Shown here: piece after piece, positions 1 through 64,000 of the stretch
Numbering within the stretch: position 1 is the first letter of the stretch
How the letters are laid out: each line of letters starts with the position of its first letter
Source: Methyloversatilis universalis EHg5
GTDB lineage: Bacteria; Pseudomonadota; Gammaproteobacteria; Burkholderiales; Rhodocyclaceae
Reading direction: 5' to 3'
Length of the DNA stretch: 64,000 nt
Assembly (NCBI RefSeq): GCF_000378945.1
Contig: NZ_KB900539.1
Coordinates: 1,776,527 to 1,840,526 of the forward strand
Made by a program: the position numbers and the translations under genes
The notes under the pieces: model-generated
Databases searched by the model: none
Seen by the model: the letters and a program-made list of their open reading frames with translations, nothing else
What the model was told of the DNA's origin: nothing

Positions 1-1
1 C

Positions 2-934
2 ATCACGCTGTGGCGCGCCTGGGGCGACCGTCTGCCGGACGGGCTGGACGCCGATCCGCGTACGCTGGACATGCTGCGCGCGGCGGCCGTGCTGGGGCCG
101 TGCCGGCCGGCGCCGCGGGCACGCCCGCGCCGGGGCGACAGTCTGGTGGCGCTCGGTCGCCTGGGTGGGGCGCTGGTGGCCCAGCTGCTGGGCATGATCG
201 CGCTCAGTGGCCAGATCCTGTTCGACGCGGTGCGCATGCTGCGTTTCCCGCAGGACGCACCGCTGCGCGAACTGTCGGCCAACCTCTACAAGACCGGTGT
301 CACCGCGCTGCCGATCACCGCGCTGGTCGGTTTCCTGATCGGCGTCGTGCTGTCCTACCTGTCGGCGCTGCAGCTGAAAACCTTCGGCGCCGACGTGTTC
401 ATCATCAACATTCTGGGCATCGGCATCATCCGCGAACTGGGGCCGGTACTGGTGGCGGTGCTGGTGGCCGGCCGCTCCGGCTCGGCCATGACCGCGCAGC
501 TGGGCGTGATGCGGGTGACCGAGGAAATCGACGCGCTGGTCACCATGGGTGTGCCGGCCACGCTGCGACTGGTGTTGCCCAAGGTGGCAGCGCTGGTGGC
601 GGCGATGCCGCTGCTGGTGCTGTGGACCTCGGCGTCCGCGCTGTTCGGCGGCATGGTGGCGGCCGCGGTGCAGCTGGACATCGGTTTCGGCTTCTTCCTG
701 GACACGCTGCCGCGGGTGGTGCCGATCGCCAACCTCTACATCGGCTTCGGCAAGGGGCTGGCCTTCGGCCTGGTGATCGCGCTGGTGGCCTGCCATTTCG
801 GGCTCACGGTGCGGCCCAATACCGAAAGCCTGTCGGCCAACACCACCCGCTCGGTGGTGAGCGCCATCACCTGCGTCATCCTGGTCGACGCCGTGTTCGC
901 CATCGCCACCCGTCACATCGGCATGCCGACATGA
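2..934 (+). CDS. MlaE/YrbE-family ABC transporter permease (5' end outside window)
   Basis: This is the inner-membrane permease of an MCE-type ABC system that moves lipids between the membranes. The reading frame is open from base 2, so the true start lies upstream. The first in-frame ATG (71) falls inside what looks like the end of an N-terminal soluble, possibly STAS-like, extension. The MlaE domain follows, with several hydrophobic helices, a conserved NILGIGIIRELGPVL block and an RSGSAM segment, both typical of the family. The stop overlaps the ATG of the ATPase gene as ATGA. The gene order permease-ATPase-MCE-lipoprotein differs from the E. coli mlaFEDCB order, so I do not assign mla symbols. 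Family assignment is secure; the substrate is inferred. Confidence 0.9.
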   Translation: MTLWRAWGDRLPDGLDADPRTLDMLRAAAVLGPCRPAPRARPRRGDSLVALGRLGGALVAQLLGMIALSGQILFDAVRMLRFPQDAPLRELSANLYKTGVTALPITALVGFLIGVVLSYLSALQLKTFGADVFIINILGIGIIRELGPVLVAVLVAGRSGSAMTAQLGVMRVTEEIDALVTMGVPATLRLVLPKVAALVAAMPLLVLWTSASALFGGMVAAAVQLDIGFGFFLDTLPRVVPIANLYIGFGKGLAFGLVIALVACHFGLTVRPNTESLSANTTRSVVSAITCVILVDAVFAIATRHIGMPT

Positions 935-1689
935 CGGCGCCGGTGATCGACATCCGCGGCCTGGTCACCCGCTTCGGCAACCATCTTGTCCACGAAGGGC
1001 TGGATCTGTCGATTCCGGCCGGCGAGGTGATGGCGCTGGTCGGCGGTTCCGGCAGCGGCAAGACCACGCTGCTGCGCCAGGTGATCGGCCTGATGCGGCC
1101 GCAGCGCGGAGACATCCGGGTGCTGGGCCAGCCGCTGTTTTCCGGCGACCTGCAGGCCGACCGGGCGCTGCGCCAGCGCTTCGGCATGCTGTTCCAGCAG
1201 GGCGCGCTGTTTTCCGCGCTCAACGTGCTCGAGAACATCGCCTTCCCGCTGCGCGAACTGCGCTGGCTGGACCGCGAAACCATCCACGATCTGGTCATGA
1301 TCAAGCTCGCCATGGTCGAGCTGGAACCCCGTCACGCCTGGCTGATGCCGGCCGAACTGTCCGGCGGCATGGTGAAGCGGGTGGCGCTGGCGCGTGCGCT
1401 GGCACTGGAACCCGAACTGCTGCTGCTGGACGAACCGACCGCCGGCCTCGATCCGGACCGCTCCGCCGCCTTCGTTTCGCTGATCCGCCGGCTGCGCGAT
1501 CAGCTGGGCCTGTCGGTCGTGCTGGTGACGCATGACCTCGATACGCTGTCGGCATTGGCCACCCGGGTCGCCGTGCTGGGCGAGCGACGTATACTGGCCG
1601 AAGGCACACTCGACCATGTCATGAAACAGGATCATCCCTTCATCCGCAGCTTCTTTGGCGCCGCACGTCCGGCAGCGGGCGGACGCTGA
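931..1689 (+). CDS. MlaF-like ABC transporter ATP-binding protein
   Basis: A 252-residue ATPase that powers the MCE lipid transporter. It has a Walker A motif (GGSGSGKTT, about residues 32-40), a Q-loop in the LFQQGALF segment, the family signature LSGGM, a Walker B with LLLLDEPTAGLD, and the switch histidine in VTHD. The short signature LSGGMVKRVALARAL is characteristic of MlaF-type rather than general importers. The ATG at 931 overlaps the permease stop (ATGA), indicating translational coupling. The MCE protein gene starts two bases after the stop. Confidence 0.93.
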   Translation: MTAPVIDIRGLVTRFGNHLVHEGLDLSIPAGEVMALVGGSGSGKTTLLRQVIGLMRPQRGDIRVLGQPLFSGDLQADRALRQRFGMLFQQGALFSALNVLENIAFPLRELRWLDRETIHDLVMIKLAMVELEPRHAWLMPAELSGGMVKRVALARALALEPELLLLDEPTAGLDPDRSAAFVSLIRRLRDQLGLSVVLVTHDLDTLSALATRVAVLGERRILAEGTLDHVMKQDHPFIRSFFGAARPAAGGR

Positions 1690-1691
1690 CC

Positions 1692-2657
1692 ATGGAAAGC
1701 CGCGCCCATGCACTGGCTGCAGGCCTCTTTCTCGCGCTGCTCGGCGTCGGCATCGGGCTGTCGATCTGGTTTCTGTCCAGTGGCGACGATCTGGATGCCG
1801 AATACCTGCTCGCCACCACCGCCGATGTCGGCGGGCTGAACCCTCAGGCCCAGGTCCGCTACCGCGGCATGCGGGTGGGCAAGGTGAGGGAAATATCGAT
1901 CAACCCGGACAACCCGCGCGAAATCCTGGTGCGCATCGCGATACCGCCGCGCTATCCGGTCACCGTGGCCACTCGCGCCGAACTGGGCTATCTGGGCGTG
2001 ACCGGGCTGGCGCTGGTCGAACTGACCGATGACGGCTCCGACCCGCGGCCGCTGCCGGCCGGTGACGCCGGGCGCATTCCGCTGCGCGGCTCGCAGTTCG
2101 GTTCGCTCAGCGGCAAGGCGAGCGAAACGATGGATGTGGCCCGGCAGCTCATGCTGCGGCTGCAGGCGGTGCTGGACCAGGGCAATCTGGACCGCATCGC
2201 CGGCACGCTGGCCAGCCTGCAGTCGGCCACCGCGCACCTCGACACCACGCTGGCGCAGATGCCGGCGGTGACCGGCGAACTGCGCGAAACGCTGCGTCGT
2301 ACCCAGGCGCTGCTGTCGCCGGACAACACCGAACGCATCGGCCGCATCCTGACCCAGCTCGAGTCGACCGCGGGCGAAGGGGCGCCGTTGGCGCGTGAAC
2401 TGCGCGAACTGCTGACGTCGATGCGCCAGCTGTCCGGCCGGCTCGACGCACTGACCGAACAATCGGGCGACCGGCTGCACGCCGACACGCTGCCCCGCCT
2501 GCATGCACTGATCGACGAAGCTGCGCGCGACTCGCGCCAGTTGCGCCGGGTGCTGGGCGAACTGGAATCGTCGCCGCAGATGCTGCTGCTCGGGCGCGAG
2601 CGGCCGGCACCCGGGCCGGGCGAAGCCGGCTTCACAGCCGGAGGAGGGGAACGATGA
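1692..2657 (+). CDS. MlaD-family MCE-domain protein
   Basis: A 321-residue membrane-anchored, periplasmic MCE protein, expected to form the hexameric lipid channel attached to the permease. An N-terminal transmembrane helix (about residues 7-28) is followed by one MCE domain (about 38-115). This contains the VRYRGMRVGKV and TRAELGYLGVTGLALVEL blocks seen in the family. The rest is a long helical, Gln/Leu/Arg-rich tail, much longer than in E. coli MlaD (about 183 residues). Such tails form tubes or needles in PqiB- and YebT-like proteins, though here there is only one MCE repeat. It is followed, with a 4-base overlap, by an auxiliary lipoprotein gene. Confidence 0.9.
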   Translation: MESRAHALAAGLFLALLGVGIGLSIWFLSSGDDLDAEYLLATTADVGGLNPQAQVRYRGMRVGKVREISINPDNPREILVRIAIPPRYPVTVATRAELGYLGVTGLALVELTDDGSDPRPLPAGDAGRIPLRGSQFGSLSGKASETMDVARQLMLRLQAVLDQGNLDRIAGTLASLQSATAHLDTTLAQMPAVTGELRETLRRTQALLSPDNTERIGRILTQLESTAGEGAPLARELRELLTSMRQLSGRLDALTEQSGDRLHADTLPRLHALIDEAARDSRQLRRVLGELESSPQMLLLGRERPAPGPGEAGFTAGGGER

Positions 2658-3244
2658 GAGCAGGAAGATCGTGGCTTGCGCTGCTGGTTGCCGCGCTGGT
2701 GCTGGCGGGCTGCGGTGGCATGCTGCAGAAGGGTGCCCGCCCGGCACAGCACGATCTGGGCGGTCCACGCGCGGCGCGCACGGTCGGCGTGCCGCTGGAA
2801 TCGATCGAGGCGCATGCCGCCGGCTGGCTGGACGGCACCGGCATCCAGTACCGGCTGGCCTACCGCAGTGCGACCGAACGCCTGAGCTATGCCGAAAGCC
2901 GCTGGGCTTCCTCACCGGCCGACATGCTGGCGGTGGCGCTGCGCGGCGCGCTGGACACGCCGCCCGCGCCGCGCGGCTGCCGGCTGGTGATCGATCTGGA
3001 CGAATTCATCCAGGTCTTTTCCTCGCCGTCGCAGGCCGAAGTGCTGCTGGCTGGGCGGGCCACGCTGATCGATGCACGCGGCCGTCACCTGATCGACCGG
3101 ATGCGCTTTTCGCTGACCGAAACAGCCGGACCGGACGCTGCCGGTGGCGTCTCCGCCTTTGCGCGCGCCACTGATGCGCTGGCCGGGCGGCTGGCGGACT
3201 GGCTGGACAGGACGGCAGGACGGAACAAGGAGTGCGAACAATGA
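2654..3244 (+). CDS. ABC-type transport auxiliary lipoprotein (PqiC-like)
   Basis: A 196-residue outer-membrane lipoprotein of the ABC transport auxiliary family (the PqiC/YmbA type). The signal peptide ends in a lipobox (LVLAGC, Cys at about residue 22). The mature part has the usual features: an early YRLAYR strand, SRWASSPADML, and an acidic RLVIDLDEFIQVF strand. It probably links the MCE channel to the outer membrane. The start ATG overlaps the end of the MCE gene, and its stop overlaps the ATG of the GAF gene. Confidence 0.85.
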   Translation: MRAGRSWLALLVAALVLAGCGGMLQKGARPAQHDLGGPRAARTVGVPLESIEAHAAGWLDGTGIQYRLAYRSATERLSYAESRWASSPADMLAVALRGALDTPPAPRGCRLVIDLDEFIQVFSSPSQAEVLLAGRATLIDARGRHLIDRMRFSLTETAGPDAAGGVSAFARATDALAGRLADWLDRTAGRNKECEQ

Positions 3245-3957
3245 CAGAGGGGAACACGGGCGGCGCTGACCGCGGTCTGCTGCAACAGGCGCTGGAAGAT
3301 GCCGCCGAAGCGTGCTGGTCGCGCCTGCCCTGCGAGCGGGTGACCATCATGCTGGCCGACGGTGAGGGCGAGCAGGCGGTGCTGGCAGTGGCCGCCTGGC
3401 GCGGCGAACTGCTGGAAGAGGCGCTCAACGCGCGGGTGCGCAGCGGCGGCTCGATCGCCGGCCGCGTGTTCGCCAGCGGTCAGCCGCACCGTGTCGATGA
3501 CGCCGATGCGGCACATCACGCCACCCGCGCGCGCGGCGAGGGGGGCAGCTTCATCTGCATGCCGCTGCCGCTGGACGGCCGCGTGCTGGGGGTGATCAAT
3601 GTGCGGCGCGCACGTGGTCAGCAGGCGTTCAGCGAAATCGAACAGCAGCTGCTTGAATGTCTTGCGCTGTTCGCCGGCAAGTCGGTGCAGAGCGCGGAAC
3701 TGGGCTTCTTGCTCAAGTCGGAATTCGCCCAGCGGGCGCTGGCCGGCGAGGGGCGTTCCGCCTCGTCGGACGCATTTGCCCAGGGCATGGCGCAGCCGGC
3801 ACAGGTGGCACGCATGCTGGCCAAGTCCTTCTACCGGGAAATGCGCTCGGCCGGTTTCGGCAATGACCAGATCGTCGGCGCGGCGGGGGAAATCATCGAT
3901 CAGCTGTCTTCCAGCCTGCGCAAGCATGGAAAGCGCATGGAGCGGGGCCGCTCATGA
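3241..3957 (+). CDS. GAF-domain protein coupled to the MCE transporter operon
   Basis: A 238-residue soluble protein with no signal peptide. Residues about 10-155 form a GAF domain (ligand- or redox-sensing fold), including a GGSIAGRVFASGQPHRV block and a FICMPLPLDGRVLGVINVRR core. The C-terminal 70 residues are charged and helical and match no domain I know. I chose ATG 3241 because AAGGAG lies 8 bases upstream and the start overlaps the lipoprotein stop (ATGA). A GTG at 3232 is possible but overlaps the ribosome site. It has no obvious output domain, so its role beside a lipid transporter is unknown; regulation of the transporter is an inference. Confidence 0.8.
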   Translation: MTEGNTGGADRGLLQQALEDAAEACWSRLPCERVTIMLADGEGEQAVLAVAAWRGELLEEALNARVRSGGSIAGRVFASGQPHRVDDADAAHHATRARGEGGSFICMPLPLDGRVLGVINVRRARGQQAFSEIEQQLLECLALFAGKSVQSAELGFLLKSEFAQRALAGEGRSASSDAFAQGMAQPAQVARMLAKSFYREMRSAGFGNDQIVGAAGEIIDQLSSSLRKHGKRMERGRS

Positions 3958-3992
3958 CGCTGTCCGCGCGTTAGACTGGGCCTTCAATTTCG

Positions 3993-4430
3993 ATGAAGGT
4001 CCATCCCATGCGCGCACTTCTGTTCCTGCTGCTTGCCTTCAACCTGTGGCCGGCTTTCGCCGCGCAGTCGTGCGACGAAGCTCATATTGCCTGCGCGCGT
4101 ACCTGCCCCCGGAACAGTCCGCAGTTCGCGCCGTGCATGAGCAACTGTGGCCGGCAGCAGCTGGAGTGCGCGGCCTTGCCTCCGTCGAGTTTGGCTGACC
4201 CGGCGCCAGCGAAGTCCACCCACCGCGGCCCGAAGGCGGATTCCGCCAGGGTAAGCCAGATGATGTACAGCGGCGCCTGCAAGGCGCAGTCTGAAAACTG
4301 TCTTGCGGCCTGCAACATGGCAGAGAGCCGGCCGGACAGCAAGGAGGGCTATTCCGCTCTGGCCTGTGGCAAGCGGTGCAAGGTCGAACAGACGAAGTGC
4401 GGCATTGATGCCGCCAATTCCGCACCCTGA
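3993..4430 (+). CDS. Secreted 12-cysteine protein with duplicated Cx6Cx3C...Cx3Cx6C framework
   Basis: A 145-residue protein with a clear Sec signal peptide (cleavage predicted after Ala23, AFA). The mature chain has exactly twelve cysteines in two mirror-symmetric sets. Residues 27, 34, 38, 48, 52 and 59 give spacings 6-3-9-3-6. Residues 96, 103, 107, 125, 129 and 136 give 6-3-17-3-6. The sets are joined by a Pro/Ser/Ala/Lys-rich linker. The pattern suggests two disulfide-stapled helical hairpins in the periplasm or outside the cell. I do not recognise the family and assign no function. ATG 4008 is an alternative start that keeps the signal peptide. Confidence 0.72.
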   Translation: MKVHPMRALLFLLLAFNLWPAFAAQSCDEAHIACARTCPRNSPQFAPCMSNCGRQQLECAALPPSSLADPAPAKSTHRGPKADSARVSQMMYSGACKAQSENCLAACNMAESRPDSKEGYSALACGKRCKVEQTKCGIDAANSAP

Positions 4431-4500
4431 TGGGGCAGGGCCGCCTGCGTGGTCCGGGCGGCGGCCCGGTGTCAGGCTCCGTCAATGACGGGCCGGACGA

Positions 4501-4878
4501 TCAGCCCAGCGTTGCGCTGTAGGCGTCGGCGCTCAACAGGGCATCCAGTTCGGATGTGCTGTCGGGCTTGATGACGAACATCCAGGATGCGTACGGATCC
4601 TGATTCACCTGTTCCGGTGCGTCGGCGAGTGCCTGGTTCACCGCGGTTACGGTGCCGGCAACCGGCGCGTGGATGTCGGACGCGGACTTGACCGACTCGA
4701 TCACCGCCATCGCCTCGGTACGGGCGACGGTGCGGCCGACATCGGGCAGCTGCAGAAAGACCACATCTCCGAGGGCATCCTGCGCGTGGTCGGTGATGCC
4801 GACCGTCACGGTGCCATCCTGTTCGACCCGGACCCATTCGTGTGTGTCTGTGTAGCGAAGATTGTCTGGATGATTCAT
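4501..4878 (-). CDS. gcvH: Glycine cleavage system H protein
   Basis: A 125-residue lipoyl carrier of the glycine cleavage system, which shuttles the aminomethyl group from P to T protein and on to the L protein. The lipoylated lysine is Lys64 in ESVKSASD. The N-terminal YTDTHEWVR and the [12 protein letters not shown] block are typical. The length is normal for the family. No gcvT or gcvP lies within the window, so the gene is separated from its partners here. It converges with the cysteine-rich gene; a GC-rich 8-bp inverted repeat without a T-run lies between them (4438-4467). Confidence 0.96.
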
Positions 4879-4958
4879 TGCTGTTCCTGGTTGGTTTGAC
4901 CGGGCGCGATTGTAGCCGCCGCAGGCTCGCTGCGAGCGCCTGTTAGAATTCCGAAGTT

Positions 4959-5816
4959 ATGAATGCCGATCTTCACTGCCACTCCAGCCACTCCGACGGC
5001 GTGCTCGCTCCGGCCGCACTGGCCGCGCGCGCCGCTGCCAACGGTGTCGAACTGTGGGCGCTGACCGACCACGACAATCTCGGCGGTCTGGCGGAAGCGC
5101 GTGCGCAGGCAGACGCGCTGGGCCTGCCTTTTCTCGATGGTGTGGAAATCTCTGTCACCTGGGAAGGTACGACCGTCCACATTGTCGGTCTGGGCATAGA
5201 CCCGGCTCACCTGCAGCTCGAGCGTGGGCTGGCCGCGGTGCGCAGCGGGCGCGACGTACGCGCGCTGCGCATGGCCGAGGCGCTGGAGGCGCTGGGCGTG
5301 CGCGAAGCTTATGCGAGCGCGATGCGGCATGCCGGCAATCCGTCGCTGGTCGGTCGCTCTCATTTCGCCCGGGTGCTGGTGGAGCAGGGCTATGCGACGG
5401 ACGTGTCGGCGGTGTTCCGCGACTATCTGGTGCGCGGCCGGCCGGGCTATATCGAGCACGAATGGACCGCGCTGGAACGTGCGGTCGACTGGATACGCGG
5501 CGCCGGTGGCGTGGCGGTGGTGGCGCATCCCGGCCGCTACCGCATGTCCGGCGAGCAGATGCACCGGCTGTTCGAACAGTTCAGCGCGGCCGGCGGCGAG
5601 GCGATCGAGGTGATATCGGGTTCGCATGGCGAGGCTGCGGTGCGCACCTTCGCCCGGCTGGCCCGCGAATTCGGCTTCCATGCATCGCGCGCCTCGGACT
5701 TCCATGCACCAGGCGAGAGCCCGGTCGACCTGGGGGCTGGCGAGCGTCTGCCGGACGGTCTGCAGCCGGTCTGGCTCATGCCGCGCCTGCAGCACCGGCT
5801 GCACCAGCCGGCGTGA
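4959..5816 (+). CDS. rnm: PHP-domain 5'-3' exoribonuclease / nucleoside bisphosphate phosphatase (RNase AM, TrpH/YciV family)
   Basis: A 285-residue PHP-domain phosphoesterase. Metal-binding motifs are visible: DLHCHSSHSD at residues 4-13, LTDHDN near 37-42, VVAHPGRY in the middle and a late ASDFHAP. The E. coli homologue YciV trims rRNA 5' ends and hydrolyses 3',5'-nucleoside bisphosphates; that activity is carried over from the family. The next gene is yciO-like, the same yciV-yciO pairing as in E. coli, which supports the assignment. Confidence 0.9.
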   Translation: MNADLHCHSSHSDGVLAPAALAARAAANGVELWALTDHDNLGGLAEARAQADALGLPFLDGVEISVTWEGTTVHIVGLGIDPAHLQLERGLAAVRSGRDVRALRMAEALEALGVREAYASAMRHAGNPSLVGRSHFARVLVEQGYATDVSAVFRDYLVRGRPGYIEHEWTALERAVDWIRGAGGVAVVAHPGRYRMSGEQMHRLFEQFSAAGGEAIEVISGSHGEAAVRTFARLAREFGFHASRASDFHAPGESPVDLGAGERLPDGLQPVWLMPRLQHRLHQPA

Positions 5817-5919
5817 CACCGCCTGCGAGCCCCGATCGACTTCCATCCGGAGTGCACCGTCCCGCTGATTCCTCAGAGGCCGGACATCCTTTCCACTTCA
5901 ATTTCCGCTAGCGAATACC

Positions 5920-6546
5920 GTGGCCCAGCTTTTCACTGTTCATCCCGACAATCCGCAACCCCGACTGATACGCCAGGCCGCCGACATCCTCCGCAGCGGC
6001 GGGTTGGCCGCGATACCGACCGACTGCGCGTGGTCGCTGGTCGGCCACATGGGCGACGCGAAGGTGCTGGACCGCATCCGTCGCATTCGCGACGTCGATG
6101 TGCATCACCACTTCACGCTGATGTGCCGCGATCTGTCGGAAATCGCCAATTTCGCGCGGGTGGACAACGCCCAGTTCCGCTTGCTGAAGAGCGTCACGCC
6201 CGGCCCCTATACCTTCATTCTCGAAGCCACGCGCGAACTGCCGCGCCGCATCCTGCACCCCAAGCGCAAGACGCTGGGCCTGCGGGTGCCGGACCATCCG
6301 GTGGTGTCGGCGCTGATCGAGGCGCTGGGCGAACCGCTGCTCGGCTCCACGTTGCTGCTGCCGGGTGAGGAGCTGCCGCTGGCCGATCCGGAAGACATCC
6401 GCGAGCGTCTGCAGCACGACCTCGATCTGGTGATCGACGGCGGCCACTGCGGCACTCAGCCGACCACTGTGATCGACCTTTCGTCGGGTTCGCCGGAACT
6501 GGTGCGCGCGGGTGCGGGCGATCTGGCCCGTTTCGGGCTGGAGTGA
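5920..6546 (+). CDS. yciO: YciO-type Sua5/TsaC-family protein
   Basis: A 208-residue member of the Sua5/YrdC/YciO family, which includes threonylcarbamoyl-AMP synthases of tRNA t6A formation. It has the GGLAAIPTDCAWSLV and VTPGPYTFILEAT blocks and the KRKTLGLRVPDHP segment. Length and neighbour (the PHP gene) fit YciO rather than TsaC. Whether it makes threonylcarbamoyl-AMP cannot be told from sequence; YciO enzymes are reported as weak or divergent. Confidence 0.87.
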   Translation: MAQLFTVHPDNPQPRLIRQAADILRSGGLAAIPTDCAWSLVGHMGDAKVLDRIRRIRDVDVHHHFTLMCRDLSEIANFARVDNAQFRLLKSVTPGPYTFILEATRELPRRILHPKRKTLGLRVPDHPVVSALIEALGEPLLGSTLLLPGEELPLADPEDIRERLQHDLDLVIDGGHCGTQPTTVIDLSSGSPELVRAGAGDLARFGLE

Positions 6547-6603
6547 GGGTGGCGGCGCTCCGGCCTGACGTGCCGGCCGTGTTCTGCTAGCATCCGGGCG
6601 CTC

Positions 6604-7260
6604 ATGGACGAAAGCATCGCTCGACTGGCGGTCATCGTGCTGCCCGTCGTGCTGGCGATCACGCTGCACGAGGCGGCCCACGGTTACGCCGCACTGCTGA
6701 AGGGAGACCCGACCGCGCATCTGGCCGGCCGGATCACCGCCAACCCGCTGCGTCACATCGACCCGCTGGGTACGGTGATCGTGCCGCTGCTGATGTATTT
6801 CGTCAGTTCGATGGCGGGCCACGACGGGCTGCTGTTCGGCTGGGCCAAGCCGGTTCCGGTCAATTTCGGACGGCTGCGCCGACCCAAGCAGGATCTGTTC
6901 TGGGTGGCGGCCGCCGGACCGGCGGCCAATCTGGTGATGGCGGTGGGCTGGGGGCTGGCGATGAAGCTGGCGCTGTCCATGCCCGGCCACACGTTCGCCG
7001 AGCCGCTGATGCTGATGGCGAAAGCCGGCATAACGATCAATCTGGTGCTGATGGTGCTGAACCTTCTGCCCATTCCGCCGCTCGATGGCGGCCGCATCAT
7101 GGTGAGCCTGCTGCCGCGCCGGGCGTCGATGGCGTTTGCGCGGATCGAGCCCTACGGCATGTTCATCCTGATCGGACTGCTGGTGACGCATGTGCTGGAC
7201 GAGCTGCTGACGCCGCTGCTCGTGCTGGCCCATGCGCTGCTGATGACTGTGCTTTTCTGA
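6604..7260 (+). CDS. Site-2 protease family zinc metalloprotease (M50B)
   Basis: A 218-residue integral membrane metalloprotease. The zinc site HEAAH is at residues 22-26 inside the first hydrophobic helix. The third ligand is expected in NLLPIPPLDGGRI near the C-terminal helix, the standard LDG motif. The compact form without PDZ domains is common in proteobacteria just before trpS. Substrates are unknown. It is followed by trpS after 17 bases, so the two are probably co-transcribed. Confidence 0.88.
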   Translation: MDESIARLAVIVLPVVLAITLHEAAHGYAALLKGDPTAHLAGRITANPLRHIDPLGTVIVPLLMYFVSSMAGHDGLLFGWAKPVPVNFGRLRRPKQDLFWVAAAGPAANLVMAVGWGLAMKLALSMPGHTFAEPLMLMAKAGITINLVLMVLNLLPIPPLDGGRIMVSLLPRRASMAFARIEPYGMFILIGLLVTHVLDELLTPLLVLAHALLMTVLF

Positions 7261-7277
7261 ACCGGACGACCCCACAC

Positions 7278-8480
7278 ATGTACGCAGAACGCGTTCTTTC
7301 CGGCATGCGCCCCACCGGTCGCCTGCACCTTGGCCACTACCATGGCGTGCTGAAGAACTGGGTGAAGCTGCAACACGAATACCCCTGTCTGTTCTTCGTC
7401 GCCGACTGGCATGCGCTGACCACCAGCTACGAGGACACCCAGGTGATCGAGCGCAGCGTGTGGGACATGCTGATCGACTGGCTGGCGGCGGGCGTCGACC
7501 CGAGTCAGGCCACGCTGTTCATCCAGTCACGGGTGCCGGAGCACGCCGAACTGCATCTGCTGCTGTCCATGATGTGCCCGCTGGGCTGGCTGGAGCGCGT
7601 GCCCACCTACAAGGACCAGCAGGAAAAGCTCGCTGACCGCGATCTGGCCACCTACGGCTTTCTCGGCTATCCGCTGCTGCAGTCTGCCGACATCCTGATC
7701 TACCGCGCAAATCTGGTGCCGGTGGGCGAGGACCAGGTACCGCACGTCGAACTGACCCGCGAAGTGGCCCGCCGCTTCAACCACTTGTATGGCCGCGAAC
7801 CCGGTTTCGAGGACAAGGCGCGCGAAGCGGTGAAGAAGCTCGGCGGCAAGCGCGGCAAGCTGTACGAGGAACTGCGCACGCTGTACCAGCAGGAAGGCAA
7901 GGACGAGGCGCTGGCCCAGGGCAAGGCGCTGCTGGAAGAGGCGCAGAGCCTCAGTATGGGCGACCGCGAGCGCCTGTACGGCTACCTCGAAGGCAGTGGC
8001 AAGATGATTCTGGCCGAGCCGGGCGCGCTGCTGACCGAGGCGGCCCGCATGCCCGGTCTGGACGGACAGAAGATGTCCAAGTCCTACAACAACACGCTCA
8101 TGCTGCGCGAAGAGCCGGAGGTCGTCACCAAGAAGATCCGCGGCATGAAGACCGACACCCAGCGCGTGCGCCGCACTGACCCGGGCGACCCGGATCGGTG
8201 CCCGGTGTGGCAGTTCCACGTCATTTACTCTGACGACTCGGTCAAGCAGTGGGTGCAGGAAGGCTGTCGCTCGGCCGGCATCGGCTGTCTGGAATGCAAG
8301 CAGCCGGTGATCGATGCCGTGCTGAAGGAGCAGGCACCGATCCACGAGCGTGCGAAACAGTACGAGGAAGATCCGATGCTGCTTCGCAATATCGTCGCCG
8401 ACGGCTGCGAGCGCGCGCGCAAGCTGGCATCGGAAACGATGCGCGACGTGCGCGAAGCCATGGGGCTGAACTACGCCTGA
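7278..8480 (+). CDS. trpS: Tryptophan--tRNA ligase, long form
   Basis: Charges tRNA-Trp. The class I signatures are present: a HIGH-like LHLGH at residues 16-20 and KMSKS at 265-269. At 400 residues it is longer than E. coli TrpS (334). A charged, Lys/Glu-rich insert lies between the Rossmann core and the KMSKS loop (about residues 175-245), and the C-terminus is extended. This long form occurs in betaproteobacteria and some others. The stop shares one base with the scpA start (TGATG). Confidence 0.97.
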   Translation: MYAERVLSGMRPTGRLHLGHYHGVLKNWVKLQHEYPCLFFVADWHALTTSYEDTQVIERSVWDMLIDWLAAGVDPSQATLFIQSRVPEHAELHLLLSMMCPLGWLERVPTYKDQQEKLADRDLATYGFLGYPLLQSADILIYRANLVPVGEDQVPHVELTREVARRFNHLYGREPGFEDKAREAVKKLGGKRGKLYEELRTLYQQEGKDEALAQGKALLEEAQSLSMGDRERLYGYLEGSGKMILAEPGALLTEAARMPGLDGQKMSKSYNNTLMLREEPEVVTKKIRGMKTDTQRVRRTDPGDPDRCPVWQFHVIYSDDSVKQWVQEGCRSAGIGCLECKQPVIDAVLKEQAPIHERAKQYEEDPMLLRNIVADGCERARKLASETMRDVREAMGLNYA

Positions 8481-9319
8481 TGGCGGGCGAAGCCTCTACG
8501 ATGGCTCCGGTGGCTGACCTCGCGTCGCCACCGCCGGCACGCCTGTACGGCGAGGCGCTGGAAAAACTTCCGCTCGACCTGTACATTCCGCCCGACGCAC
8601 TCGAAGTGTTCCTGGATGCTTTCCAGGGGCCGCTCGACCTGCTGCTCTACCTGATACGCAAGGCCAACGTCGATATTCTCGACATTCCGATGGCGCCGCT
8701 GACCGCGCAGTACCTCGTGTACGTCGAGGCGATGCGGACACAGCGCTTGGAACTGGCGGCGGAATACCTGCTGATGGCGGCCATGCTGCTCGAGATCAAA
8801 TCGCGCATGCTGCTGCCGCGACCGCCGAAGGCGGCGGGCGACGAAGGTGAAGATCCGCGGGCGGAGCTGGTGCGCCGGCTGATCGAGTACGAACAGATGA
8901 AAGCCGCTGCGCTGGCGCTGGACGCGATTCCCCGCATACAGCGTGAGCACGAGTGGGTGGGCGTGCAGGTGGCGGAGCGGCTGGTCGAGATCCAGCCCAA
9001 CGTCAGTGCGACCGACCTGCAGCTGGCCTGGCTGGCCCTGATGCGCCGCGCAGACATGACGCGGCACCACAAGGTGACGCGTGAAGCGCTGTCGGTGCGT
9101 GAATTCATGTCGAACATCCTGCGCCGGCTGCATGAGGAAGGTGATCTTCGCTTCGAACAGCTGTTCGAAAGCGAACCTACCGCGGCGCACATGGTGGTGA
9201 ATTTTCTCGCGGTGCTCGAACTGGCCCGCGAAAGCCTGATTGAACTGCTTCAGATCGAAGCCTTTGCGACCATCTATGTCCGAACTGCCCGAACAGACGC
9301 AGTCGCCGAGCCCGGCTGA
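8480..9319 (+). CDS. scpA: Segregation and condensation protein A
   Basis: A 279-residue kleisin that bridges the SMC heads with ScpB and helps fold and segregate the chromosome. The diagnostic N-terminal block [23 protein letters not shown] is present, followed by [21 protein letters not shown]. The ATG at 8480 overlaps the trpS stop by one base; an in-frame ATG at 8501 is a weaker alternative. Its 3' end overlaps scpB by 44 bases, supporting an operon with scpB and rluB. Confidence 0.95.
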
Positions 9320-9848
9320 CGTCAAGCGCATCCTCGAAGCGGCGCTGCTGGCGTCGCAGGACGCGATGAGCACCGGAGAGCTGAAGAAACTGTTCGAGCA
9401 GGAGCTCGACCACGTGCTGATCCGCCGCCTGCTCGACGAACTGCGCGAGGACTGGGCCGGGCGGGGCGTGGAACTGGTTCAGGTGTCTTCGGGCTGGCGC
9501 TTCCGCACCGCGGCGGACGTGCAGCCCTATCTGGACCGACTGAAGAACGAAAAGCCCGCGAAGTACTCGCGGGCAGTGCTGGAAACGCTGGCGATCATCG
9601 CGTACCGCCAGCCGGTGACCCGCGGCGACATCGAGGACATCCGCGGTGTCGCGGTGTCACCGGGCATCATCAAGGCGCTCGAAGGGCGGGGCTGGATAGA
9701 CAGCGTGGGTTACCGCGAAGTCCCGGGCCGTCCGGCGCTGTACGCGACGACACGACGTTTTCTCGACGATCTGGGCCTGCGCACGCTCTCCGAGCTGCCG
9801 CCGCTGGCCGAACTACAGAAGGTGATGGAATTCAATGACGCAAGGTAG
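9276..9848 (+). CDS. scpB: Segregation and condensation protein B
   Basis: A 190-residue winged-helix partner of ScpA. It carries the conserved block around [18 protein letters not shown] and the [17 protein letters not shown] segment. I place the start at ATG 9276 (MSELPEQ), inside the end of scpA; an upstream in-frame ATG at 9240 would add 12 residues unlike the family. Its last 14 bases overlap rluB. Confidence 0.95.
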
Positions 9849-10935
9849 ACGCAGGCCCGGCGGGGACGTGAACGGCAATGTGGCCAACTACCGCTCGCAG
9901 GACAGCAAGTCCAAGCGCCGCGGCCCGGTGGTGTTCAGCGAGCCGCAGAAGCTGCACAAGATGCTGGCCGACATGGGCCTCGGCTCGCGGCGCGAGCTGG
10001 AAGACTGGATTGTCGCCGGCCGCATCAGCGTCAATTCGCTGCCGGCCCACGTCGGTCAGCGGGTCGGCCCGGAAGACAAGGTGCGGGTGAATGGCAAGCT
10101 CATCCACATCCACTTCGCCCAGCGTGCGCCGCGGGTGCTCATCTATCACAAGCCGGAAGGCGAAATCGTGTCGCGCGACGATCCGGATGGCCGGCCGTCG
10201 GTGTTCGACAAGCTGCCCAAGGTGGGTGGCGGCCGCTGGATCGCGGTCGGCCGGCTGGATTTCAACACCACCGGCCTGCTGGTGTTCACCACCAGCGGCG
10301 AACTGGCCAACAAGCTGATGCACCCCAGCTACGAGCTGGAGCGCGAATACGCCGTGCGCCTGCTGGGCGAACTGACGCCGGAACAGGCGAAGCAGCTGGT
10401 CGACGGCATCGAGCTGGAAGACGGTCTGGCCAAGTTCAATTCGCTGACCGATGGCGGTGGCGAGGGCGTGAACCACTGGTACCACGTGACGCTGTCGGAG
10501 GGGCGCAACCGCGAGGTGCGCCGCATGTTCGAGGCGATCGGCCTGACCGTGAGCCGGCTTACCCGGGTGCGCTACGGCCCGTTCGATCTGCCGAAGAGCC
10601 TGCCGCGCGGCAAGGTGCAGGAGCTCAAGACCGAAGAGGTGACCCGGCTGATGACGCTGATGTCCGGCAAGGACAAGCAGCCACGCAAGGCGGAACAGGG
10701 GCAGGGCGGCAAGCCGAAGGGTGGCCGCCCGCCGGTGGCGGAGGGCGACGCGCCGGCCGCACCGAAGCGCAGCCGCCGTCGCGGCCCGCGCAAGCCGGGC
10801 GGTGAGAACGGCAATGCGCAGGCTGCACCGCGGCCGCAGGCGGCTGAAGGCGAGGCACCGGCGCGCAAGCGGGCGCCGCGCCGGCGTCGTCGTCCTGGCT
10901 GGGCCAAGCCGGCCGCAGGCGGCGGGGAGGCCTGA
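9835..10935 (+). CDS. rluB: 23S rRNA pseudouridine synthase RluB-type
   Basis: A 366-residue RsuA/RluB-family pseudouridine synthase. An N-terminal S4 RNA-binding domain (about residues 40-95) precedes the catalytic domain, whose catalytic Asp is Asp142 in [13 protein letters not shown]-terminal tail of about 100 residues is rich in Lys, Arg, Pro, Gly and Ala. Such basic disordered tails are common in betaproteobacterial RluB and probably bind rRNA. The scpA-scpB-rluB order is widely conserved. RluB is preferred over RluE/RluF because of the neighbourhood. Confidence 0.93.
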
Positions 10936-10976
10936 CGCCATACCATTGTTGAACGGGGGACGTCCATCCTTTCAGC

Positions 10977-11006
10977 TTGAAGAGGATGGGCGGGCTCTGT
11001 TACACT
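10977..11006 (+). promoter_or_regulatory. Candidate sigma-70 promoter for the rimP-nusA-infB operon
   Basis: A -35-like TTGAAG (10977-10982) and a -10-like TACACT (11001-11006) are separated by 18 bases. They lie between rluB and rimP, just before a hairpin-rich leader. This is the only reasonable promoter seen in the 159-base gap. The match to consensus is moderate. Confidence 0.5.
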
Positions 11007-11019
11007 CGTCGGCTTGTTG

Positions 11020-11066
11020 CACTGGCGAAGCCGGTGTCTTTCGATGGGCGGTCAGCCCATTTTTTA
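11020..11066 (+). terminator. Attenuator-like leader ahead of rimP (hairpin plus intrinsic terminator)
   Basis: Two adjacent hairpins lie between the candidate promoter and rimP. The first pairs CACTGGC (11020-11026) with GCCGGTG (11030-11036) across a GAA loop. The second pairs ATGGGC (11044-11049) with GCCCAT (11055-11060) across GGTCA and is followed directly by a T-run. The second is a textbook intrinsic terminator and sits 35 bases before the rimP ATG. It either ends rluB transcripts or attenuates transcripts from the promoter at 10977-11006. Confidence 0.7.
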
Positions 11067-11094
11067 TTTGTACATCCGGAAGTGTGTTGCTGGG

Positions 11095-11547
11095 ATGAGT
11101 GTTGCGGAACTGATCGAGCAGGCTGTCAGCGGGCTCGGCTATGAATTCGTCGATCTGGAAACGTCGCCGCGGGGCCGCCTGCTGCGGGTTTTCATTGACA
11201 CCGACAAGGGCATCACGGTCGATGACTGCGTGACGGTGAGCAATCACCTGACCCGCCTGTTCATGGTCGAGAACGTCGATTACGACCGTCTGGAAGTGTC
11301 GTCGCCCGGCCTGGACCGGCCGCTGCGCAAGACCGCGGATTTCATCCGTTTCACCGGTCAGGAGGCGCAACTGCGCCTGCGCGTGCCGGTGGGCAACCAG
11401 CGCAACTTCACCGGCCGTCTGGCTGGCGTCGCCGGCGATCGGCTCACGCTGGAGGTCAAGGGCGAAAGCTACGAATTCGAGCTGTCGCAGATTGAACGCG
11501 CCCGCCTGGTGCCGGACTTTGAACGCAAGCAGGAGTTGAAACGATGA
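11095..11547 (+). CDS. rimP: Ribosome maturation factor RimP
   Basis: A 150-residue protein needed for 30S subunit maturation. It shows the family pattern: an N-terminal alpha/beta domain ending in [16 protein letters not shown], the conserved [15 protein letters not shown], and a C-terminal SH3-like domain. ATG 11095 is chosen because the longer frame starting at 11014 would translate the leader terminator. Its stop overlaps the nusA ATG (ATGA). Confidence 0.95.
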
Positions 11548-13016
11548 GTCGCGAGATTCTGTTGCTGGTCGACGCACTGGCACGCGAGAAGAATGTGGCC
11601 CGGGAGGTCGTGTTCGGCGCGCTGGAAACCGCGCTGGCTTCGGCCACCAAGAAGCGTACCCACGACGATGCCGATGTGCGCGTGGCGATCAATCGTGAAA
11701 CCGGTGAATACGAAGCCTTCCGTCGCTGGCACGTGCTGCCGGATGATCAGGTCGAGAACGACGAAGCCGAAATCGGCATCATCGATGCGCGCGAGCAAAT
11801 TCCCGATATCCAGGTTGATGACTTCATCGAAGAGGCGCTGGAGCCTGTCGATTTCGGCCGCATTGGCGCGCAGGCCGCCAAGCAGGTCATCCTGCAGCGC
11901 ATTCGTGATGCCGAGCGTGAACAGATCCTGAACGACTTCCTTGAACGCAAGGACCATCTGGTCACTGGCACCATCAAGCGCATCGAACGCGGCAACGCCA
12001 TCGTTGAAGTGGGACGCCTGGAAGCGCTGCTGCCGCGCGAACACATCATTGCCCGCGAAAATCTGCGTGTCGGTGACCGCGTGAAGGCGGTGCTGCTGCG
12101 TGTGGATCGCCAGGCGCGTGGCCCGCAGATCATCCTGTCGCGCACTGCGCCGGAATTCATCATCAAGCTGTTCGAACTCGAAGTGCCCGAGATCGAAGAC
12201 GGCCTGATCGAAATCAAGGGCGCGGCGCGCGACCCGGGCATTCGCGCGAAGATCGCGGTCAAGTCCAATGACGCCCGCGTCGATCCGCAGGGCACCTGCA
12301 TCGGCATGCGCGGTTCGCGTGTGCAGGCGGTGACCAATGAACTGGGCGGCGAGCGCGTCGACATCATCCTGTGGTCGCCGGATCCGGCGCAGTTCGTGAT
12401 CGGCGCTCTGGCGCCGGCCGAGGTCGCGTCCATCGTGGTGGACGAGGACGCTCACAGCATGGATGTCGTGGTGAACGAGGACAACCTCGCGATCGCCATC
12501 GGCCGCAGCGGCCAGAACGTGCGTCTGGCGTCCGAGCTGACCGGCTGGAAGATCAATCTGATGACGGTCGAACAGTCGGCCGCCAAGTCGGATGCTGAGA
12601 ATGCGGCCATCCGCCTGCTGTTCATGGCCAAGCTGGACGTCGATGAGGAAGTGGCCGACATCCTGATCGAAGAAGGTTTCTCGACGCTGGAAGAAGTGGC
12701 TTACGTGCCGCTGGCCGAAATGCTCGAGATCGAAGCGTTTGACGAGGACACGGTGAACGAGCTGCGCACCCGAGCGCGCAACGTGCTGCTGACCGAAGCC
12801 ATCGTGGACGAGGAACAGCTTGAACAGGTCGATGACGCGCTGCTGGCGCTGGATGGCATGGACAAGCAGCTGGCGGCCCAGCTGGCGCGCGCGAATGTGC
12901 GCACCCGCGACGATCTGGCCGATCTGGCCGTCGATGAACTGGTCGAGATAGCCGGCATCGATGCCGTGCGCGCGACATCGCTGATCACCACTGCGCGCGC
13001 GCACTGGTTTGAATAA
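11544..13016 (+). CDS. nusA: Transcription termination/antitermination protein NusA
   Basis: A 490-residue RNA polymerase-binding factor. Domains in order are an N-terminal RNAP-binding domain (about 1-125), S1 domain (about 130-200), two KH domains (about 200-345, with [18 protein letters not shown] and [12 protein letters not shown]), and two acidic C-terminal repeats (about 360-490). The C-terminal repeats are the proteobacterial form that contacts the alpha subunit and lambda N. It is translationally coupled to rimP and lies 11 bases before infB. Confidence 0.97.
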
Positions 13017-13027
13017 TTGAGGACGGT

Positions 13028-15802
<2,775 letters not shown>

Positions 15803-15820
15803 GCCGGTTGCGCTGATCCG

Positions 15821-16192
15821 ATGGCTGAACGTTATTCACGCAGCGACCGTGTTTCGGAGGCGATCCGGCGCGAACTTGCGCAGCTGATCGCCACTGAGCT
15901 GAAGGACCCGCGTGTCGGCATGATTTCGCTGACCGCGGTCGAACTGACGCCGGACTACGCCCACGCCAAGGTGTTCTACAGCACGCTGGCCGAAGGCGAT
16001 GCACAGAAGCAGATCCACGAGGGGCTGACCCGCGCCGCAGGTTTCCTGCGTCGCGAGATCGGCCGCCGCGTGCGCATCCACACCACACCGCAGCTTCATT
16101 TCGTGCACGACCAGACGATGGAACGTGCCGATCATCTTTCGCGCCTGATCGACAAGGCGCTCCATTCCGATCCTGGCACCGGCGAGGACTGA
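15821..16192 (+). CDS. rbfA: Ribosome-binding factor A
   Basis: A 123-residue KH-fold protein that binds the 30S subunit during late 16S rRNA maturation. It shows the family ends: RVSEAIRRELAQLI near the start, LKDPRVGMISLTAVELTPD in the middle, and PQLHFVHDQTMERADHL near the C-terminus. It sits between infB and truB, the conserved order. The truB start follows its stop by one base. Confidence 0.95.
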   Translation: MAERYSRSDRVSEAIRRELAQLIATELKDPRVGMISLTAVELTPDYAHAKVFYSTLAEGDAQKQIHEGLTRAAGFLRREIGRRVRIHTTPQLHFVHDQTMERADHLSRLIDKALHSDPGTGED

Positions 16193-16193
16193 G

Positions 16194-17144
16194 TTGCAGC
16201 CCCGTTCCCGCTGGAAAGCGGTCCACGGCGTGCTGCTGCTCGACAAGCCGCTCGGCCTCAGTTCAAACGACGCACTGCAGAAGGCGCGGCGCCTGTTCCA
16301 GGCAGCGAAGGCTGGCCATACCGGCACGCTCGATCCGCTTGCGACCGGTCTGCTGCCGGTCTGCTTCGGCGAAGCCACGCGCTTTGCCGGCCTCATGCTG
16401 GATGCCGACAAGGAATATCTCGCCGAAGTCCGTCTCGGCATCCGCACTGCCACCGGCGATGCGGAAGGCGAGGTGCTGCAGACCCGCGAAGTGGCGGTCG
16501 ATGAGGTGGCGCTGCGTCAGGCGCTCGTTGCGCATACCGGCGACATCGATCAGGTGCCGCCCATGCATTCCGCGCTGAAGAAGGACGGCAAGCCGCTGTA
16601 CGAATACGCCCGGGCCGGCCAGACGGTGGAGCGCGCCGTGCGTCATGTGCGCATTCACGCGATCGAACTGCAGCAGGTCGCGCTGCCCGTGTTCACGATG
16701 CGGGTGCTGTGCAGCAAGGGTACTTACATCCGTACGCTGGCCGAGGACATCGGCGAAATGCTGGGTTGTGGTGCGCACCTGACCGGACTGCGACGTACCC
16801 GCACCGGGCCGCTCGATCTGGGTCGTGCCTTCACGCTGGAGCAGATCGCCGACCTCGACGAGACCGCGCGCGAGGCGCTGCTGCTGCCAGCCGACGTGCT
16901 GCTGCAGCAGATGCCGTGCTGTCGCATGAACGACACCGAAGCCCAGCGGCTGATCAACGGTCAGCCGGTTTCGCTGCGGGATGTCGAGAGCGATTCCCCG
17001 CTTGTTGGCGGCCAGATTCTGCGTGCCTATGCCGGGGCGGTTTTCCTCGGTCTGGTCGAGGCGCAGGGAAATCGCCTCCGGGTGAAACGACTGATGCCGC
17101 AGGACAGCACACCGAAAGCGCAGAAAATCCCTGAAAGTGCTTGA
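16194..17144 (+). CDS. truB: tRNA pseudouridine(55) synthase
   Basis: A 316-residue enzyme that makes pseudouridine 55 in the T-loop of tRNAs. The catalytic Asp is in the motif GHTGTLDPLATGLLPVC near residues 40-56, with the preceding HGVLLLDKPLGLSSN typical. The only sensible start is TTG at 16194, one base after the rbfA stop; the next in-frame candidate (GTG 16230) would cut the conserved first strand. A rare start plus tight spacing suggests translational coupling to rbfA. The rpsO promoter lies inside and just past its last codons. Confidence 0.94.
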   Translation: MQPRSRWKAVHGVLLLDKPLGLSSNDALQKARRLFQAAKAGHTGTLDPLATGLLPVCFGEATRFAGLMLDADKEYLAEVRLGIRTATGDAEGEVLQTREVAVDEVALRQALVAHTGDIDQVPPMHSALKKDGKPLYEYARAGQTVERAVRHVRIHAIELQQVALPVFTMRVLCSKGTYIRTLAEDIGEMLGCGAHLTGLRRTRTGPLDLGRAFTLEQIADLDETAREALLLPADVLLQQMPCCRMNDTEAQRLINGQPVSLRDVESDSPLVGGQILRAYAGAVFLGLVEAQGNRLRVKRLMPQDSTPKAQKIPESA

Positions 17145-17168
17145 GATTGCGCATCCTTGGCGTATAAT
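17141..17168 (+). promoter_or_regulatory. Sigma-70 promoter of rpsO
   Basis: TTGAGA (17141-17146) and a perfect TATAAT (17163-17168) are spaced by 16 bases. They overlap the truB stop and precede rpsO by 32 bases. This is one of the best consensus promoters in the window. Confidence 0.8.
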
Positions 17169-17200
17169 TTTTGGTTTTCCAAACGAGAGAGTTCAGATCA

Positions 17201-17470
17201 ATGGCTATCGTTACCGCCGATAAAGCCCGCATCGTGGCCGAACACCAGCGTGCGGCCGGCGACACCGGTTCGCCCGAAGTCCAGGTTGCCCTGCTGACCG
17301 CGCGCATCAACGACCTGACCGGTCACTTCAAAGAACACGTCAAGGACCACCACTCGCGTCGTGGTCTGCTCAAGATGGTCAGCCAGCGTCGCAAGCTGCT
17401 TGACTACCTGAAGCGTACCAATGCCGACAGCTATCGTGCGCTGATCGGTCGCCTCGGCCTCCGCAAGTAA
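17201..17470 (+). CDS. rpsO: 30S ribosomal protein S15
   Basis: An 89-residue primary 16S rRNA-binding protein, the exact family length. It shows [14 protein letters not shown] and [19 protein letters not shown]. The start is ATG 17201 (MAIVTADK) after a purine-rich GAGAGAG. An intrinsic terminator lies before pnp, as in many proteobacteria. Confidence 0.97.
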
Positions 17471-17517
17471 TTGCATCCGCAGGCAATGTCGAGGCCCGCA
17501 GTGGCTTGACATCACAC

Positions 17518-17557
17518 ACCGGCGTGAGTCCTCGTGACTCCGCCGGTTTGTTTTTTC
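17518..17557 (+). terminator. Intrinsic terminator between rpsO and pnp
   Basis: ACCGGCG (17518-17524) pairs with CGCCGGT (17541-17547). An inner GAGTC/GACTC extends the stem past a one-base bulge, and the loop is CTCGT. A T-rich tract (TTGTTTTTT) follows. It may be read through to allow rpsO-pnp cotranscripts, as known in E. coli. Confidence 0.88.
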
Positions 17558-17604
17558 TGGCGGGCGGATGATGCCCGTCCATCACCGAATCGAAAGGAAT
17601 CGAC

Positions 17605-19722
17605 TTGCTTAACGCTACCCGCAAGGAATTCATGTTCGGCACCCAGAAGGTGGTGCTGGAAACCGGCGAGATCGCGCGTCAATCGAGCGGCGCCGTCATC
17701 GTGAACGTCGAGGAAACCGTGGTGCTGGCCACCGTCGTGGCCCAGAAGTCGGCCAAGGCTGGCCAGGACTTTTTCCCGCTCACCGTTGATTACGCAGAGA
17801 AGTTTTACGCCGCCGGCCGTATCCCTGGCGGTTTCTTCAAGCGCGAAGGCCGTCCGACCGAGAAGGAAACGCTCACCTCGCGTCTGATCGATCGTCCGAT
17901 CCGCCCGCTGTTCCCGGAAGGCTTCTACAACGAAGTCCAGGTCATCGTGCAGGTGCTGTCGCTGAACCCGGAAGTCGATGCCGACATTCCGGCCATGATC
18001 GGTGCATCGGCCGCGCTGGCGATTTCCGGCATCCCGTTCAGCGGCCCGATCGGCGCTGCCCGTGTCGGTTACATCGACGGCCAGTACATCGTCAACCCGA
18101 CCGCCTCGCAGCTGAAGGACAGCAAGCTGAATCTGGTCGTCGCCGGTACCGAAGCCGCCGTGCTGATGGTTGAATCGGAAGCGATGGAACTGTCGGAAGA
18201 GGTCATGCTGGGCGCTGTGGTCTATGGCCACGAGCAGATGCAGGCCGCGATCAACGCGATCAACGAACTGGTCGAAGTCGCCGGCAAGCCGGAGTGGGAC
18301 TGGCAGGCGCCGGCTCGTGACCAGGCGCTGTGGAGCCGCATTTCCGAACTGGCCGAAGCCAAGCTGCAGGATGCCTACCGCATCACCCAGAAGCAGGTGC
18401 GCAGCCAGAGCGTTAATGCACTGCGCGACGAAGTGATTGCCGCGCTGACCGCCGACGCCGCCTCCGCGCCGGACGTGAACACGATCAAGAACTACTTCTT
18501 TGATCTGGAAGCCGGCATCGTTCGTGGCCGCATCCTGAACGGCGAGCCGCGCATCGACGGCCGCGATACCCGCACCGTGCGTCCGATCGCCATCCGCAAC
18601 AGCGTGATGCCGCGCACCCACGGTTCGGCGCTGTTCACCCGCGGTGAAACCCAGGCGCTGGTCATCGCCACGCTGGGCACCGGCCGTGACGAACAGATCA
18701 TCGACGCGCTGGGCGGCGAATACCGCGACCGCTTCATGCTTCACTACAACATGCCGCCGTTCGCCACCGGCGAAACCGGCCGCTTCGGCGCACCGAAGCG
18801 CCGCGAGATCGGCCACGGCCGTCTGGCCAAGCGCGCGCTGCTCGCCGTGCTGCCGTCGCCGGAAGAGTTCAGCTACTCGATGCGCGTGGTGTCGGAAATC
18901 ACCGAATCGAACGGTTCGTCGTCGATGGCTTCGGTGTGCGGCGGTTCGCTCGCACTGATGGACGCCGGGGTGCCGCTGAAGGCGCATGTCGCCGGCATCG
19001 CGATGGGCCTGATCAAGGACGGTAACCGCTTCGCGGTGCTGACCGACATCCTCGGTGACGAAGATCACCTTGGCGACATGGACTTCAAGGTGGCCGGTAC
19101 CGACAGCGGCATCACCGCGCTGCAGATGGACATCAAGATCCAGGGCATCACCAAGGAAATCATGCAGGTTGCGCTGGCTCAGGCCCACGAAGCGCGCAAG
19201 CACATCCTCGGCATCATGCAGCAGTCGATGAGCGGCGCACGTGAAGGCGTGTCGACCTACGCTCCGCGTCTGCTGACCATGAAGATCAATCCGGAAAAGA
19301 TCCGCGACGTGATCGGCAAGGGCGGTGCGGTCATCCGCGCGCTGACCGAAGAAACCGGCGCCACGATCGACATCGGCGACGACGGCACCATCACCATCGC
19401 ATCGGTGAACTCGGAAGCCGCCGAAAACGCCAAGCGCCGCATCGAGGCGATCACCGCTGAAGTCGAAGTGGGCAAGGTGTACGAAGGCACGGTGCTGCGT
19501 CTGCTGGATTTCGGCGCCATCGTCAGCGTGCTGCCGGGCAAGGACGGTCTGCTGCACATTTCGCAGATCGCCAACGAGCGCATCGCCAATGTCGCCGATC
19601 ACCTGAAGGAAGGTCAGCAGGTGAAGGTGAAGGTGCTGGAAACCGATGAGAAGGGCCGCATCCGTCTGTCGATGAAGGCACTGCTCGCAGCGCCGGAATC
19701 TAACGGCGACCAGCAGGGCTGA
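17605..19722 (+). CDS. pnp: Polyribonucleotide nucleotidyltransferase (PNPase)
   Basis: A 705-residue 3'-5' phosphorolytic exoribonuclease of the degradosome. Two RNase PH domains (about 1-210 and 310-545) flank a helical linker. A KH domain ([18 protein letters not shown]) and a C-terminal S1 domain ([16 protein letters not shown]) follow. The second RNase PH domain carries the catalytic [21 protein letters not shown] block. The start is TTG 17605, 6-7 bases after AAAGGA. This start aligns the MLN N-terminus with known PNPases better than the ATG at 17632. Confidence 0.96.
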
Positions 19723-19726
19723 TGAC

Positions 19727-19782
19727 CTGCGGGGCGTTTCGGGCAGAATCTTTCGGGATTTTTTGCAGGAAACGCCCCGCAG
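19727..19782 (+). terminator. Long inverted repeat after pnp (probable terminator or processing hairpin)
   Basis: A perfect 14-bp inverted repeat, CTGCGGGGCGTTTC (19727-19740) with GAAACGCCCCGCAG (19769-19782), begins four bases after the pnp stop. The 28-base loop contains a weak AATC/GATT hairpin followed by six T residues. No T-run follows the outer stem, so termination at the inner T-run or mRNA end protection are both possible. Confidence 0.6.
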
Positions 19783-19785
19783 CCA

Positions 19786-19814
19786 TTGACCCCAAGCCAA
19801 AGCCAAAGTAATAT
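19786..19814 (+). promoter_or_regulatory. Sigma-70 promoter of the tRNA cluster
   Basis: TTGACC (19786-19791) and TAATAT (19809-19814) are separated by exactly 17 bases and end 10 bases before tRNA-Pro. The position and match are those expected of a strong tRNA promoter. Confidence 0.75.
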
Positions 19815-19824
19815 CTATGGCTCT

Positions 19825-19901
19825 CGGGGTGTAGCGCAGCCCGGTAGCGCGCTTGCTTTGGGAGCAAGATGTCGGGGGTTCGAATCCCTCCACCCCGACC
19901 A
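19825..19901 (+). tRNA. tRNA-Pro (anticodon TGG)
   Basis: The 77-base sequence folds as a cloverleaf. Acceptor CGGGGTG pairs with CACCCCG, and the anticodon stem CTTGC/GCAAG encloses TTTGGGA (anticodon TGG). The T-arm is GGGGGTTCGAATCCCTC, and CCA is encoded. It is the first of three clustered tRNAs. Confidence 0.96.
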
Positions 19902-19931
19902 GTAGTCGGTTCGCAACACCGTACTTAGTAC

Positions 19932-20008
19932 CTGCCCGTAGCTCAACTGGATAGAGCAACGGCCTTCTAAGCCGTAGGTTGCGGGTTCGATTCCTGCCGG
20001 GCAGGCCA
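19932..20008 (+). tRNA. tRNA-Arg (anticodon TCT)
   Basis: A 77-base cloverleaf. Acceptor CTGCCCG pairs with CGGGCAG, and stem ACGGC/GCCGT encloses CTTCTAA (anticodon TCT, reading AGA/AGG). The T-arm is GCGGGTTCGATTCCTGC, and discriminator G and CCA are encoded. Confidence 0.96.
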
Positions 20009-20058
20009 AGAGCCTGAAAGAGTTTCAAAGCATCTGTCGTTCGACAGACGTTCCAGTG

Positions 20059-20135
20059 GTGGCTGTAGCTCAGTTGGTAGAGTCCTGGATTGTGATTCCA
20101 GTTGTCGTGGGTTCGAGTCCCATCAGCCACCCCAT
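20059..20135 (+). tRNA. tRNA-His (anticodon GTG)
   Basis: Acceptor GTGGCTG (20060-20066) pairs with CAGCCAC (20125-20131). The extra 5' G (20059), a hallmark of tRNA-His, is opposite discriminator C (20132), and CCA is encoded. The anticodon loop is TTGTGAT (GTG). Confidence 0.96.
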
Positions 20136-20770
20136 CAACTTCCCCTCGTTGTAAAAGCGTCCTCGGCACGAGCGCCGAAGCCAGACGTTTTTTCTGCTCG
20201 CCCCTGTCCGTCATACAGTCATTCAGTACGGCACAACCGTGTGCGGCTGAGGCTGGGCCGGTCACCTTTCCGGCGCAGCGGCATCACGGCTGTTCGAGCG
20301 TGATCCGGCTGCGTCTGATGTCGGGGGATGCGTGGGGAATACACCAAACCGGCAAGCGGCGCATGCCTCTGCGCCAGCGGTGGTGGAGGCGCTGTGCTCC
20401 GTTCCTGCGTACGGGCCCGGAGATGTCCCCATCCCGCGCCGCATTTTCCGTAGCGCTTCTCCGGCACGTCAGGCCGTCGGTCAGGTTCTCCCGAAGGAAA
20501 GGGCGGAGGCTGCGCGGGCCATGCGACATCGGGCGTCTCCGCGAAGCCCGGCGTGCGCCGATCTGCACGCACGTGGCCTGTCGCCTGTCCTCTCGCTCGG
20601 TGAAGGCGGGGTGAGGACGTCGCTGCCGCGTCTGTACTGGCTGCGGCGCGCGGTGTCCGATACGCCAGGGGCGGCGACAGGTCGCCGCCCGGCGCAGAGG
20701 GCGCCGGTGCGGTGGACGCAGCGACGCTCTGCGCCGGCGCTGCCAACGGCCTGGGCGGCCGTGGCGGTGC
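20136..20770. other. 635-base stretch without a recognisable gene
   Basis: Open frames exist on both strands, but their translations are Ala/Arg/Pro/Ser-rich and lack any recognisable domain or ribosome site, so I call none of them. A run of six T residues at 20188-20193 follows a weak 5-bp hairpin (20163-20178) and may end the tRNA transcript. A strong hairpin lies at 20669-20690. It could be decayed coding sequence or an unannotated RNA. Confidence 0.5.
20669..20690. repeat. 10-bp perfect hairpin in the gene-free stretch
   Basis: GGGCGGCGAC (20669-20678) is followed after two bases by its exact reverse complement GTCGCCGCCC (20681-20690). There is no adjacent T-run on either side, so it is not a standard terminator. 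The role is unknown. Confidence 0.5.
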
Positions 20771-21664
20771 TTACTGGGCGACGCCGCCCAGCGCCTCTTC
20801 AAGATGGTCGATCAGGCGGCTCAGTTCGCCCGCCATCAGCGCGAAGTCGGTGTCGAAACGTTCGGCCTCGTCGCCGCTGCCGTCGTCGTTCTCGGTCAGC
20901 ACATCCAGCGGCGTCACCCGCTTGACCGCAAGCGTTTCGGTCAGCGTGATGGACACGCGCTCCATCCAGCTCAGCGCGAGCCGTGTGCACTGCTTGCCGG
21001 CTTCGATGTGCCGGCGCAGGTCTTCCGCTTCAAGCGCGTGGCGTACGTAGCGCACGGTGGCCTTGGACTGGGTGCTGGAGCGCAGTTCGGTGTCCTGATC
21101 GATGGTGAAGCCGGCGGGCGCTTCGTCCGCAGCCAGCCACGAGGTCATGGCGGACACCGGCGACAGCGCGGTCTGCAGCGGACGGGCACCGAGGTGCTCG
21201 ACGCATTCGTTCAGCAGCTGCATCACCTCGTCACCCTTGGCGCTTGCTGCCGCGTCGACCACGATGCGGTTCTTCACCGGATCGATCCACACCCGGGTAT
21301 CGCGCCACACCGCGAAGGCGCGGGGCAGCAGTTCGTTGGTCACCGCATCCTTCAGTTCGCGCATTTCGCGGCGGCCCGGCTTGTAGCCCTGGTTCTCCTC
21401 GATTTCCTGTGCGCGTGCCTTGGTGACCTGATTGACCACGGTCGCCGGCAACAGCTTCTTTTCGGTGCGCAGCGTGATCAGCATCTGGCCGCCGACCGCG
21501 TGGACCAGCTTGCCGTCGTCGCGCGGCGACATCCAGCCCATGCGCTGCATCTCGATGCTGCTGCCCGGCTGAAAGGCCTTGGCGGCCAGCTTTTCGTCCA
21601 GCTGTTCAGGGGCAAGCGCGAACGGTGCGGCGAGGCGGTAGATCTGCAGATTCTTGAACCACAT
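20771..21664 (-). CDS. rdgC: Recombination-associated protein RdgC
   Basis: A 297-residue ring-forming DNA-binding protein that modulates RecA. The start [12 protein letters not shown] is the conserved family N-terminus; ATG 21664 is therefore chosen over an upstream frame extension to 21748. The family blocks [19 protein letters not shown] and the acidic C-terminus are present, and the length matches E. coli RdgC (303). It is divergent from parE. Confidence 0.94.
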
Positions 21665-21834
21665 GATGTCGGTGCCGGAAAAAAGGCCCGGAGTGTACAC
21701 GAGCGCCGGGGTGCTGCCGCGGCTGCCGTGGACCGCTCTCGCTGTCAATCTCGACGGCCGCCCCGGACTGCGGGCACACTTATGGCCTTCCGCGCGGCTT
21801 CGTCGCGTTCCGCACTTCCATCCCTGTCATCCAG

Positions 21835-23769
21835 ATGGCCACTCCCAGCAGCTACAACGCCTCAGAAATCCAGGTGCTCGAGGGCATTGCGCCCATTCAG
21901 AAGCGCCCGGACATGTACACCCGGACCGACAGTCCGAACCACATCATCCAGGAAATGATCGACAACGCCTGCGACGAGGCCCAGGGCGGCTTCGCCAACG
22001 GCATCCGGGTGGTGATGCATGGCGACGGCTCGGTGTCGGTCGAGGACAACGGTCGCGGCATTCCGGTCGATATTCATCCGACCAAGAAGGTGCCGGCGAT
22101 CGAGGTCATCTTTACCATCCCGCACTCGGGTGGCAAGTTCGAGGGCAAGGCCTACAAGATCGCCGGCGGTCTGCACGGCGTCGGCGTCACCGTCACCAAT
22201 GCGCTGTCCACCCGGCTGGAAGCGACGGTGAAGCGCGGTGGCCGCGAACATTCGATCGCCTTCGACCACGGCATTTCGCAGGGGCTGACCGAGGTCGGCA
22301 GCTGTCCGAAGTCGCACACCGGTACCCGGGTGCGCGCCTGGCCGGATCCGAAGTATTTCGCCAGCAACCGCGTGCGCAAGGCCGACATCGAACACCTGCT
22401 GCGCGCCCGCAGCGCCATGCTGCCCGGTGTGCGCATCCGCTTCGAGGACGAGGAGAGCGGGGCGGTACAGGAGTGGCAGTACGCCAATGGCCTGGGCGAC
22501 TACCTGCGCGAACAGCTGGGCGAGGTGCCGGTGCCGCTGTTCTGCGGCGCACGTACCGCGATCGCCGGCTATGACGAAGGCGAGGGCGCGGAGTGGGCGA
22601 TTGTCTTCCCGGAAGGCGCGTCGGTGCGCGAATCCTTCGTGAACCTGATTCCGACGCCGGGCGGCGGCATGCACGAATCGGGCATGCGGCAGGCGCTGTT
22701 CGAATCGGTGAAGGACTACGCCACCCACCACGGTCTGATGCCGGCCAAGCTCGCGCTGCAGTCGGAAGACGTGTCGCAGCACGCGAGCTACGTGCTCAGC
22801 GCCAAGGTGCTGGAACCGCGCTTCCAGGGCCAGACCAAGGACAAGCTGAACAACCGCGAGGCGGTGAAGCTGGTCTATGAGTGCATCAAGGACACGCTGG
22901 ACCGCTGGCTCAACGACAACGCAGCCGAGGCGCAGCGCATCTGCGGCCTGGCGATCAGGAGCGCCCAGACCCGCGCACGCGCCGGCAAGGTGGTGGAAAA
23001 GCGCGCCGGCTCTGGCGTCACGCTGCTGCCGGGCAAGCTCACCGACGCCACCGGCACCTCGCCGGAACAGAACGAAATCTTCCTGGTCGAGGGCGACTCG
23101 GCCGGCGGCAGCGCCAAGCAGGCGCGCGACCGCCAGTTCCAGGCGGTGCTGCCACTGCGCGGCAAGGTGCTGAACACCTTCGAGATCGACTCGTCGGAAA
23201 TCTTCGCCAACAACGAGGTGCATGACATCGCGGTGGCGCTGGGCATCGATCCGCACAAGCCGGATGCGCCGTACGCGGTACTCGACGGCCTGCGCTATCA
23301 CAAGATCATCATCCTGTCGGACGCCGACGTCGATGGCGCGCACATCCAGACGCTGCAGCTCACGCTCTTCCTGCGCCACTTCCCCAAGCTGATCGAGCGT
23401 GGCCACGTGTTCATCGGCCAGCCGCCGCTGTACTGCGTGAAGATCGCGCCGACCAAGACGCGGCCGGCGCGCCGGCTCTACGCGCTGGACGAAGCCGAGC
23501 GCGACAGCATTCTCGCCAACCTGATCGCCGACGGCATCGCTGAAAGTGCGCTGACGGTGAGCCGCTTCAAGGGTCTGGGCGAAATGAATCCGGACGAGCT
23601 GAAGGAAACCGCGATGAACCCGGAAACCCGACGGCTCATCCGCATCACTTCCGGCGCAGATCCGGAACTGGTGCTGAACACCTTCACCATGCTGATGGGC
23701 AAGAAGGAAGCCGAGCGCCGTCGCCGCTGGATGGAGCTGGAAGGCGACAAGGTGGTGCCGGACGCTTGA
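21835..23769 (+). CDS. parE: DNA topoisomerase IV subunit B
   Basis: A 644-residue ATPase subunit of topoisomerase IV, which decatenates daughter chromosomes. The GHKL ATPase region has NHIIQEMIDNACDEAQGG (the ATP-binding Asn), VEDNGRGIPV and the GGLHGVG lid. The TOPRIM domain shows the EGDSAGG motif and DADVDGAHI. The length and lack of a gyrase insert support ParE over GyrB. parC follows in the same direction after a repeat element of about 105 bases. Confidence 0.95.
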   Translation: MATPSSYNASEIQVLEGIAPIQKRPDMYTRTDSPNHIIQEMIDNACDEAQGGFANGIRVVMHGDGSVSVEDNGRGIPVDIHPTKKVPAIEVIFTIPHSGGKFEGKAYKIAGGLHGVGVTVTNALSTRLEATVKRGGREHSIAFDHGISQGLTEVGSCPKSHTGTRVRAWPDPKYFASNRVRKADIEHLLRARSAMLPGVRIRFEDEESGAVQEWQYANGLGDYLREQLGEVPVPLFCGARTAIAGYDEGEGAEWAIVFPEGASVRESFVNLIPTPGGGMHESGMRQALFESVKDYATHHGLMPAKLALQSEDVSQHASYVLSAKVLEPRFQGQTKDKLNNREAVKLVYECIKDTLDRWLNDNAAEAQRICGLAIRSAQTRARAGKVVEKRAGSGVTLLPGKLTDATGTSPEQNEIFLVEGDSAGGSAKQARDRQFQAVLPLRGKVLNTFEIDSSEIFANNEVHDIAVALGIDPHKPDAPYAVLDGLRYHKIIILSDADVDGAHIQTLQLTLFLRHFPKLIERGHVFIGQPPLYCVKIAPTKTRPARRLYALDEAERDSILANLIADGIAESALTVSRFKGLGEMNPDELKETAMNPETRRLIRITSGADPELVLNTFTMLMGKKEAERRRRWMELEGDKVVPDA

Positions 23770-23778
23770 CGGCAGAGA

Positions 23779-23883
23779 CTAGGGACCAGGGGCTAGGGGC
23801 TGATGAGCGGCGCGGTGTCGCGTTCAGTTCGTGTGGCGAAGCCACACCGCTTCCCTAGTCCCTAGCCCCTCATCCCCAGCCCC
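23779..23883. repeat. Composite palindromic intergenic repeat, copy A (between parE and parC)
   Basis: The left arm (23779-23807) is made of GGGACCAG/GGGGCTAG/GGGGCTGATGAG units. The right arm (23853-23883) is made of the complementary CCCTAGTCCCT, AGCCCCTCATCCCC and AGCCCC units. In the middle is a perfect 7-bp hairpin, GTGTGGC-GAA-GCCACAC (23831-23847). A second copy with the same plan lies at 46545-46639 between nirD and nirB. Shared words include CCCTAGTCCCT and CCCTCATCCC. Confidence 0.75.
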
Positions 23884-23919
23884 TTCACAGACACACAACG
23901 AAATACCCGGAGCACTCCG

Positions 23920-26172
23920 TTGACTGACAACCTGTTCGAACCCGACATCGCTGACATCCCGGTCGATGCGCATGCGGCGCAGGCCTATCTGACCTATGCG
24001 ATGTCGGTGGTCACCTCGCGCGCGCTGCCGGGGCTGGAAGACGGCATGAAGCCGGTGCAGCGTCGCATCCTGTTCGCGATGGACGGTTTTGCCCGTCCGG
24101 ATGCCGCGCACAAGAAGTCCGCCCGCGTGGTCGGTGACGTGATCGGCAAATACCACCCGCACGGCGATTCGTCGGTCTATGAGGCGATGGTGCGTCTGGC
24201 CCAGCCCTTTACGCTGCGCTATCCGCTGATCGACGGCCAGGGCAATTTCGGGTCGATGGACGGCGACAACGCCGCCGCCATGCGTTACACCGAGTGCCGC
24301 CTGACGCCGTTCGCGCGCCACGTGCTGCTGTCCGAGCTGAATGCCGGCGTGATCGAGTTCCAGCCCAATTACGACGGCACGCAGCAGGAACCTTCACTGC
24401 TGCCGGCGCGGCTGCCAGTGGTGCTGGCCAACGGTGCATCCGGCATCGCGGTCGGCATGGCCTGTGAAATCCCGCCGCACAACCTGCGCGAACTGGGCGA
24501 GGCCACCTGCAGGCTGCTGGTCGATCCGCGCATGCCGGACGACGATATCATCGACTGCATCCAGGGGCCGGATTTTCCGAACGGCGCCACGCTCATTTCG
24601 TCGCGCGAAACCATCGTCGCCGCCTACAAGGAAGGGCGCGGTTCCTTCCGCATGCGGGCCAATTACGAGGTCGAGGCGCTGGCGCGCGGCCAGTGGCAGA
24701 TCGTGGTCAGCGCGCTGCCGCCGGGCGTGAGCACCGGCGCAGTGATGAGCCGCATCGACGACCTCGCCAACCCGAAGCCCAAGGGCGACAAGAAGAAGAT
24801 CAGCGACGACCAGGCGCGCACCAAGACGCTGGCCACCTCGCTGATCGATTCGGTGCGCGACGAATCCGACGCGCGTCACCCGGTGCGTCTGGTGATCGAG
24901 CCGAAGTCGCGTGCGGTGAGCCAGGAAGACCTGCTGGCTTTCCTGTTCGCCTATACCGACCTCGAATGCAACGCCAGCCTGAACCTGACGCTGCTGGACA
25001 CCCACCGCCGCCCGGGCCAGATCGGCCTGCCCGCGGTGCTGCGCCAGTGGTGCGACTACCGTCTGGGCGCGGTGACCCGACGGCTGACCCAGCGCATCGC
25101 CGACATCGACGATCGCATGCACATCCTGGACGGCCGGCTGGCCATCCTGCTCGACATCGACCGCGCGATCGCCATCATCCGCGCCGCCGACGACCCGAAG
25201 GCCGACCTGATGGCCGGTTTCGGCATCACCGAGCGACAGGCCGAGGACGTGCTGGAAATCCGGCTGCGCCAGCTGGCCCGGCTTGAGGCCATCAAGCTGC
25301 AGGGTGAGCGCGACGCGCTGGACGCCGAGCGCACCGGTCTGCTCAAGCTGCTGGGCAGCGACAGCGCATTGCGCACCTTCGTGCGCGACGAGGTGCGCGC
25401 CGACGTCGAACGTTTCGGTGACGAGCGTCGTACGCTGATCAATGCCGACGTGCAGGCCACGCGCACCCGCGAAGTGCCGCAGATCGATGAAGCGGTGACC
25501 GTCATCGTGTCGCGCGGCGGTTTCGGCCGGCTGCGGTCCGGCCACGACGTCGATGAAGCCGCGCTGACCTGGAAGGCGGACGACGGCCCGCTGGCGGTGC
25601 TGAAGTGCCGCACCGTGTGGCCGGTGGTGCTGATCGACGGCGATGGCCGCAGCTACACCATCAAGCCGACCGATCTGCCCAGCGGCAAGGGCGACGGCGT
25701 GCCGGTGTCCTCGCTGGCCGATCTGGCCGGCAAGAAGCTGGTGGCCGCACTCACCGGCGAGCCGGGCAGCCGCTTCCTGGTGGCGTCCGACAGTGGCTAC
25801 GGCTTCGTGTGCGCGATCGAGGACATGGTGAGCCGCCAGCGCGCGGGCAAGGCCTTCCTGAACACCGACGGCGGCACGGCGCTGGCGCCGGTAAAACTGC
25901 TGCCTACGGACCGCTGGGTGGTGGCACAGGGCGGCGACCGCCTGCTGGCCTTCCCGCTGGAGGAGATGAAAACGCTGTCCGGCGGCAAGGGCGTGAAGAT
26001 CATGACGCTGCCGGAGGGCGAATCGCTCGCGCTGCTCACGCTGTTCCGCGAAAAGCTGGCGCTGCCGGTGGCCGGGTCACGCGGGCGTGCAAAGACGCTG
26101 AACATCGACGAGAACGCACTGATGGCGTGGCGCGGCGTGCGGGCGACCAAGGGCCGCAAGCTGGACGGCTAG
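23920..26172 (+). CDS. parC: DNA topoisomerase IV subunit A
   Basis: A 750-residue DNA breakage-reunion subunit. The active-site tyrosine is Tyr123 in [14 protein letters not shown]-like [17 protein letters not shown] and [16 protein letters not shown] precede it. The C-terminal beta-pinwheel is shorter than in GyrA and lacks a full GyrA box, supporting ParC. The start is TTG 23920, 7 bases after CGGAG; no ATG fits the conserved N-terminus. Confidence 0.95.
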
Positions 26173-26272
26173 GGCCGGGTGCGTCGGCATTTCTTACAAC
26201 CATGCGGGGCTGTGTGCCTGCGTTGTGCGCCAACTGATTGTTCTGGCTGGAAGAAACGGTCAGGGTGATCGG

Positions 26273-26288
26273 TGGCGCATGGTTTGCT
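26273..26288 (+). promoter_or_regulatory. Sigma-54 promoter of the PEP-CTERM gene
   Basis: TGGCGC (26273-26278), a 5-base spacer and TTGCT (26284-26288) match the -24/-12 consensus TGGCAY-N5-TTGCW, with the invariant GG and GC exactly 10 bases apart. The predicted start of transcription, about 12 bases on, is some 25 bases before the GTG start codon at 26325. PEP-CTERM genes in exosortase bacteria are known to be enriched for sigma-54 promoters. Confidence 0.78.
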
Positions 26289-26324
26289 TTCCGGGGTAAA
26301 GGGTCTTCAATCCGGAGAAATGTC

Positions 26325-26954
26325 GTGAAACGCATGAGTACAGGAGTGCGCACCGCGCTGACGGCGGTGCTGGCGGGAACGTCGATGATGGCGCAAGCGG
26401 CCAGCCTGTCTGGCAGCTTTACCGCCGACGATTACGCGACGGTCTATCTGTCGACCGATCTGGTGGCGGATGCCAGCGAAATCATCAGCGACAAGCAGAC
26501 CACCTGGGGCGGTACGCAGACTTTTTCGGGCGTCGCCCTTGCGCCGGGACAGCACTACTACCTGCTGGTGCTGGCGCGCAACGTGTTCAGCGGGCCGGCC
26601 ATGTTCGTCGGCGATTTCGCCCTCACCGGAGACGGCTTCAGGTTCTCAAACGGTGGTCAGACCCTGCTCACCAATACAACCGACTGGACGGTGAACGAGA
26701 GCGGCTTCGGCGCGGCAGGACAAACGCCGGTCAGCCTCGGCACCAACGCATCGCTGCAGATCTGGGGTGCGCGTCCGGCTATTTCGGGCGATGCCGAAGC
26801 GGTGTGGGCCTATTACGCCGACTGGGCGAACGGCTATAACGGCCCGGCCTATTTCGTCACTCAGATCACGGCCGTGCCTGAACCCGCTGCGTTCGCGATG
26901 TTCGCTGCCGGGCTGGGCGTACTGGGAACGATCGCCCGCCGCCGCCGCGTCTGA
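26325..26954 (+). CDS. PEP-CTERM sorting domain protein
   Basis: A 209-residue exported protein. It has a Sec signal peptide (MSTGVRTALTAVLAG... ending near AQA), a Ser/Thr/Gly/Asn-rich extracellular body, and a C-terminal sorting signal of about 26 residues. That signal is VPEP (about residue 184), a hydrophobic helix, then IARRRRV. Exosortase is expected to cleave at this signal and attach or release the protein at the surface in exopolysaccharide-producing cells. GTG 26325 is chosen because CGGAG lies 7 bases upstream; the ATG at 26334 is too far away. No exosortase is in the window. The function of the body is unknown. Confidence 0.88.
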   Translation: MKRMSTGVRTALTAVLAGTSMMAQAASLSGSFTADDYATVYLSTDLVADASEIISDKQTTWGGTQTFSGVALAPGQHYYLLVLARNVFSGPAMFVGDFALTGDGFRFSNGGQTLLTNTTDWTVNESGFGAAGQTPVSLGTNASLQIWGARPAISGDAEAVWAYYADWANGYNGPAYFVTQITAVPEPAAFAMFAAGLGVLGTIARRRRV

Positions 26955-26976
26955 GCGGAGCGCTGTCCGCCCGAAA

Positions 26977-27001
26977 GGCTCGCCGCATGGCGGGCCTTTT
27001 T
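26977..27001 (+). terminator. Intrinsic terminator after the PEP-CTERM gene
   Basis: GGCTCGCC (26977-26984) pairs with GGCGGGCC (26989-26996, one G-T wobble) around GCAT, followed by five T residues. It ends 15 bases before the convergent gene's stop and may work for the plus strand mainly. Confidence 0.88.
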
Positions 27002-27015
27002 CGTTCACGACGCGT

Positions 27016-27987
27016 TCAGCGATGCAGGGTGCGTTCGCTGCGCCGGGCGAAATAGAACCACTCGTTGCCCGGCGTGGCGGCCGGATTCGGGAATACGATG
27101 AAGCCGTCGCGCGGTGCACGCACTTCACTGCCGTCCTCGCGCGTGCCGATGAGATCGCCGGCGGTGACCGGATCGAAACTGGCCCAGGGGCGCACGAAGG
27201 TATCGCCGGCGTGCAGGCGGTCGATCACTTCGGTCAGCTTGAGCAGTTCCACATCCGGGCGCGCCGGCGGTGCCGGTTCGTCGGTCAGGCCGAGGTGGGC
27301 CAGCGTATTGCGGATGGCCCGCCACGCGAAGTCCGGTGCAGCCGGCTCTTCGTGCTGGCCGCATTCCAGCGTGATCGCATAGCCACCCATGCGGCGCATG
27401 TATTCGGTGGTGCCGACACCGTAATCCGGGTCGGTGCTGAGCAGGTGCGCCCGCTCCGACGGCGCGGTGCGCGCCAGCCGGGTCCGCACGCCTGCGGCAT
27501 AGGTGTCCAGCCAGCCTTCGACCAGCCGGCGTGCGCCCAGTCGCAGCGCCATTGCCTCTTCCGCCGCCGCGTGAGCGAAAGGTTCCAGCGCGCCACCGTT
27601 GTTTTCCGGGCCCAGCATGGCGAACGGCTCGCCGCCGGTGTGGAAGGAGTGCAGGTCGAGCAGCACTTCGTGGGCGGCCAGCAGCGGGCACAGCGCGTTG
27701 GCGATGCGGTCTTCGTAGTCCTGCGGCGCGCTCTTCGGGCCGAGGTTGCGGTTCAGGTTGCGGTCACCGGCCCGTTGCCCGCGCAGATAGGCGAGCGGAT
27801 TGGTGACCGGCACGAAGGTGACACTGCCGCGCAGGATGCGCAGTTCGCCGCGGTCGAGTTCGCCGAGGATGCGGGCGATGCCCTGGGTGCCGCAGGTTTC
27901 GTTGCCATGGACCGCGCCCAGCACCAGCAGGCGCGGGCCGGTGTCGAGGCCGTGGTAGGCGTGGGTGCGGAGGCTGGTCAGGTTCAT
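27016..27987 (-). CDS. Succinylglutamate desuccinylase/aspartoacylase-family zinc hydrolase
   Basis: A 323-residue M14-like carboxypeptidase-fold hydrolase of the AstE/AspA family, which removes acyl groups from N-acyl amino acids. Zinc ligands are visible in GAVHGNETCG (His, Glu) and LDLHSFHTGG (His). The likely catalytic Glu lies in ITLECGQHEE. ATG 27987 overlaps the selO stop (ATGA), so the longer frame is rejected. The true substrate cannot be read from sequence. Confidence 0.85.
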   Translation of the reverse strand: MNLTSLRTHAYHGLDTGPRLLVLGAVHGNETCGTQGIARILGELDRGELRILRGSVTFVPVTNPLAYLRGQRAGDRNLNRNLGPKSAPQDYEDRIANALCPLLAAHEVLLDLHSFHTGGEPFAMLGPENNGGALEPFAHAAAEEAMALRLGARRLVEGWLDTYAAGVRTRLARTAPSERAHLLSTDPDYGVGTTEYMRRMGGYAITLECGQHEEPAAPDFAWRAIRNTLAHLGLTDEPAPPARPDVELLKLTEVIDRLHAGDTFVRPWASFDPVTAGDLIGTREDGSEVRAPRDGFIVFPNPAATPGNEWFYFARRSERTLHR

Positions 27988-29606
27988 GAGCTGCACGAGA
28001 GGGCGGAACAGCCGGGCTTGTGTCGCGCCCACTCCGGGCGGCGCCCGGCGAGATCGTCGAATTCCGGCTGTTCGTCGTAGGGGCGCCGCATCATTTTCAG
28101 CAGGCGTTCGATCATGCCGGTGTCACCGGCGGTGGCATCGTCGATCGCGCGCTGGGCCAGCCAGTTGCGGACGACGTATTTCGGATTGGTCGCGTTCATG
28201 CGCGCGATGCGCGCAGCGTCCGGTTCGCCACCGGCCGCGATGCGGGCTGCCCACTGCTGCAGCCAGCCGAGCAGCGCGCGGCCGTGGTCGGCGGACGGAC
28301 CGTCGCCGCTGTAGAAGGCGGCGTGCAGCGGGGCCAGTGCGGCGGCGTCGCCGGCGCTCGCGGCCGCGAGCGGTACCGCGGCCAGCTGGCGGAAGAAGAT
28401 CGTGAAATCGCATTCCTCTTCCTGCAGCAGCAGGAAGAGCTGGCTGCGCATGTCGACATCGGCATCGTCGCCGGCCGCCGGCAACGGCAGGCCCAGCTTG
28501 TTGGCCAGCATGGCGGTCCAGCCGTCGGAAAAGGTCTGTTCGTAGCCTTCGAGCGCAGCATCGATCGCGTCGCGGTCGTCGATCAGCGGCGCGAGCGCGG
28601 CGGCGAGGCGGGTGAGGTTCCAGTAGCCGATCTGCGGCTGACGCCCGTAGCAGTAGCGGCGGCCCTGGGCGTCGGTGGTGTTTGGCGTCCACATCATGTC
28701 TACGCCCTCCAGCCAGCCGTAGGGACCGTAGTCGATGGTGAGGCCGAGGATGGACATGTTGTCGGTGTTCATCACGCCGTGCACGAAGCCGACTCGCATC
28801 CACTCGACCATCAGCGTCGCGGTGCGCCGGCAGATTTCGGCGAACCAGTCGGCGTAAGAGCCGACGCCCGGGTAGTGGTGGGTCATCACCCAGTCGGCGA
28901 GCTGACGCAGCAGCACGGTCTCGTCGTGCGAAGTCAGGATTTCGAAGTGGCCGAAGCGCACGAAGCTGGGCGCGACCCGGCACACGATGGCGCCCGGTTC
29001 GTTCTCCGGCCGGCCGTCATAGAACATGTCACGCACCACGCTGTCGCCGGTGGCCACCAGGCTGAGCGCGCGGGTGGTCGGAATGCCGAGGTGGAACATC
29101 GCCTCGCTGCACAGGAACTCGCGCACCGACGAACGCAGCACCGCCCGGCCGTCGGCCCGGCGGGAGTAGGGCGTGGGGCCCGCGCCTTTCAGCTGCAGTT
29201 CCTGCCGCTGACCGTGCGTGTCGAACATTTCGCCCAGCGTGATCGCGCGGCCATCGCCGAGCTGGCCGGCCCAGTTGCCGAACTGATGACCGCCGTAGCG
29301 CGCGGCATAGGGCTGCATGCCGGGCAGGATGCGGTTGCCGGCCAGCGCCTCGACCGCGGCGTCGCGTCGCGCCGGGCGCGCGAGGCCGAGCTGTGCGCCC
29401 AGATCGTCGGACCAGCCCAGCAGCTGCGGGTCGGCGACCGGCGTCGGCGGCGTGAAGCTGTAGGCGGCGCCCGGCACCTGGCGCGAGCGGATTTCGGTCG
29501 ACGGATCGGCAGGCAGGCTGCGCACGAACAGGCTGTCGAACTCGATTTCGTCGAGGCGTCTGTGAGCTGCGGACATCGGCTGCGGTAAAGGTTCAGGAGA
29601 CAGCAT
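27984..29606 (-). CDS. selO: Protein adenylyltransferase SelO (YdiU family)
   Basis: A 540-residue pseudokinase-fold enzyme that AMPylates proteins on Ser, Thr or Tyr, linked to redox stress. It has the conserved YAARYGGHQFGNWAGQLGDGRA block, PTTRALSLVATGD and GVMNTDNMSILGLTIDYGPYGW (inverted kinase catalytic/metal region). The C-terminus ends CSALSCSS; eukaryotic SelO has selenocysteine near this end, and bacteria usually have Cys. The start is ATG 29606, with ATG 29576 as an alternative; neither has a strong ribosome site. Confidence 0.93.
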   Translation of the reverse strand: MLSPEPLPQPMSAAHRRLDEIEFDSLFVRSLPADPSTEIRSRQVPGAAYSFTPPTPVADPQLLGWSDDLGAQLGLARPARRDAAVEALAGNRILPGMQPYAARYGGHQFGNWAGQLGDGRAITLGEMFDTHGQRQELQLKGAGPTPYSRRADGRAVLRSSVREFLCSEAMFHLGIPTTRALSLVATGDSVVRDMFYDGRPENEPGAIVCRVAPSFVRFGHFEILTSHDETVLLRQLADWVMTHHYPGVGSYADWFAEICRRTATLMVEWMRVGFVHGVMNTDNMSILGLTIDYGPYGWLEGVDMMWTPNTTDAQGRRYCYGRQPQIGYWNLTRLAAALAPLIDDRDAIDAALEGYEQTFSDGWTAMLANKLGLPLPAAGDDADVDMRSQLFLLLQEEECDFTIFFRQLAAVPLAAASAGDAAALAPLHAAFYSGDGPSADHGRALLGWLQQWAARIAAGGEPDAARIARMNATNPKYVVRNWLAQRAIDDATAGDTGMIERLLKMMRRPYDEQPEFDDLAGRRPEWARHKPGCSALSCSS

Positions 29607-29632
29607 TGTGAGCGAAGCGGCGGGTCAGGGGT

Positions 29633-30579
<947 letters not shown>

Positions 30580-30583
<4 letters not shown>

Positions 30584-31527
30584 GGCGCCACGCCTTCGAG
30601 CAGCGCGGCCCGGGTGCGCGGGCTGTCCAGCTGCTGCAGCCACCAGTCCAATGCACGCCCGCGCTGCGCACCGCTGCGCCAGGCGATGGCGAACTGCGCC
30701 ACCTTGTCTTCGGCGGTGCGCTTCACCACCAGTTCGCCGCGCTCGACATGCGGGCGCACCCGCGCCTCCGGCAGGAAGCCGCAGCCGAGCCCGCGCAGCT
30801 GGGCGGCGATTTTCATGTCCAGCGTGGGGACGGTGAGCACGTCCTGCCCGGGCAGCAGGTTGCGGGTGACCGGCGACAGACGGAGCGCGCTGTCGGCGAT
30901 CGCGACCGCGCGATGCATGCGGATCATGGCCGGGTCCAGCGGTTCGGGCAGCCGCGCCAGCGGGTGGTGCGGAGCGACTGCGAACACGAAGCGGATGTCG
31001 CCCAGCGGCATCACCTGCAGGCCGGTGTTGCGGGTGTCGTCGGCATCGACGCCGATCGCGAGATCGGCGGCACCGGACAGCAGCGCCTCCCAGGTGCCGG
31101 ACAGCACCTCCTGCCGCAGTCGGATGCGGGTGGGCGGCGGCAGGCGGGCGGTGTCGCGCTGGGCGTAGAAGGCGTCCACCAGATCGAGCAGGGTGTGCGG
31201 GCACATGAGCGCGTTGGCGGCGATGGCGAGCTGGCCTTCCCAGCCGCTGGCCACCCGCTTCACGCGACTGGCCACCGCGTCGATTTCCAGCAGCAGGCGG
31301 CTGCCTTCGTTCAGCAGTTCGCGGCCGGCCGGCGTGAGCACCGCACTGCGGCTGGCGCGATCGAACAGCAGCACGTCGAGTGCCTCCTCCAGCTGGCGCA
31401 CGCTGTAACTGAGCGCCGACGGCACCTTGCCCAGCGCGCGCGCGGCGGCCGCAAAGCTGCCGGCCTCTGCGATGGTGGCGATCAGCCGTATGGCGTCCGG
31501 CGTCAGCGGGTGTTCGCGTTCGGTCAT
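30580..31527 (-). CDS. LysR-family transcriptional regulator
   Basis: A 315-residue regulator. The N-terminal winged helix-turn-helix (about 8-66) contains TIAEAGSFAAAARALGKVPSALSYSVRQLE. The LysR substrate-binding domain (about 90-290) follows. ATG 31527 is preferred; a TTG at 31542 is possible but lies inside the operator palindrome. It is divergent from a pirin gene across a 10-bp inverted repeat, a classic LysR arrangement, so it probably controls pirin and the flavodoxin-like gene. It is coupled to the CobW gene. Confidence 0.9.
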
Positions 31528-31533
31528 GGCGCG

Positions 31534-31556
31534 ATCATTCAAAAAGTTTGAATGAT
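31534..31556. promoter_or_regulatory. LysR-type operator palindrome
   Basis: ATCATTCAAA (31534-31543) and its exact complement TTTGAATGAT (31547-31556) are separated by AAG. The dyad includes a T-N11-A core as expected for LysR regulators and lies just upstream of the lysR ATG, between it and pirin. It probably serves autoregulation and activation of the divergent genes. Confidence 0.8.
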
Positions 31557-31636
31557 GATATCAGCCCGCCGCGCCCATGGCCGCCGGGCCGCTGCGCAGA
31601 ATGCAGTCATTGCCTGACACGACAGAGGAGACGGCC

Positions 31637-32341
31637 ATGATCACCCTGCGCAAATCTTCAGAACGCGGTTTCGACGACCACGGCTGGGGCCAGTCGCATT
31701 TCAGTTTCTCGTTCGCCGATTACTACGATCCGGCGCACATGGGCGTCGGCACGCTGCGCGCGCTGATGGAAGACACGATAGAGCCGGCCGGCGGTTTCGG
31801 CACGCACCCGCACCGCGACATGGAAATCGTCACCGTGGTGCTGGCCGGCGAACTGACCCATCGCGATTCGATGGGCAATACCGGCGTACTGCGCGCCGGC
31901 GACGTGCAGCGCATGAGCGCCGGTACCGGCGTGCTGCACAGCGAATACAACCACGCGGCCAGCACGCCGGTACGCATGCTGCAGATCTGGCTGCTGCCGC
32001 GTTCGCGCGGCATCGCGCCGGGCTATGCGCAGACCCACTTCGCCGATGCTGACAGACGCGGTCGCCTGCTGCCGCTGGTGGGCGAGGCGGCCGGTGCGCT
32101 GTCCATCCATTCCGACGTGGCGCTGTACGCGACCCGGCTGGAGGCGGGTGATGCACCGCTCATCCACCGTCTGGCCGCGGGGCGCCGCGCCTACCTGCAT
32201 CTGATCGACGGCGAACTTGAGGTCAATGGCGTGCGGCTGCAGGGCGGCGACGCGCTCACCGTCGAGTCGGAAGATGAAGTCGTGCTGGAAGGCGGGCGCG
32301 CCGCACATGCGCTGCTGTTCGACCTGGGCGCGCATCCGTAG
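31637..32341 (+). CDS. Pirin-family protein
   Basis: A 234-residue bicupin of the pirin/YhhW type. The metal-binding first cupin shows GTHPHRDMEIVTVVLAGELTHRD and GTGVLHSEYN (three His and one Glu). Some YhhW-type pirins are quercetin 2,3-dioxygenases; others act in regulation. The start is ATG 31637 with AGAGGAG just upstream. It is divergent from the LysR gene and followed by a quinone-reductase-like gene. Confidence 0.9.
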   Translation: MITLRKSSERGFDDHGWGQSHFSFSFADYYDPAHMGVGTLRALMEDTIEPAGGFGTHPHRDMEIVTVVLAGELTHRDSMGNTGVLRAGDVQRMSAGTGVLHSEYNHAASTPVRMLQIWLLPRSRGIAPGYAQTHFADADRRGRLLPLVGEAAGALSIHSDVALYATRLEAGDAPLIHRLAAGRRAYLHLIDGELEVNGVRLQGGDALTVESEDEVVLEGGRAAHALLFDLGAHP

Positions 32342-32439
32342 CGCACCCGCAGTTTTCGTTGCTGTCTGCCCCGATCGTGTCATGGTCTGCGCGCGATGGG
32401 CTCGTCACTCGTAGCAGGCCACTCTTTGAGGAAAACATC

Positions 32440-33009
32440 ATGACCCAAATTGCCATCGTCTATCACAGCGGCTACGGCCACACCCGTCGCATGGCGCAAT
32501 CGGTCGCCGAGGGCGCCGCGAAGCACGCACAGGTGCACAGCATCGAGATCGACGCCGAAGGCAATGTGCCGGAGGCTGCCTGGCAGACGTTGCTGGACAG
32601 CGATGCCATCGTGTTCGGCAGCCCGACCTATATGGGCAGCGTGTCCTGGCAGTTCAAGAAGTTCGCCGACGCCACTTCCAAGCCGTGGTTCACCCAGCAG
32701 TGGAAGGACAAGCTGGCCGCCGGCTTCACCAATTCGGCTTCGATGAACGGCGACAAGCACTCGACGCTGCACTACCTGATGACGCTGGCGATGCAGCACA
32801 GCATGCTGTGGGCCGGTACCGGCCTGATGCCGAGCAACAGCAAGGCGGCGACGCGCCAGGACGTGAACTACGTGGCGTCCTTCGCCGGCGCGATGGCGGC
32901 CACGCCGTCCGACGCGTCAGTCGATGAAATGGTGGACGGTGATCTGAAGACCGCCGCGCTGTTCGGCGAGCGGGTGGCGCAGCAGGCGGCACGACTGGCC
33001 GCGCGCTGA
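32440..33009 (+). CDS. WrbA-like flavodoxin-fold NAD(P)H:quinone oxidoreductase
   Basis: A 189-residue flavodoxin-fold protein. The FMN phosphate loop is YHSGYGHTRRMA near the N-terminus, and FGSPTYMGSVSWQFKKFAD is the WrbA-like flavin-binding segment. It is expected to reduce quinones by two electrons and limit redox cycling. The start is ATG 32440 with TTGAGGAAAA upstream. LysR-pirin-quinone reductase is a recurrent stress module. Confidence 0.87.
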   Translation: MTQIAIVYHSGYGHTRRMAQSVAEGAAKHAQVHSIEIDAEGNVPEAAWQTLLDSDAIVFGSPTYMGSVSWQFKKFADATSKPWFTQQWKDKLAAGFTNSASMNGDKHSTLHYLMTLAMQHSMLWAGTGLMPSNSKAATRQDVNYVASFAGAMAATPSDASVDEMVDGDLKTAALFGERVAQQAARLAAR

Positions 33010-33036
33010 GCGCGCGTACGGACGCTTCTCCGGGCT

Positions 33037-33414
33037 TCAGTACAGTTCGGGGAAGCGCTCCAGCCAGGTCCAGGCAATCGCCAGAACCACCACCACCAGT
33101 CCTGTCCAGGTGCCGGTGACGAAGCAGCAGGCGGCCGGAATCACCATTCCGGCCACTTCGTCAAACAGCGTGCCGAAGGCGAACCACAGCGCGGTCAGCG
33201 CCAGCCATTTCAGGATGAAACCGGGCAGGTGACGGCGCATGGCGCGGTTGTAGCGGTAGCTCTGCGCGCGCTCCATCCACGAGCCGCGGGTGCAGTCGCG
33301 GAAATACAGGAAGGGCCAGATGTAGCGCCACCACAGGCGCAGCATGGATTCAGGCTGCGCCGCCGGTCCGCTGCCGCGCTGTCCGTCTTCCCGATCGATG
33401 TTCTGCATGCCCAT
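33037..33414 (-). CDS. Hypothetical inner-membrane protein
   Basis: A 125-residue protein with a polar N-terminus, an aromatic-rich segment (LRLWWRYIWPFLYF) and two hydrophobic helices near residues 66-84 and 88-115. I do not recognise the family. A second in-frame ATG lies two codons downstream (33408). It converges with the flavodoxin gene. Confidence 0.65.
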   Translation of the reverse strand: MGMQNIDREDGQRGSGPAAQPESMLRLWWRYIWPFLYFRDCTRGSWMERAQSYRYNRAMRRHLPGFILKWLALTALWFAFGTLFDEVAGMVIPAACCFVTGTWTGLVVVVLAIAWTWLERFPELY

Positions 33415-33542
33415 GACGCATCCTTCCCGACACCACCCATCCGGCTCATGAACCCCGGCTGCGGACCCGCAGTGCGGGCCGCGACAGCCATGGTCTGATT
33501 ACGGCCGGATGGAATTCCGGGTTGAGGCGATGCGCCGGGCAG

Positions 33543-33562
33543 AACCGGCGAGGTCGCCGGTT
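33543..33562 (-). terminator. Hairpin overlapping the stop of the parvulin gene
   Basis: AACCGGCGA (33543-33551) and TCGCCGGTT (33554-33562) form a perfect 9-bp stem with a two-base loop, overlapping the stop codon of the parvulin gene. There is only a short T stretch after it on the minus strand. Termination is plausible but not certain. Confidence 0.45.
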
Positions 33563-34391
33563 ACTTGATTGCGGCCTTCTGGCGCAGGTCGTTCACATGC
33601 GTCGCGATGGTCTGCTGTTCCAGGCGCTGGGCGATCTGCGGCTTGGCTTCGTCGTACGACGGCATCTTCAGGTCACGCACGTCTTCCAGCTTGATCACGT
33701 GGTAGCCGAAATCGCTGCGGATCGGCTGCGGCGTGAACTTGCCCTTTTCCAGCTTCACCAGCGCGTCGGAGAACGGCTTCACGTACTGCGCCGGCGCGCT
33801 CCAGCCGAGATCGCCGCCGCGGTCCTTGGAACCCGGATCTTCCGAATCCTTGGCCAGGTCCTCGAACTTCTCGCCGGCCTGCAGCTTGCCGATGATTTCC
33901 TTCGCCTTATCTTCGGTCTTCACCAGGATGTGGCGCGCCTTGTATTCCTTGTTGCCCAGGCCGACCTTGATCTTCTCGTACTCGGCCTTGATCGCTTCTT
34001 CGCTGACCGAGTGGGTGCGCATGTAGTCCTGCAGATAGGCCTGGATCAGCACCGCCTGCTTGGCCAGTTCGGCCTGGTTCATCACCGAAGCGTTCTTGTC
34101 CAGACCCTTGGCGGTCGCCGCCTGGGTCAGTACTTCGCGGCGGATCAGCTCCTCACGCACTGCGGTACGCAGCTGGTCGCCGTCCTGCTGGCCCTGGGCC
34201 AGCTGGTTCTTGATCATGACGTCGGCGCGGCCCTGCGGAATGCCCTTGCCATTGACCGTCACCAGCACTCCGCCTTCGGCCGGAGCGGCGGCCGGCGTGG
34301 CCGGCTTGTCCTTGGCCTTCTGCTGCGCCATCGCCGGCGCGGCAAAGGCGGTGAGGGTGGCAAGGGTCAGGGCGGAAAGCATGTGTTTCAT
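33561..34391 (-). CDS. Periplasmic parvulin-type peptidyl-prolyl cis-trans isomerase
   Basis: A 276-residue exported PPIase. It has a Sec signal peptide (cleavage near AMA/QQ, about residue 22), an N-terminal SurA-like helical region, and a parvulin domain (about 145-245). The domain starts KARHILVKTEDKAKEII and contains the usual FEDLAKDSEDPGSKDRGGDLGW block. It probably assists folding of outer-membrane proteins. It ends the ispZ-yciI-bolA run, a common betaproteobacterial order. Confidence 0.92.
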   Translation of the reverse strand: MKHMLSALTLATLTAFAAPAMAQQKAKDKPATPAAAPAEGGVLVTVNGKGIPQGRADVMIKNQLAQGQQDGDQLRTAVREELIRREVLTQAATAKGLDKNASVMNQAELAKQAVLIQAYLQDYMRTHSVSEEAIKAEYEKIKVGLGNKEYKARHILVKTEDKAKEIIGKLQAGEKFEDLAKDSEDPGSKDRGGDLGWSAPAQYVKPFSDALVKLEKGKFTPQPIRSDFGYHVIKLEDVRDLKMPSYDEAKPQIAQRLEQQTIATHVNDLRQKAAIK

Positions 34392-34444
34392 CTATGTACC
34401 TTTCGGGTGAAGTCCGGTCTTGCTGCTGAAGTATGCCCGTCCGT

Positions 34445-34729
34445 TCAGGCGGCCGGCGCGTCGTCCGGCGCGCGCGCGACGATGGACAGGGCGTGAATGT
34501 CATGCTGCATCAGGTCGCCCAGTGCAGCATAGATGATGCGGTGGCGCTCCATCGTGCGTCGTCCGGAGAACTGCTCGGACACGATGGTGAGCCGATAGTG
34601 CCGTCCGCCCGAACGCGCGCCGGCGTGGCCGGCGTGCAGATGCGAATCGTCGATCAGGTCGATCGCGGACGGCGACAGCGAGGCAAGGCGTTCGCGGATC
34701 GCGGCTTCGATCCGGGCAGCATCGCTCAC
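34445..34729 (-). CDS. bolA: BolA-family protein
   Basis: A 94-residue BolA/IbaG-like protein. It shows the family core: [26 protein letters not shown], then the invariant RHRIIYAAL. BolA proteins pair with monothiol glutaredoxins in Fe-S handling. The start is GTG 34729, whose GTGA overlaps the yciI stop; longer in-frame starts would lie inside yciI. Confidence 0.9.
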
Positions 34730-35028
34730 GCCGGAAATACCTTGCGGAAGGGCTTGACCGTCATCCGGGCGAACACGCCCTCGGTCGTGTACGGATCTTC
34801 GTCCGCCCACTTGCGTGCAGCTTCCAGCGATTCGAATGCGGCCACGATGAGGCTGCCGGTGAAACCGGCCGCGCCCGGATCGTTCGCATCGACCGCCGGC
34901 AGCGGGCCTGCGATCAGCAGACGGCCTTCGTCCTGCAGTGCCTGCAGGCGCGCCAGATGGCCAGGGCGGGCCGCCATGCGCTTTTCAAGACTGTTCGGAA
35001 TGTCTTCGCCCATCAACGCGTAATACAT
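34726..35028 (-). CDS. yciI: YciI-family protein
   Basis: A 100-residue ferredoxin-like fold protein. The start [17 protein letters not shown], the [22 protein letters not shown] block and the DPYTTEGVF segment are typical of YciI. The function of the family is poorly defined; an active-site His/Asp pair has been proposed. It is translationally coupled to bolA. Confidence 0.9.
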
Positions 35029-35044
35029 GCAAACCTCGATTGGA

Positions 35045-35653
35045 TCAGGAGTTCTTTTCTTCGATGTGACGCGACAGCATCGCGCCCTGGCCAAGCACGA
35101 ACAGGAACATGAGACCCATGCCGCCGTAAAGCTTGAAGCTCACCCAGGTGTCCTCGCTGTAACTGTAGGCCACGTAGAGATTCAGGATGCCCATGAATGC
35201 GAAGAAGGCGATCCATGATGCGTTCAGCCGCGACCACACGGGCTCCGGCAGCTGCACCTGTTCCTGCATCAGCGCGCGGATCAGGTTGCGTTTCATGAAC
35301 AGCGCGGAGCCGGCCAGCGTCAGCGCGAACAGCCAGTACAGCACCGTCGGCTTCCACTTGATGAAGGTGGCGTCGTGGAAGAACAGTGTGGCGCCGCCGA
35401 ACACGACAATGATGGCCAGGCTGATCCACAGCATGGTGTCCACCTTGCGGCCGCGGGCGATCAGCCACAGCACCTGACCGAGCGTGGCGACGATGGCCAC
35501 CGCAGTCGCGATCAGTATCGGTGCCTGGCTGGCGACGATGCCGTCGCCGAGCAGCCGGGTGGCCAGTGCGTAGGACGCATCCGGCGATCCGCCGGCGAAT
35601 TTGTAGGCTGCGAAAAAAAGCAGGACCGGCAGCAGGTCGAACAGGAATTTCAT
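35045..35653 (-). CDS. yciB: Inner-membrane-spanning protein YciB (septation protein A)
   Basis: A 202-residue protein with five to six transmembrane helices starting [22 protein letters not shown], the conserved YciB/IspA N-terminus. It is linked to envelope integrity and septation in E. coli and Shigella. It leads the yciB-yciI-bolA-parvulin run; the next gene follows after 16 bases. Confidence 0.94.
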
Positions 35654-35795
35654 GGTGGCCGATTATGCCCGCTCATCCGGAAAGTTGTGCGTTTGCGGTC
35701 CGCTGCGCTGCAGCGAAATCGGGCATGGAACTGGCTAGCCGCAGAAAATATCTCCGGAGAGCGCGAGAATTCATGAAGAAAGTCCGCAAACCCGC

Positions 35796-35824
35796 TTGTG
35801 AAGCGCACGCGGCCTCACTATTAT
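35796..35824 (+). promoter_or_regulatory. Sigma-70 promoter of the HU gene
   Basis: TTGTGA (35796-35801) and TATTAT (35819-35824) are separated by 17 bases, 55 bases before the start codon. This agrees well with consensus at the right place for an abundant protein. Confidence 0.7.
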
Positions 35825-35879
35825 CCGCTCAGGTTTTCCCGCGCGCCCTTGCGTACAACCCAGTCAGTAGGAGACGTAC

Positions 35880-36158
35880 ATGAACAAAGCAGAACTGATC
35901 GAAGCCCTCGCCAAGAAAGCTGATGTTTCCAAGGCCGCCGCTGGCCGACTGCTCGACGGCTTTCTGGAATCCGTCACCACCGAACTGAAGAAGGGCGGCA
36001 AGGTCACGCTCGTGGGCTTCGGCACTTTCGCAACCGGCAAGCGCGCCGCCCGCACCGGCCGCAACCCGCGCACCGGCGCCACCATCAAGATCCCGGCAGC
36101 CAAGACTGCCAAGTTCACCGCAGGCGCTGCGCTGAAGAAGGCGATCAACAAGAAGTAA
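35880..36158 (+). CDS. hupB: DNA-binding protein HU
   Basis: A 92-residue nucleoid protein. It has the [21 protein letters not shown] helix, the [25 protein letters not shown] beta-arm with the DNA-intercalating Pro, and a Lys-rich C-terminus. It is HU rather than IHF, judging by the arm sequence. A strong promoter precedes it and an intrinsic terminator follows. Confidence 0.95.
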
Positions 36159-36247
36159 TTCAGGATTCATGTCGTCGGCGACCTGCTTCGAGGCTGCCGA
36201 CGATCGAGCGCGATGCCCGGAAGGATCCATGCGTCGTGACTCAGCCC

Positions 36248-36284
36248 GAAGGGCGTACCGGTTCCGGTGCGCCCTTCTGTTTTT
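36248..36284 (+). terminator. Intrinsic terminator after the HU gene
   Basis: GAAGGGCG (36248-36255) pairs with CGCCCTTC (36270-36277), extended inward by ACCGG/CCGGT, and followed by TGTTTTT. The stem is long and GC-rich, a strong terminator about 90 bases after the stop codon. Confidence 0.9.
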
Positions 36285-36325
36285 CTGGCCGGCCACCGGC
36301 TTCCCTGTGTGCCTCAGCCCCCTCA

Positions 36326-36778
36326 TCAGGCAGGACCGTTTTCGGATCGGTCGGCATCCAGACTGAGGGCGGCCGAATTGATGCAGTAGCGCAGACCGTC
36401 GGGCTGCGGGCCGTCGGTGAATACATGGCCGAGATGGGCGGCGCAGCGCAGGCAGTGCACCTCGGTGCGTCGCGTCAGCAGACGTCTTTCCTCGCGGGTA
36501 CCCAGCGGCGCGTCCGGCAGCGGCGTGCGGAAACTCGGCCAGCCGGTACCCGAGTCGAACTTGCTTTCCGAACGGAACAGCGCGGCGCCGCAGCACACGC
36601 AGCAGTAGGTGCCCGGCGTGCTGCAGTTCAGATAGCCGCCGCTGTAAGGGCGTTCGGTGCCCTGACGGCGGGTGATGCGGTACTGCTCAACGGTCAGTCG
36701 CGCGCGCCACTCTGCCTGGCTGCGGAGTGCGGCGTGTGCCCCTGACCGATCTGTCTCGTCTCTGTCCGGACGGTCCAT
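36326..36778 (-). CDS. msrB: Peptide-methionine (R)-S-oxide reductase
   Basis: A 150-residue repair enzyme for oxidised methionine. Zinc-binding CxxC pairs are in CCVCC and CLRC; the GTGWPSF block and the catalytic Cys in RYCINSAAL are present. The N-terminal 25 residues are polar and variable. There is no signal peptide, so it is cytoplasmic. It is divergent from yaaA, another oxidative stress gene. Confidence 0.95.
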   Translation of the reverse strand: MDRPDRDETDRSGAHAALRSQAEWRARLTVEQYRITRRQGTERPYSGGYLNCSTPGTYCCVCCGAALFRSESKFDSGTGWPSFRTPLPDAPLGTREERRLLTRRTEVHCLRCAAHLGHVFTDGPQPDGLRYCINSAALSLDADRSENGPA

Positions 36779-36894
36779 CGAACGGCTCCTCCTGCCGGCT
36801 GTTCCGGCGGAGGCGGATGATACGCGCGACGGCGCTGCACGGTGCGCCGTGCTCCGTTACCATCGACATCCTGTGTTCCACCGCTCCGCCGTCC

Positions 36895-37668
36895 ATGATC
36901 ATTGTCCTGTCTCCGGCCAAGTCGCTGGATTACGAATCTCCGCTGCCTACCGACCGTGCCACCCGCCCAGATTTCCTGCCGCATTCCGCCGAACTGATCA
37001 CTGTCCTCAAGGACAGAAGTCCGGCCGACATTGCCAGCCTGATGTCGATTTCCGATCCGCTGGCCGCGCTCAACGTCGCGCGCTACGCCGAATGGACGCC
37101 GGACTATGACGCGCCGCGTGGCCGGCCGGCGGTGTTCGCGTTCAATGGCGACGTCTATGAGGGGCTGAATGCCGCCACGCTGGACCCGGCCGCGCTCGAC
37201 TGGCTGCAGTCGCATGTGCGCATCCTCTCCGGCCTGTACGGCCTGTTGCGTCCGCTCGACCTCATGCTGCCCTACCGGCTGGAAATGGGCACCCGGCTCG
37301 CCAATCCGCGCGGCAAGGATCTGTACGCCTTCTGGGACGATCTGCCGGCGCAGACGCTGAACGCGCTGTTCGAGAACGAAGCGCGGCCGGTGCTGGTCAA
37401 CCTCGCCAGCGACGAATACTTCAAGTCGGTGCGCCGCAAGGTGCTCAAGGCCGAAGTGATACAACCGGTGTTCCAGGACTGGAAGGGCAGCGGTTACAAG
37501 GTGATCAGCTTCTTCGCCAAGCGCGCACGCGGGCTGATGGCGCGCTACGCTGCCGAACACCGTATCGACCGGCCCGAGGCGCTGCGCGATTTCGCGGTCG
37601 ATGGCTACGCGCTGGCTCCGGAAGTGTCGACCGCGACCGAATGGATATTCAGAAGACGTCTCGACTGA
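36895..37668 (+). CDS. yaaA: Peroxide stress protein YaaA
   Basis: A 257-residue DUF328/UPF0246 protein that lowers free iron and DNA damage during peroxide stress in E. coli. It starts MIIVLSPAKSLDYESPLP and has the conserved YRLEMGTRLANPRGKDLYAFW and VNLASDEYFKSV segments. I chose ATG 36895 because conservation begins there; the upstream frame is antisense to msrB. Confidence 0.95.
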   Translation: MIIVLSPAKSLDYESPLPTDRATRPDFLPHSAELITVLKDRSPADIASLMSISDPLAALNVARYAEWTPDYDAPRGRPAVFAFNGDVYEGLNAATLDPAALDWLQSHVRILSGLYGLLRPLDLMLPYRLEMGTRLANPRGKDLYAFWDDLPAQTLNALFENEARPVLVNLASDEYFKSVRRKVLKAEVIQPVFQDWKGSGYKVISFFAKRARGLMARYAAEHRIDRPEALRDFAVDGYALAPEVSTATEWIFRRRLD

Positions 37669-37702
37669 GACACATAACGACATCACCGAGGAGAAGCCAC
37701 CG

Positions 37703-38290
37703 ATGAAACCCTTCCGCATGTCCCGTGCGCTGCCCGCGCTGCTCGTAACGCTGGCGGTCTGTGTGCCGGCGCTGGCGCAGGACAACCAGTCCGACAAGCT
37801 GTTCCACGATTGTCGCGCCGCCTGGGCGGACAACAATATCGGTGCCGCCGACGAGCTCTGCTACAAGGCGCTGACCGCGCCCGATTTCAAGGACGTGCCG
37901 GCCGAGGCGCGTTCGCTGCGCATCTACAACTACGCGCAGCTCAAGCGCATGATAGGCAACTGGGAAGCGGCGGAAGAACTGCTGCTCGAATCGCTGGCAC
38001 TCGAAGAGGCACGCACCGGTGCGACGCCGGATCTGCCGCTGGCCCGCCGGCTGGCCGAACTGTCGATCACCTACGCCGCGCAGGGCAAATGGCCTCAGGG
38101 CATAGACGTGATCCAGCGCATGATGCCGGTGGCCGGGCAGTTCAAGGGTGGCGAGCGTGCCGCGGTGGCCGAAATCTTCCGCAACTACGTGCCCCAGGTC
38201 GCCGCGGCTGGCCGCACCGAACTGGCTCGCCAGCTGAACGATTACTCGGATTCGGCACCGGCGCCGGAACCGGGTTTCATCAAGCGCTGA
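37703..38290 (+). CDS. Exported TPR-like hypothetical protein
   Basis: A 195-residue protein with a Sec signal peptide (cleavage near ALA/QD, about residue 25). It is followed by helical pairs resembling tetratricopeptide repeats (for example NYAQLKRMIGNWEAAEELLLESLALEE and LSITYAAQGKWPQGIDVIQ). A GAGGAG lies 9 bases before the ATG. It is probably a periplasmic scaffold; the function is unknown. Confidence 0.75.
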   Translation: MKPFRMSRALPALLVTLAVCVPALAQDNQSDKLFHDCRAAWADNNIGAADELCYKALTAPDFKDVPAEARSLRIYNYAQLKRMIGNWEAAEELLLESLALEEARTGATPDLPLARRLAELSITYAAQGKWPQGIDVIQRMMPVAGQFKGGERAAVAEIFRNYVPQVAAAGRTELARQLNDYSDSAPAPEPGFIKR

Positions 38291-38353
38291 GTTCATCCCG
38301 CTGCACGCAGCGCACTCATTGAGCACCGTTGAGCGACCCGACAGGAGACGCCC

Positions 38354-39211
38354 GTGACCGATCCCGACAATCCCTTGCGACGTGACTTCCTGCGAGGTGC
38401 CGGGGCAGCCGGCTTCGCGCTGGCGGTGCAGCCGGTGCTGGCACAGCAGGTGATCAGCACACCGGATGCCGGATTGCTCACCGGGGTGTCGACGATTGCG
38501 GCGATGGACGGACAGACCCTGCCGCTGTTCCACGCGCGACCGGATCGCAGCGGGCGACCGCCGGTGGTGCTGGTGGTGTCGGAAATATTCGGCGTGCACG
38601 AACACGTGCGCGACATCTGCCGCCGCTTCGCACACGCGGGCTATCTGGCGGTGGCGCCCGAGCTGTTCTTCCGTCAGGGCGATCCGTCGGCAATGAGCGA
38701 CGTGCAGCAGATACTCGAACGGGTGATCGCAAAGGTACCGGACGCGCAGGTGATGGCCGATCTAGACCGCTGCGCAGACTGGGCGCAGAGCGAGGGCGGC
38801 GACGTGGCACGGCTGCACGTGACCGGCTACTGCTGGGGCGGGCGCATCACCTGGCTGTACGCGGCCCACCGTCCGTCACTGCGTTCGGGCGTGGCGTGGT
38901 ATGGGCGGCTGCGTGGCAACGCGAGCGCGCTGACGCCCACGCATCCGCTCGATCTGCCGGAAAGGCTGCAGGCGCCGGTGCTGGGCCTGTACGGCGGTCA
39001 GGACGCGGGCATACCGAATGCCGATGTCGAGGCGATGAACACCGCGCTGGCCGCGGCTGCGTCGCCGGTCGCTCGTGCATCGCACATCGTGCTCTATCCG
39101 GATGCGCCGCATGCCTTCCATGCCGACTACCGTCCGAGCTATCGCGCCGCGGACGCGGCCGATGCATGGCGACGCTGTCTGGCGTGGATGAAGGTCAACG
39201 GCGGCGCCTGA
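38354..39211 (+). CDS. Tat-exported dienelactone hydrolase-family protein
   Basis: A 285-residue alpha/beta hydrolase. The N-terminus carries a Tat signal (RRDFLRGAGAAGFALA). The DLH core has SEIFGVHEHVRDICRR and a nucleophile elbow GYCWGG, with Cys as nucleophile as in dienelactone hydrolase. The late histidine is in YPDAPHAFHADY. GTG 38354 is the start, with AGGAG 7 bases before it. The substrate is unknown. Confidence 0.88.
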   Translation: MTDPDNPLRRDFLRGAGAAGFALAVQPVLAQQVISTPDAGLLTGVSTIAAMDGQTLPLFHARPDRSGRPPVVLVVSEIFGVHEHVRDICRRFAHAGYLAVAPELFFRQGDPSAMSDVQQILERVIAKVPDAQVMADLDRCADWAQSEGGDVARLHVTGYCWGGRITWLYAAHRPSLRSGVAWYGRLRGNASALTPTHPLDLPERLQAPVLGLYGGQDAGIPNADVEAMNTALAAAASPVARASHIVLYPDAPHAFHADYRPSYRAADAADAWRRCLAWMKVNGGA

Positions 39212-39242
39212 GCAGCCTGCAGGCGCAGCACACGGCCGGAGG

Positions 39243-40235
39243 TCAGTGCGGGCCGTGCGCCAGTCCCAGCGACACCGTCGCCTTGGCGTGGGTCAGATCG
39301 CGCGCGGCACCGCTGCCGTACAGGCAGGCTGCGACCTGATTCAGTACCGGCTGCGGAATTGCGCGCTGACCGTCCAGCATTTCGCGTATGCAGCGTGCAG
39401 TGGCGTCTACATCGCTGGCCGGCGGCAGCGGGTTGGTCAGCGGCAGTGCGCCGTTTTCAGCTTCGAACAGCGTACGTGCCGTCATCCGTTCGAACAGGTC
39501 GATGCGCGGCCGCCGCAGCGGGTCGGCGAAACCGTCGTCATCGGGTGCTCGCATCAGCAGCGCCTGTTCGGGCGAACGCAGGAAGGTGTCCTGCAGCCGG
39601 CACAACAGCTGCGGGTCGGCCACGCAGATGACACGCAGGCTGTGCAGCGGCGCCGGATCGAGCAGCTTGGCCACCACGTGTGCGGTGTTGCGGTGACCCA
39701 TGCGGTCGCGCAGCCGGATCAGGCTGTCCAGTGCCGGGTTCAGCACCTCGGTCGGCAGCACCGCGCAGCGGCCGGCGTGCAGCGTGTCCAGCGCTTCGTG
39801 CAGCGTGGCGCAGGGCAGGTGACCCAGCCTTTCCAGTACGTCCAGACTGCCCGGCGGTGCGCCGCGGCCGCCCAGTCCGTGTATCAGTACCGGCACGTCC
39901 AGCCGCGCCAGCATGATGGCCAGCAGCGGCATCAGATTGGGCGCCTGACCGGCGTGTGCATAGCTCGGTATGACCACCATGCGCGGCAGGTGGGGCGGCA
40001 GTTCCAGCGTCGGCACCCGCTCGTTCAGCGCGCGCGCGAAACCGCACAGTTCGTCTGCGGTTTCGTGTTTCCAGCGCAGGCTGGTGAGCAGGGCGCCCAG
40101 TTCAAGCGCCGGGATGCGTCCGTCCAGCACGTCGGCGAACAGGCCATGCGCCTCATGTTCGGCCAGGTCGCGCGCATCGTCCGCACCACGCCCGAGTGCG
40201 GACAGCATTTCGGTCAGGCTCTGTGGGCTCAGCAT
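39243..40235 (-). CDS. YbiB/TrpD2-like protein, paralogue 1 (beside nasA)
   Basis: A 330-residue member of the anthranilate phosphoribosyltransferase superfamily, YbiB (TrpD2) branch. The helical N-terminal domain has HEAHGLFADVLDGRIPALELGALLTSLRWK. PSYAHAGQAPNLMPLLAIMLARLDVPVLIHG and GHRNTAHVVAKLLDP are the family blocks. YbiB proteins are reported to bind nucleic acids rather than make tryptophan. It lies 35 bases after the nasA stop in the same direction, so it is probably in the nitrate operon. A paralogue lies at 51597-52508. Confidence 0.87.
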   Translation of the reverse strand: MLSPQSLTEMLSALGRGADDARDLAEHEAHGLFADVLDGRIPALELGALLTSLRWKHETADELCGFARALNERVPTLELPPHLPRMVVIPSYAHAGQAPNLMPLLAIMLARLDVPVLIHGLGGRGAPPGSLDVLERLGHLPCATLHEALDTLHAGRCAVLPTEVLNPALDSLIRLRDRMGHRNTAHVVAKLLDPAPLHSLRVICVADPQLLCRLQDTFLRSPEQALLMRAPDDDGFADPLRRPRIDLFERMTARTLFEAENGALPLTNPLPPASDVDATARCIREMLDGQRAIPQPVLNQVAACLYGSGAARDLTHAKATVSLGLAHGPH

Positions 40236-40270
40236 CGGATCGGGCGCTCCATCCTTGTTGTTGTCGGGCG

Positions 40271-43000
40271 TCAGGCGGCCTGCCGTCCGGTCTCCAGCAT
40301 GCGCTTGAGTTCAGGCACGCAGGAACCGCAGGAGGTGCCGCAGCGCAGCGTGGCCTGCAATGCATCGAGGTCGGCACCGCCGGCGATGGCGCTGGCGATG
40401 TCCGGTTCGGCCACATCCAGGCAGTTGCACACGATGCGGCCGCGGCTTTTCGCGGCCACCGGTGGCGTGGCCAGCGGCGCGAACAGCCAGCGGCGCAGGT
40501 CGGCGGTGGGCTGGCGGCCGACCATCACTTCGCGCAGCCAGGCCGCGGCCACGGTTTCGCCGGTCAGGCGCATGCCGGTGAGCAGGCCGTCCTCGATCAG
40601 CGCGCGCTTGGTGATGTCGCGCCGGGCGTCGCGATAGGCGAGACAGGCCGGGTCATCCAGACCGCACACGCGGTCCAGTTCACTCAGCCACTCGTCCGGC
40701 AGCGGCTGGTCGTGGGCGATGCGCAGCACCAGCGCCGGCCGCTCGCGTCCGGCCATCGACAGCGATGCATAGGCGAAGCGGCCGAGCAGTGGCGCCAGCG
40801 CTTCCATGCGCAGCAGCGTGAGCTGCTGTGCGGCTTCATCGCTCGCCTCGGTGCGCAGCAGCAGGGCCTGATAGGGCAGGTTGGCGCGGCTCACCTGAAT
40901 CGCGGCGTGTTTCAGTTCCGGCTGTTTCGAGTGCGGGTCGACGCGGCCTGCGGTCAGCGCATTGGCGCCGCTGTTCGACAGCATGTTGCGACCCCAGTGC
41001 ATGGCGACGAAGGCGCTGCCCGGGCGCTGCGCTTCGCTTGCGTGGGCGCGCAGCACGATCTGTCCGCGCCGGCTTTTCACCTGCACCAGATCGCCGTCGG
41101 CCAGGCCGCGCCGTGCCAGATCGTCGGCATGCATTTCGACCCGCGCTTCGTCGACATGGCTGTACAGACGGGCCACCTGACCGGTGCGGCTCATGCAGTG
41201 CCAGTGATCGCGCAGGCGGCCGGTGTTCAGATGCAGCGGATAGCGGGCGTCAATCTTTTCCGCGGTGGTGGCGGTGGTCGGCACCACGAAACGTGCGCGT
41301 CCGGCCGGCGTGGCGAAGCGGAGGTCCTGGTAGAGGCGCGGCGTGCCCGCCTGTGCGCCTTCCGGGAAGGGCCACTGTTGCGGGCCGATGCGGTCGAGCA
41401 GCGCATGTGACAGCCCGCTGATGTCGAGATCGCGACCGCGCGTGCTTTCGGCGTGTTCGGCGAATACTTCGGCCGCGCTGGCATACGGAAACAGGGAGGC
41501 TGCATCCTTGCCCAGACGCGGGCCGAGCACGCGTGCGAAGTCGCGGGCGATGAGCCAGTCGGCGCGCGCCTCGCCCGGCGCGGACAGCGCCGGCTGCACA
41601 TGGGTGATGCGGCGTTCCGAATTGGTGACCGTGCCGTCCTTCTCGCCCCAGGTGGTGGCCGGCAGCAGCAGGTCGGCGAAGGCCGCGCTTTCGGTGCTGC
41701 GGCTGGCGTCCTGCACGACGACGAATTCGGCCGCCTGCAGCGCTTCGACGATGCGCGCCTGGTCCGGCATCGAATGGGCGGGATTGGTGCAGGCGATCCA
41801 CACCGCCTTCACCTTGCCATCGCGTACCGCGTCGAACAGTTCGACTGCGGTCAGCCCGGGCTTCGCCGGCACGTCGGGTACGCCCCAGAAGCGGGCGACC
41901 TCGTCGCGGTCGGCCGGGCTGGCGAGATCGCGGTGCGCGGACAGCAGCGTGGCCATGCCGCCGACCTCGCGGCCGCCCATCGCGTTCGGCTGGCCGGTCA
42001 GCGAGAAGGGGCCGGCACCCGGGCGGCCGATCTGGCCGGCGGCCAGATGCAGCGCGATCAGCGCGGTGCCGTTGTGGGTGCCGTGGTGCGACTGGTTCAG
42101 CCCCTGGCACCACATCGACATTGCCGCCTTCGATTCGCCGAACCAGCGCGCGGCGGTCACGATGTCCTCGCTGCGCAGACCGCAGATTTCCGATGCGATG
42201 GCCGGCGTGATGTCGCGCACGTGGCGGCGCAGTTCCGGGAAGCCTTCGGTGTGCGCGGAAATGAATGTTTCGTCGACCAGACCTTCCCACAGCAGTACGT
42301 GCAGCATGGCGCTGTACAGCCAGATGTCGGTACCCGGCAGCAGCGGCAGGTGCAGATCGGCGTCAGCCGCGGTGTCGGTCCGGCGCGGGTCGACCACGAT
42401 CATCTTCATCGCCGGATTCGCCTTGCGGGCATCCTCGATGCGGCGATAGACGATGGGGTGGGCGTAGGCCGGGTTGCCGCCGGCGATCAGCAGGCAGTCG
42501 GTGTGGTCGATGTCCTCGTAGGAACAGGGTGGCGCGTCGGCGCCCAGCGTCTGCTTGTAGGCGGTGACCGCCGAACTCATGCACAGCCGCGAATTGGTAT
42601 CGACGTTATTGGTGCCGATCAGTCCCTTGGCCAGCTTGTTGAAGACGTAGTAGTCCTCGGTCAGCAGCTGGCCGGAGATGTAGAAGGCCACCGCGTCAGG
42701 CCCGTGCTCGCGGATGATGGCGGCGAAGCGGTCGGCCGCGTGTTCGAGGGCGGCGTCCCAGCTGACGCGGGTGCGCGGCAGCTCGCGCGCGGTGCGCAGT
42801 TCCGGGTGCAGCGCGCGCGTTTCCTGGCGCGCACTCAGGTGCAGCGTCGAACCCTTGGTGCACAGCCGGCCGAAGTTGGCCGGATGTTCCGGGTCGCCGC
42901 GCACGCCGGTGATCTGCGTGCGGTCGTGTTCGATGATGACGCCGCAGCCGACTCCGCAGTAGCAGCAGGTCGCGCGGGTTTCGTGTGTATGCGTGCTCAT
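40271..43000 (-). CDS. nasA: Assimilatory nitrate reductase catalytic subunit with C-terminal BFD-like [2Fe-2S] domain
   Basis: A 909-residue cytoplasmic molybdenum (bis-MGD) enzyme reducing nitrate to nitrite. The N-terminal [4Fe-4S] site is Cys12/15/19 (CCYCGVGC) plus Cys47 in RLCTKG. The molybdopterin oxidoreductase domains follow. The last 60 residues form a BFD-like iron-sulfur domain (CNCLDV and CGTSCGSC). This fused form, without a separate electron-transfer subunit in the cluster, resembles Klebsiella NasA. There is no Tat signal, consistent with an assimilatory role. Confidence 0.95.
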   Translation of the reverse strand: MSTHTHETRATCCYCGVGCGVIIEHDRTQITGVRGDPEHPANFGRLCTKGSTLHLSARQETRALHPELRTARELPRTRVSWDAALEHAADRFAAIIREHGPDAVAFYISGQLLTEDYYVFNKLAKGLIGTNNVDTNSRLCMSSAVTAYKQTLGADAPPCSYEDIDHTDCLLIAGGNPAYAHPIVYRRIEDARKANPAMKMIVVDPRRTDTAADADLHLPLLPGTDIWLYSAMLHVLLWEGLVDETFISAHTEGFPELRRHVRDITPAIASEICGLRSEDIVTAARWFGESKAAMSMWCQGLNQSHHGTHNGTALIALHLAAGQIGRPGAGPFSLTGQPNAMGGREVGGMATLLSAHRDLASPADRDEVARFWGVPDVPAKPGLTAVELFDAVRDGKVKAVWIACTNPAHSMPDQARIVEALQAAEFVVVQDASRSTESAAFADLLLPATTWGEKDGTVTNSERRITHVQPALSAPGEARADWLIARDFARVLGPRLGKDAASLFPYASAAEVFAEHAESTRGRDLDISGLSHALLDRIGPQQWPFPEGAQAGTPRLYQDLRFATPAGRARFVVPTTATTAEKIDARYPLHLNTGRLRDHWHCMSRTGQVARLYSHVDEARVEMHADDLARRGLADGDLVQVKSRRGQIVLRAHASEAQRPGSAFVAMHWGRNMLSNSGANALTAGRVDPHSKQPELKHAAIQVSRANLPYQALLLRTEASDEAAQQLTLLRMEALAPLLGRFAYASLSMAGRERPALVLRIAHDQPLPDEWLSELDRVCGLDDPACLAYRDARRDITKRALIEDGLLTGMRLTGETVAAAWLREVMVGRQPTADLRRWLFAPLATPPVAAKSRGRIVCNCLDVAEPDIASAIAGGADLDALQATLRCGTSCGSCVPELKRMLETGRQAA

Positions 43001-43004
43001 GTCT

Positions 43005-43017
43005 GTCTCCGGGAGAC
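43005..43017 (-). promoter_or_regulatory. Small hairpin covering the nasA ribosome-binding site
   Basis: On the minus strand GTCTC and GAGAC pair around CCG, enclosing the purine-rich CGGAGAC that should act as the nasA ribosome site (ATG at 43000). The stem is only 5 bp, so any effect on translation would be modest. Confidence 0.4.
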
Positions 43018-43174
43018 TTTTAGCAAGGGGTATGCCACGCCGATGACGACGGGTTTGCAGGCGATTGCGGGGCGATTACCGGCCGATGAGCGCCGGTTGG
43101 CGAGTAAGGGGCCCAGGTCGCGCTCCGCCGCGGGGCATTGCACTGGCTGAATGCATGGGACTGGTGCGCCTGTG

Positions 43175-44851
43175 TCAACGCAGCAGCAGGCACAGCAGCA
43201 GGACGTTGGCGAGCAGTGACAGCGCCAGCAGCGCGCGCAGCAGACGCAGCGGCATGCGCTCGACCAGCGGAGGCCGGCGCGGCAGTGCCAGTGGCCGGTG
43301 AGCGCCGCGTTCGAGCGCGAGCAGGCATTCCTCCGCGGTTTCGAAACGTGCTTCTGGTTCGCGCGAGATGGCCTTCAGCAGCACCGCTTCCAGCCATTCC
43401 GGAATGTCCGGCCGGTAGCGCGTGGGCGGCACCGGTTCGCCGAAGCGCGGACGCTGGAAGGGCTCGATCTCGCCCCAGGGGTAGTGCCGGGTGAGCAGCT
43501 GGTAGAGCGTGACGCCGAGCGCGAACAGATCGCTCGATTCGCTGGCGGGGCGGCCTTCGAACAATTCCGGTGCCATATAGCTGGGCGTGCCCGGATTGTT
43601 GATTTCCTTGAAGTCCTCGCCATCCGATGCGGCGACGCCGAGATCGAGCACGCGCAGTACGCCCTGGCTGTCGAGATGCAGGTTGTCCGGCTTGATGTCG
43701 CGATGGACGATGCCCAGCCGGTGCAGCGTGCCGAGTGCGCGCAGCACGCCGCAACCCAGCTTCACCACCTGTTCGATGCCGAAGTGGTGGCCGGCATCGA
43801 GCCGGGCGCGCAGGCTGGCACCCTCGTGCCAGGTCATCAGGTAGTACAGCCGGCTGCGCGCGCGGTGCGCGATCACCTGTGGAAACTGCGGCGACACCAC
43901 GCGGCGCGCCAGCCATTCCTCATGCACCAGCGCGGCGATGGCGTCGGGGTCGGTCCCTTCGTGCAGCGTTTTCAGTACGCGTGCTTCGCCGCTTTCGAGG
44001 TCGGTCACGCGGTAGAGCAGGGTGAGGCGCGATTCGTGCAGCACCGCGTCCACCCGCAGACCGTCAATTTCATCGCCGACATTCAGCCGCGGCGGCAGCG
44101 ACAGCCTGACCGCTTCGGCCAGACGGTCGCGCAGCGCGGCCTGGGGCAGGCTGTCCACCCGGGCGACCAGTGCGGTGCAGTTGTCGTTGGCGCCCTGCGC
44201 TTCCGCCTGCATCACCAGCGCGGCCGCCAGCGCTTCCGGGTCGCCGCCCTGCGCCAGCACGCCCGCGATGCCGCCGTCACCCAGCGTGTTCCAGACGCCG
44301 TCGCTCATCAGCACGAACAGGTCGCCGGCTTCCAGCTCGCCGTCTGCGTGATCCACCGCCAGCCGGGCGTCGAGCCCGACTGCCCGGTGCAGTACGTTGG
44401 ACAGTTCGGGATGGGCCCAGGTGTGGTCTTCGGTCAGCCGGGTGAGGTCGCGGTCGCGGTACAGATAGATGCGCGAATCGCCGACGTGCGCCAGATGCCA
44501 GCGGGTGCCGCGCAGCACCAGTGCCGACAGCGTGGTGGCCATGCCGGCGGTTTCCCGGGTGCGGGCGGCGTGTGCCACCAGCCAGCGGTTGAGTGCGCCC
44601 AGCACCTGGTCGATCGCCTGCGCGATGCTCCAGGTGTCCGGTGTGGCGTAGTAGTCGTTCAGCAAGCCGCGCACCGTGAATTCGGCCGCCTCGCGCCCTT
44701 TGGCGTGGCCGCCGACGCCGTCGGCCACCGCCAGCAGCATGCCTTTGCCGTCCAGTACCTCGCCGGTCGGCGTGACCGCGCCGGCGAAGTCCTCGTTGCG
44801 CGGCCGTGGGCCGGTGATCGAGCACTGGCCTATGGAAATCGCGAGCGTCAT
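43175..44851 (-). CDS. Fused PP2C-type protein phosphatase / Ser-Thr protein kinase, tail-anchored
   Basis: A 558-residue bifunctional signalling protein. Residues about 1-240 are a PP2C domain (RPRNED with the metal Asp21, VADGVGGHAKG, AHVGDSRIYLYR, LMSDGVWN). Residues about 255-510 are a Hanks-type kinase with VLK lysine, HRDIKPDN (catalytic Asp385), DLG in place of DFG, and SYMAPE. The glycine-rich loop is poorly conserved. A C-terminal hydrophobic helix (about 535-556) would anchor it in the membrane. The gene lies between narK and nasA; a kinase gene is also found in the Pseudomonas nas locus. The target is unknown. Confidence 0.92.
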   Translation of the reverse strand: MTLAISIGQCSITGPRPRNEDFAGAVTPTGEVLDGKGMLLAVADGVGGHAKGREAAEFTVRGLLNDYYATPDTWSIAQAIDQVLGALNRWLVAHAARTRETAGMATTLSALVLRGTRWHLAHVGDSRIYLYRDRDLTRLTEDHTWAHPELSNVLHRAVGLDARLAVDHADGELEAGDLFVLMSDGVWNTLGDGGIAGVLAQGGDPEALAAALVMQAEAQGANDNCTALVARVDSLPQAALRDRLAEAVRLSLPPRLNVGDEIDGLRVDAVLHESRLTLLYRVTDLESGEARVLKTLHEGTDPDAIAALVHEEWLARRVVSPQFPQVIAHRARSRLYYLMTWHEGASLRARLDAGHHFGIEQVVKLGCGVLRALGTLHRLGIVHRDIKPDNLHLDSQGVLRVLDLGVAASDGEDFKEINNPGTPSYMAPELFEGRPASESSDLFALGVTLYQLLTRHYPWGEIEPFQRPRFGEPVPPTRYRPDIPEWLEAVLLKAISREPEARFETAEECLLALERGAHRPLALPRRPPLVERMPLRLLRALLALSLLANVLLLCLLLR

Positions 44852-44864
44852 CGCCCGGCTCCGG

Positions 44865-46079
44865 TCAGATGCGCGCCGACGTGAGGTGAGCCGCACCCCA
44901 GGTGGTACGCCAGCGGGTTTTCACGCTGCTCAGACCGACCAGCGCGGCGACCGCCAGCAGCGCGAACACCACGAAACCCGTCTGATAGCTGCCGGTCACT
45001 TCGCGCGACCAGCCGAGCGAGGAGGCCAGATAGAAGCCGCCGACACCGCCCGCCATGCCCACCAGACCGGTCATGACGCCGATCTCGCGGCGGAAGCGCT
45101 GCGGCACCAGCTGGAACACCGCGCCGTTGCCCATGCCCAGCGCCAGCATGGCGCCGACGAACACCACCACGGCCATCCAGGCCTGCGGCAGGCCGAAGCT
45201 CACGCCGAACAGGAAGGCGGCGGCGACCACATACATCATGCTGAGCGTGCGGATGCCGCCGATGCGGTCGGCCAGATTGCCGCCGATCGGGCGCACCAGC
45301 GAGCCGGCGAACACGCAGGCCGCGGTGAAATAGCCGGCCATCTTCGGTTCCAGCCCGTACTGGGTGTTGAAGTAGATGGTGAGCGAGGAGGCCAGGCCGA
45401 CGAAGCCGCCGAAGGTAACGCTGTAGAAGAACATGAACCACCAGGCGTCGCGGTCCTTCAGCACCTTCAGGTATTCGGCGAAGGTCTTGGGCGGCGGGCA
45501 TTCGGGGGCGTCCTTCGCGACCAGCAGATAGACGATGAATACCGCAACCAGCGGGATGAGCGCCAGCCCGAATACATTGGTCCAGCCGAAGGCCATCGCC
45601 AGACCGGGCGCGAACAGCGCGGCCAGTGCGGTGCCGGAGTTGCCGGCGCCGGCAATGCCCAGCGCGGTGCCCTGGTGTTCCGGCGGGTACCAGCGCGACG
45701 CCAGCGGCAGCGCCACCGCGAAGGCGGCACCGGCGAAGCCGAGGAAGCAGCCGAGCAGCAGCGCCTGTTCGTAGCTGTGGATGCCGAACTGCCAGGCGAC
45801 GAACAGCGCGCCGATCACGATGACCTGGCCGATGGCGCCGGCCTTCTTCGGCTGCAGGTGATCGACCAGCACGCCCATCAGCATGCGCAGCAAAGCGCCG
45901 GCCAGTACCGGTACCGCCACCATGAAGCCCTTCTGCGCGTGGGTCAGATGAAGATCCTGGGCGATCTGCACGCCCAGCGGGCCGAGCAGCACCCACACCA
46001 TGAAGGCGAGATCGAAGTAGAGAAAGGCGGCAAACAGCGTGGGCGTATGGCCGGCCTTGAGAAATGCTTTCCTGTCCAT
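44865..46079 (-). CDS. narK: Nitrate/nitrite MFS transporter (NarK/NasA family)
   Basis: A 404-residue major facilitator with 12 predicted helices. Nitrate signature-like segments GLASSLTIYFNTQYG and GNGAVFQLVPQRF (helix 11, with the conserved glycines and asparagine) and the AGAGNSGTALAALFAP helix 5 signature are present. It is the uptake system for assimilation. It lies 13 bases before the PP2C-kinase gene and downstream of nirBD. Confidence 0.93.
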   Translation of the reverse strand: MDRKAFLKAGHTPTLFAAFLYFDLAFMVWVLLGPLGVQIAQDLHLTHAQKGFMVAVPVLAGALLRMLMGVLVDHLQPKKAGAIGQVIVIGALFVAWQFGIHSYEQALLLGCFLGFAGAAFAVALPLASRWYPPEHQGTALGIAGAGNSGTALAALFAPGLAMAFGWTNVFGLALIPLVAVFIVYLLVAKDAPECPPPKTFAEYLKVLKDRDAWWFMFFYSVTFGGFVGLASSLTIYFNTQYGLEPKMAGYFTAACVFAGSLVRPIGGNLADRIGGIRTLSMMYVVAAAFLFGVSFGLPQAWMAVVVFVGAMLALGMGNGAVFQLVPQRFRREIGVMTGLVGMAGGVGGFYLASSLGWSREVTGSYQTGFVVFALLAVAALVGLSSVKTRWRTTWGAAHLTSARI

Positions 46080-46163
46080 CGGCGGATGACCTCCCCGTCA
46101 TCAATCCGGTGTGCGCGCATCCATGCAGGCAACCGGTACTCGGGCTAGTGGGTGATTCGGATC

Positions 46164-46185
46164 GCATGCGACCGTGGCCGCATGC
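46164..46185. repeat. 7-bp hairpin after nirD
   Basis: GCATGCG (46164-46170) and CGCATGC (46179-46185) form an inverted repeat 11 bases past the nirD stop. No T-run follows. It may protect the nirBD mRNA end or mark partial termination before narK. Confidence 0.4.
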
Positions 46186-46195
46186 GGGAACTGCG

Positions 46196-46516
46196 TCAGG
46201 CCTTCAGCATCACCTGGCCGTTTTCGACTTTCACGTCGAAGCCACGGGTGCAGCCGACGTCGGGGGCGACCGCTTCGCCCGATTCCAGCTTGATCTTCCA
46301 GCTGTGCAAAGGACAGGTGACGGTGTCGCCATGCACGATGCCCTGTGACAGCGGGCCGCCCTTGTGCGGGCACTTGTCGTGCACCGCGAACACGCGGTCG
46401 CCGTCGGTGCGGAAGATGGCGATGTCGCCGGACTCGGCGCTCACCACGCGCGAGCCGAGCAGCGGGATGTCTTCGAGCGCGCAGACGTGCGCCCAGGTGG
46501 AGGTTTCGGTGCTCAT
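46196..46516 (-). CDS. nirD: Nitrite reductase (NADH) small subunit
   Basis: A 106-residue Rieske-fold protein. It keeps the cluster ligand motif in CPHKGGPLSQGIVHGD and TCPLHSWKI, so it may bind a [2Fe-2S] cluster, unlike the E. coli NirD, which lost the ligands. It pairs with NirB. It is separated from nirB by a repeat element of about 95 bases. Confidence 0.94.
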   Translation of the reverse strand: MSTETSTWAHVCALEDIPLLGSRVVSAESGDIAIFRTDGDRVFAVHDKCPHKGGPLSQGIVHGDTVTCPLHSWKIKLESGEAVAPDVGCTRGFDVKVENGQVMLKA

Positions 46517-46544
46517 GAGGGTTCCTGTATGGGTATCTGAAGGA

Positions 46545-46639
46545 GCTGGGGGCTAGGGGTGAGGGGCTGGGGAACAGGCGCGGCTTTGCCGCGCGAGGTG
46601 GGCTTGTCGCCAGCCCCTGACCCCTAGTCCCTCATCCCT
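46545..46639. repeat. Composite palindromic intergenic repeat, copy B (between nirD and nirB)
   Basis: The left arm (46545-46572) has GGGGGCTAGGGGTGAGGGGCTGGGG-type units. The right arm (46610-46639) is its imperfect complement: 17 of 18 bases of CTAGGGGTGAGGGGCTGG pair. The centre holds a perfect 7-bp hairpin GCGCGGC-TTT-GCCGCGC (46578-46594). The plan (G-rich arm, 7-bp hairpin with three-base loop, C-rich arm) is the same as copy A at 23779-23883. It ends four bases before the nirB stop codon. Confidence 0.75.
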
Positions 46640-46642
46640 GAA

Positions 46643-49111
46643 TCAAGCCTTCATCGCCTGTTTGATGGCGATGGTGCGGAACTCGCGGCCGAGCTCGGAT
46701 TTCGCGTCGGCTTCGGCGCGTTCCAGCCACGGGTCCTTGTAGTCCTGCAGCGCGAACAGCAGGCGCTCGTACAGCGCCTTGCGGTTCTCGGCGTCATCGA
46801 CCACCTTGCCCTTCACGTAGTCGAGACCGACGCGCTCGATGTAGTGCACCGTGCGTTCGAGGTACCAGCCTTCTTCGCGGTAGAGCTGCAGGAAGGCGCC
46901 GGAGTACTCCATCACCTCGTCGTCGCTGGCCACCTTGCAGAAGAACTGCGCCACTTCGGTCTTGATGCCGCCATTGCCGGCGACATAGATTTCGTAGCCC
47001 GATTCGACGCCGATCACGCCCACGTCCTTGATGCCGGCCTCGGCGCAGTTGCGCGGGCAGCCGGACACCGCGAGCTTCACCTTGTGCGGGCTGTACATGC
47101 CGAACAGCATCTTTTCCAGCTTCACGCCCAGGCCCATGGACAGCTGGGTGCCGAAGCGGCAGTGCTCGGCGCCGACGCAGGTTTTCACCGTGCGCAGGCT
47201 CTTGCCGTAGGCGTGGCCGGACACCATGCCGGCCTTGGCGAAATCGGCCCACATCGCCGGCAGGTCGTCCTTCTTCACGCCCAGCAGGTCGATGCGCTGG
47301 CCGCCGGTCACCTTCACCGTCGGCACCTTGTACTTCTCGGCCGCATCTGCGATGGCGCGCAGTTCGTCCGGCGTGGTCAGGCCGCCCCACATGCGCGGCA
47401 CCACCGAGTAGGTGCCGTCCTTCTGAATGTTGGCGTGCGCGCGCTCGTTGATGAAGCGGCTCTGCGCGTCGTCCTTGGCTTCGTGCGGCCAGGTCGAGAT
47501 CAGGTAGTAGTTCAGCGCCGGGCGGCAGGAGGCGCAGCCGTTGGGCGTCTTCCACTTCAGTTCGCGCTGCACGGTCGGGATGTCGATCATGTGGCGGTCG
47601 CGGATGGCGGCACGCACGTCGCCATGATTCATGTCGGTGCAGCCGCACATCGGCTTCGAGCTGGAATCGGCCGGCGTGTAGGCGCCACCGACGCAGGAGG
47701 CGAGGATCTGTTCGACCAGACCGGTGCAGGAGCCGCAGGAGCTGGACGCCTTGGTGTGCTTGCGCACGTCGTCCAGCGAGAACAGGCCCTTCTCCTTGAT
47801 CGCCTTGACGATGGTGCCCTTGCACACGCCGTTGCAGCCGCACACCTCGGCGCTGTCCGGCATCGAGGCGGCCTGGGTCTGGCCCTTGTGGCCGACGTCG
47901 CCCAGGTGGTTCTGGCCGAACATCAGGTGGTCGCGCACCGCGTGAATGTCCTGGCCGTCCTTGATCAGCTGGAAGTACCAGCTGCCATCGGCGGTGTCGC
48001 CGTACAGACAGGCGCCGACCAGGCGCTCGCCTTCGAGCACCAGGCGCTTGTACACCCCGCCCGACGGGTCGTGCAGCACGATGTCGTCGCAGCCCGGGCC
48101 ACCCATGAAGTTGCCGGCCGAGAACACGTCGATGCCGGTGACCTTGAGCTTGGTCGAGGTGACCGAACCCTTGTAGGTGCCGATGCCGTAGTGGGCGAGG
48201 TGGTTGGCGCACACCTTGGCCTGTTCGAACAGCGGCGCGACCAGGCCGTAGGCGATGCCGCGGTGGTTCACGCACTCGCCGACCGCGTAGATCTTCGGGT
48301 CGTAGGTCTGCAGCGTGTCATTGACCACGATGCCGCGGTTGCAGTGAATGCCGGCCGATTCGGCCAGCGTGGTGTTCGGGCGGATGCCGGCGGCCATCAC
48401 CACCAGATCGGCCGGAATGGATTCGCCGCTCTTGAAGCGCACCGCGGACACGCGGCCGTCGGCTCCGGCGATCAGCGATTCCGTCTGCTTCTCGAGCAGG
48501 AAGGTGAGGCCCTTCTTCTCCAGCGAGGCCTGCAGCATGTCGGCCGAGGGCTTGTCGAGCTGACGCTCCATGATCCACGGCGCAAGGTGCACCACGGTCA
48601 CCTGCATGCCGCGCAGCGCCAGGCCGTTGGCGGCTTCCAGGCCGAGCAGGCCGGCGCCGATCACGACCGCGTGCTTGCGCGTCGCGGCGGCTTCGATCAT
48701 GGCGTCGGTGTCGGCAATGTCGCGATAGGCGATCACGCCCGGCAGGTCCTTGCCCGGCACCGGCAGGATGAAGGGGTTGGAGCCGGTGGCCAGCAGCAGG
48801 CGGTCGTACTCCGCTTCGCTGCCGTCGTCGGCGATCACCTTGCGTGCGATGCGGTCGATCTTCGTGACCTTCCGGCCCGCATGCAGCGTGATGCCGTTGT
48901 CGCGGTACCAGTCCCAGTCATTCAGGATGATGTCCTGGATGGTCATTTCGCCGGCCAGCACCGGCGACAGCAGGATGCGGTTGTAGTTCGGATGCGGCTC
49001 CGCCCCGAACACCGTGATGTCATACATCTCCGGCGCGATCTTGAGCAACTCTTCCAGCGTGCGGCAACCCGCCATCCCGTTGCCGATCATGACCAGACGC
49101 TTCTTTTCCAT
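46643..49111 (-). CDS. nirB: Nitrite reductase (NADH) large subunit
   Basis: An 822-residue cytoplasmic siroheme enzyme reducing nitrite to ammonium. In order it has an FAD/NAD(P)-binding pyridine nucleotide-disulfide domain (GNGMAG near residues 11-16), two BFD-like [2Fe-2S] segments (CGCNGVCKG, CGSCTGLVEQ), a ferredoxin-like half and the siroheme/[4Fe-4S] domain. The last shows TCVGAEHCRFGTQ and SGCPRNCAEAGI. It is the first gene of the minus-strand nitrate operon. The ATG at 49111 has a GGGGA just upstream. Confidence 0.96.
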   Translation of the reverse strand: MEKKRLVMIGNGMAGCRTLEELLKIAPEMYDITVFGAEPHPNYNRILLSPVLAGEMTIQDIILNDWDWYRDNGITLHAGRKVTKIDRIARKVIADDGSEAEYDRLLLATGSNPFILPVPGKDLPGVIAYRDIADTDAMIEAAATRKHAVVIGAGLLGLEAANGLALRGMQVTVVHLAPWIMERQLDKPSADMLQASLEKKGLTFLLEKQTESLIAGADGRVSAVRFKSGESIPADLVVMAAGIRPNTTLAESAGIHCNRGIVVNDTLQTYDPKIYAVGECVNHRGIAYGLVAPLFEQAKVCANHLAHYGIGTYKGSVTSTKLKVTGIDVFSAGNFMGGPGCDDIVLHDPSGGVYKRLVLEGERLVGACLYGDTADGSWYFQLIKDGQDIHAVRDHLMFGQNHLGDVGHKGQTQAASMPDSAEVCGCNGVCKGTIVKAIKEKGLFSLDDVRKHTKASSSCGSCTGLVEQILASCVGGAYTPADSSSKPMCGCTDMNHGDVRAAIRDRHMIDIPTVQRELKWKTPNGCASCRPALNYYLISTWPHEAKDDAQSRFINERAHANIQKDGTYSVVPRMWGGLTTPDELRAIADAAEKYKVPTVKVTGGQRIDLLGVKKDDLPAMWADFAKAGMVSGHAYGKSLRTVKTCVGAEHCRFGTQLSMGLGVKLEKMLFGMYSPHKVKLAVSGCPRNCAEAGIKDVGVIGVESGYEIYVAGNGGIKTEVAQFFCKVASDDEVMEYSGAFLQLYREEGWYLERTVHYIERVGLDYVKGKVVDDAENRKALYERLLFALQDYKDPWLERAEADAKSELGREFRTIAIKQAMKA

Positions 49112-49877
49112 GTCCCCGTTCCTTCTGCCGATTGCTGCAAAACCGGTCGCAGGCGGAGCTGCGGCCGACGTATTTCTTCCCGGTCAGCGGTCGTTCAGCA
49201 GCGGCCCGGGGGCACGGAGCAGGGACGAGCGCGGTCCTGCGCCTGCAGCATCGCTGGCGCACTAGATCGGAAATCCGGGCAAAACCTCTACATGGCCGGA
49301 TCACGCCGGCCGGCGGATTCAACTTGTCGGCCCGTGCCCGCCTTTGGGCATCGTTACCGATGACTGCCTGGCCGGAGCGCGCACCGCATGTGCGCGACTC
49401 CGGGTGTGACAGCGGACCGGCCGGAGGACGATCGATCCGCTCTTTGTGCGGCGGGCTGCATGCCCGCACGGTTCTGTTTGATCTTCATCCACAACGTCGC
49501 CGCCACCTCGGCACGACGCGTCATTGCGTCGTGTGTGCCTCGGCATTTGACTGCAGCGACGGACGTTGCCGTTGCGGTCGAGGGCTGCGGGTCTGACAAA
49601 GATCGTTGCGTGGCCGCCCGCCTTCGGGGCGCTGCAACCAGCACTGAGCACTCAGCAGAAATCGGGCCAGCCTTCAGTTTTCGGTGTTATTGATTCCAGG
49701 TGACTGATTTATATGAGTTTTATCGTTCTCACCCGAATGCCGGGGCGAACGGGGGCGTGATCCGGGCTGGTGCGTGCAAGCACGATGGAGGTGCGTCTGC
49801 CTGTGGGATTTATTTTCAGACACCTTCAGAGCGCAGGGCTGTCAGCCGATATTCCGAAGATGGAAACCGGTGAAAAG
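49112..49877. other. Regulatory gap between nirB and the chemoreceptor genes
   Basis: About 770 bases without a convincing gene, unusual in this dense window. Bases 49680-49735 are notably AT-rich for this genome and probably contain a promoter, but I find no clean -35/-10 pair, no sigma-54 site and no terminator hairpin. Small frames here look like shadow. NtrC or NasT/NasR-type control of nirB would have to act here, but I cannot show a site. Confidence 0.45.
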
Positions 49878-50057
49878 ATGGATTTGCACGCATCGGCAGT
49901 GGCCCGTTCGCGCGGGTACGTCGCGTGGTGCCTGCTGGCCGCCTGGGTGCTTTCGAGCGCGGCCGTGCTCTACCAGCACATGGCCGACAACCCGCCTGGC
50001 CTGTGCCGGGCGGGGGGGCGCGGCAGTGCGCTGACGGCAGGGAACATCAGTACTTAA
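49878..50057 (+). CDS. Possible small single-pass membrane protein
   Basis: A 59-residue frame with one convincing hydrophobic helix (VAWCLLAAWVLSSAAVLY, about residues 15-32), ending 18 bases before the chemoreceptor start. An upstream in-frame ATG at 49860 is equally possible. The ribosome site is weak and the C-terminus is low complexity, so this may not be a gene. Confidence 0.33.
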   Translation: MDLHASAVARSRGYVAWCLLAAWVLSSAAVLYQHMADNPPGLCRAGGRGSALTAGNIST

Positions 50058-50075
50058 CGTTACGGATCGCTCAAT

Positions 50076-51563
50076 ATGAATGACCATTCCCTTCACACAG
50101 CCAACGTTCGCGCCGACACGGTCATGCTGGCCAGCGGCGGTGCCTTTGCCGTCGTGTGCGTTCTCTATGGCGTGCTGGCCGGCCATGCCGCCACGTCACT
50201 GCTGGTGGGCGTGCCTGCGGTCGCCGTACCGTTCGCGCTGTTCCGGCTGGCGCCGGGCTCGCTGGTGTCGCGGCTGGGTTCAGGCGCCGGGCTGATGGTG
50301 CTGGCGGCGCTGCTCATACAGATCACCGGCGGTCTGATCGAGGCGCACTTCTCCATTTTTGTCGCGCTGGCCTTCCTGCTGTACTACCGCGACTGGCGCC
50401 CCATCATTGCTGCGGCCGGTCTGATCGCAGTGCATCACCTGGTGTTCAGCTACATGCAGGCCGAAGGACTGGGCGTGACCGTGTTCGCCAACGGTGCCAG
50501 CGTGGTGATGGTGGCGGTGCATGCGGCCTTTGTCGTGGCCGAAGCCGGTCTGCTGTCCTACATGGCGGTGGGGCTCAGACGCGAGGCGCTGCAGGCGGCC
50601 GGTGTGGCCGAAGCGGCCGAGCGCATCGGTGCCGGCGATCTGGCCACGGTCATCCGTGCACGGCCGGGCATGCCGCTGCTCCAGACGATGGAATCGATGC
50701 GGGTGCGTCTGGCCAGGACGGTGACGCTGCTGGTCACCGAATCGGCCAGCGCGCAGAGGGTGGCCGATCAGCTGGTGGCCAATGCCGAACACGTGACCGA
50801 TTCGACCTCCCGCCAGAGCGAAGCCACGCAGCGCATGGCCGCCGCGGTGCAGGAACTGACCGCGTCCATCCAGCACATTTCCAGCAATGCCGACGATGCC
50901 AGCGAGCGGGTGCGGCGCAGCGGCCAGTCCGCCGATCTGGGCGTGGCCGAAATGACCGATCTGGCCGACGAAATACGTCGGACCGGCGTGGCCATCAACG
51001 AGGTGGAAGGCAGCGTGCAGCAGATCGGTGCGCAGTTCGAGAGCGTGAAGTCCATCGTCGCGCTGATCAAGGACATCGCCGATCAGACCAATCTGCTGGC
51101 GCTCAATGCTGCGATCGAGGCGGCGCGCGCCGGCGAGCAGGGCAGGGGGTTCGCGGTGGTGGCCGACGAGGTGCGCAAGCTGGCGGAGCGCACGCGGCTG
51201 GCGACCGAAGACATCGCGCGCACGGTGGAGAGCATGCAGTCCAGCAAGGACCATGCGCTGGGCAGCGTGGCCAACACGGTCACCACCGCTCAGCGTGGCG
51301 TGGATCGGGTGGCCGCGGTCAGCACATCGATTGCCGGCGTATCGGCTGAAATCGGCGCGATGATGGCCATCATCGTCGGCATTTCGGATTCGATGAAGGA
51401 ACAGACCCAGGCCGCATCCGAAATCGCCGAGGGTGTGGAACAGGTGGCGGCGCTGGCGGATACCACCGCGGCGACCGCGGTCGAGGACAAGCGCACCGCG
51501 GCCGAACTGAACGTGATGGCGCAGTCGCTGGTCGAGGCTGGTGGTCAGTTCAGAGTGAGCTGA
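50076..51563 (+). CDS. Methyl-accepting chemotaxis protein with integral-membrane sensor
   Basis: A 495-residue chemoreceptor. The N-terminal 175 residues form about six hydrophobic helices with no periplasmic domain. This part includes the [20 protein letters not shown] and [14 protein letters not shown] segments common to one transducer subfamily. The signalling domain holds the CheW/CheA hairpin ([41 protein letters not shown] region). There is no C-terminal CheR/CheB pentapeptide. Conserved His residues in the membrane part could bind a metal, heme or ligand; this is inference. It lies next to nitrate genes but on the opposite strand. Confidence 0.92.
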
Positions 51564-51596
51564 GCCGAGCGAGCTGAGGCCGCTGGCGCCGCCGGG

Positions 51597-52508
51597 TCAG
51601 CCTTCGGCGAGACGTCGGCAGGCGGCGGCGTGGTCAAGCAGTGGCTGCGGCACCGGCAGGCGGCCGGCGAGCATGTCCCGGATCAGGCGCGCATTGGTTT
51701 CAGCATCGATGCCGTCTTCCGGCTGGGTCAGCGCACTGCCTTCTTCCGCCTCGCACAGCATCTGCTCCATGCCATCGATGAAACCGGTGATCAGCGGCCG
51801 GCGCGCCGGATTGGCATAGGCCTCGCCCTCGGTGCCGCGCATCAGCATCGAGCGGCCGCCGTCCAGACGAAGGAACTGCGTCATCTTCTCCATGTACTCG
51901 GGGTGGGTCACCGGCACCACCCGCACGCTGCGGCCGGGCAGCGGATCGATCATCTTGGTCATCGAGTGGCCGGAATTGCGCACGCCCAGCTGCGGCCGCA
52001 GTGACAGCAGCGCGTCCAGCCCGGGCAGCAGCCGGTCCACGCCGATGAAGGCGATGCGGTGCCGGGCCAGCAATGCGGCCGCTGCGTCCGCATCCAGCGC
52101 TTCCGGCAGGTCGAGCGCGCGCAGCAGCGCGAACGGGTCGGCCCGGGTGTCGAAATCGAAGCGGCCGTGGATGAGCACCGGTACGCCGTCGCGCGCCAGC
52201 AGCATGGCCAGCAGCGGCATCAGGTTCGGGCGGCGGCGGGCGCCGTTATAGGTGGGCAGCACGACCGTGCGGGCGCCAGCCGGGGCCTCGATGCGGGTCA
52301 GCCGGGCGTCGAGGGCGGCCTTGAAACCGAGCAGCTCGTCCAGCGACTCGCTCTTGATCCGCATCGCCAGCACGATGGCGCCCAGTTGCAGCGGCGGCAC
52401 GCGCCCGTCGAGCATGTCGCCGAACAGCGCCTGCGCGTCCTCGCGCGACAGCGAGCGCGAGCCCTTGGCGCCGCGTCCGATTTCCTTGATCTGTTTCGTG
52501 TAGTCCAT
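51597..52508 (-). CDS. ybiB: YbiB/TrpD2-like protein, paralogue 2
   Basis: A 303-residue protein closely related in plan to the gene at 39243-40235. SREDAQALFGDMLDGRVPPLQLGAIVLAMRIK is the N-terminal helical domain. PTYNGARRRPNLMPLLAMLLARDGVPVLIHG and GVRNSGHSMTKMIDPL are the family blocks. The KSES segment (RIKSES) is nearer to E. coli YbiB than paralogue 1, hence the symbol. ATG 52508 is chosen; the upstream extension has no family similarity. It converges with the chemoreceptor gene. Confidence 0.88.
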   Translation of the reverse strand: MDYTKQIKEIGRGAKGSRSLSREDAQALFGDMLDGRVPPLQLGAIVLAMRIKSESLDELLGFKAALDARLTRIEAPAGARTVVLPTYNGARRRPNLMPLLAMLLARDGVPVLIHGRFDFDTRADPFALLRALDLPEALDADAAAALLARHRIAFIGVDRLLPGLDALLSLRPQLGVRNSGHSMTKMIDPLPGRSVRVVPVTHPEYMEKMTQFLRLDGGRSMLMRGTEGEAYANPARRPLITGFIDGMEQMLCEAEEGSALTQPEDGIDAETNARLIRDMLAGRLPVPQPLLDHAAACRRLAEG

Positions 52509-52644
52509 GGGTACAGGATTATGCCCCCGCCGGACCGGGCGTCCGGCTGCGTTATAGTCGGATTCGGCCGGATTGGAACCTAGCGCCTGTCGCGGGGTCC
52601 GGGCAGATCCGCGTCGTGCAACGCATACCTGTAAGGAGATGGAC

Positions 52645-53529
52645 ATGAAAGTCGGTTTCGTCGGACTGGGACTGATGGGGCGCCCGATGGCGGGTCATGT
52701 CGCCAAGGGCGGCCACAGCCTGCATCTGTGGGCGCGCCGCCCTGAATCGCTCGCACCGTTCGCGGACAGCGGCGCCACCGTGCACGCCAGCATCGCCAGC
52801 ATGGCGCGCGAGGTCGATGTGCTGTTCTCGATGGTGGCCGATGCGCCGGACGTCGAGCATGTGGCACTCGGCCCGCAAGGCGTGGCCGAAGGGGCGGCCG
52901 GTCGTACCGACCTCGTGTTCGTCGACATGAGCACCATCGCGCCCGATGCGGCGCGCACCATCGCCGGCCAGCTCGCTGCCAAGGGCGTGTCCATGATCGA
53001 CGCGCCGGTGTCCGGCGGCGAGGTGGGTGCCATCAACGCCGCGCTCACCATCATGGCCGGTGGCACGCAGGAGGCCTTCGACCGCGTGCTGCCGCTTTTC
53101 CAGCTGATGGGCAAGAACGTGACCCGGGTCGGCGACAGCGGTGCCGGCCAGGTGGCCAAGGCCTGCAACCAGATCCTGACCGGCGTTGGCGTGCTGGCAC
53201 TGGCCGAAGCCTTCGCCTTCGCCGAAAAGAGTGGCGTCGATGCCGCCCGCGTGCGCGAGGCGCTGCTCGGCGGCTTCGCCTACAGCCGCATCCTGGAAAA
53301 CCACGGCCAGCGCATGCTGGACCGCAATTTCAAGCCGGGCTTCAAGTCCTGGATGCACCAGAAGGATCTGCGCATCGTGATGAACGAGGCCCACCGCATG
53401 GGTCTGGCGCTGCCCTCGGCGGCCGCGGCAGCGCAGATGCTGAACGCGATGGTGGGCCAGGGTCTGGGCGAGGAAGATTCGATCGCGGTACTCAAGGTGC
53501 TGGAAGACCTCGGTGGCGTCGAGCGCTGA
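52645..53529 (+). CDS. Beta-hydroxyacid dehydrogenase (3-HIBADH family), copy 1
   Basis: A 294-residue NAD(P)-dependent dehydrogenase. The Rossmann motif is GFVGLGLMG (residues 4-12). The substrate motif is DAPVSGGEVGA and the catalytic Lys is in GDSGAGQVAKACNQ. The FSWMHQKDL-type segment (KSWMHQKDLRIV) resembles tartronate semialdehyde reductases (GarR/GlxR). Reduction of 2-hydroxy-3-oxopropionate or 3-hydroxyisobutyrate oxidation are the likely reactions. AAGGAG precedes ATG 52645. A paralogue follows 10 bases later. Confidence 0.9.
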   Translation: MKVGFVGLGLMGRPMAGHVAKGGHSLHLWARRPESLAPFADSGATVHASIASMAREVDVLFSMVADAPDVEHVALGPQGVAEGAAGRTDLVFVDMSTIAPDAARTIAGQLAAKGVSMIDAPVSGGEVGAINAALTIMAGGTQEAFDRVLPLFQLMGKNVTRVGDSGAGQVAKACNQILTGVGVLALAEAFAFAEKSGVDAARVREALLGGFAYSRILENHGQRMLDRNFKPGFKSWMHQKDLRIVMNEAHRMGLALPSAAAAAQMLNAMVGQGLGEEDSIAVLKVLEDLGGVER

Positions 53530-53539
53530 GGGGCAGCCG

Positions 53540-54415
53540 ATGAAGATCGGCTTCATCGGCCTGGGCGTGATGGGGCGCGCCATGGTGGCCAATCTGCTGC
53601 GCGCCGGCCACGAAGTGACCGTGTGGGCGCGCCGCGCCGAATCGATGCAGCCGCTGCAGGCCCTGGGCGCACGCACCGCCGCGAGCCCGGCCGACTGCGC
53701 GCGCGGCATGGAGGCGGTGTGCACCATCGTCACCACCGGCGACGACGTGCGCCAGGTGGTGCTGGGCCCGCAGGGCGTGATCGAGGGGGCGCAGCCGGGC
53801 TGCGTGCTGATCGACCATTCGACCATTCCGCCGTCGGTGGCGCGCGACATCGCGGCCGCGCTGGCGGCGCGCGGCATCGACATGCTGGACGCGCCGGTAT
53901 CCGGTGGCGAGCGCGGCGCGATCGACGCCACGCTGTCCATCATGGCCGGGGGCGACGCGGCGGTATTCGAGCGCATGAAGCCGCTGCTGTCGGCGGTCGG
54001 CCGCACGCTGGTGCATGTCGGCCCGACCGGCGCCGGTCAGGTCACCAAGGCCTGCAACCAGCTCATCCTGTGCGCCTTCATCGAAGCCGCGGCCGAAGCG
54101 GCGCGGCTGGCCGCAGCCAGCGGCGTGGATTTTGGCAAGGTGCGCGAAGCCATGCTGCACGGTTCGGCCGGCTCGAAAGCGCTGGAGCTGTTCGGCGGCC
54201 GGATGGCCAGTCGCGATTTCAGCGCCGGCGTGCAGTCACGCCTGCATCACAAGGACATGGGCATCGTGCTGGGTGAGGCGGTGCAGCTCGGTCTGGCGAT
54301 GCCGCTGTCGGCGGCGGTGTGGCAGCAGCTCAATGCGCTGATGGCGCAGGGCGGCGGCACGCTCGATACCTCGGCGCTGCTGACCGTGCTGGAAAGGCAG
54401 AGCAGCCCGCACTGA
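53540..54415 (+). CDS. Beta-hydroxyacid dehydrogenase (3-HIBADH family), copy 2
   Basis: A 291-residue enzyme of the same family as its upstream neighbour. It has GFIGLGVMG (4-12), DAPVSGGERGAIDA, and GPTGAGQVTKACNQ with the catalytic Lys. SRLHHKDMGIVLGEA replaces the copy 1 substrate segment, so substrate choice probably differs. It seems to be an old tandem duplication, as the two are far from identical. It converges with the D-amino acid dehydrogenase gene. Confidence 0.9.
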   Translation: MKIGFIGLGVMGRAMVANLLRAGHEVTVWARRAESMQPLQALGARTAASPADCARGMEAVCTIVTTGDDVRQVVLGPQGVIEGAQPGCVLIDHSTIPPSVARDIAAALAARGIDMLDAPVSGGERGAIDATLSIMAGGDAAVFERMKPLLSAVGRTLVHVGPTGAGQVTKACNQLILCAFIEAAAEAARLAAASGVDFGKVREAMLHGSAGSKALELFGGRMASRDFSAGVQSRLHHKDMGIVLGEAVQLGLAMPLSAAVWQQLNALMAQGGGTLDTSALLTVLERQSSPH

Positions 54416-54442
54416 ATCCGCGCGTCGGCGGCAGGCTGCGGC

Positions 54443-55699
54443 TCAGTGACGGCGGCCGGTCAGCACCGGGAAATCGAAGGCCGGTTCGCGGCCAGCCATC
54501 AGTTCGGTGAGCAGGCGGGCCGAGCCACAGGACAGGGTCCAGCCCAGCGAACCGTGACCGGTGTTGTACCAGAGGCCGCTGATCCGGCTGCGGCCGATCA
54601 GCGGCACATTGCCCGGCGTGCACGGGCGCAGCCCGGCCCAGGCTTCGGCGCCATCGATGTCGCCGGCGTCCGGGCACAGCGCGCGGGTGAGCTTTTTCAG
54701 CAGTTCCACCCGCTCCGGCTCCACGGTCACCGTGTGGCCGCCCAGTTCGGCCATGCCGGCCACCCGCACGCGGTCACCGAGGCGTGACAGCACGATGCGG
54801 TGCTCTTCGTCGGTCAGGCTCACGTGCGGCGCGCCCGGTCCGGCGGCGAAGGTGAGCGAATAGCCCTTGATCGGGTACAGCGCCGGCCGCGGACCGTGCT
54901 GTTCCACCAGCTGCCGGGTGTGGGTGCCGAGGGTGCACACCACCTGTTCGCCGCGCAGCAGCCCGCGCACGCCGCGTGCGTCGCGCACCGCTACGCCGCG
55001 TACCGTGTTTTCGTGCACATCCAGCGCTTCTACCGTGGTTTCGAAGTGGAAAGTGACGCCGGCGTCGGCGCAGGCCTGGGCCAGCGCCTGCGTGAACAGA
55101 TGGGCGTCGCCCACCTCGTCGTTCGGCGCGTGCAGACCACCGACCAGCGCCCGGCCGCCAGCCAGTGCCGGTTCGATCTCCAGGCAGCGCGCAGTGTCGC
55201 AATAGTCGAGCCGTATGCCGTGTGGCGCCAGCCACGCCGCCCGTGCACGGGCGCGCTCAAGCTCCCGGCGGTCGGAAAACACATGCAGGATGCCGCTGTC
55301 CGACTGGTCGTAGGGCAGTTGCAGCGTGCGCTGCAGCTGCCGCAGTTCGGCCTGGCTGCTGGCGGCCAGCCGGGCCAGCGCATCGGTGTTGCGGCGCACC
55401 CGACCCGGCAGGCATTCGTACAGGAAAGCGGCCATCCAGCGCCATTGCCGGTGATTGACGGTGGGCGAGAAGCGCACCGGCGCGCGGCTGTCCATCCATC
55501 CGCGCAGCCCGATCAGCGGCGCCTGCGGCGTGGCCCAGGGGCCGGCGTGACTGACCGAGATCTGGCCGCCGTTGGCGAAGCTGGTTTCCAGTGCGGGAGC
55601 GGCCTGCCGGTCGATGACCGACACGGTGTGGCCGGCCTGGCGCAGATGCCAGGCGGTGGTGATGCCGACGATGCCGGCACCGAGGACAAGGATGTGCAT
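54443..55699 (-). CDS. dadA: D-amino acid dehydrogenase (DadA-like)
   Basis: A 418-residue FAD-dependent deaminating dehydrogenase passing electrons to the respiratory chain. The dinucleotide motif is GAGIVG (7-12). [18 protein letters not shown] and the C-terminal block [14 protein letters not shown] with [16 protein letters not shown] are characteristic of DadA. ATG 55699 is the start; the frame runs on upstream only as antisense to fbp. It is divergent from fbp. No dadX racemase is adjacent, so D-alanine is likely but not proven as substrate. Confidence 0.9.
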
Positions 55700-55864
55700 G
55701 CGGTTTTGCTGTTCTTCGACGCGGGAAGGGACTGTGCCAGGGCCCCGCGGGTTCCGTGTCGCCACGCCTGCGCCGCCGGAAACCGGTCCGGCGTGAAATC
55801 GTGTGACCCGAATGATGGTGCTGTGCACGATAATGCATTTCCCGTCACTTCGGAGTTGCATCAC

Positions 55865-56872
55865 ATGTCTCGCATCACCCTGAGCCATTACCTGATCCAG
55901 CAGCAGCGCGAGGATCGCATCTGCGCCGAGCTGCGCTTCCTGGTCGAGGTCGTGGCCCGTGCGGTCAAGGCCATCGGCAACGCGGTGGGCAAGGGCGGTC
56001 TGACCAACTCGCTGGGCGAGGCCGGCGGCGAGAATGTGCAGGGCGAAGTGCAGAAGAAGCTGGACGTGATCGCCAACGACATCCTGCTCGAAGCCAACGA
56101 GTGGGGCGGCCATCTGGCCGCGATGGCGTCGGAAGAGATGGATCTGCCGCACCAGATCCCGAACCGCTATCCGAAGGGCGAATTCCTGCTGCTGTTCGAT
56201 CCGCTCGACGGCTCGTCCAACATCGACGTGAACATTTCGGTCGGCACCATCTTTTCGGTGCTGCGCTGCCCGGAACAGGCCAGCGCCACGGCCGAGATCG
56301 GCGAAGAGGCCTTCCTGCAGGCCGGCAGCCAGCAGCTGGTGGCCGGTTACGCGGTGTATGGCGCAGCCACCCAGCTGGTGCTGACCGTGGGCAATGGCGT
56401 TCAGGCTTTCACGGTGGACCGCGAAACCGGCAGCTTCGTGCTCACCAGCGAAAGCATGCGGGTGCCGGAAGACACCAAGGAATACGCGATCAACGCGTCG
56501 AACGCCCGCTGGTGGGAAGCGCCGGTGCAGCGCTATATCGGCGAACTGGTGGCCGGCAAGAGCGGTGCGCGCGAGAAGGATTTCAACATGCGCTGGGTCG
56601 GTTCCATGGTGGCGGACGTGCATCGCATCCTGACCCGCGGCGGCATCTTCATGTACCCGAAGGACACCAAGGACCCGACCAAGCCGGGCAAGCTGCGCCT
56701 GATGTACGAAGCCAATCCGATGGCCATGATCATCGAGCAGGCGGGCGGGGCGGCCACCACCGGCTACCAGCGCATCCTCGATGTGCAGCCGGAACTGCTG
56801 CACCAGCGCGTGCCGGTCATCCTGGGTTCGAAGAACGAGGTGGAGCGGGTCACCGCCTACCACCAGGGCTGA
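55865..56872 (+). CDS. fbp: Class I fructose-1,6-bisphosphatase
   Basis: A 335-residue gluconeogenic (or Calvin-type) phosphatase. The metal site is [13 protein letters not shown], with the upstream ASEEM glutamates and the C-terminal [21 protein letters not shown] block. It starts [16 protein letters not shown] at ATG 55865. No Calvin cycle genes are adjacent, so it is probably the housekeeping enzyme. Confidence 0.95.
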
Positions 56873-56894
56873 GGCCGCAGGCGGGCCGGCAGCT

Positions 56895-58142
56895 TCAGCC
56901 GCCGTGCCCGGCCAGCCAGGCCGCGATGCCGTCGGCGGCCACCCGGCCGCTGGCCATCGTGGCGGTCAGCAGATAGCCGCCGGTCGGCGCTTCCCAGTCC
57001 AGCATCTCGCCGGCGCAGAACACGCCGGGCAGCGCCTTCAGCATCAGGCCGGCGTCAAGGTCTTCCAGCCTCACGCCGCCGGCGGTGCTGATCGCTTCTT
57101 CCACCGGCCGCGTGCGCAGCAGGGTGAGCGGCAGCGCCTTCAGCGTGCGCGCAAGCTGTTTCATGTCGTTCATCGCGGCCCGGTCCAGCACTTCGTGCAG
57201 CAGGCCGATGCGCACGCCGCTCACGCCCAGCCGGCTGTTCAGATGCGAACTGAGCGAGCGCGCGCCGCGCGGTCGCGACACTTCGTCGAGCACCTTCTGC
57301 GCATCCAGTGCCGGCAGCAGGTCGATGTCGATCTTCACGCGACCGTCGCGTTCGATGCACTCGCGCAGGCCCGCCGACAGCGCGTAGATCAGGCTGCCTT
57401 CCAGCCCGTGCGCGCTGACCAGACATTCACCGCTGCGCTCTATCCGTGTGCCGTCGATGCCGGTGAAGGCGATGCGCACATTCTTCAGCGGCTGGCCGGC
57501 GTGGCGTTCGCTGAAATGCGGGCTCCAGGCGAGGTCGAAACCGCAGTTGGTCGCCCGCAGCGGTGCCGGTGTTACGCCACGGGCTGCCAGCGTATCGACC
57601 CAGCGTCCGTCCGAACCGAGCTGCGGCCAGCTGGCGCCGCCGAGCGCGAGCAGGGTGGCTGTGGCGGCGACCGTGTCCGGCCCCTCCGGCGTGTCGAAAC
57701 ACAGCCTGCCGGCTTCGTCCCAGCCGGTCCAGCGGTGGCGCATGTGGAAGCGTACGCCGGCGGCGCGCAGCCGCGTCAGCCAGGCGCGCAGCAGCGGCGC
57801 CGCCTTCATGTCGGTCGGAAATACCCGGCCCGAACTGCCGACGAAGGTGGCCACACCCAGCCCTTCGCACCAGTTGCGCAGCGCCGTGGCGTCGAACTCG
57901 TCCAGCCAGCGGCTGATCTCGGTGCTGCGTTCGCGGTAGCGACCGACGAAGGCGACCCTTGCCTCGCTGTGGGTCAGGTTGAGGCCGCCCTTGCCGGCGA
58001 GCAGGAACTTGCGGCCGACCGAGGCCTTGCTGTCATACAGATCCACGGCAATGCCCTGTCCGGACAGCCGCTCGGCCGCCATCAGACCGGCCGGCCCGCC
58101 GCCGACGATGGCGACCTGCGCGGTCGCGTGCGCGGCGGGCAT
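56895..58142 (-). CDS. HI0933-like/YhiN-family flavoprotein
   Basis: A 415-residue FAD-binding oxidoreductase of unknown substrate. It starts with the dinucleotide motif VAIVGGGPAGLMAAERLS and has the family signature GRKFLLAGKGGLNLTHSE. The C-terminal FAD segment is DLDAGLMLKALPGVFCAGEMLDWEAPTGGYLL (read in parts). Its start overlaps the lytic transglycosylase stop (TGATG), placing it at the end of the WcaJ-VanZ-SLT transcription unit. Confidence 0.88.
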   Translation of the reverse strand: MPAAHATAQVAIVGGGPAGLMAAERLSGQGIAVDLYDSKASVGRKFLLAGKGGLNLTHSEARVAFVGRYRERSTEISRWLDEFDATALRNWCEGLGVATFVGSSGRVFPTDMKAAPLLRAWLTRLRAAGVRFHMRHRWTGWDEAGRLCFDTPEGPDTVAATATLLALGGASWPQLGSDGRWVDTLAARGVTPAPLRATNCGFDLAWSPHFSERHAGQPLKNVRIAFTGIDGTRIERSGECLVSAHGLEGSLIYALSAGLRECIERDGRVKIDIDLLPALDAQKVLDEVSRPRGARSLSSHLNSRLGVSGVRIGLLHEVLDRAAMNDMKQLARTLKALPLTLLRTRPVEEAISTAGGVRLEDLDAGLMLKALPGVFCAGEMLDWEAPTGGYLLTATMASGRVAADGIAAWLAGHGG

Positions 58143-58804
58143 CAGTCCGGGGTCTGCACCAGCCGCAGCGCGGCGTCGTCGGTGCGCAGGCGGTAAGGGC
58201 TGGGCGGCGTCGGCGGTTCCGGCACTTCGGCGCTCTTTTTCAGGGCTTCGTAGCGGCCGGCCACCTTGGGTACGTAAGCCCGGGTTTCGGCGTAGGGCGG
58301 CACGCCGCCGTATTTCTTCACCGCACCGGCGCCAGCGTTGTAGGCAGACAGCACGAGCTGCAGATCACCGAAGTGATCCATCAGATCGCGCAGGTGGCGG
58401 GCGCTCGCGCGCAGATTGTCAGCCGGCTTCAGTGCGTCATTCACTCCGTACTGGCGCGCGGTCGACGGCATGAGCTGGGCCAGGCCGAGCGCGCCCTTGG
58501 GCGAAACGGCGCGCGGGTTGTAGGCGGATTCGGCATGCACCACCGCGTGCAGCAGTTCGGGTTCGATGCCGCCAGCTTCGGCCGCCGCCTCGATCTGGGC
58601 CGAGAAGGGCAGGCCGGCCAGCGCCTCGCGCCTGGCCTGTCGCCGCTCGCTGTCGGACACCTTCGGCGCTTCCGGCTGATACAGCCGGTAGTTCGCGTGG
58701 TCGGACAGTCGCAGACGGTAGTCGGCCCCTTCTCCGGCCGAAGCCTGCACGGTGGCGAGTACGGCAACAAGGGGCAGGGCTGCACGCAGGGCGGGCATAC
58801 GCAT
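58142..58804 (-). CDS. Exported lytic transglycosylase (SLT domain)
   Basis: A 220-residue protein with a Sec signal peptide (cleavage near ASA/GE, about residue 23). The SLT domain has catalytic Glu92 in VVHAESAYNPRAVSPKGALGLAQLMPSTA (read in parts) and LVLSAYNAGAGAVKKYGG. It cleaves peptidoglycan glycan strands. ATG 58804 overlaps the vanZ stop (TGATG). Sitting in an exopolysaccharide transcript, it may open the wall for export machinery (inference). Confidence 0.92.
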   Translation of the reverse strand: MRMPALRAALPLVAVLATVQASAGEGADYRLRLSDHANYRLYQPEAPKVSDSERRQARREALAGLPFSAQIEAAAEAGGIEPELLHAVVHAESAYNPRAVSPKGALGLAQLMPSTARQYGVNDALKPADNLRASARHLRDLMDHFGDLQLVLSAYNAGAGAVKKYGGVPPYAETRAYVPKVAGRYEALKKSAEVPEPPTPPSPYRLRTDDAALRLVQTPD

Positions 58805-59181
58805 CAGGAGATTTCCTTGGACGAGAGCTGACGCGCCACCCATGCGGCGGCCAGGATGCCGATCGTGTTCGCGATCAGATCCTGGATATCGGCTTCCCGT
58901 CCGGGCAGCATGAGCTGGCGCCACTCATCGTAACAAGCCAGCGCGAAGGCGGCCGTGGCGCAGGCCACGAGCGCACGGCGGCCGCAGCCCAGCCACAGCA
59001 GGAAGGCGATGCTGCCGAAGGTGCCCGCATGCGCCAGCTTGTCCCAGGGCGAGGGGATGAGGCCCACCGCCAGCGACGTTTCACCAAGTTTGAGCAGGCT
59101 GACCGTCATGGTCAGCGCGGCGACGGCCGCGCCCCACTGCAGCGCCTTTGAAGCGAGCTGCATGCCCTGGTCAGTAGGCAT
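58804..59181 (-). CDS. VanZ-family membrane protein
   Basis: A 125-residue protein with three to four helices. It has the VanZ hallmarks WDKLAHAGTFGSIAFLLW and YDEWRQLMLPGREADIQDLIANTIG. VanZ-like proteins are frequent in exosortase/exopolysaccharide loci, with unknown biochemical role. Its first 11 bases overlap the end of the WcaJ-like gene. Confidence 0.88.
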   Translation of the reverse strand: MPTDQGMQLASKALQWGAAVAALTMTVSLLKLGETSLAVGLIPSPWDKLAHAGTFGSIAFLLWLGCGRRALVACATAAFALACYDEWRQLMLPGREADIQDLIANTIGILAAAWVARQLSSKEIS

Positions 59182-60565
59182 TGCGGTCGTTGACCACGAC
59201 CGCCACCGTCTTCACGATGATCCACAGATCCAGACCGAGCGACCAGGTGCGCAGATACTCGAGGTCGTACTCGATGCGCTTCTGCATCTTCTCGACTGTT
59301 TCGGTCTCGCCGCGATAGCCATTCACCTGCGCCCAGCCGGTGATGCCCGGCTTCACCTTGTGCCGCACCATATAGCCCTTGATGAGCTTGCGGTAGGTTT
59401 CGTTGTGCGACACGGCATGCGGCCGCGGTCCGACGATGCTCATCCGGCCCTGCAGCACATTGATGAATTGCGGCAGTTCGTCCAGCGAGGTGCGGCGCAG
59501 GAAGCCGCCGAAAGGGGTGATGCGCTGGTCGTTGCGGGTGGCCTGCTTCACCACGCCGCCATCTTCCTGCACGGTCATCGAGCGGAACTTGTAGACCACG
59601 ATTTCCTTGCCATCCAGACCGTAGCGACGCTGGCGGAACAGGGCCGGGCCGGGCGAACTCATCTTCACGCCGATGGCGAGCGCCAGCAGCAGAGGCGAAA
59701 TGAGCAGCAGGATGAGCAGTGACAGCACGATGTCGCTCACGCGCTTCACCATGCCGTTGATGCCGGTGAAGGGGGTGTCGCACACCGCCACCACCGGCAC
59801 GCCGGCCACGTAGTCCATGCGACCCTGGATCAGGTCGGTCAGGAAGATGTCCGGCGCGAAGAAGATGCTGACCGTGGTGTCCTTCAGGTCGTCCAGCAGC
59901 GACAGGATGCGTGGCTGGCTCGCCATGGGCAGTGCCAGATAGATCTGGTCGATGCCGTTCGCCTTCACGTAGCTGGCCAGATCGCGCAGGCGGCCGAGCA
60001 ATGGCAGCTCGTTGAGCTGGGTGATGCGCTCCGACGAGCGGTCGTCGAAATAGCCGACGCAGCGCACGCCCAGATAGGGATGGGTCCGGAACTGCTCGGC
60101 CAGCGACACGCCGATGTCGTTGCAGCCGACGATGATCACCTTGGTCTGGTTCTCTTCCTTTGCTGCTGAACGCTGCAGATAGCCGCGGGCCAGAAAGTGC
60201 GCAGTGAGCTGGGTGAGCGGTGCCGCGACCAGCCAGGCCACCACCACCTCATAGGGGAAGTTCTCGATGTACTGACTGGCATAGCCGAAGAACAGCAGGA
60301 TGAAGGCGATCAGCAGCCAGCCGATCACGGTCTGCCGGACCACCCGGCGCGGCCGCATGCTGAGCAGCGACGAGCCGGGGAAGGACAGCGAGAACACGAC
60401 CAGCGACAGCACGACATAGCGCGCGTCTACGGTGTCGCCGTAATACAGCGCGCAGCCGATCAGGGACAGGATGAGCGACAGCGGGTCGAGAAACATCTCG
60501 ACCATGCCGGAAAGACTCAACGGTGCCCGCAGTACGGAAGTGTTACGCTCAAACTTGGCGAGCAT
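59171..60565 (-). CDS. Undecaprenyl-phosphate glucose phosphotransferase (WcaJ/EpsB-like)
   Basis: A polyisoprenyl-phosphate hexose-1-phosphate transferase that starts exopolysaccharide repeat-unit synthesis on the inner membrane. About four N-terminal helices are followed by a CoA-binding-like Rossmann region (VIIVGCNDIGVSLAEQF). A fifth helix and the catalytic domain come next (KRVSDIVLSLLILLL, FRQRRYGLDGKEIVVYKFRSM, RRTSLDELPQFINVLQGRMSIVGPRP, read in parts). I choose ATG 60565 (464 residues); a TTG at 60607 would give 478, and neither has a good ribosome site. It is divergent from epsL. Confidence 0.9.
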   Translation of the reverse strand: MLAKFERNTSVLRAPLSLSGMVEMFLDPLSLILSLIGCALYYGDTVDARYVVLSLVVFSLSFPGSSLLSMRPRRVVRQTVIGWLLIAFILLFFGYASQYIENFPYEVVVAWLVAAPLTQLTAHFLARGYLQRSAAKEENQTKVIIVGCNDIGVSLAEQFRTHPYLGVRCVGYFDDRSSERITQLNELPLLGRLRDLASYVKANGIDQIYLALPMASQPRILSLLDDLKDTTVSIFFAPDIFLTDLIQGRMDYVAGVPVVAVCDTPFTGINGMVKRVSDIVLSLLILLLISPLLLALAIGVKMSSPGPALFRQRRYGLDGKEIVVYKFRSMTVQEDGGVVKQATRNDQRITPFGGFLRRTSLDELPQFINVLQGRMSIVGPRPHAVSHNETYRKLIKGYMVRHKVKPGITGWAQVNGYRGETETVEKMQKRIEYDLEYLRTWSLGLDLWIIVKTVAVVVNDRNAY

Positions 60566-60705
60566 CGAAAAAGGAACCGGTGAATTCAACGGACTGGAAA
60601 CCTGCAAACGACATGGCGGCTAGAATACCGCAGCGTTGTTTGCACATTTTTGCGAATTGCTCGCTGGAAAGAAAAGCGTCACGGCCCGCATTCATACTCT
60701 CTTAA

Positions 60706-61956
60706 ATGAACAATAACATTTCAGTGCGGTTGTCCCTGCTGTGCGCGGTGATGGCCGCGGCGTTCGCGGGTCCGGCCCGGGCGGACGAGGACGACGCGTT
60801 CAGTCTGGTGACCGCGGCCTCCTGGCAATATCAGGACAACGTGCTTTATCTGCCTGACGGTCAGAAACCGACTTTCTTCGGCCCCGGTGCGCCGCGTGGC
60901 GACAGCAGCTACACCGCCAGCCTGGGTCTGAATTTCGACAAGCGCATCGGCCGCCAGCAGCTGTCGGCCAACTACACCCACATGATCGCCCGCTACGACT
61001 CGCTCAGCGTGCTCGACAACGACGGTCATAACGCGTTTGCGGCCTGGAAGTGGCTGGTCGGCAATGACCTCACCGGCCAGCTGCGCTACACCAACCGGCG
61101 CTACATGCAGGGTTTCGGCGATTTCCGCACCATCACGCCGGCGAAGAATCTGGTCGATGTCGATACGCTGCGCCTGGACGCCGCCTACGCCATCAACCCG
61201 TACTGGACGCTGTTCGGCGCTGCCTCGCAGGACAGCACCCGCAACAATCTGCTGATACGGCGTGGCAGTGATTCGGACGTTGATCGGCTCGAGGCCGGTG
61301 TCCGCTACACTACCCGCGGCGGCACCGCCTTCGAACTGCTGGGTCGCGATACCGAAGGCGACTATCCGAACCGTCTGCCCGGCCTGAATCAGACCAACTC
61401 CTTCAAGCAGAAGGACATCGAGGCGCGCGTGCGCTGGCAGCCGGTCGGCCATTCGAGGCTGTCCGCCGCGGTCGGTCAGTCCGACCGCAGGCACGCCAAC
61501 GTGCCCGAGCGCGACTATCAGGACGTCTATGGCCGTCTCGGCTGGGAATGGCAGCCCACCGGGCAGATGATGGTGAACTTCCAGGCCGAGCGTCAGATCA
61601 GTGCGCTGGACGATCTGGTGTCCAGCTATTTCCGCACTACCACCTACACCGTGGCCCCGACCTGGCAGCCGACCGGCAAGCTGCGGGTCGATGGGCGACT
61701 GCAGTGGATATCGCGCGACGCCACCGGCGAAACCTTCTTCACCCAGCTGCCGCCGGTGCTGCAGGCGCTTCTGGGCATCAATAACGCGGTCGCCCGCCAG
61801 GAGGATCTGACCACCTACAGCCTGGGCGCGACCTGGTTCATCCAGCGCAATTTTTCGGCCAACGCCGAAGTGCGCCAGGACGAGCGCGAATCCAATGTGC
61901 AGTTCTATCAGTACAAGGTGCGCAGCGTGTCGATGTCGCTGCAGTATCTGTTCTGA
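60706..61956 (+). CDS. epsL: EpsL-like outer-membrane beta-barrel of exopolysaccharide biosynthesis
   Basis: A 416-residue protein with a Sec signal peptide (cleavage near ARA/DE, about residue 26). Alternating amphipathic strands follow, ending in the aromatic VSMSLQYLF, a BAM-type C-terminal signal. Strand pairs such as RYTNRRYMQGF and YQYKVRSVSMSLQYLF suggest 14 or more strands. It resembles EpsL of XrtB/PEP-CTERM-associated exopolysaccharide loci. The other eps genes and an exosortase are not in the window. The AT-rich 140-base divergent gap probably holds both promoters. Confidence 0.8.
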   Translation: MNNNISVRLSLLCAVMAAAFAGPARADEDDAFSLVTAASWQYQDNVLYLPDGQKPTFFGPGAPRGDSSYTASLGLNFDKRIGRQQLSANYTHMIARYDSLSVLDNDGHNAFAAWKWLVGNDLTGQLRYTNRRYMQGFGDFRTITPAKNLVDVDTLRLDAAYAINPYWTLFGAASQDSTRNNLLIRRGSDSDVDRLEAGVRYTTRGGTAFELLGRDTEGDYPNRLPGLNQTNSFKQKDIEARVRWQPVGHSRLSAAVGQSDRRHANVPERDYQDVYGRLGWEWQPTGQMMVNFQAERQISALDDLVSSYFRTTTYTVAPTWQPTGKLRVDGRLQWISRDATGETFFTQLPPVLQALLGINNAVARQEDLTTYSLGATWFIQRNFSANAEVRQDERESNVQFYQYKVRSVSMSLQYLF

Positions 61957-61968
61957 CCGACAGCCCGA

Positions 61969-62508
61969 TCAGTAGCTGAGCAGTGCGCGGGGCGACCAGC
62001 CCCGTGCGGCCAGCTTTGCGGCGCCGCCCAGCGCCGGCAGATCGATCAGGAAGCGGAAACCCACGATATGGCCGCCGGCCTGTGTCACCAGTTCGCCGGT
62101 GGCCAGTGCGGTGCCGCCGGTGGCGATCAGATCATCCACCACCAGGATGCGGGCGCCTGGCCGCAGCGCGCCGCGGTGAATTTCCAGCCTGTCCTCGCCG
62201 TATTCCAGCGCGTACGAAACGCCCAGCGTCGGGCCCGGCAGCTTGCCCGGCTTGCGTACCGGCACCACGCCGCAGTGCAGCCGGTGGGCCAGTCCGCCGG
62301 CCAGCAGAAAGCCGCGTGCCTCGACCGCGACCACCGCGTCGATGTCGCCGGGCGCCAGACCTTCCGCCATCGCGTCCAGCGCCCGTGTCAGTCCGTCGGC
62401 GTCGGCCAGCAGCGGCGTGATGTCGCGGAACTGTATGCCCGGTTCCGGAAAGTCGGGAATGGTGCGGATCAGCGCCTGCAGTCGGGCGATGTCGGTGGCT
62501 GATGTCAT
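61969..62508 (-). CDS. apt: Adenine phosphoribosyltransferase
   Basis: A 179-residue purine salvage enzyme making AMP from adenine and PRPP. The PRPP-binding motif is ILVVDDLIATGGTA. It also has the N-terminal IPDFPEPGIQFRDITPLL and AVEARGFLLAGGLA. ATG 62508 overlaps the stop of the peptidase gene (ATGA). Confidence 0.96.
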   Translation of the reverse strand: MTSATDIARLQALIRTIPDFPEPGIQFRDITPLLADADGLTRALDAMAEGLAPGDIDAVVAVEARGFLLAGGLAHRLHCGVVPVRKPGKLPGPTLGVSYALEYGEDRLEIHRGALRPGARILVVDDLIATGGTALATGELVTQAGGHIVGFRFLIDLPALGGAAKLAARGWSPRALLSY

Positions 62509-63575
62509 GGCGTATCCGTGTGAGGGGGCAGGTTGAGGCGGGCGCGCCTTTCGTCCTTCGGCAGCGCAGCCAGCGCGCGCAGGGTGGCCCAGGCCGCCGG
62601 CAGATCGGGCGAACTGTCGATCAGTCGCGTGAAGGCGGGCCGGGCGGCGGTGTACAGGCCGACCGAGGCCAGCGTGGCGTTGTTGATGTCCTGCGCGAAC
62701 CAGCGATCGTAGCCGCGGAAACCGGCCCACCGGCTGTCGCGGACGAGGATGTATTCGCGCCCGAGTGCTGCCAGCAGATCGGCCTTGCCACGGCGCTTCG
62801 CTTCGTCGTCCTGATCGCCCGCATAGAGATCGCCCAGTGCTCCGCGGTAGCGGGTGACCAGTTCGGCGAAATCCTGTCGCATCGCCTGCGCGCGATCGAA
62901 AGCCGGGCGCAGCGCCGCCTTGCCCGGACGGGCCAGCCAGCGGCGCACGCCTTCCTCTTCCACCGCACTGGCGAAGGATTCGTTGAACTCGGTGTCGTCC
63001 CGCACGTAGAGCAGCTGATGCGCCAGTTCGTGCACGATGAGCCGCACCAGCTCGGTTTCCGGATAGTGGATGAAGGTGTTCAGCAGCGGGTCGTCGAACC
63101 AGCCCAGCGTGGAATAGGCGGGCACGCCGCTCACGTGCACATCCAGCCCCTCGCTGGCGAGTGCGTCCGCGTGCGCACGCGCGTCGGCTTCGGCGAAAAA
63201 GCCGCGGTAGCTCACGCAGCCGGCGACCGGAAAGCAGGACTGGCGCGGTTTGACCGACAGCGGCTCGGTGGCGAACACGTTCCACACCACGAAACGGCGC
63301 TGCAGATCGGCGTAGTAGCGGTAGCTGCCGTTGTCGGGCAGCGCCAGCTCGTGCGAGGCCCAGTCGCGGATTTCACGGGCCAGCGTGAGCCGGTCGCGCA
63401 GCACCGCCTCGGTCTGCGGATCGGCCGCCACCTCGTCCAGCGGTCGGGCTCGGCGCCACAGTTCGAACTGGCCGTTCGCCGCCTGCCAGTAGTAGCCGGG
63501 CGAAAAGCTGCCGGTGCAGCCGGACATCAGGCCGGCTGTTGCGCCGAACAGCAGCGCCGGCAGCAGTGACCGCAT
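62505..63575 (-). CDS. Putative lipoprotein aminopeptidase (DUF2265/PF10023-type)
   Basis: A 356-residue predicted zinc metallopeptidase. The signal peptide ends in a lipobox-like LMSGC (Cys about residue 20). YYWQAANGQFELW follows soon after. The zinc motif is HELAH with a downstream NESFASAVEEEG glutamate. The family is annotated as predicted aminopeptidase; no substrate is known. ATG 63575 is chosen; the longer frame lacks a signal peptide and overlaps the next gene. Confidence 0.87.
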   Translation of the reverse strand: MRSLLPALLFGATAGLMSGCTGSFSPGYYWQAANGQFELWRRARPLDEVAADPQTEAVLRDRLTLAREIRDWASHELALPDNGSYRYYADLQRRFVVWNVFATEPLSVKPRQSCFPVAGCVSYRGFFAEADARAHADALASEGLDVHVSGVPAYSTLGWFDDPLLNTFIHYPETELVRLIVHELAHQLLYVRDDTEFNESFASAVEEEGVRRWLARPGKAALRPAFDRAQAMRQDFAELVTRYRGALGDLYAGDQDDEAKRRGKADLLAALGREYILVRDSRWAGFRGYDRWFAQDINNATLASVGLYTAARPAFTRLIDSSPDLPAAWATLRALAALPKDERRARLNLPPHTDTP

Positions 63576-63585
63576 CCTGCGCGGC

Positions 63586-64000
63586 TCAGCCCTGTTCGCG
63601 GTCGCCCGCGTACGGATCTGCATAGGCCGGTACCGGCATCGGCGCGGACTGCAGCGGCCGGGTGTCCAGCTGCACCGGAATCCAGCCGCGCACGCTGTTG
63701 ATGAACCACAGCGCCTGCGCGCGCGCAAGATCGTCACGGGTGAGCACCCGTTCGATCAGTTCGCCACGCTCGACCAGTTCGCGGCGCAGCGTGCCGTCGA
63801 GCAGGCCGGACGACACCGGCGGCGTCAGCCGCTGGCCGTCGATGTCGAGCACCAGATTGCCGCGGGTGAATTCGGTCAGTTCGCCGGCATCGTTCCACAG
63901 CAGCACGTCGAAGGCGGTGCCCGACACACGCGACAGATGGGCGTCATACAGCGAGCGCCGGGTGGTCTTGTGATAGAGGAAAGGTTCGGCGCGCGACACC
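63586..64000 (-). CDS. Class IV aminotransferase domain: aminodeoxychorismate lyase, probably fused to PabB (5' part outside window)
   Basis: This is the C-terminal 137 or so residues of a fold-type IV PLP enzyme. FLYHKTTRRSLYD, VLLWNDAGELTEFTRGNLV (the conserved Thr-Glu near the cofactor phosphate) and PPVSSGLLDGTLR are typical of 4-amino-4-deoxychorismate lyase. The frame is open to the window edge. The PFLYHKTTRR segment is usual in proteins where an aminodeoxychorismate synthase component I (PabB) is fused to the lyase, for p-aminobenzoate and folate synthesis. The fusion cannot be seen here. Confidence 0.8.
   Translation of the reverse strand, partial: VSRAEPFLYHKTTRRSLYDAHLSRVSGTAFDVLLWNDAGELTEFTRGNLVLDIDGQRLTPPVSSGLLDGTLRRELVERGELIERVLTRDDLARAQALWFINSVRGWIPVQLDTRPLQSAPMPVPAYADPYAGDREQG

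Follow-up and report, generated by a model that had tools for sequence, protein, structure and literature searches.

Composite heptamer foldback elements at orthologous gene gaps in Methyloversatilis

INTRODUCTION

Arrays of 7-base units are on record from Xanthomonas, cyanobacteria, and sulfur bacteria, but no role has been established for them, and discussion of the G-rich ones has been shaped by the idea of a G-quadruplex. In the available text of Rehm et al. (2015, PMC4692102), the units are GGGAATC/GGGNATC in Xanthomonas and GGGGA(C/T)T in Nostoc, and 183 to 186 arrays per Xanthomonas genome and 89 in Nostoc were counted from two units up. The TAACTGA repeats of the Beggiatoaceae are likewise dispersed intergenic 7-base arrays, with no function established in the accessible part of that report (MacGregor 2015, PMC4679880). 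REP/BIME sequences with RAYT are intergenic palindromes that lie mostly past coding regions in co-directional or convergent gaps and are plausibly transcribed; in most REPs a GTAG or CGTC tag is present, by the accessible text of Di Nocera et al. (2013, PMC3733652).

We analyzed a window of 64,000 nucleotides from Methyloversatilis universalis EHg5 (C1:1776527-1840526) and followed a composite repeat, seen in its parE-parC and nirB-nirD gaps, through the 4,088,571 bases of the genome (G000) and through the genus. The ParC protein of the window matches Methyloversatilis discipulorum MAG_31 at 95% and M. thermotolerans at 91%. This heptamer foldback is a real dispersed structural repeat that is kept at orthologous gene gaps. 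We found no report of such elements in Methyloversatilis in the literature searched, with subscription journals mostly outside its reach.

The closest published kind, as far as the available text of PMC4692102 describes it, is the heptamer repeat of Xanthomonas and Nostoc, of which the Methyloversatilis form is a variant with another unit, few copies, and apparently an added hairpin core. Like those repeats, it has G-rich, degenerate 7-base tandem units with a leading G-tract, is mostly intergenic, sits close past stop codons and ahead of start codons, is found mostly between co-directional and seldom between divergent genes, and occupies the same gaps in related species. As in Xanthomonas, its arrays are often paired in convergent orientation; 70 to 75 inverted pairs are reported per Xanthomonas genome and few pairs for Nostoc (PMC4692102). 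Unlike them, it belongs to a betaproteobacterium, its unit is GGGRNNR, with GGGGCTA common, and not GGGAATC (GGGANTN) or GGGGA(C/T)T, its copies share a 7- to 8-bp triloop hairpin core (a possible difference from the Xanthomonas pairs), and a G-poor unit stands at the same gap in sister species of Methyloversatilis. There are about nine elements against the 183 to 186 arrays of Xanthomonas, the Methyloversatilis count starting from three units, so that short arrays were missed.

The Beggiatoaceae repeats differ in being direct arrays (one indirect case is noted), mostly just upstream of start codons and not G-rich, in the part of PMC4679880 that was accessible. The Methyloversatilis elements share the setting of REP/BIME sequences but differ in their missing GTAG/CGTC tag, low copy number, heptamer arms, and lack of any linked transposase seen. 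A preliminary description of the window had recognized no named REP in the two gaps. The absent GTAG/CGTC tags bear this out, but the repeat is not without precedent, since the Xanthomonas and Nostoc heptamer repeats in the available text of PMC4692102 are of the same kind.

RESULTS

The elements in the parE-parC and nirB-nirD gaps are composite heptamer foldbacks of about 100 bases, read in the sequence as a tandem array of 7-base units, a short core holding a 7- to 8-bp hairpin, and the same kind of array inverted (Table 1). The arms go beyond mere G-rich words: they are degenerate period-7 arrays on opposite strands, made of GGGGCTA, GGGACTA, GGGATGA, and kindred units. We also read GGGGTCA and GGGATCA, and a few units, such as GGGATTA, fit GGGANTN. 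The preliminary description had given both gaps one plan (G-rich arm, 7-bp hairpin with a 3-nt loop, C-rich arm) and had observed that the stems differ in sequence while their length and GGC/GCC closing are kept; both gaps read as it stated. Their folds lie far beyond those of dinucleotide shuffles, at -61 kcal/mol (z -5.67) for the parE-parC gap and -75.7 kcal/mol (z -6.76) for the nirB-nirD gap. The same description listed words shared by the two gaps. With at most one mismatch, CCCTAGTCCCT has six sites in the window against 0.26 expected, all six inside the two gene gaps, well beyond chance, but CCCTCATCCC, with seven sites against 5.43 expected, is not above chance.

Table 1. Positions of the two elements and their neighbors in the window, and of the nine elements and a perfect array in the genome (rows marked "genome" use genome coordinates, all others window coordinates)
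Feature	Position	Strand	Remarks
parE, gyrase B/topoisomerase IV B family, upstream neighbor	21835..23769	+	stop at 23769
parE-parC G-rich arm, about four degenerate heptamers (CTAGGGACCAGGGGCTAGGGGCTGATGAG)	23779..23807	+	begins 9 nt past parE stop codon
parE-parC core flank, GCGGTGTYGCGTTCA region	23808..23830	+	resembles same stretch in related species
parE-parC core hairpin, GTGTGGC-GAA-GCCACAC	23831..23847	+	7-bp stem, GAA loop, GGC/GCC closing
parE-parC C-rich arm, inverted heptamers CCCTAGT CCCTAGC CCCTCAT CCCCAGC CCC	23853..23883	+	ends about 37 nt 5' of parC start
parC, topoisomerase IV A, downstream neighbor	23920..26172	+
nirD, Rieske, small subunit, downstream neighbor	46196..46516	-	start at 46516
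nirB-nirD G-rich arm	46545..46574	+	in gene direction (-), C-rich arm ahead of nirD
nirB-nirD core hairpin, GCGCGGC-TTT-GCCGCGC	46578..46594	+	7-bp stem, TTT loop (AAA in gene direction)
nirB-nirD C-rich arm	46611..46639	+	in gene direction, G-rich arm starting just past nirB stop
nirB, nitrite reductase large subunit, upstream neighbor	46643..49111	-	stop at 46643
Two-armed, with 7- to 8-bp triloop hairpin (genome)	~108913, 1354349, 1800302 (parE-parC), 1823075 (nirB-nirD), 3153488		one pair imperfect at 1354349; that copy does not pass the strict hairpin test
Two-armed, without triloop hairpin (genome)	288449
Perfect 7-unit array (genome)	288511-288559
One-armed (genome)	596786		own 9-bp hairpin, 2-nt loop
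One-armed (genome)	888866
One-armed (genome)	3813533-3813588		eight perfect units

We shuffled one copy per locus for six loci; a hairpin of 7 bp with a 3-nt loop arose at a frequency of 0.0135 to 0.0375, and its GGC/GCC-closed version at 0.0005 to 0.0035. By the same test it is present in 23 of 25 real copies, the exceptions being parE-parC in G002 and carA-carB in G000. Rfam gave no match over the gathering threshold at the elements and only three tRNAs in the whole window. Below threshold, 23774-23884 and 46533-46655 had 13 and 51 matches, nearly all to miRNA precursors and two to lncRNA; such weak precursor matches are expected of a long near-perfect hairpin. The parE-parC gap had no match among plasmids.

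We searched the EHg5 genome with BLAST and two patterns for arrays of at least three units, two-unit arrays falling outside this search. By reading, the genome holds nine elements, five two-armed with the hairpin, one two-armed without it, and three one-armed, and six of the nine have convergent arms on the two strands. Pattern places at 487575, 1430933, and 2354648 were judged nonmembers, the last two on matched letters only, and no array accompanies the BLAST match at 607361. Of the three genome places with the strict hairpin GGGCGGCNNNGCCGCCC, two are within heptamer elements and the third has no adjoining array. We therefore take the hairpin to belong to the element and reject an independent hairpin family, as there is no separate common repeat.

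All nine elements lie 3' of at least one stop codon, close behind which the G-rich arms begin. Five are in co-directional gaps (parE-parC, nirB-nirD, carA-carB, an aldehyde-dehydrogenase-family gene followed by marC, and a competence gene followed by a hydrolase), four are in convergent gaps (metW/MFS, valS/GST, zinc peptidase/zinc dehydrogenase, and ThiF/pyridine nucleotide oxidoreductase), and none is in a divergent gap. We assigned valS and carA by eye from the translation. In one stretch (L300, around 1500-1560), heptamer arrays supply the stop codons of the MetW frame and of the convergent MFS frame, both of which terminate inside them.

For comparison we used 13 genomes of the genus, EHg5 included, and read 50 stretches at array places. 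A four-unit heptamer pattern matched in 9 of the 13. At orthologous gaps the core is the same and the number and kind of units vary, as at parE-parC in G000, G001, G002, and G004. One mismatch breaks the parE-parC stem of G002, in G010 this gap contains a single long array and the core is lost, and the gap holds no heptamer element in 7 of the 12 species read (G009 left out). A different inverted repeat, GTAGGTTGGGGTGAGCGCAGCGATGCCCAAC and its complement, occupies the parE-parC gap of sister species (L095, L098, L167, L188, L189, L290); a similar pair lies downstream of nirD in G012, and G006 has a single copy.

Core models run over the 13 genomes found 19 places (model R3, E up to 0.0011) and 20 places (R2, E up to 0.001), which are lower bounds, as the best 150 candidates per genome were scored and weak copies may be missed. 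Of these at least 39 places, 38 fall within heptamer arms at seven intergenic positions: nirB-nirD (8), parE-parC (4), locus D (4), locus N (3), carA-carB (9), valS (5), and metW (5). The 39th, in G007, is outside any array. Training copies or duplicates account for 25 of the 38, and 13 are new. Together with the nine elements of EHg5, these placements support the dispersed family with a shared plan that the preliminary description had suspected.

Locus D, present only in relatives, lies between divergent genes, and its arms have shrunk to one or two units in G002. The element there is enclosed by a longer inverted repeat of about 26 bp, with a Gcw_chp gene on one side and an FMO gene on the other (L245, L256, and L273, around 860-1130; L354, around 1450-1610). 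Judged by eye, G010/G002 and G001/G004 carry the inner segment in opposite orientations with respect to its flanks.

We compared the nirB-nirD spacers of all 13 genomes, and 12 hold a heptamer foldback. Eight species have GGGGCTA-type units and the GCGCGGC core. In G006, G007, G009, and G011 the units are of a CAAGATG type (ATGCAAG CTGCAAG ... CTTGAAT CTTGCAT) around a different core (L215, L218, L296, L297), whose short stems, by reading, vary with the species (GACGC/GCGTC, GGTGC/GCACC, GGGCGC/GCGCCC). G005 has a plain 30-nt spacer without an element. The 12 foldbacks have fold z values of -2.5 to -7.2 relative to mononucleotide shuffles. Autocorrelation at lag 7 is clear in both halves of the G006, G009, and G011 spacers (z 2.2 to 6.6), and the G007 spacer shows it in the 3' half alone (4.1; 5' half, 1.0). 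It is weaker in the eight GGGGCTA-type spacers (z 0.9 to 4.3) because their G/C-rich arms match at neighboring lags too, yet each of these has a four-unit heptamer match. A single array in stretch L279 grades from CCTTGCC through CCTTGCA to TCTTGAA units.

The cores fall into two subfamilies. The first (parE-parC, nirB-nirD, locus D) has GGGAASAGGYGYGGC-NNN-GCCRCRCG in common, and the second (carA-carB, metW, valS) shares most of GCATGCGGGYGGC-NNN-GCCGCCCGGAA. The stem covariation that the preliminary description had proposed as a check is present but thin in the first subfamily and absent from the second, where both sides changed in 0 of 8 pairs. In the first, both sides changed in 2 of 7 pairs (TA to CG), the other five being invariant, and 98.9% of cells are paired. 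None of 500 shuffles reached this percentage or the covariation score of 0.282, but two pairs changed on both sides were reached in 204 of the 500 and are not exceptional, and with the partner shifted by +2 columns the score was still 0.231. The compensated change splits by locus and so probably represents one or two events. At carA-carB we read by eye a stem of 8 bp in G000, G002, and G012. In G001, G004, and G010 each side is a base shorter, giving 7 bp; in G003, G008, and G011 the shortening affects one side alone, leaving 6 bp and a mismatch. The stem of the one-armed element in the gap at 596786 reads CGGGATGGC/GCCATCCCG in G000 versus CGGGACGGC/GCCGTCCCG in G004, with G001 intermediate.

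We compared stem changes with the expectation on a parC/gyrA tree, with P values uncorrected and recombination assumed absent. Changes were below expectation, clearly so only at nirB-nirD, where the 14 stem bases had 0 changes against 7.55 expected in eight species (P = 0.0005). The counts elsewhere were 1 against 5.37 at valS (five species, P = 0.03), 1 against 4.28 at parE-parC (four species, P = 0.07; G010 was left out because its core is gone), and 2 against 5.37 at metW (five species, P = 0.10); carA-carB was left out because of indels. The start of nirD varies together with the spacer type, which points to recombination, and the nirB-nirD constraint may therefore be overstated.

Selection on structure, which the preliminary description had suggested, does not hold for the arms. 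Using RNAduplex, we paired every left arm with every right arm of 25 elements, own locus and others. The ranks of self-pairing spread from first to last, so that the two arms of an element show no preference for each other over the arms of other elements, and we gave up the idea of an element-by-element matching of arms through template switching or selection. The arms are complementary because both are written in the same units and not because they are pairwise matched.

In 369 genomes of the class, an inverted G-heptamer pattern matched 16, versus 8 for a reversed control; in EHg5 it gave seven overlapping matches in three places, and the control gave none. Six of the 15 other matching genomes were judged to have heptamer foldbacks with other units (G371, G077, G299, G394, G153, G373), that of G299 around a GCGCCC-TTC-GGGCGC core. 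Of 13 places read in viral contigs, 11 counted as foldbacks, one of them (L327) with a 7-bp core stem and a 4-nt loop. As most foldbacks outside Methyloversatilis were read without a strong core hairpin, the hairpin core appears to be largely a trait of this genus. A look-up of the core in Xanthomonas through the family of G373 returned 0 of 11 genomes, probably from the wrong family, and the look-up in viral contigs returned no stretch and then two stretches from one contig. In G343, a further G-rich inverted repeat (GGGGTTGGGGAGAGGGGG..., with a GCGCAGTGCCGG core) has 35 forward and 74 reverse matches (e.g., C3:2-72) and seems to form a distinct high-copy family.

DISCUSSION

We tentatively favor a role for the foldback as a transcribed RNA stem at the 3' end of a gene or between cistrons, although we hold this function with less than even confidence. 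Arrays appear, in part visibly, to grow and shrink in unit number, for which slipped-strand replication is the simplest route. Through this turnover the arms would drift in length and unit sequence, with the core passed on at fixed gene gaps. On transcription of the upstream gene, the RNA past the stop codon would fold into a long stem with the core hairpin as its nucleus, and the stem may tag or shield the upstream message at its 3' end and uncouple the next cistron, as proposed for REP/BIME stems. A repeated unit would be a cheap means of keeping both arms complementary by composition, and the common denominator would be the fold and not a G-quadruplex.

We lean to the RNA stem because all nine elements of EHg5 follow a stop codon and none lies between divergent genes, and because the nirB-nirD foldback exists in 12 of 13 genomes in two unit types with different cores. 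The 98.9% stem pairing, the two compensated pairs, and the absence of nirB-nirD stem changes against 7.55 expected also argue for it, as do the variation in unit number between orthologues and the lack of an intrinsic terminator at either window element. Against the RNA stem stand the arms without element-specific complementarity (25 elements), the loss of the parE-parC hairpin in G010, its mismatch in G002, the 7 of 12 species with no element at that gap, and the position of locus D between divergent genes. The stem-rate test is weak beyond nirB-nirD, where recombination of alleles would lower the expectation, the count of pairs changed on both sides is unexceptional (204 of 500 shuffles), and subfamily 2 has no covariation.

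Nearly as likely as the RNA stem is a passive microsatellite, which we consider a serious candidate short of an even chance. Arrays would arise and expand by replication slippage and be tolerated only in 3' flanks, with the foldback a by-product that has no function. The perfect arrays of eight units at 3813533-3813588 and seven units at 288511-288559 fit such an origin, as do one-armed copies, the turnover of units between orthologues, the lack of arm co-evolution, and the stem changes and losses at metW, valS, and parE-parC; avoidance of promoters alone would produce the 3' bias. Slippage accounts less readily for a core hairpin that is identical in 8 of 8 nirB-nirD orthologues of the GGGGCTA type, for two stem pairs compensated between loci, and for arms inverted around a core above chance (seven overlapping matches in three places of EHg5 versus 0 in the reversed control).

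A broader reading that we consider possible but unlikely is that bacteria in general build intercistronic stems from inverted period-7 arrays, conserving the fold and the 7-base period while the unit "alphabet" can be exchanged. If this were true, the quadruplex reading of such repeats would concern a side effect of G-rich alphabets. One gene gap that holds a foldback in two heptamer alphabets, with and without G-tracts, separates the idea of the fold from that of the quadruplex, and seven gene gaps in 13 genomes make a tractable test set.

A G-quadruplex or i-motif that influences transcription or replication, an idea raised for the Xanthomonas and Nostoc repeats, is improbable in our view. 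At least four G-tracts are present in 17 of 25 left arms and at least four C-tracts in 24 of 25 right arms, and circular dichroism (CD) spectra have been published for oligonucleotides of the GGGAATC and GGGGACT types (PMC4692102, in the text available). However, the left arm of the window's parE-parC copy has three G-tracts only, and the duplex would compete in a transcript carrying both arms. Four of the 12 nirB-nirD foldbacks have units that lack GGG, so that a three-G-tract quadruplex cannot be common to all 12.

We give an equally small chance to a transcription terminator or attenuator between the cistrons. The very stable stem directly past a stop codon would suit one, and the accessible text of PMC4692102 states that transcripts of Xanthomonas axonopodis pv. 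citri start or stop more often at quadruplex-capable than at control repeats. An intrinsic terminator consists of a G+C stem and a T-run; the T-run is absent, no terminator was called at either window element (the lone call in the second stretch is inside nirD), and the operons carA-carB and nirB-nirD would be cut.

A palindromic mobile element (REP or MITE) moved by a RAYT or other transposase is highly improbable: core sequences are common to unlinked loci and the genome has two Y1_Tnp genes, but no GTAG/CGTC tag stands within 8 nt of the stem in any of 25 cores, the GTAG palindromes that flank the RAYT at 2230890 are its own and of a different kind, the other Y1_Tnp gene has none, and there are only about nine copies, at gene gaps that are occupied across species, so that the RAYT mobility raised in the preliminary description finds no backing.

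We read 1.5 kb on each side of both Y1_Tnp loci and saw no heptamer element beside either, and we set aside a RAYT-linked element. The palindromes within 1.5 kb of the gene at 2230890 (GTAGGGTGTGC) are unlike the heptamer elements, and the flanks of the gene at 2181479 contain neither such a palindrome nor any array longer than a two-unit GGGAAGA. In stretch L002, a RAYT-like Y1_Tnp gene (1113-2204) has GTAG-tagged palindromes on both sides, with 7-bp stems and 3-nt loops.
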